A DNA stretch of 20,747 bases. It comes from a virus. The stretch covers positions 1 to 20,747 of the IMG/VR virus record IMGVR_UViG_3300028548_000287. The stretch is one strand, 5' to 3'. Below, one piece after another: positions 1 to 20,747 of this stretch (position 1 is the first letter of the stretch; each line of letters starts with the position of its first letter). The position numbers and the translations under genes are program-made. The notes under the pieces are model-generated. The model saw only the letters and a program-made list of their open reading frames with translations. It searched no databases and was not told the DNA's origin.

Positions 1-83
1 GAGAAGTTAAAGTTTCCGTCAAAGAATACTGTATCAGTAAAAGTGTTTTCTGCAGTAATAGTTTTAGTAACGTAAGTAGTCAT
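1..83 (-). CDS. Small phage protein, N-terminal part only (cut by left edge)
   Basis: An open frame starts at ATG (complement of 81-83) and runs off the left edge with 27 whole codons visible. It begins MTTYVTKTITAENTFTDTVF and continues to a DGNFNF stretch. A good ribosome site, AAGGAG at 90-95 (complement), lies 6 nt before the start, and the start follows the stop of the upstream 85-aa gene by one base, so it is very likely real and co-translated. The Thr-rich, beta-strand-like opening resembles the N-terminus of small phage structural proteins that continue with a 'SxSGTWxGTVTLQRSFDGG' type core. That resemblance is from memory and the diagnostic part is outside the window. Function unknown; a minor virion or tail-tip protein is a guess from position. 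Confidence 0.7.
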   Translation of the reverse strand, partial: MTTYVTKTITAENTFTDTVFFDGNFNF

Positions 84-84
84 C

Positions 85-342
85 TTATTCTCCTTGCGCG
101 TCTAAGTGAGCTTGATATGCGGCCTTAGCTTCGTCTGTAAATACAGCGTTAGCAATTGCTACAACATCAGCATCTTCGCTAGAAAGGTCTGCATCAGGTG
201 TAAGAATATGACGATGGAAGTTTCTTGATATTTCTTGATCGTCTCTGCTAATAATAGTTGCAGTGCGTACCTGAACCACTGGATACCCTGCTAATTGTAA
301 TACTTCTATTTTGTCGTTCATTGTTTCTTCTGTAAGTGCCAT
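85..342 (-). CDS. Conserved small phage protein downstream of tailspike (85 aa)
   Basis: This 85-aa protein begins MALTEETMNDKIEV and is acidic, with a central strand-like part (YPVVQVRTATIISRDDQEI), the string SRNFHRHILTPDADLS at about residues 39-54, and an Ala-rich helix at the C-terminus. Similar small proteins with an 'FHRHVLTP' core occur, as I recall, in cyanophages and other marine phages near tail genes; their function is not known. The start is set by AAGGA at 350-354 (complement). The 16 bases covering this site and the ATG are repeated exactly in front of the upstream tailspike gene. It lies 52 nt after the tailspike stop. A second Met at residue 8 is a possible but less well placed start. 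No catalytic motif or membrane segment is visible. Confidence 0.85.
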   Translation of the reverse strand: MALTEETMNDKIEVLQLAGYPVVQVRTATIISRDDQEISRNFHRHILTPDADLSSEDADVVAIANAVFTDEAKAAYQAHLDAQGE

Positions 343-352
343 GTTTATTTCC
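337..352 (-). repeat. Direct repeat of a translation-start cassette, copy 1
   Basis: The 16 bases TGCCATGTTTATTTCC (plus-strand reading) at 337-352 are identical to 2144-2159. On the minus strand the unit is GGAAATAAACATGGCA, comprising the ribosome site, the ATG and the Ala codon. It starts the 85-aa gene. Confidence 0.8.
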
Positions 353-394
353 TTAGTTTATCGCCAAAATTGGCCTGTCCACCCGCTAGGGGCA

Positions 395-2149
395 TTAAAG
401 ATTACCTTCTGAAACCCAAGTTCCAGCATTTCCTGAAACTGTGCAATAAAACCCTTTGGGTTGACCGATAACAGGCTTGATCTTTTTAATGTATTGACCA
501 GCTACGCCTGTACCATTTACAGGACTTATTTTATGTCTTCTATCACTTGCGTAGTGTGGGCCAAGATCAGTAACCGCAACTGATTCAGTAGGAACATATC
601 CACCCGAATAAAATGCGCCATATAATCCAGCTGACTGGCTATCCCCAATAATAACCTGATTACCATAGAACTCTAGACCTGATCCGCCAACTGCCGCAAT
701 AGCACACACATTAAAATCTGTATATGCAGATACATCAGTCTTTGAAAACAAGGATACTCTTACAAACTTAGTGTCTGGGATATTGATAGTATCTACTGTT
801 ACTAACGAAGCTAACCTGCCCATCTGAAATACTACATCTTCGCCACCTGATGTAAGTGATCGGACAAACACTGACCACCCTATAACTGTATTAGCGGCAG
901 GAGATCCCATTAATGGAAATACATCTTGATACCATCTTCTATTTCCAGTGGGTGAAGTAAATTTTTCAATTAACCCTTCTTTAAATGGGCCTGTCCTACT
1001 TGGCGTACCTACTACTGTTGCTTGCGTTAGGCCGTCTGTAGTAACAGATGACATATCGGTACTTTCACTAAAGTAATTAGTAACAGGAAACTCTGACCAA
1101 GTTGTTTGATTATCATAAGTAAAGTCACTATTGTCGCAATTAATTAAATTATTGTCTCCGTAGTCCACCCATAAATTCTTTAGTATGGTATTACTAAGTC
1201 CTGTTGTACTAAACTTAACTTTGCAATTATTGGCCGATGCGGTAAGTTCAAGCACCCTGATCCCGACACCCATTTCTATTCCATCTATTTCGCAATTCTT
1301 TCCCGTAATTTGCACAAGGTAAGTTTTGCTTGCAAGAACCTCTACACCTAACTGCGTTACTAGGGGATGAATTATTCTGTTGCGATTACCGCCCAGAATT
1401 AAATACGGATTAGTGCTAGATCTTGCAGTACATGACTCAAATCGGGGTTGGATAAACGTATTTCCACTACCATCATACAGCTTAGTGCTTGCCATTTGCT
1501 CTGAGCCTTCAAATATACAGTTAATGAACGTACTATCACTCATGCCATTTGTATAAAGTGGCACAGCGTTATTATCTGTATTGCCACCAAAGAAGTGCAT
1601 ACCAGTAAATGTTTGATTGTTGGAAGTTGACGAAGGGTTTCCTTGAATGCCTACCCCATACTGCCTAAAGAAAATATCAGAGAAAGATACACCAAAGGTA
1701 TTGCTTAAATAAATACCATGCCCAACCTCGTTAATTTCAAGCCCTCTAAAACTACCTGATTTAACATTGGCTAAATAGATCGCGTGGTAATTATTGGCCC
1801 TATCCCCTGTAATTGCCATATTTTCTATCCCAAATGACATAGGTAGTTTTGTAGCATTTTGAGCGCCAAGGTCTACATTAATAGCATACGTTCCAGATGA
1901 TGATGTATTGTTAGAAATTTGAGTTGATCTTTTTCCTGCGCCTTTAAGGATTATGTTGTACTGCGTAATTGTAAGCGCACACTTATAAATTCCTATTGGA
2001 AAGAAAACAGTGCCTCCAGAGGGAAGCGAGCTAATGGCATTATGAATAGCCGCAGTGTCATCTGTAGCACCATCGCCAGTAGCGCCAAAGTCAAGCACAT
2101 TGACTAAAGCCCCTGAGATCATATTGTTTGTTGCTTTAGTTAATGCCAT
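395..2149 (-). CDS. Tailspike protein, pectate-lyase-type beta helix with C-terminal carbohydrate-binding-like region
   Basis: This 584-aa protein probably binds and may cleave surface polysaccharide of the host. A very short N-terminus (MALTKATNNMISGA) leads straight into VNVLDFGATGDGATDDTAAI (about residues 16-35), the hallmark opening of phage tailspikes of the pectate lyase superfamily, followed by a beta-helix-like body with many short strands and Asn turns to about residue 330. Residues about 365-540 look like a jelly-roll carbohydrate-binding region (GLIEKFT, RRWYQDVF, WSVFVRS, then LEFYGNQVIIGDSQSAGLY and GYVPTES). The C-terminus, GQPKGFYCTVSGNAGTW, is a common ending of phage fibre proteins. 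It has no long virion-anchor domain, so it probably attaches through the neighbouring 601-aa or 293-aa fibre. The start has AAGGGAA at the normal distance. Catalytic residues cannot be assigned by eye. Confidence 0.9.
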   Translation of the reverse strand: MALTKATNNMISGALVNVLDFGATGDGATDDTAAIHNAISSLPSGGTVFFPIGIYKCALTITQYNIILKGAGKRSTQISNNTSSSGTYAINVDLGAQNATKLPMSFGIENMAITGDRANNYHAIYLANVKSGSFRGLEINEVGHGIYLSNTFGVSFSDIFFRQYGVGIQGNPSSTSNNQTFTGMHFFGGNTDNNAVPLYTNGMSDSTFINCIFEGSEQMASTKLYDGSGNTFIQPRFESCTARSSTNPYLILGGNRNRIIHPLVTQLGVEVLASKTYLVQITGKNCEIDGIEMGVGIRVLELTASANNCKVKFSTTGLSNTILKNLWVDYGDNNLINCDNSDFTYDNQTTWSEFPVTNYFSESTDMSSVTTDGLTQATVVGTPSRTGPFKEGLIEKFTSPTGNRRWYQDVFPLMGSPAANTVIGWSVFVRSLTSGGEDVVFQMGRLASLVTVDTINIPDTKFVRVSLFSKTDVSAYTDFNVCAIAAVGGSGLEFYGNQVIIGDSQSAGLYGAFYSGGYVPTESVAVTDLGPHYASDRRHKISPVNGTGVAGQYIKKIKPVIGQPKGFYCTVSGNAGTWVSEGNL

Positions 2150-2159
2150 GTTTATTTCC
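2144..2159 (-). repeat. Direct repeat of a translation-start cassette, copy 2
   Basis: Exact second copy of the 16-base unit at 337-352; here it starts the 584-aa tailspike gene. Both proteins therefore begin MALT although they are otherwise unrelated. Confidence 0.8.
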
Positions 2160-2171
2160 CTTGAATAAAAT

Positions 2172-3053
2172 TTATACTGCCGTAATGTATGTCAAGCTAA
2201 CTACATACTCGTAGGAATTTGTCCATGTAATAGCATTATTGGTTGCACCATTTATCTGAATGCTACTGGATAAACGTCCGTACCAATTATTGCCAGTTAT
2301 TGCTTCTTCCCTAGCTACTCCAAGGTATACGGCGGTGGCGACTGGTGCAAATGGCAAGCTGGATATAAACATTTTTCCTGCGGCAGTACCTACATCTGTC
2401 AATACAACACTAGCTGTAATCGTCACGCTACGACCTATTTTGGTGTAGGTTCCAGATGATGTATACGTTGTTATTGCGCCTGTTTGTGAGGTAGCCGTCG
2501 GCGTCCATACACCCTCCTCGTAATCATCAAGTAGCTCAGAGGTGCCAGTGCCAGAGGTAGGTGAAAAGTCGATGCCCTGACCAGACGGAAATTGTAAATT
2601 ACCGCTATTGGTAAATACTGCGCTTTCAGTAGGAGTCTGGTTATCTGCGCTTGCAGTTGTTAAACGACCAATCCGCAAGTTTCCAGAAGTATCTGTTTTA
2701 ATAACAGTACCAAGCAGACCTAAAGTTTTGTAAGTATTGCCATTAGTTCCCGGCCCTGCATTAAACGCAATGTAAGGTGATCCACTACCAGTTTCAGCAC
2801 CCATCGTTGAAGGATAACCAGAGTTGTTAGGATGGCCCCATTCAAAAGAACCACCAGCGTTTCTAGCAGACGAAAGAACATTGTAACTAGGCGCAATATC
2901 TCCAAGTTTTAGAGAATCAGCTTTAAGAGTACCGTCTACCGTGAGATCGGAAGTAATATCTATGTCGCCATCAAAGGTCAATTGTCCCTCGATAGTTACG
3001 TCATTAAATGTGGGGTTGCGGCCGAAGACACCACCATTTTGTTTAATGCTCAT
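2172..3053 (-). CDS. Tail fibre protein with DxTVDGTL-type repeats and LLDDYEEGVWTPT domain (293 aa)
   Basis: Residues 15-45 contain short repeats of the type FNDVTIEGQLTFDGDIDITS and DLTVDGTL, typical of fibrous phage shaft proteins. The middle is Gly/Ser/Asn-rich. At residues 173-185 it has ELLDDYEEGVWTP, the start of a small C-terminal beta domain found at the tips of many phage fibres (with YTKIGRSVTIT further on). These features support a trimeric fibre or tip protein; receptor binding is inferred. The gene sits between two beta-helix proteins, 22 nt before the 584-aa tailspike and 11 nt after the 601-aa fibre. The ATG is preceded by AAGGA. It has no recognisable virion anchor and no C-type lectin fold, so it does not resemble the variable receptor-binding protein Mtd of BPP-1. 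Confidence 0.87.
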   Translation of the reverse strand: MSIKQNGGVFGRNPTFNDVTIEGQLTFDGDIDITSDLTVDGTLKADSLKLGDIAPSYNVLSSARNAGGSFEWGHPNNSGYPSTMGAETGSGSPYIAFNAGPGTNGNTYKTLGLLGTVIKTDTSGNLRIGRLTTASADNQTPTESAVFTNSGNLQFPSGQGIDFSPTSGTGTSELLDDYEEGVWTPTATSQTGAITTYTSSGTYTKIGRSVTITASVVLTDVGTAAGKMFISSLPFAPVATAVYLGVAREEAITGNNWYGRLSSSIQINGATNNAITWTNSYEYVVSLTYITAV

Positions 3054-3064
3054 TATGTTTTTCC

Positions 3065-4870
3065 TTATGTGTCTGTTGAGATAGTTTTAACTGTACCATC
3101 GCCAAATTTAATTTTTAAATCACCGTCTGCTGTATCAATGTAAATACTTGCAAATCCAGATTCGGTAGATGGCACACTAACCCCATCAGTGACTTGTAAG
3201 ATACTTCCTCTAGCTTTTCCTCCAATCAAAAAATCATTTGGAGTTCCAGAGTTACTTAAAAATATACTGTTAACCCAGAATTGTTGAACAGTAACTCCAC
3301 TAGCTAAACTACCTTGGACAATTACAGTGTCTGCACTAGACGCATTAGTAATGTTTGCAGAAAAAACAGCCGAATTTAAATTGCCAAAATTTAAGTTATC
3401 TAAAGCCGCACCGTCAATAGAAGCTCCGTCTATATTTACATAATTAGATTTGTTGCTAGATGTTCCGGTTATAACTATTTTTCCGCTAGTTCCTCCAGCA
3501 GGGAACGTGTCACAAGATGTCATATGCAACGCAACTACGCTTTTTGCATACACTCCAGCAATAGAGCCGCCAAATATTGAACAGTTAGAAATAAACGTAT
3601 CTCTAACTCCAGTTGGACTACTAGTCCGCAAACTTCCGTCAATATAAATTTTATAATTGTCTGTATTGTTGCTAGTTAAATATAAATTTGAAAATCTGCA
3701 AAAGTCAGGAGCGCCAGATGAATTAGCAATTAATGAAATTAAACAACCACTTAAACTCGGAACACCATTTGACTCTATAGACATTTGGCTGACAGATGAT
3801 CCGTTAGCTCCTGCAACAAAATTAAATAAACCTTGACTAGCGGAACTAACTGTAAAATCCCTAAACAATCTTGTGTTGGCAATGCCATCTCCAACTATAC
3901 TTATAGATGAAGAAATATTATTTGGTTTTGTTGCAAAATGGTATTGACCCGCTGGAAAACGAATAACAACACTGCTTAATCCAGATAATGATGACAGCAT
4001 ATTATTAAATTTAACTGTATTGTCAGTGCCTCCAGTTCCATCAAACCCGAAGTCTTTAACAGATACAGTCTCGCGTAACTTAGTTTGAACAGTAGTAGCT
4101 ACTGCACCAGTACCAGCAGGAAGATAAGACACTAGATCAGAGCTAGTAGACCCTACCGGAAGAGAGGCCGTAACCATGACTTCAATCGTACTTAGGTTAG
4201 GGGGTGCGACAGAAAAAGTAATTGTTGAACCTGACAGGCTATAACCATCTTTCTGCTGATAGACACCATCAATATAAACTTGAGTATTGTTCTCGGAGTG
4301 TGGAACGATTCCTAAAGCAAACGCTGTAGTTGATCCATTACCTGTAAAGTTATAAGCAGACCAAGCCGCAGAGTCATAAGCATCCGCACCTGTTCCAGCA
4401 CTAACTTCAGGCGCACCAGTTGTAGCATTAAAGGATAAGAACTTACCTAACCTATCAGCCTTTAAAGGGATAGTCATGTCAACGCCACTAGTAGGCGGCT
4501 CTACATCTTTAAGTCTTAGGCTACGGTCATTTAAGTTTTCGTTCTGAATAGCGCCAATATAGATTTTATCAAAGTCTTCGTTAACATCATCGGCAAGAAA
4601 CTTACCACTGTTCTGGTAGTTAGTAGTACGGTCTAGCGGCATAGCCAATACAAGGCTCACAATCTGCCCTACAGGGACTCCAGTGTCTAGGACTACTGTG
4701 CCACCAGTTGTAGTGCCAACATTGTTTACAGTGTAACCAGAGGACAATAAGACCCCATTCTGGTATACGTCCATGTCAGTAGCGACCAAAACCCTAAAGG
4801 TATAGGTAAAGCTTGTCTGACTAGCTGTAGCAGTTATGTCATTTCTTGTAATTAATGCCGATACGGTCAT
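3065..4870 (-). CDS. Tail fibre/tailspike with T7 gp17-like N-terminal anchor and beta-helix body (601 aa)
   Basis: This is the probable primary adsorption protein joined to the tail. Residues 1-125 resemble the T7 tail-fibre N-terminal domain that docks on the tail nozzle (FTYTFRVLVATDMDVYQNGV at 21-40, GYTV, PLDRTTNYQNSGKFLADDVN at 78-97, then SLRLKD). Residues about 172-238 form a second, similar beta-sandwich repeat (TAFALGI, VYIDGVYQQKDGY, STITFSVAPP). At about 265-285, LRETVSVKDFGFDGTGGTDN opens a pectate-lyase-type beta helix that runs to about 540. The C-terminus has SIYIDTADGDLKIKFGDGTV, a frequent phage fibre ending. T7 gp17 is of similar length (553 aa). The gene follows a 57-nt gap holding a promoter candidate, and AGGA precedes the ATG. 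Whether the helix is enzymatically active cannot be told from sequence alone. Confidence 0.9.
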   Translation of the reverse strand: MTVSALITRNDITATASQTSFTYTFRVLVATDMDVYQNGVLLSSGYTVNNVGTTTGGTVVLDTGVPVGQIVSLVLAMPLDRTTNYQNSGKFLADDVNEDFDKIYIGAIQNENLNDRSLRLKDVEPPTSGVDMTIPLKADRLGKFLSFNATTGAPEVSAGTGADAYDSAAWSAYNFTGNGSTTAFALGIVPHSENNTQVYIDGVYQQKDGYSLSGSTITFSVAPPNLSTIEVMVTASLPVGSTSSDLVSYLPAGTGAVATTVQTKLRETVSVKDFGFDGTGGTDNTVKFNNMLSSLSGLSSVVIRFPAGQYHFATKPNNISSSISIVGDGIANTRLFRDFTVSSASQGLFNFVAGANGSSVSQMSIESNGVPSLSGCLISLIANSSGAPDFCRFSNLYLTSNNTDNYKIYIDGSLRTSSPTGVRDTFISNCSIFGGSIAGVYAKSVVALHMTSCDTFPAGGTSGKIVITGTSSNKSNYVNIDGASIDGAALDNLNFGNLNSAVFSANITNASSADTVIVQGSLASGVTVQQFWVNSIFLSNSGTPNDFLIGGKARGSILQVTDGVSVPSTESGFASIYIDTADGDLKIKFGDGTVKTISTDT

Positions 4871-4896
4871 TATCTTGTCCTATGTTAAGTGTGCCA

Positions 4897-4925
4897 ATTA
4901 TACTATTTTTAGCGTTATAAATCAT
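4897..4925 (-). promoter_or_regulatory. Promoter candidate before tail fibre gene
   Basis: In the 57-nt gap between the 1372-aa core gene and the fibre gene the minus strand has a perfect TATAAT (4897-4902) with ATGATT 17 nt upstream (4920-4925), a weak -35. Start of transcription would be near 4890, about 20 nt before the fibre ATG. TGATTTATA and an A-rich centre are shared with the capsid promoter candidate at 16057-16086, which raises the likelihood that both are real. Confidence 0.5.
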
Positions 4926-4927
4926 TG

Positions 4928-7900
4928 TTACTTTTCAGCGCGTTTAAGCTCTTCATTAACTTTGTCATTAGCTCGTCTAGCATAATATAAAATTTTATCG
5001 TCTAGAATTTTTAACCGATCCTTTTTTGTGTCTCCATCCATAGCAACATTTTCATAAATTTTATTTCGACTTTTATTTAATTTAGCTATGCTTTTAGCAG
5101 ATCGTTTAATTGTATTGTATGACTTACCCATTACTACATTATCTTGTTTGTATTTAGATTTTTCTTTTCCTTTTAGATCGTCTAAATCAGAATTGTAATA
5201 TTTAGATTCTTGTAATAAATCATAAAAAACTCTAACGCTATCAGAAACATTGCCTGTAGGCTCTCTAACTGTAAATGCTCTAACAATAGGAATGTCCATA
5301 GGGCTTGTAGGCTTTTCTGGAATCTCTTCACCATTCCATTCTTTAACTGAATTTAAAATATAATCACCGGCATCTGTAATGTAATCAGCACTACTTGCAA
5401 ATGTACCTCGCAATGCATTTTCTACAAGAGCGGGAGACATATTTAATTGTTTTCCTAAAGCAATAGACGTTTCAGACGTTCCTTTTGTTTTGCGTTTTTC
5501 TGGTGATAAATCATTCATCCAATCAGGATAAATACTGCGTCCTTGATAAAAATTATAATTAGTAATTGATTCAATGCCTACCCTTAAAGACGGAGGCAAA
5601 AGACTAGTAGCAGAAGGAACAGGGCTAACAGATTTACTTAGTCCTTTAACCGTATCTAACCAAAACTTTTTGCCATCAGTAATTCCTTCCGAATCCATCC
5701 ACATTAAAAATCGTTCTGGAGTTGATCCAAAAATATATCCTAACGAAAACGGTTTAGGTATTCTTCTCCATTCCCCACCACTTTTAAATACCCAAAAGGT
5801 ATCTCTTTGCCATTGAGGAATTTCTAAATATTCTTGCTTTTCCTCTTCTGAAGCACCATGCAAATAATAGCCAGTAATTAATATACTAGGCATTGTAATA
5901 GTTGCTAACGCATACATACTTGTTGCTTTAGGGTTGTCACGCATACTTCTATATAACTTATCCGCACCCTGCATTCCTGCATTAAAAAATGGAACAAACC
6001 TGTTAATCATTTTAGATGCTGATCCACCACGAGCAAAATCTAAAGTTGCATCACGAGATTCAAATCCAGCTTCTAAATCTGACTTGCCAGCTTTCTTAGC
6101 GGCTGAATAAACTCCCAAGCGAACAGATTGCTCTAATGCTAAACTGGCGGCTTCTGGCATTTTCCATGGTTGCGTTAGATATTTAGCTATACGCCCTTTA
6201 GGATTTAACAATTCTTTTTGCGCTTTTTCTAATCCGTTGTCGCTTAATTCCATGTAACTATTAAAAGAACCGCCTGACTGCATCCATTGCTTATACAAAT
6301 CTGCATTTCCCATAATAGCAGTCAATCCTTTAACTGTATCTATAGGAGTAGGTCTGTCAGGGTTCATAATAAAAGCGCCTAACATATCTCTCATTACGTT
6401 TTTAAGCCAAAATTCAGGAACTAATGTAGCACCAGCCCTTAATACAGTCGCAGGAAAAGAAAAGAATTTAGTAATAAATCCTAATTCATCAGGGCGCATT
6501 TGTTCAATGCCTTTTAAGATAGCAGGGTCTACTTTATAAAATTGCTTTTTACCCTTAACAAAAACTGTAATGGCATTTTTAGGATCGTAATTGTCAATTT
6601 GCCTATAAACATCATTTCCTTTTTTGTCTTTAACAATATTTCCATCTGCATCTTTTACAGGAATTCTAGGAACTTTTAACTTTTCAATGTACTCAGGCAT
6701 TACATCTGCCATACTAGCAATAGAAGTAGCTATCCTGTTTTGCCACGCAATGTCAGCAATTCTAAAAGTGTTAGACAATATTTGCTGTATAGGGCTTTTA
6801 ATTTCTAATTCTGATCCAACAATCTTTTTAATTACTTTGTTCAAACTAGCATTAGAAAATATTTGCCGCTTAGAAACTGATCCATATTCTTTATCCATTA
6901 CACGCTGAAATGGTATGTAATTAGGGTTATCTTTAAGAATAGCGTCATAAGTTTCTTTTGCCATGTTTCCACCATCAACTAGCATCTTTAAAATTCGTTG
7001 TTGATAGCTATAAATTTCTTTTGCAAAAGTGTCAAACACGCGAGTTGTTTCGCCATACTTTTCAGCTAAAGCATTTAATGTTTCTAAAGAATCTGCTTTT
7101 TGTTGGTCAGTAACAGTTACATCTTTCCTGTTTACAAGGTCTTCTAAATATCTTTTAGCAATTAAATAATCTTCAAAATCTTTTAACCTTTGCTTTCTAT
7201 TTGTTTCTTTAGGAATTACCATGCTGTCAAAATCATCTAATATTGACTGCAATCCAGCGCCTGTCTCTTCAATGTTACCGTCTTTGTTAATTACAAAGGT
7301 TTTGTTGGTAATCATTGTGGTAGCCATATCCACCACACCAGCATACTGACGAACTAACAAATCAAGTCGCTCTCCAACTTTTTGTGTTTTTCCTCTTACT
7401 CTAGATTCTTTTGCTAAATCTACAAGAGACCCTAGCTTATCAAACCATTTGTAATAAAACTCATTAAAAATACTAGCTTGTGGAGCAACTGCTCTAGGCT
7501 CTACCTCTAGCGGTATTGTATTTGTGGGAAGTAATTCATCAACATTGTTATCCATGTTATCAATGTAATTTTTTACTTCAGATTCAAGTTCTTCTTCCGA
7601 TATTAACTGCTCCTCAGCTTGAAGCTCAATATCTTCAGGCATTATTAAAGAATCAGGGTTATAAGTTTCTACAACAAGAGTATAATCTATTATGTTTTCT
7701 TGTTCTTGTACCGTAAGGTTGTCTACTACTTCCTGAGCTTGTCCTACAGAAAGCCCATCACTAGTTAAGAAATTCATAACTACAGAGCTAGAAGTTTTAA
7801 CGCCACCTACAATAGAGATAAGCCCTGCTTCTAAAAGCAAATCATCTTTAGAAGGAGTAATCCCATCTAGCACTTCGTCAAATGTATAACCTTCTTCTAA

Positions 7901-9046
7901 TGTTAAGTTAGTCGTTTCACGCAAAATATCGGCAATTCTTTCTTCGCCTAATTCTGCAAGCATTCCATTCCAACCACCAGCAGTAAACACCCTAGAAACT
8001 CTAGCATTTCCTTTTAATCTTTTATAGTTGTCATACAAAGCTAACTTTAATTTTTCTGGAAGCTTGTTAATACCACTGATTAATGGAGTAGCAAGCCGCT
8101 TAGTAATAGGATTAATAAGATATTTATTTAATGTAGCTCCAGATAACTCACTAGCTACCTCTGCGCTAACATGGGCGTATGCCATTAATGCACTTTTTGC
8201 TGGAGATTCATTTGCTCCTGCAAATATTACTTCACCTTTATCTGTAACATTCCACGCACCAGCTCTTCTTTCACCATATTTAGACGCAAGCATTGGAACC
8301 ATAGACGCAGATTGAGCGGCAACACGAGCAACACGCCCAGTAGTTTTAGCGGCAAACGCTTTTAAAGCTGTAGTTTCAGCAGTTGCGCCAATAGCTTTTA
8401 ATGTAGATGCTTGTGCGGCTTTTCCTATACCACCTGTTAGCCCAAATTCAATCATAAATGCAGGAAGAGGAGAGCCATAATATGCAATTTTGCCTCCGTA
8501 ATTCATGCCCCTTACTTTCATTTCCACTTGCTTGTCAATAAACTCATTTAAAAATTCAGAGTCGTTACGATTTACTGGCTTGCCATCTTCTATATTTTTT
8601 GAAATGTTTAATAGTTTTAGATAGTTTGCTCCCTTTGCTACGCCTCCAGCAACAGGGGTTACATCTTCCCAATCAAGAAAGCTAAATGATTCTTTAAAGC
8701 CAATAGGGTTATTTTCCCATGACTTAATAGTCTCTTCAGGAAATCTCATCTGAGCTAACTGCATCATTTGATTGTATTGTTCATCAGCTTCTTCGCGCAA
8801 AGAAACAACTTCTGGATTATCAGACTCTAAATCTACTACATTGCTTAATGCCGCTTGATTTTTTTGTGGAATTCGAGCGCCAATGTCCCTTATGTTTTTT
8901 TCAACAGGCTGGTCAGTTTGTTCTATTTTAAAATTAGGTTGATCTATAGAAACTCCACCAAATTTACTGGCAGGAATAATTTCAGCCCCAGTTAAAGGCT
9001 GTTCAATAGTTTCATTTACTGCTATTCCACCAAATTGACTTGGCAT
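4928..9046 (-). CDS. Large internal virion protein (T7 gp16-position; LPD38-like region), 1372 aa
   Basis: This is by far the largest gene and sits where T7 has gp16, the core protein ejected to form the DNA conduit across the envelope. The N-terminus carries two FGG motifs (SQFGGIAVN and SKFGGVSID within residues 3-34), followed by mostly helical, charged sequence. At about residues 870-1130 lies a well-marked block (FFSFPATVLRAGATLVPEFW, LKNVMRDMLGAF, FVPFFNAGMQGADKLYRSM, then a hydrophobic stretch around residue 1050, ITMPSILITGYYL) that I associate with the domain called LPD38 in large phage polyvalent proteins. I see no lytic-transglycosylase motif like the one at the N-terminus of T7 gp16. 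The ATG shares one base with the TAA of the preceding gene (TAATG at 9044-9048), so translation is coupled. The ejection role is inferred from position, size and neighbours. Confidence 0.85.
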   Translation of the reverse strand: MPSQFGGIAVNETIEQPLTGAEIIPASKFGGVSIDQPNFKIEQTDQPVEKNIRDIGARIPQKNQAALSNVVDLESDNPEVVSLREEADEQYNQMMQLAQMRFPEETIKSWENNPIGFKESFSFLDWEDVTPVAGGVAKGANYLKLLNISKNIEDGKPVNRNDSEFLNEFIDKQVEMKVRGMNYGGKIAYYGSPLPAFMIEFGLTGGIGKAAQASTLKAIGATAETTALKAFAAKTTGRVARVAAQSASMVPMLASKYGERRAGAWNVTDKGEVIFAGANESPAKSALMAYAHVSAEVASELSGATLNKYLINPITKRLATPLISGINKLPEKLKLALYDNYKRLKGNARVSRVFTAGGWNGMLAELGEERIADILRETTNLTLEEGYTFDEVLDGITPSKDDLLLEAGLISIVGGVKTSSSVVMNFLTSDGLSVGQAQEVVDNLTVQEQENIIDYTLVVETYNPDSLIMPEDIELQAEEQLISEEELESEVKNYIDNMDNNVDELLPTNTIPLEVEPRAVAPQASIFNEFYYKWFDKLGSLVDLAKESRVRGKTQKVGERLDLLVRQYAGVVDMATTMITNKTFVINKDGNIEETGAGLQSILDDFDSMVIPKETNRKQRLKDFEDYLIAKRYLEDLVNRKDVTVTDQQKADSLETLNALAEKYGETTRVFDTFAKEIYSYQQRILKMLVDGGNMAKETYDAILKDNPNYIPFQRVMDKEYGSVSKRQIFSNASLNKVIKKIVGSELEIKSPIQQILSNTFRIADIAWQNRIATSIASMADVMPEYIEKLKVPRIPVKDADGNIVKDKKGNDVYRQIDNYDPKNAITVFVKGKKQFYKVDPAILKGIEQMRPDELGFITKFFSFPATVLRAGATLVPEFWLKNVMRDMLGAFIMNPDRPTPIDTVKGLTAIMGNADLYKQWMQSGGSFNSYMELSDNGLEKAQKELLNPKGRIAKYLTQPWKMPEAASLALEQSVRLGVYSAAKKAGKSDLEAGFESRDATLDFARGGSASKMINRFVPFFNAGMQGADKLYRSMRDNPKATSMYALATITMPSILITGYYLHGASEEEKQEYLEIPQWQRDTFWVFKSGGEWRRIPKPFSLGYIFGSTPERFLMWMDSEGITDGKKFWLDTVKGLSKSVSPVPSATSLLPPSLRVGIESITNYNFYQGRSIYPDWMNDLSPEKRKTKGTSETSIALGKQLNMSPALVENALRGTFASSADYITDAGDYILNSVKEWNGEEIPEKPTSPMDIPIVRAFTVREPTGNVSDSVRVFYDLLQESKYYNSDLDDLKGKEKSKYKQDNVVMGKSYNTIKRSAKSIAKLNKSRNKIYENVAMDGDTKKDRLKILDDKILYYARRANDKVNEELKRAEK

Positions 9047-10773
9047 TAAGGTTTCCTATATGTAATTCCATTTTCAACAAATTGAGCGCCAGAAGGGAGC
9101 GCGTCATATTCAGCTTGTGTATTAATAACTGGAGCTTTTACATTTGTTATTGAATTAACTGTTTTTAATGCGCTTGATCTTCTTTGCGTATTAATATTAT
9201 TAATTATTTTATTTGCTTTGCTTCTATATAAAAATTCTATTTCATCTTCATCATAAGAAGAGCCAGTAGATTCTGCTTGTTGAATTGCCATATCAACAGC
9301 ATAAAACAAATCTCTTTTTGCCATTCCTTGAAATTCAGGAGGCAATCCCATATTAATTGCATCAGAAGCATCTGTAAAATACTCAAATACTTGTTGTGTT
9401 GCTCCAGCTACTTTAGCGGCAGTTAAATTAGTTATTTGTTTGTTTAACGCAACTTCATCAGAAGCAGACATATTTCCAGAAGACCTTAACTCCATAATTT
9501 CATCTTTAATATTATTTATACCACGCAAATAATCATTAGAGTTATCTTCGTCATATGTTACTAGCGCGTTAAGGTCGTATATTTTTGTAAGTATATCTCC
9601 AAAAGAATTGGCGTTTACAGCCGCATTTAACTTTTTAACTGAAGTTACATAAGATTTAAGAATACGAGCCTGATCTTTTTTAATTTGACCGTCTTTTTCT
9701 AGCTGAGAAATATTTTGCAATTTTTCTTCTGGGCTAATACTTGGGTCTTCTACTGCTACCATAGCTTGACTATAATTTTCAATCTGAGTAAATTCATCTG
9801 CTTGCAACTGTTGTTGCGCTTCTAAAATTGCAGAATCTTTAAAATCTTTAATGTTTTGCTTTAAGTCTTTTTCTAGATTTTCTTTTTGGTCAGGCGATAA
9901 AGTAATATTTTCTTCTGGATTAATAGGATTAGAAATAGCTACTCTATCTTGAGTTTTTAATCTTTTTAAAGCCTCTTCTGATTCTGCAATGCGAACTTGT
10001 GGCGTTTTACTTTCATCTTGTAAAAGAAAATTATATGTGCCTAAAGCAGATTGCTCAACAATTTGAACATTAAGCTCTTGCATTTCTTTAGCATAACTAC
10101 TAGCGTCAAGAATTCCTGATTTTATAGATGCTTTTGCGTATATATCTCTATTTACAATTGCCTGAATTAAATCTTCAGTTCTTCCTTCGAGAGCTAAATT
10201 GACAATATTTACATTTGCATTAGTAAGAGCAGTTTCAATATTTCCTAAAGCAATATCATTATTAATTTTTATTTCTTCTTTTTGTATGCCTTGGAATGCT
10301 GTGCGATTTATTTGGTTAAAATAAGATTCAGCTAACCCTTTAGCATCTTCTGGAAGGTTTGTTTTTAGACCTTTCATTGCCGCAGTAACAATATTACTAT
10401 ATTCTACTGTACTTGTAGGATTGTTTAATTTTGCCGAATCTACAATATTAGTTACATCATTTTCTAATGAAGCAGTGTATCCAGCAACAGCTAATGCATC
10501 TCTTCTTTCAGAATCCCACCCTTTGAATGTAGGAATTTCCCCATAAACTTTTTGCCCTGATTCATCAACAGTAATAGATTCTTGTAAGGCTTTTGCCGCT
10601 ACAGCAGGAGTTTCTTTTTCTGCCTTGGCAATACCAAACTGTTCAGCCATACCGCCTACTTGCTCTGCTAATCCTGCTAGAGCTTGCATACGTCGCGCAC
10701 CAGACTGATCTACACCAGTAGGTTGGAACTTACCGTAGAAGCCAATACGCTCTTGTCTAGGTTGTCTAGCCAT
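9046..10773 (-). CDS. Internal virion protein (T7 gp15-position), 575 aa
   Basis: This protein probably forms part of the internal core ejected with DNA. It begins MARQPRQERIGFYGKFQPTG and has a short Gly/Ala-rich helix (LAGLAEQVGGMAEQFGIAKA) near the N-terminus, after which it is almost wholly alpha-helical and rich in Asn, Gln, Lys and Glu, with no obvious catalytic motif. Its length is somewhat less than T7 gp15 (747 aa). It ends with a short polar tail (GITYRKP). Identification rests on size, helical character and its place between a gp14-like and a gp16-like gene, not on a motif. The start abuts the stop of the 141-aa gene with no spacer, and its stop overlaps the next start by one base, so the three core genes form a translationally linked unit. 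Confidence 0.8.
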   Translation of the reverse strand: MARQPRQERIGFYGKFQPTGVDQSGARRMQALAGLAEQVGGMAEQFGIAKAEKETPAVAAKALQESITVDESGQKVYGEIPTFKGWDSERRDALAVAGYTASLENDVTNIVDSAKLNNPTSTVEYSNIVTAAMKGLKTNLPEDAKGLAESYFNQINRTAFQGIQKEEIKINNDIALGNIETALTNANVNIVNLALEGRTEDLIQAIVNRDIYAKASIKSGILDASSYAKEMQELNVQIVEQSALGTYNFLLQDESKTPQVRIAESEEALKRLKTQDRVAISNPINPEENITLSPDQKENLEKDLKQNIKDFKDSAILEAQQQLQADEFTQIENYSQAMVAVEDPSISPEEKLQNISQLEKDGQIKKDQARILKSYVTSVKKLNAAVNANSFGDILTKIYDLNALVTYDEDNSNDYLRGINNIKDEIMELRSSGNMSASDEVALNKQITNLTAAKVAGATQQVFEYFTDASDAINMGLPPEFQGMAKRDLFYAVDMAIQQAESTGSSYDEDEIEFLYRSKANKIINNINTQRRSSALKTVNSITNVKAPVINTQAEYDALPSGAQFVENGITYRKP

Positions 10774-11199
10774 TTAACCAAATACTCCTTTTGAATCAGC
10801 TTGCGCAACTGCACTTGAACCACCTTTGAGCAAAGTTGATGCCGCACCAATATTAGCAGTACCCCTAGCCATAGCACCCTGTCTTCGTAATTGTGCTTGC
10901 TTTAGCTTTTCAGATAGATTAATCATGCCTTCACTAGAGCCTATTTGTTTTGCGCTTTCAAGGGCAATACTTGCAGGAGTGCCTTCACCTGTCATACCAG
11001 ACATAGACGCACTAACCGCATTAGCCGCAAGAACTTTATTAAGTTCCTGTTTACGCTGTAGCTCTCTACCTTCAGCCGCAATCTTTTCTTCTTCGGCTTG
11101 GCGATTAAACTCTTCTTGCTGAGACTTGCCAGCTTCAACTTGACCATAAACACTTACCGCTGTGCTTGTGGCCATTGCGGCTACAATCCAAAATGACAT
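10774..11199 (-). CDS. Internal virion protein, T7 gp14-like (141 aa)
   Basis: A small helical protein with a hydrophobic N-terminus (MSFWIVAAMATSTAVSVYGQ), then a charged coiled-coil-like region (QQEEFNRQAEEEKIAAEGRE) and Ala/Gly/Ser-rich segments (VLAANAVSASMSGMTGEG and RGTANIGAASTLLKGG). This pattern is typical of T7 gp14-family core proteins, which insert in the outer membrane as the first part of the ejection channel. T7 gp14 is longer (196 aa). The gene starts directly after the stop of the cupin-like gene, and the 575-aa core gene starts directly after its own stop. The family call comes from sequence character plus position; membrane insertion is known for T7 gp14 and inferred here. 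Confidence 0.82.
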   Translation of the reverse strand: MSFWIVAAMATSTAVSVYGQVEAGKSQQEEFNRQAEEEKIAAEGRELQRKQELNKVLAANAVSASMSGMTGEGTPASIALESAKQIGSSEGMINLSEKLKQAQLRRQGAMARGTANIGAASTLLKGGSSAVAQADSKGVFG

Positions 11200-11577
11200 T
11201 TAAATATCCTCTGGCTCTAATAAAGCCTTTTCTATTTCTTTAATATCAGTTAAATGTGTAGGGTGATATGTAACCCAAACACAATCTGTTTCAGCGTATA
11301 TAACACGCTTAGTTTGTGGAATAGTCTCTCCCATAAACGGTGCTTCAATATCTAAATTACCAAACTGGCTTGATACCTTACATCTACCCTTTACTACTGT
11401 GTACAAGTGCGTAGTCTTATGCGTAGCACCCACCAGAACAACGCCTGCTGGAATAAACAACTCTCTTGCATATAACCCATCACTAAAATGATGCTTTGTC
11501 TCTAGCTCTAGTGTATCGCCTTTTAGCATTAAAGTCTGTAGCTTTACTATGTCGTCTTGTGTTGCTACTTGATTCAA
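11200..11577 (-). CDS. Cupin-like conserved phage protein between tail nozzle and core genes (125 aa, TTG start)
   Basis: A beta-rich protein with a single cupin-like core: LFIPAGVVLVGATHKTTHLYTVVKG contains the spaced His residues (THKTTH, about residues 52-57) and trailing Gly of cupin motif 1, and ETIPQTKRVIYAETDCVWVTYHPTH resembles motif 2 with a late His. Proteins of this type recur, to my memory, in marine and other podovirus genomes in this same slot; no function is established. The reading frame opens with TTG (11575-11577, complement), which overlaps the TGA of the tubular protein B gene as TTGA. No ATG is available upstream within the non-overlapping sequence, and the residues that follow (QVATQDDIVKLQ) look like the conserved N-terminus, so I keep TTG. 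The next Met, at residue 17, would lose that part. Metal binding is inference. Confidence 0.83.
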   Translation of the reverse strand: MNQVATQDDIVKLQTLMLKGDTLELETKHHFSDGLYARELFIPAGVVLVGATHKTTHLYTVVKGRCKVSSQFGNLDIEAPFMGETIPQTKRVIYAETDCVWVTYHPTHLTDIKEIEKALLEPEDI

Positions 11578-14201
11578 GAAGACTCTACCTCGTATTCAAT
11601 AGCCTGTATGTGGAATGGCGTAGGTTCAGGTACAGTAATTATAGGCTGTACTTCTATGTTCCAACCATTGCCACTGTTTTCACCTTGTATAACACCTGTC
11701 TGTTCGGGCAAGTTTTCGTTTAATGGGGAATCAGCCGCGTCACCAAACTGTCTAATAGCAACAGGATTGTCATCAATATAAACCCCAGAACTCTTGTAAA
11801 CTCTTAGGTTAATACGAGTGACCTTCTTTTGCCGCATCTGGTTCTGACCAGCAATAGCTTGAGAGTTTGTATTCAAAGGCATACTCTTAATCTTAGGTAT
11901 AAAGTTATACCCTACTTCAACGTCAATAACACCACCGCTAGGGTCTTGCTCAAGAATAAATGATTTCTCACCATTAGTTAAAACAATGTATCCATCACTA
12001 GCACCTGCTTGTACTACACGTTTTGGTAATGGCGTTCCTCTTGCCACAACACTAACTGTTTCTCCGTTTAAATGGTTTGAAGCTAAAAATAAATTATTGC
12101 CAATAAGACTAGTGCTACTTAAAAGTTTAATAGCAGAATCCATTAAGTAATCAAAATCCCACTTTTCTACTGTATAGGAAGTAGTAGTATCAGTAGTTCT
12201 TTTATTTACTAAAAATAAATCATTTTTAACAACAGATACAGATACAGTCTTAAGAGGGTATACAGTGTTAGTATCTCCGTTAATCCATTTAGTAAAACCG
12301 TTAATATCTTGTGATCTAAGCGTATTAAGAATACTAGAAGTTCCATCTTGATTAACAATAAATACCCAGTTAGCATCTTCTGATAATGACCCTGATAAAA
12401 CACCTAAATCTAAAGGATTATCTATAAGTTGTGAAGATAGAACAGATATGTCTGTACTGTTATAAGCATCTTCATTAAAATTATATAAAAACGATCTTAG
12501 CGTTCTGCCGTTTTGGTCAACAAATAAAGTTGCACCATCTACAGATTTAACCTCTAAATAAGATGCGCCATGTTGAGTCTGGGACAAAATAGTAATGTCA
12601 GCAGGGGTAGATCCATTAACTACAAACTCAGCTCCAGCAGTAAACACCTGCAAGCCGCGATCAGGGTTAATATCAATAATTTCTGTAAGCTGTCTTGAAG
12701 AAATAGTAATAAACAAACCTTCGTCAGCATCCCCTTCTTCGGTGTAAAAGTCAAAAAACGACCCTGCCCTAGATGCAAACAAACTTTGTAGTTTAGATTT
12801 AGTGCCACCAAACCATAATCGACCACTATAAAATGCGGCAGTTTTGGGATAGCCTCTATTGTCACTCCATACATTTTCTTTTCTAGCAACACCAACTTGT
12901 GACTGAGTAAATACTAAAGTATCAGCGGCATTACCTAGCGTAACAAAACCGCTAAACAATTCAAAAGGTTTAGTAGATTCTCCGCTAATAGTAATTCTGT
13001 ATTGTTTTGCACCTACTCTTGCAACATCTATTCCGGTATCTCCAAAGCTAGGCATTTCTTGCAAGTTTCTTTGTATGTTAGCTACGGTTGAGTTTTGTTC
13101 TGCTGTTCCAGAATCTCCATTATAAGTAATGTTTTTACTTAATATCCCTTCAACGTCTATTTGAAACCTATCGCCTGTAGCCCAGCTTGCTCCAGTAAGC
13201 GTTAATGTTTGAATTTCATCAGTTGGTGTAGGACTTAAAGAATCATTGTAATCATATTGAGGAACATTTAAAAAAGGAATAACATCAACATCAAAATCTG
13301 TTGTACTTGTGTTTATAATTCTTATAGGCGCATGATCTTGATGAAACATTAGCATAACGTTTTCAGTTTGCACATCACGTATTGCGGCTACTTGAGAAGA
13401 CCTAAAGGGCAAAGGCAAATAAGCTATAGGCGTAAAATTAGAAGTTTGGTCAGTTACCCTGTAAATAGACACATTACCGTAAGATGGTGTTGTCTCTTCA
13501 CCCCCAGTAACAACACATAAATAGTGCCTGTCTGTCTCAATGCTAAAATCAAATGTCTTAACATCTGAAGAAGTAGCAGTTGGATACAAAACATTAAACT
13601 CACTTAATTGTATTTTAAGTGTGCCTAAGTCGCCAGTGTCTCCGGTGCGAACAATCCTAAAATATTTGTAATCAAATGTATCAGTTACCCTAATGCGAAT
13701 TGATTGCTCTATTTCAGTAACAGTCATAGTCTGACGAGTAGACCAAGATACGTTATTTAAAGATGCCTGTATTTTAAATGCGCCAGAACCAGTGCCACTT
13801 AACTTAATGTTTTTTACATCAATAAATTTACCAAGATTGCTTTCGCCAGAAATATTATATAACGCAACTACATAATCTGCATTAGCCCCAGTACCCAACA
13901 CACCAATGTTAGTAGTAGTAAGTCCTACAGTAGCAGGGTTAAAGTCATTAATATTAGCCGCTGTTCCACCTTCGGGCATAGTGGCGGTTATTTCAGAACT
14001 AACAAAAGGCTTAATAATATTTTCTGCTGTGTCTACATGCTGAGTACCTGCTCTACGCTTTAAACCGCCTTGTGGTACGATTAAAACGTTTTCGGCTGTC
14101 TCCATACCCTGATAGTATTGATCTAGGTCTACGCGCCCTTTAAGCAGGGGCGATAACTCTCCGCTTACAAACGAACTTTGCATGAACTTAGACTTTGCCA
14201 T
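11574..14201 (-). CDS. Tail tubular protein B / nozzle (T7 gp12-like), 875 aa with inserted domains
   Basis: This forms the distal nozzle of the short tail. The N-terminus is diagnostic: FVSGELSPLLKGRVDLDQYY (about residues 11-30) followed by NVLIVPQGGLKRRAGTQHV. The body has the expected YSGRLWFGG, GASYLEVKSV and RTLRSFLYNF elements of the gp12 family. It is longer than T7 gp12 (794 aa). Two stretches look inserted: residues about 75-206 resemble a discoidin/F5-8C domain (ANINDFNP, FKIQASLNNVSWSTR, YKYFRIVRTGDTG), and residues about 327-418 match a small beta domain seen in phage tail proteins (DEIQTLTLTG, ITYNGDSGTAEQN, ANIQRNLQEMPSFG, KQYRITISGE). The start lies 2 nt after the tubular protein A stop, and the stop overlaps the cupin-like gene. 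In T7 the gp11 and gp12 homologues assemble on the portal. Confidence 0.93.
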   Translation of the reverse strand: MAKSKFMQSSFVSGELSPLLKGRVDLDQYYQGMETAENVLIVPQGGLKRRAGTQHVDTAENIIKPFVSSEITATMPEGGTAANINDFNPATVGLTTTNIGVLGTGANADYVVALYNISGESNLGKFIDVKNIKLSGTGSGAFKIQASLNNVSWSTRQTMTVTEIEQSIRIRVTDTFDYKYFRIVRTGDTGDLGTLKIQLSEFNVLYPTATSSDVKTFDFSIETDRHYLCVVTGGEETTPSYGNVSIYRVTDQTSNFTPIAYLPLPFRSSQVAAIRDVQTENVMLMFHQDHAPIRIINTSTTDFDVDVIPFLNVPQYDYNDSLSPTPTDEIQTLTLTGASWATGDRFQIDVEGILSKNITYNGDSGTAEQNSTVANIQRNLQEMPSFGDTGIDVARVGAKQYRITISGESTKPFELFSGFVTLGNAADTLVFTQSQVGVARKENVWSDNRGYPKTAAFYSGRLWFGGTKSKLQSLFASRAGSFFDFYTEEGDADEGLFITISSRQLTEIIDINPDRGLQVFTAGAEFVVNGSTPADITILSQTQHGASYLEVKSVDGATLFVDQNGRTLRSFLYNFNEDAYNSTDISVLSSQLIDNPLDLGVLSGSLSEDANWVFIVNQDGTSSILNTLRSQDINGFTKWINGDTNTVYPLKTVSVSVVKNDLFLVNKRTTDTTTSYTVEKWDFDYLMDSAIKLLSSTSLIGNNLFLASNHLNGETVSVVARGTPLPKRVVQAGASDGYIVLTNGEKSFILEQDPSGGVIDVEVGYNFIPKIKSMPLNTNSQAIAGQNQMRQKKVTRINLRVYKSSGVYIDDNPVAIRQFGDAADSPLNENLPEQTGVIQGENSGNGWNIEVQPIITVPEPTPFHIQAIEYEVESS

Positions 14202-14203
14202 AA

Positions 14204-14761
14204 CTAGCGCCTTACGTTAATAAAGGGACGATCAGTTATAGGGACTACAGGATATTGTTGCGAATCTGTAAATCTTGCCATGCGAGAGGCATTAAGATAC
14301 TGTCTAGCGTTAGCATCCATAGAAGCCGCGCTGTCACGAATAGAAGGCGCAAAGTCCATAGCAAGTGCGTACTCAATCATCTTAGAAAAGTAAACAGGCC
14401 ATGTAGATTCTGGAGCGTTATAAATGTAATCAACGTATATTGCATCACTTGCATTGCAATACAGCTTGTCACCGTATAGTCCGTAGGGGACTTGAGGATT
14501 AACTTTAATGAGGAATAATAGATCAGCAGGAAGTTGGTAAATGGATTGCCATTCAGTGCCTACTGGTATTTCAACTGTTAGGTCTAACTGTGCTTTTTTT
14601 CTAGCAAATCCCCAACGAAACTTAGTTAGCTCATTCTGTACAATGTTGTCATACAGATTGTTAGCTACAGTTTGTGCGCGAGAATTGCCCTCTAAAGAAG
14701 TGATAGGCAAATCGCCAATTAAAATTAATGCATTAGAGATTAATTGGATTTTACTAGCCAT
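14204..14761 (-). CDS. Tail tubular protein A / adaptor (T7 gp11-like), 185 aa
   Basis: Length (T7 gp11 is 196 aa), position before tubular protein B, and sequence all agree. It begins MASKIQLISNALILIGDLPI, followed by ALTKFRWGFARKK-like text (here ELTKFRWGFARKKAQLDL), WQSIYQLPADLLFLI, and a Tyr/Asp-rich middle (YCNASDAIYVDYIYNAPEST) that are characteristic of the gp11 family. The C-terminus is YPVVPITDRPFINVRR. The product forms the ring that joins the portal to the nozzle. AAGG precedes the ATG. The gene begins just downstream of a probable intrinsic terminator and no promoter is evident between them, so its transcription probably depends on read-through. Confidence 0.92.
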   Translation of the reverse strand: MASKIQLISNALILIGDLPITSLEGNSRAQTVANNLYDNIVQNELTKFRWGFARKKAQLDLTVEIPVGTEWQSIYQLPADLLFLIKVNPQVPYGLYGDKLYCNASDAIYVDYIYNAPESTWPVYFSKMIEYALAMDFAPSIRDSAASMDANARQYLNASRMARFTDSQQYPVVPITDRPFINVRR

Positions 14762-14776
14762 AACGCTACCTTAGAA

Positions 14777-14804
14777 TTAAGAAAGAAAGGGGGCCGAAAC
14801 CCCC
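14777..14804 (-). terminator. Intrinsic terminator after the capsid genes
   Basis: On the minus strand the RNA would read GGGGG, loop UUUCGG, CCCCC, then UUUCUUUCUU. The five-pair all-GC stem occupies 14789-14793 and 14800-14804, and the U-rich run is at 14779-14788. It lies 22 nt past the stop of the 85-aa gene and before tubular protein A. T7 has its Tphi terminator in the same place, between gene 10 and gene 11. The short stem and interrupted U tract suggest partial read-through. The plus strand lacks a T run directly after the stem. Confidence 0.72.
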
Positions 14805-14826
14805 AGACGTTTTACTTTAACTTACT

Positions 14827-15084
14827 TTATGCGGTAATTACTAAACCGCCAGCTAGAGTAATAGCTGTAGCTGTACGAGTTTTTACATAAGTAACAAAAG
14901 CTGTAGGAGGAGTAGTGCTAGTAACAGCAGTTACGATATCTCCTAAAGCTAGTTCATCGACAGCGCCTAGCATGTAATCTGCGCCTACGATAGTAGCCTT
15001 AGCATCAGCAGTAGAATACTGCCAAGTGCTTCCGCCATTTCCAGAACCGCCAATGCGGCATAAACCTGATCTTGCAAAAGCCAT
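14827..15084 (-). CDS. Small capsid-associated (decoration/cement candidate) protein, 85 aa
   Basis: An 85-aa beta-rich protein, MAFARSGLCRIGGSGNGGST then WQYSTADAKATIVGADYMLG and VDELALGDIVTAV, directly after the capsid gene (11-nt gap) with a strong AAGGAGA ribosome site. I recall small proteins with an 'LxRIGG...W.Y.T.DA.A.V....YF..A.D.L..GDVI' pattern next to capsid genes in many phages, often called hypothetical. BPP-1 encodes a cement protein at the equivalent place, but this protein is short and homology to it cannot be shown here. A capsid-decorating role is therefore inferred from co-expression with the capsid protein, a strong start signal and position before a terminator. No catalytic residues or membrane segment are seen. 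Confidence 0.85.
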   Translation of the reverse strand: MAFARSGLCRIGGSGNGGSTWQYSTADAKATIVGADYMLGAVDELALGDIVTAVTSTTPPTAFVTYVKTRTATAITLAGGLVITA

Positions 15085-15095
15085 GATGATTCTCC

Positions 15096-15932
15096 TTATA
15101 CGTTATTTTTGTATTTAACTCGAACTAAACCACCGTTGTCACGAACAACAGCGCCAGCTTTGAGCATACCATTACATAGATATGAAGTACGGTCAGCAAT
15201 GTAATCAACAGAAGTCTTCATGTCCATACCAATAGCAAGTCCAACAGCATCTTTCTGGAAGAACCAAGAATCAATGGTGTTAGCCGCAGATACTTTCAAA
15301 CCACCTTCTGCGCGAGTACCAAGAATAACAAACCGGAATCCACATAGAGTGTTAATGTCGCCAGAAACAAGAGCTTTAACATTTTGGTAATCAGAAGAAG
15401 TAGCAGTTTCGCTATTCAAAAGTCCACCAAGTCCGTCAGCATCAATAACAGCATAAAGATCACGATTACCAACATTCTGTCCACGCAAAGCAACTTGAGC
15501 GGCAATAACTTTAGCCATAGTAAGGCTAGTAGCTCCAGCGGCAATATCAGTAGCATCTGGAGTAGATGCGTCCATTGCATCAATAGAAAGCTGATCTTCA
15601 CGACGACCAATAGCGGCCGCAATAGTGCTTGCTAGTTCTTGCTTTTCGTCAAAATTAACGTCTGCTTGGTCAAAAATATCAGTGTATTCTGGAGCGTTCC
15701 AGTTTTGTAGAGTAGCAGTTTTAAATTCGTGCGCTACATTCATAGGAGTTACTAGATCAGAAGTAGACTTCTGGTTAGCTAGGCCCTTGCCCATACGACG
15801 GAATTTGTAAGTGTCACCGACTACGTTGTTACGAACAGTAACAGCAGGCTTGATAAGCCCAACGCCTTGATAGGCATGTTTTACCATTGAGTCAAATTCT
15901 GTGACTGCAACAGATGATAGAAATTTACTCAT
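15096..15932 (-). CDS. Major capsid protein, HK97-like fold (278 aa)
   Basis: The shell subunit of the head. The N-terminal part carries FDSMVKHAYQGVGLIKPAVT and VVGDTYKFRRMGKGLANQKS, followed by ATLQNWNAPEYTDIFDQADV, then the helix with QELASTIAAAIGRREDQLSI and the AAGATSLTMAKVIAAQVALR segment. This arrangement recalls the Bbp17-type capsid proteins of BPP-1-like podoviruses rather than T7 gp10. The late part includes FVILGTRAEGGL and FFQKDAVGLAIGMDMKTSVD, the usual 'peptide with FxxKDAVGLAxG' of HK97-fold capsids. It ends with the short basic stretch VRVKYKNNV. The start has AGGA at normal spacing. A 158-nt upstream leader contains a promoter candidate and a long hairpin, consistent with high, separate expression. 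Confidence 0.93.
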   Translation of the reverse strand: MSKFLSSVAVTEFDSMVKHAYQGVGLIKPAVTVRNNVVGDTYKFRRMGKGLANQKSTSDLVTPMNVAHEFKTATLQNWNAPEYTDIFDQADVNFDEKQELASTIAAAIGRREDQLSIDAMDASTPDATDIAAGATSLTMAKVIAAQVALRGQNVGNRDLYAVIDADGLGGLLNSETATSSDYQNVKALVSGDINTLCGFRFVILGTRAEGGLKVSAANTIDSWFFQKDAVGLAIGMDMKTSVDYIADRTSYLCNGMLKAGAVVRDNGGLVRVKYKNNV

Positions 15933-15988
15933 AAGATTTTCCTCGAAAAAGAGTAATTAAAAAAGTTTTTCAAGGTTTAAGCTGAGTA

Positions 15989-16027
15989 CCCAGTAAATTG
16001 GTCAGCATTCAACCTAAATTTACTGGG
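15989..16027 (-). other. 11-bp inverted repeat (stem-loop) in capsid gene leader
   Basis: CCCAGTAAATT at 15989-15999 is perfectly complementary in reverse to AATTTACTGGG at 16017-16027. The loop is 17 nt, and GGT/ACC inside it can pair after a two-base bulge. No U-run follows in the direction of transcription, so it is not a normal terminator. It lies between the promoter candidate and the capsid start and would form in the 5' untranslated RNA. Confidence 0.7.
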
Positions 16028-16056
16028 CCTTTGGGAAAAGGGTATCCAGTGTACGG

Positions 16057-16086
16057 ATTATACACCTTTTACCCTCTATAAATCAA
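16057..16086 (-). promoter_or_regulatory. Sigma70-like promoter candidate for capsid gene
   Basis: On the minus strand, TTGATT (16081-16086) and a perfect TATAAT (16057-16062) are separated by 18 nt. Predicted transcription start is near 16050, giving a leader of about 120 nt before the capsid ATG. It sits just past the scaffold stop. A similar sequence block occurs upstream of the tail fibre gene at 4897-4925. Confidence 0.55.
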
Positions 16087-16090
16087 ATAG

Positions 16091-16807
16091 CTATTGATTA
16101 CCGCCCCATGCTTCCATCATTGTTTGAACTTTTCGCTCATGGGCTATGCTGGTGCTTCTTAGTAAATTACCTTGCTCGTCCTTTTTAAACATCTCTGCTT
16201 CAATGGCTTCCCAAGATAAACCTTCTGGATTGTGACCACCTTCGCTTGGTAGTTTAGTCGGAGCGGTAGCTCTAACAAGTAACTCAACAAGCTCAATAGT
16301 ATCGGCATTAGTAACCAATCCTCTAGCTTGCTCGTAAGTATCCGCGTCAAGGTTGTTTTTCATAAAACTTTCAACAGTCTTAATACGCTCTTGAGCATTA
16401 TCACCTAGCTTGCTTAACTCAACTTCTTGGTTGTACTCTTCTGCTACTTCACCTTGCGTAGATAATAGTTCCCACGCTTCTTGGAAAGCATCACCGTTCA
16501 TATTAGTCTTAGTAGCAAAGGCTTCTAGTTCTTGGTATAAAGCATCATCTGATTCAACGCCTTCTGGGGGTGTATATCCATCTTTAGGTGCGCCTTTAAA
16601 TCCACCAAACCTTTTAGATAACTCAGCATATCCTTTAGCTTGCTCAGAAACAGATTTATACTTTTCAGTGTTTAACCACTCTGGAGCATCACCTGATCCT
16701 TTAATCCCATCAGCAAGGAAATACTCTCCAGCCTCTAATGTTGGTTGTGCTTGATCTAGCAGGGTATCGCTTTTTTGCGCTTCTTGTGCGGCCTGTTCAT
16801 CTAACAT
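16091..16807 (-). CDS. Capsid assembly scaffolding protein (238 aa)
   Basis: An acidic, helix-rich protein immediately upstream of the capsid gene, the standard position for the internal scaffold that shapes the procapsid and is later lost (T7 gp9 role). The N-terminal EQAAQEAQKSDTLLDQAQPT is Gln/Ala-rich. The string PEWLNTEKYKSVSEQAKGYA, followed by ELSKRFGGFKGAPKDGYTPP, at about residues 43-82, is the typical 'K..S...QA..Y.EL.K.FG...GAP..GY' motif of many phage scaffolds. The middle is Glu-rich (GEVAEEYNQEVELSKLGDNA). The C-terminal third, with HNPEGLSWEAIEAEMFKKDE and ERKVQTMMEAWGG, looks like the capsid-binding tail helix. AGGA overlapping the stop of the Bbp19-like gene precedes the ATG. 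Confidence 0.9.
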   Translation of the reverse strand: MLDEQAAQEAQKSDTLLDQAQPTLEAGEYFLADGIKGSGDAPEWLNTEKYKSVSEQAKGYAELSKRFGGFKGAPKDGYTPPEGVESDDALYQELEAFATKTNMNGDAFQEAWELLSTQGEVAEEYNQEVELSKLGDNAQERIKTVESFMKNNLDADTYEQARGLVTNADTIELVELLVRATAPTKLPSEGGHNPEGLSWEAIEAEMFKKDEQGNLLRSTSIAHERKVQTMMEAWGGNQ

Positions 16808-16816
16808 AATTTAATC

Positions 16817-17098
16817 CTATAATATTTCAGCTAATTTCATCTGGTTAATTAAAAACTTAATTACTCCAGCTTCCCCATTATGGTACGCGGCTTCATAATT
16901 AATGTTCTCTGACCCAAAGGAAGTATCATTTTCATATACAAACCTTTTTGTTAAGTCAGACAAGATACGTTGTCCGTCGTCAGTTGTAAAGACTCGATGG
17001 TAAAATTTAGCTAAGTCAGACGCATTTTGCTTGCGTATGCCAGCTTGCTTCTTAGCCAAATCAGAGTCAGCAGATTGGTTAATTTCTGACCAACTCAT
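16817..17098 (-). CDS. Bbp19-like phage protein (93 aa)
   Basis: A small helical protein located between portal and scaffold, with the core DLAKFYHRVFTTDDGQRILS and the C-terminal AAYHNGEAGVIKFLINQMKL. The 'FYRVFTTDDGQRVL...Y..G....I.FI...' layout matches what I know as the Bbp19-like family, named after the BPP-1 protein in the same position; the family has no well-established function. The ATG shares its A with the TAA of the portal gene (TAATG at 17096-17100), so it is probably translationally coupled to the portal. Its stop is 9 nt before the scaffold start. Confidence 0.85.
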   Translation of the reverse strand: MSWSEINQSADSDLAKKQAGIRKQNASDLAKFYHRVFTTDDGQRILSDLTKRFVYENDTSFGSENINYEAAYHNGEAGVIKFLINQMKLAEIL

Positions 17099-18666
17099 TA
17101 ACCTTGCACCGGAGCTTGTGAAGTTGGAAGCCCTTGTTGTGCCGCTTCAGCACCAGCTTGAATAATCTGGGCTTTCTCTGTATCAGAACGGACTAACTCG
17201 GCTGGCATACCTGTTTTACCAGCTACCCATGTACCAAAGTCTTCTAGCTTAAATCCAATCTTGGCTTGATCTGGGCCAGCATTCTGCAATACAAACTGTA
17301 CGGCTTGCTGAACGTTGATAATATCTTCACCATCTTGTGCTTTTGCCAAAGGAGATAAGAATTTAATCTCAATATCAAGACCATCTAATTGAATAGGCTG
17401 TAGTAATCCACGACGAGTCAAAATGTAAACAACACGCTTGAGGATAGGCACAAGAACTTCTGTCTGTAATCGCCCAAAGGCAGAACCAATACGCTTAGCT
17501 AGTTCTCTTGAGTCAATAGCAATCTCAGTAGCAGAGCGAACAGGGCCGGCAGGATCACGCAGATCGTTAAACAAAGCACGTTTGATAGAATTTTGTAGCT
17601 CATTCATCTCAAATTGCGCTAATTGCAAGTTAGTGCCAGTGTCTAAACGCTGTATAGACGGATTAGACGAGTTGTTAGAACCAACTGGAATAACAACGCC
17701 CGGACTTATAACTATATTATAGGGGTTAGTTACACCATCATCGGTTGCAGTATACATACCAGACAAGTCAATAGCGGCTTTCTGCAATACAAATTCTTTA
17801 ACTTTGTTTAGTGATCGAACATCAGGCAATGCTTGAACAGCAGGGCCACGACCACGAATCTCACCAGACACTTTAGAGTAACGACCAGTTACCCAAGGGC
17901 TTGATTTACCAAAGTCTTGCGTCCAGCTAATTCGATCTTCTTTAGTTACCCACACACAACCGTAGTAAGTCTTAGATTTAGGCATGTAAACAACGCCCTC
18001 ACTAATCTCTACATCAGTATCAGGTTGATTCTCTATCATGCTCTTAATGCTTTCAGAAGGTTTAAACCCTTTCCACATTCTTTTTAGGTTGCGAGCCTTA
18101 ACGGTAAATCTGCGCCAATGAGTTTCAATAGAACCATACGGCCCTTCCTCAAACGCAATGCCTTTCTGCGGAATAGCATTAAAGATAATTGGCATATCAT
18201 TGCTATCATCTTCATCAATTCTTAATGTACCTGTGCCAATCAATAAATCTAAGGCGTGCTCAAAGAATTGTGTGCCAAAGTTAGATCGGTTAATGTAATC
18301 AAAAACAATGGTTGCTTGCTGTTCTAGGTTAGCTCTAATCTCTTCTTCTGATACATCATAGTCACCAGACTTTAGCGCATTAAGAACACTAACAGAGGGA
18401 GCAAAAGTAGCCCAGTTAGCCCAGATAGGAGCAATGTTTTCTTGTAGCTTACTTGCTCCTTGTTGGATAGCTTCAATAGCAGTAGAGTCAAATATCCTGT
18501 CCATCTTCTTTTGACCAGTAGAAAAGTCATCAAATAGATTTCTGTTAGGCAGGAAATACTCATAGCAATCATCAAGAAGATCATGCCATAAAGCCATTTT
18601 TTGAAATGCTTTCTGCTCTCTTGATTTTAAATCTTGTAACGAACCTAATTCTTTTGGTAGTTTCAT
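17098..18666 (-). CDS. Portal protein / head-tail connector (T7 gp8-type), 522 aa
   Basis: Forms the twelve-fold portal through which DNA enters and leaves the head. Length fits the T7 gp8 class (536 aa). Recognisable parts are the N-terminal helix with ALWHDLLDDCYEYFLPNRNL, AIQQGASKLQENIAPIWANW at about residues 65-85, GTGTLRIDEDD, and the strongly conserved clip-to-stem segment RSATEIAIDSRELAKRIGSA followed by FGRLQTEVLVPILKRVVYIL at about 380-425. The last 60 residues are Gln/Ala-rich and end in LPTSQAPVQG. The start is 8 nt after the Gly-rich gene; its AGGT ribosome site is weak for an essential protein. The stop overlaps the Bbp19-like gene start by one base. Confidence 0.94.
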   Translation of the reverse strand: MKLPKELGSLQDLKSREQKAFQKMALWHDLLDDCYEYFLPNRNLFDDFSTGQKKMDRIFDSTAIEAIQQGASKLQENIAPIWANWATFAPSVSVLNALKSGDYDVSEEEIRANLEQQATIVFDYINRSNFGTQFFEHALDLLIGTGTLRIDEDDSNDMPIIFNAIPQKGIAFEEGPYGSIETHWRRFTVKARNLKRMWKGFKPSESIKSMIENQPDTDVEISEGVVYMPKSKTYYGCVWVTKEDRISWTQDFGKSSPWVTGRYSKVSGEIRGRGPAVQALPDVRSLNKVKEFVLQKAAIDLSGMYTATDDGVTNPYNIVISPGVVIPVGSNNSSNPSIQRLDTGTNLQLAQFEMNELQNSIKRALFNDLRDPAGPVRSATEIAIDSRELAKRIGSAFGRLQTEVLVPILKRVVYILTRRGLLQPIQLDGLDIEIKFLSPLAKAQDGEDIINVQQAVQFVLQNAGPDQAKIGFKLEDFGTWVAGKTGMPAELVRSDTEKAQIIQAGAEAAQQGLPTSQAPVQG

Positions 18667-18674
18667 GTTTTTAC

Positions 18675-18980
18675 CTATCTTGTTTTAGTAGTGCCGGGCA
18701 TAGGTGCGTTAGGAGTGCCGCCACCGCCACTTCCACTTGAACCAGATGAACCTCCACGACTACCGCCATACCCTCCACCTACCATACTTCTTCCTCTTAC
18801 TCCTCCAGACTTAGATGAACCGCCTTTAGCTAATAATGAAGATGTACCGCCACCTTTTCCTCTAGCGGCGGCCTTTAACCTACGCTCCATTTCTTCGGTT
18901 TCTTCATCAAGCATTCGAGACTGACGTTCTACACCAGCCATTTCTTGTGCAGTTGGTTCAGGAGCTTTAGGTCGTTTCAT
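18675..18980 (-). CDS. Gly/Ser-rich small protein between terminase and portal (101 aa)
   Basis: Residues 1-40 are charged and helical (MKRPKAPEPTAQEMAGVERQ, then EETEEMERRLKAAARGKGG). Residues about 44-95 are almost wholly Gly, Ser and Arg (GGYGGSRGGSSGSSGSGGGG) and probably disordered. The ATG overlaps the TGA of the preceding gene as ATGA, and the portal follows 8 nt after its stop, so it belongs to the head operon. Small proteins with a charged N-terminus and an 'RRxxRGxGG.SSLL' type segment are common beside portals and terminases in phages; none has a function I can name with confidence. Minor virion or assembly role is a guess. The opposite-strand Pro-rich frame here is an artefact of the Gly codons. 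Confidence 0.82.
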   Translation of the reverse strand: MKRPKAPEPTAQEMAGVERQSRMLDEETEEMERRLKAAARGKGGGTSSLLAKGGSSKSGGVRGRSMVGGGYGGSRGGSSGSSGSGGGGTPNAPMPGTTKTR

Positions 18981-19327
18981 AATTTCCTCAAATGTTTTAA
19001 TAGTTGGTATGGAGTTAAGATAAAAGGATTGTTAATTCCTAATATTTGCTTAGTATGGCCTACACAAGTATTTAGCATAAATAACGAGCGACGACACTGT
19101 TTAGGAATATAGCTTTTTATTACAAATATGTCGTCGATTATACTCTTTTCGTCTTTAACCGTAAACAAATCAAACCCTTTTGCACTTTTTCCGTACACAA
19201 TGTAGTCGTTTGGTGTAGGTTTTATTAAATAACAGTGCCTAATTTCCTTTTTTAAGAAAAAAGACCACCACCTACCACCATCATCTTCAAAAACAACATA
19301 AACTTTAGAGGGTATTTTAGAAGACAT
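18977..19327 (-). CDS. Small protein with His...Asn-x-Cys pattern, possible permuted papain-fold protein (116 aa)
   Basis: The protein from the ATG at 19325-19327 begins MSSKIPSKVYVVFEDDGGRW. Key segments are KKEIRHCYLI (His31), a strand-rich middle (DYIVYGKS, FDLFTVKD, IFVIKSYI), then SLFMLNTCVGHTKQILGINN (Cys88, His91) and PFILTPYQLLKHL. A histidine early and a cysteine opening a helix late is the order seen in permuted NlpC/P60 and LRAT-type papain-fold proteins; the assignment is my inference. I recall the 'RHCxxI...TCVxxxKxxLGI...LTPxQLxxHL' layout in other phages and gene transfer agents next to terminase and portal. The frame can be extended to a GTG at 19364-19366, but that start has no good ribosome site; I prefer the ATG, inside the terminase 3' end (11-nt overlap). 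Confidence 0.85.
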   Translation of the reverse strand: MSSKIPSKVYVVFEDDGGRWWSFFLKKEIRHCYLIKPTPNDYIVYGKSAKGFDLFTVKDEKSIIDDIFVIKSYIPKQCRRSLFMLNTCVGHTKQILGINNPFILTPYQLLKHLRKL

Positions 19328-20747
19328 TAACCTTAACCTTTGCTGTGTGAATCTTATCAAATCCACCAGCGCGAGCTAATGCAGAGCGACCTTCTCCTTC
19401 TCCCTGTAAAGCGTATTCAAGGGCTTCTACTGGGTGCGAATATTCATTCTTATCTGGTTCATCAGTGTATCTTTCTCCAGATGTTTGTACACGACGATAA
19501 CAGAAGCCACCCTGTAGACCTTTACGGATCATAGAGGCTTTAGGCAAGACAATAAATCTAGGCTTACCGTCCATACACATTTCTTTCATAGGGACTTCTA
19601 AAGCGGCCCTACGCTTCATAGGATCATTAGACACTGTAGGGTGACAAGGTATTCCTGCGGCCCTCATAATCTGAAATGGAGTCTCAGAGTTAGATTGGTT
19701 CTTGTTGTTACCAGAGGGATCGCCCCAACCTTTAAACGTGTGGTCAGGGTACATCTCTTCAATGTATCTTTTTAAACTAGGAGCAAAGTCAACAGCACCA
19801 GAGTCAGTTAATACTACTTCGTCAAAGCATACCCATCGACCAATCGAGGTACGTTGTAGGAAGGCACACGCAGGGGTTCGTCCAAAGTCAAAACCAAGTA
19901 CAATAGGAGTATCTTTAGAAGGCTTAAATTCCAAGTGTTGACAGTGTACTGAATCAGTATACATAGGATGGACAGGTTTACCGTTAGACACAAATCCGTA
20001 TTCATTAGCTAGATTAACCTTAATCCAATCATCAGTCTTTCCTTGTAAGCCCCTACGGTAATAACCTTCAGGTAGATTAAAAAGATTCTCTGCTTTGTCG
20101 TTTACTAACCAGTTCTCACCGTCTTTAATAACACCACCAGCTTGACGATAGAAAGCCCAGTCTTCAGGACGCTCTATCTCTGCTAGTTTAAAATACCAAT
20201 GGTCTTCATCAGGGGCATTACTGTCGCCTATCATTCCATGATGTGTAGGACGCGCACCTTCCTTGTTAGACGGGTATCGACCATGACGTAAATCAAGCAT
20301 ATCAAGGACAGCTTTAGAATGCTCTTTAGTCTCGTTTAACCATACCCATGTAGTCTGGATACCACGCGCTTTCTTAACGTGTTCAGGACGGTCAAAGGCA
20401 ATGAATACAATGTCACACTCTACCCTAGTACCATCTTCTAGCTTAAAGCGGATAAAATGCGTAGGAGGCTCTTTGTTACCTTGTTTGAAGTCACCTAATT
20501 CTCCATGTATCTCTAGCCAATCCTTAATCGTAGTAGAGAACAGTTCGGAATAAGTATTACGTGCGGCAATGATACGAGATAGGCGTACACCATAGTTCTT
20601 ATGTTGCTTGTCTTGGACAGGCTCTTGCTCACACATCAAATCGAATAATTTTAGAATACACTGAACAGTCTTGCCAGAACCTAGAGGCCCCATTATAAAA
20701 GAGTTTCTTTCTCGGCAATCGTTAAAATCTTGAAGAACTTGGCCTTG
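19317..20747 (-). CDS. terL: Terminase large subunit, ATPase and nuclease (5' end cut by right edge)
   Basis: The DNA-packaging motor. 476 residues are visible and the frame stays open to the right edge, where it reads QGQVLQDFNDCRERNSFIM, so the N-terminus is missing; the Met at 20691-20693 is internal. Walker A is GPLGSGKT (visible residues 20-27). The Walker B region with the catalytic Glu is VWLNE (135-139), preceded by DIVFIAFDRPEHVKKARG, which fits the coupling region. The nuclease domain has VLGFDFGRTPACAF (283-296) and GWGDPSGNN (340-348) with metal-binding Asp, and the C-terminus contains YSHPVEALEYAL, the late SH-x-x-EALEY motif. It precedes the portal, unlike T7 where the terminase lies at the far end of the late region. 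No small terminase subunit is in the window. Confidence 0.95.
   Translation of the reverse strand, partial: QGQVLQDFNDCRERNSFIMGPLGSGKTVQCILKLFDLMCEQEPVQDKQHKNYGVRLSRIIAARNTYSELFSTTIKDWLEIHGELGDFKQGNKEPPTHFIRFKLEDGTRVECDIVFIAFDRPEHVKKARGIQTTWVWLNETKEHSKAVLDMLDLRHGRYPSNKEGARPTHHGMIGDSNAPDEDHWYFKLAEIERPEDWAFYRQAGGVIKDGENWLVNDKAENLFNLPEGYYRRGLQGKTDDWIKVNLANEYGFVSNGKPVHPMYTDSVHCQHLEFKPSKDTPIVLGFDFGRTPACAFLQRTSIGRWVCFDEVVLTDSGAVDFAPSLKRYIEEMYPDHTFKGWGDPSGNNKNQSNSETPFQIMRAAGIPCHPTVSNDPMKRRAALEVPMKEMCMDGKPRFIVLPKASMIRKGLQGGFCYRRVQTSGERYTDEPDKNEYSHPVEALEYALQGEGEGRSALARAGGFDKIHTAKVKVNVF

Follow-up and report, generated by a model that had tools for sequence, protein, structure and literature searches.

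A 116-residue protein family encoded just upstream of the phage portal gene has an invariant His/Cys pair and a likely permuted papain fold

Introduction

The closest described counterparts of the protein considered here are the permuted NlpC/P60 enzymes, whose characterized members have acyl, lipid, or protein substrates (PMC12994826; PMC10318531). The active site of one of these, the YiiX-like enzyme BcPPNE, is composed of His49, Glu64, Cys154, and Tyr127, wherein the third residue lies 15 positions after the His (PMC3142127). Loss of the third residue is tolerated by known permuted enzymes, and the corresponding position can be non-polar in the DeSI/PPPDE (DUF862) peptidases (PMC3142127). 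The LRAT and PLAAT (HRASLS) proteins and the picornavirus 2A proteins (H-box/NC) are likewise permuted papain-like, compact, and built with the His before the Cys.

With regard to gene position, the family can be compared with two proteins of phage T7, gp6.7 and gp7.3, whose genes lie upstream of the portal gene on the T7 map. Both are small; they are packaged close to the portal and tail and are ejected at infection (PMC11784390). They are not known as enzymes, and we liken them to the family by size and gene place.

Here we describe a family represented by a 116-residue protein encoded in a viral DNA of 20,747 nucleotides (IMG/VR record IMGVR_UViG_3300028548_000287), the whole of which is called the window below. 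HMM searches of Pfam, PHROGs, NCBIfam, and PADLOC yielded no family that describes this protein, PDB sequences gave no credible match to its family, and we found no paper on it in the open-licence literature. The family is therefore new to the databases searched; it is of a known broad kind and has a variant active site.

Results

The gene and its neighbors in the window

The minus strand of positions 18977-19327 translates from an ATG start into 116 amino acids and a stop, and the encoded protein is small and basic (pI 9.6). This gene and its neighbors are as follows.

19317-20693, minus strand: terminase large subunit (terL), open reading frame taken from the first in-window ATG and supported by tblastn
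18977-19327, minus strand: CDS of the 116-residue family protein, ATG start and TGA stop, supported by homologues and dN/dS
18675-18980, minus strand: 101-residue Gly-rich protein between the 116-residue gene and the portal gene, supported by the ATGA overlap and by relatives with small proteins at this place
17098-18666, minus strand: portal or head-to-tail connecting protein (PF12236, E 8e-80; synteny)
16817-17098, minus strand: Bbp19-like phage protein (PF25181)

Because the 116-residue CDS overlaps the 3′ end of terL by 11 nucleotides and its stop overlaps the start of the next gene as ATGA, the terL, 116-residue, and 101-residue genes look translationally coupled. The in-window terminase reading frame opens with a Walker A-like motif (GPLGSGKT; window:20660-20693), and for this reason the true terL start probably lies past the window end, such that the gene is cut by the end of the record.

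Comparison of the 116-residue gene with five close relatives gave dN/dS values of 0.10-0.20, and by this measure the CDS is a real gene under purifying selection. A chance reading frame is excluded by the same values together with 445 encoded relatives recovered in a first scan of viral contigs and 50 Vibrio phage records that carry the family.

Elsewhere in the window, a 125-residue protein (window:11200-11577, minus strand) that adjoins a large tail-region protein matches PHROGs families of short tail fibers or adhesins.

Distribution of the family

The first and later scans of viral contigs, including marine contigs, together yielded hundreds of family members. The 50 records, which were retrieved by using tblastn against annotated phages, are all Vibrio phages, and their full-length matches share 23-30% identity with the window protein. 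In four Vibrio phage contexts, the gene lies between terL (or the gene that replaces terL) and the portal gene and is annotated as a hypothetical protein. This is the only annotation that the family has received, yet it is portal-adjacent in hundreds of phage contigs.

The family also came up in alphaproteobacterial genomes when GTDB contigs were scanned. By using a profile search with no preset motifs, we found it in 67 of 385 alphaproteobacterial species genomes, and thus about one in six of the species sampled has a family gene. Many of the 215 unique members collected are only 20-30% identical to the window protein.

The constant neighbor is the portal gene

The sequence-only reading had placed the gene beside the terminase gene in a packaging operon. 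This description fits the window, but across the family the constant neighbor is the portal gene, which follows the family gene in the same orientation at 250 of the 252 loci where a portal was found. Of 30 short genome loci, 25 have it within 1.5 kb, and it is downstream of the family gene in all ten larger genome regions checked. The gene that precedes the family gene in Alphaproteobacteria encodes a conserved protein of about 120-180 residues and is not terL; terL-like genes occur further on, at 13 kb in genome G600 and at about 20 kb in genome G340. Because the alphaproteobacterial terminase is located elsewhere, "packaging operon" is too broad a term for the gene's place, which is better given as immediately before the portal gene, and this separation of 13-20 kb rules out the terminase as a constant partner. 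Distances among family members track those among the portal proteins (r 0.88; permuted maximum 0.16), and they track those of terL almost as well (r 0.83).

Four related podophages (HTVC010P, Hodr, MEP301, and BcepC6B) gave no match to the family profile in the head region. In HTVC010P, Hodr, and BcepC6B, terL and the portal gene are separated by one or two small genes, and MEP301 has a row of other genes there. Because these four phages do without it there, the family gene is optional and is no universal head part; where present, it stays with the portal gene. Small proteins are found at the place of the 101-residue neighbor in relatives, including those without the family gene.

In MEP301, a Methylophilales phage, the slot directly after terL is occupied by a gene annotated as an acetyltransferase (L357:6099-6599, minus strand).

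Conserved residues

As had been read from the sequence, translation of the CDS places His31 in KKEIRHCYLI and Cys88 in LNTCVGHTKQILGI. The positions considered below are the following.

19235-19237, minus strand: codon of His31, the putative catalytic His, which begins strand 31-37 of the model and is present in 215 of 215 members
19190-19192, minus strand: Gly46, 15 residues after His31, at the column where most members of the other clades have the third polar residue
19070-19072, minus strand: Asn86, conserved in the window clade only (94 of 215)
19064-19066, minus strand: codon of Cys88, first residue of helix 88-96 in the model, putative nucleophile, 215 of 215 members
19055-19057, minus strand: His91, roughly one turn of the helix past Cys88, conserved only in sequences that have Asn86
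19001-19015, minus strand: nearly invariant TPYQL motif, with which the last helix begins (T in 202, P in 202, Q in 195, and L in 213 of 215)

Loss of His31 or Cys88 in most homologues would have spoken against the sequence-only reading, and no such loss was seen: these are the sole columns conserved at 100% among the 215 unique members, a count that omits two fragmentary hits (L377 and L378). This invariance is more than a product of the searches, because the His was outside the search patterns of one viral scan and the divergent members were recovered by a whole-profile search without a preset motif. The next most conserved features are Leu109, Val89, Gly97, Lys93, and the TPxQL motif. The motif around Cys88 reads [T/S]CV[G/E] in the family, and Cys32, which adjoins His31, is Val in 40 of the 215 sequences.

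Asn86 had been named as a further residue to check for invariance, and it is not invariant: its presence in 94 sequences, all of a single clade, rules it out as a universal catalytic residue. His91 is found in 83 of these 94 sequences and is absent from all 121 others. Outside the window clade, the residue at column 46 is Asp in 60, Asn in 31, Tyr in 9, Glu in 9, His in 6, and Gln in 3 of 121 sequences, so that Asp, Asn, Glu, His, or Gln occupies it in 109 of them, often as WxxxDP. Within the window clade, Gly is present at this column in 63 of 94 sequences. The YiiX-like sequences that we collected have an acidic third residue likewise 15 positions after the His, a residue that is absent from the window protein (Gly46). 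Judging from the alignment, loss of the residue at this position and gain of Asn86 and His91 could be one remodeling event; note that the correlation reflects a single split and is not independent evidence of function. The conserved columns of the 215 members include neither a Tyr before the Cys that would correspond to the fourth catalytic residue of NlpC/P60 enzymes nor a GD motif in strand 1.

Predicted fold

AlphaFold2 models of the window protein (pLDDT 80.8, pTM 0.75) and of an alphaproteobacterial member (pLDDT 91.1, pTM 0.85) have a common order of elements, wherein a strand, a short helix, a strand opened by the His, and two more strands are followed by a helix, a strand, a helix opened by the Cys, and a last helix that begins at TPxQL. 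In the window model, His31 is the first residue of strand E31-37 and Cys88 the first of helix H88-96. When this model was compared with 997 PDB chains, the best match was 3kw0, the permuted NlpC/P60 enzyme BcPPNE, with an rmsd of 3.7 over 102 of 116 residues and a Z score of 5.9, which is below 8 and therefore in the range where a common arrangement can give a match. Aichivirus 2A (Z 4.1), DeSI-1 (Z 4.0), and PLAAT3 (Z 3.3), all of which are permuted papain-like, are also among its top ten.

The best matches of the alphaproteobacterial model were triphosphate tunnel enzymes, which aligned with half of its chain at a Z score of 4.9. Aichivirus 2A (Z 3.8) is the sole permuted papain-like protein among the matches listed for this model, and 3kw0 is not among them, the comparison having covered only the 1000 candidates supplied by Foldseek. 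Foldseek searches of the PDB yielded no significant match for either model.

The permuted papain layout suggested from the sequence alone is thus upheld in part. In its favor are the order of His before Cys, the invariance of both, the placement of these residues at strand and helix starts in two models, and the best match of the window model; against it, the model with the higher scores best matches a different fold over half its length. On these models, we regard a permuted papain fold as quite likely, although unproven.

Assignment to the LRAT or YiiX type, which had also been suggested, failed. Peptidase_C92 (PF05708) gave no hmmscan match and an hhalign probability under 1%, and hhalign comparison of the family with freshly collected C92 sequences did no better than control families (portal, terL, and capsid). 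LRAT (PF04970) had no HMM match in 81 members, and the family has no NCEHF motif; the LRAT matches collected were too sparse to serve as a profile. Because there is no match in Pfam, PHROGs, or NCBIfam and no profile-profile similarity to Peptidase_C92, the protein cannot be called a member of the LRAT or YiiX group, and membership in a named family is not established.

Nevertheless, the layouts can be compared. The YaeF/YiiX-like proteins (Peptidase_C92; BcPPNE, 3kw0) and the family have in common the order of His, a polar residue at +15 (present in the majority of family members), and Cys, as well as a Cys that opens a helix and a TP or SP motif after this helix. They differ in that the family protein has 116 residues, compared to the 166 positions of the C92 profile, with no extra segment before the Cys, no GD motif or conserved Tyr, Gly as the third residue in the window protein, and no detectable sequence similarity. 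Relative to the LRAT, PLAAT, and 2A proteins, the family has NTCVGH or TCVE and no NCEHF-type motif, and it resides in a phage head module. The DeSI/PPPDE peptidases are eukaryotic isopeptidases to which no sequence link was found.

Discussion

Proposed function

We are inclined to view the 116-residue protein as a head-module enzyme, an active cysteine hydrolase or transferase of the permuted papain type that is perhaps carried in the virion. Catalysis as such is probable given the residue conservation and the models, and a role linked to the virion or portal is put forward more tentatively. The protein would be a minimal single-domain cysteine enzyme with a circularly permuted papain (NlpC/P60-like) layout, wherein His31 at the start of a central strand and Cys88 at a helix N terminus would be placed to form a catalytic dyad. 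The carbonyl attacked by Cys88 would be that of an amide, ester, or thioester, with His31 as the general base and, in most relatives, assistance from Asp, Asn, or Glu at +15 from the His, a residue lost in most of the window clade. As a head-module protein made with the portal, it would be carried in, or act on, the particle around the portal or core, and may aid either genome delivery, by acting on peptide or acyl bonds of the host envelope, or head maturation. The option that the protein is an inactive structural relative is disfavored because the His/Cys dyad is invariant.

An enzyme of this kind might act on lipids or acyl groups, as a phospholipase or acyltransferase with an LRAT-, YiiX-, or Tox-Act1-like action that modifies a membrane in genome delivery or late infection. 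Characterized permuted NlpC/P60 enzymes target fatty-acyl linkages (PMC12994826; PMC3142127), and the structural matches include a member of the LRAT family, PLAAT3 (Z 3.3). However, the resemblance to LRAT/YiiX-type families is at the fold level only, with no link in sequence, and we consider this specific activity unlikely.

Similarly improbable is a peptidoglycan peptidase or amidase, either virion-carried for wall opening at entry or serving as an accessory lysin. NlpC/P60 and CHAP domains of the papain-like type in phages are mostly wall hydrolases (PMC10318531), and a small, basic protein (pI 9.6) would suit such a role, but the permuted members of known activity act mostly on lipid or acyl groups or on protein (PMC12994826, PMC10318531), and the 116 residues include no second, wall-binding domain. 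Moreover, the elements that carry the gene already have other enzymes of this kind: Vibrio phage 284E43-1 has genes annotated as an M15A peptidase and a lytic transglycosylase, and the alphaproteobacterial element of G600 encodes a cell-wall hydrolase of its own (Hydrolase_2) along with a GTA-type holin. Because of these other lysis genes, the protein is probably not a lysis enzyme, and an endolysin role was rejected.

The fixed place of the gene on the portal side in 250 of 252 loci and its co-divergence with the portal would also be compatible with a head-maturation protease that processes the portal, the scaffold, or the adjacent small Gly/Pro-rich protein. Yet no family gene occurs in the head region of relatives whose portal and capsid are of the same types, the small protein at the neighbor's place occurs without it as well, and the capsid protein of the window is short (278 residues) with no obvious long pro-region, all of which leaves this alternative doubtful. 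The least likely alternative is a small, connector-associated non-enzyme in which the invariant His and Cys serve structure or metal binding: most sequences of the window clade have lost the third residue, the family does not keep the NlpC/P60 Tyr, and the best match of the alphaproteobacterial model is outside the papain fold, but exactly one His and one Cys that are absolute in 215 sequences and stand at strand and helix starts are typical of an active site, and a change of Cys32 to Val in 40 of 215 is a poor fit to a Cys-rich metal site.

For the favored reading, a cysteine enzyme of the head module, the invariant pair provides single-residue mutants (H31A and C88A) with which its part in assembling heads, delivering the genome, or modifying the host is directly testable in isolated Vibrio phages. 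A more speculative proposal, and an unlikely one when taken as a whole, is that this unnamed and widespread family of minimal permuted papain-fold proteins is co-inherited with the podophage portal, that one marine clade rebuilt the active site by losing the +15 residue and gaining Asn86 and His91 together, and that the particles carry the enzyme, which acts on the host envelope while the genome is delivered, both in phages and in alphaproteobacterial elements that resemble gene-transfer agents.

Alphaproteobacterial elements

Many Alphaproteobacteria have one podovirus-like module per genome (L350:3388-14000 together with L380:1-7174, both of G600; also L343-L352 and L170-L182). The module begins with a divergent HTH/S24-type regulator, a conserved "RPCEPxDI" protein, the 116-residue family gene, a small gene, the portal gene, and Bbp19, and continues with scaffold, capsid, tail, terL, Hydrolase_2, and GTA_holin_3TM genes. 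In G600, isocitrate dehydrogenase follows the module, whose GC content is close to that of the host. It is possibly an element akin to gene-transfer agents, or else just a prophage. Apparent alphaproteobacterial copies outside phage genes were rejected as an artefact of long spurious reading frames in GC-rich DNA.

The "RPCEPxDI" family (A6; L350:4467-4901 and L171:5447-5881), for which Pfam and PHROG searches gave no match, is present in 48 of the 385 alphaproteobacterial genomes, 45 of which also carry the 116-residue family, typically as the next gene. The regulator upstream in G600 (L350:3388-4293, minus strand) keeps the N-terminal DNA-binding half found in other genomes, and a phosphoribosyltransferase domain replaces the S24 peptidase half of the others. 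In another genome (G428), the portal is split over two adjacent reading frames (L301:2142-3359), which suggests a decaying or frameshifted copy.
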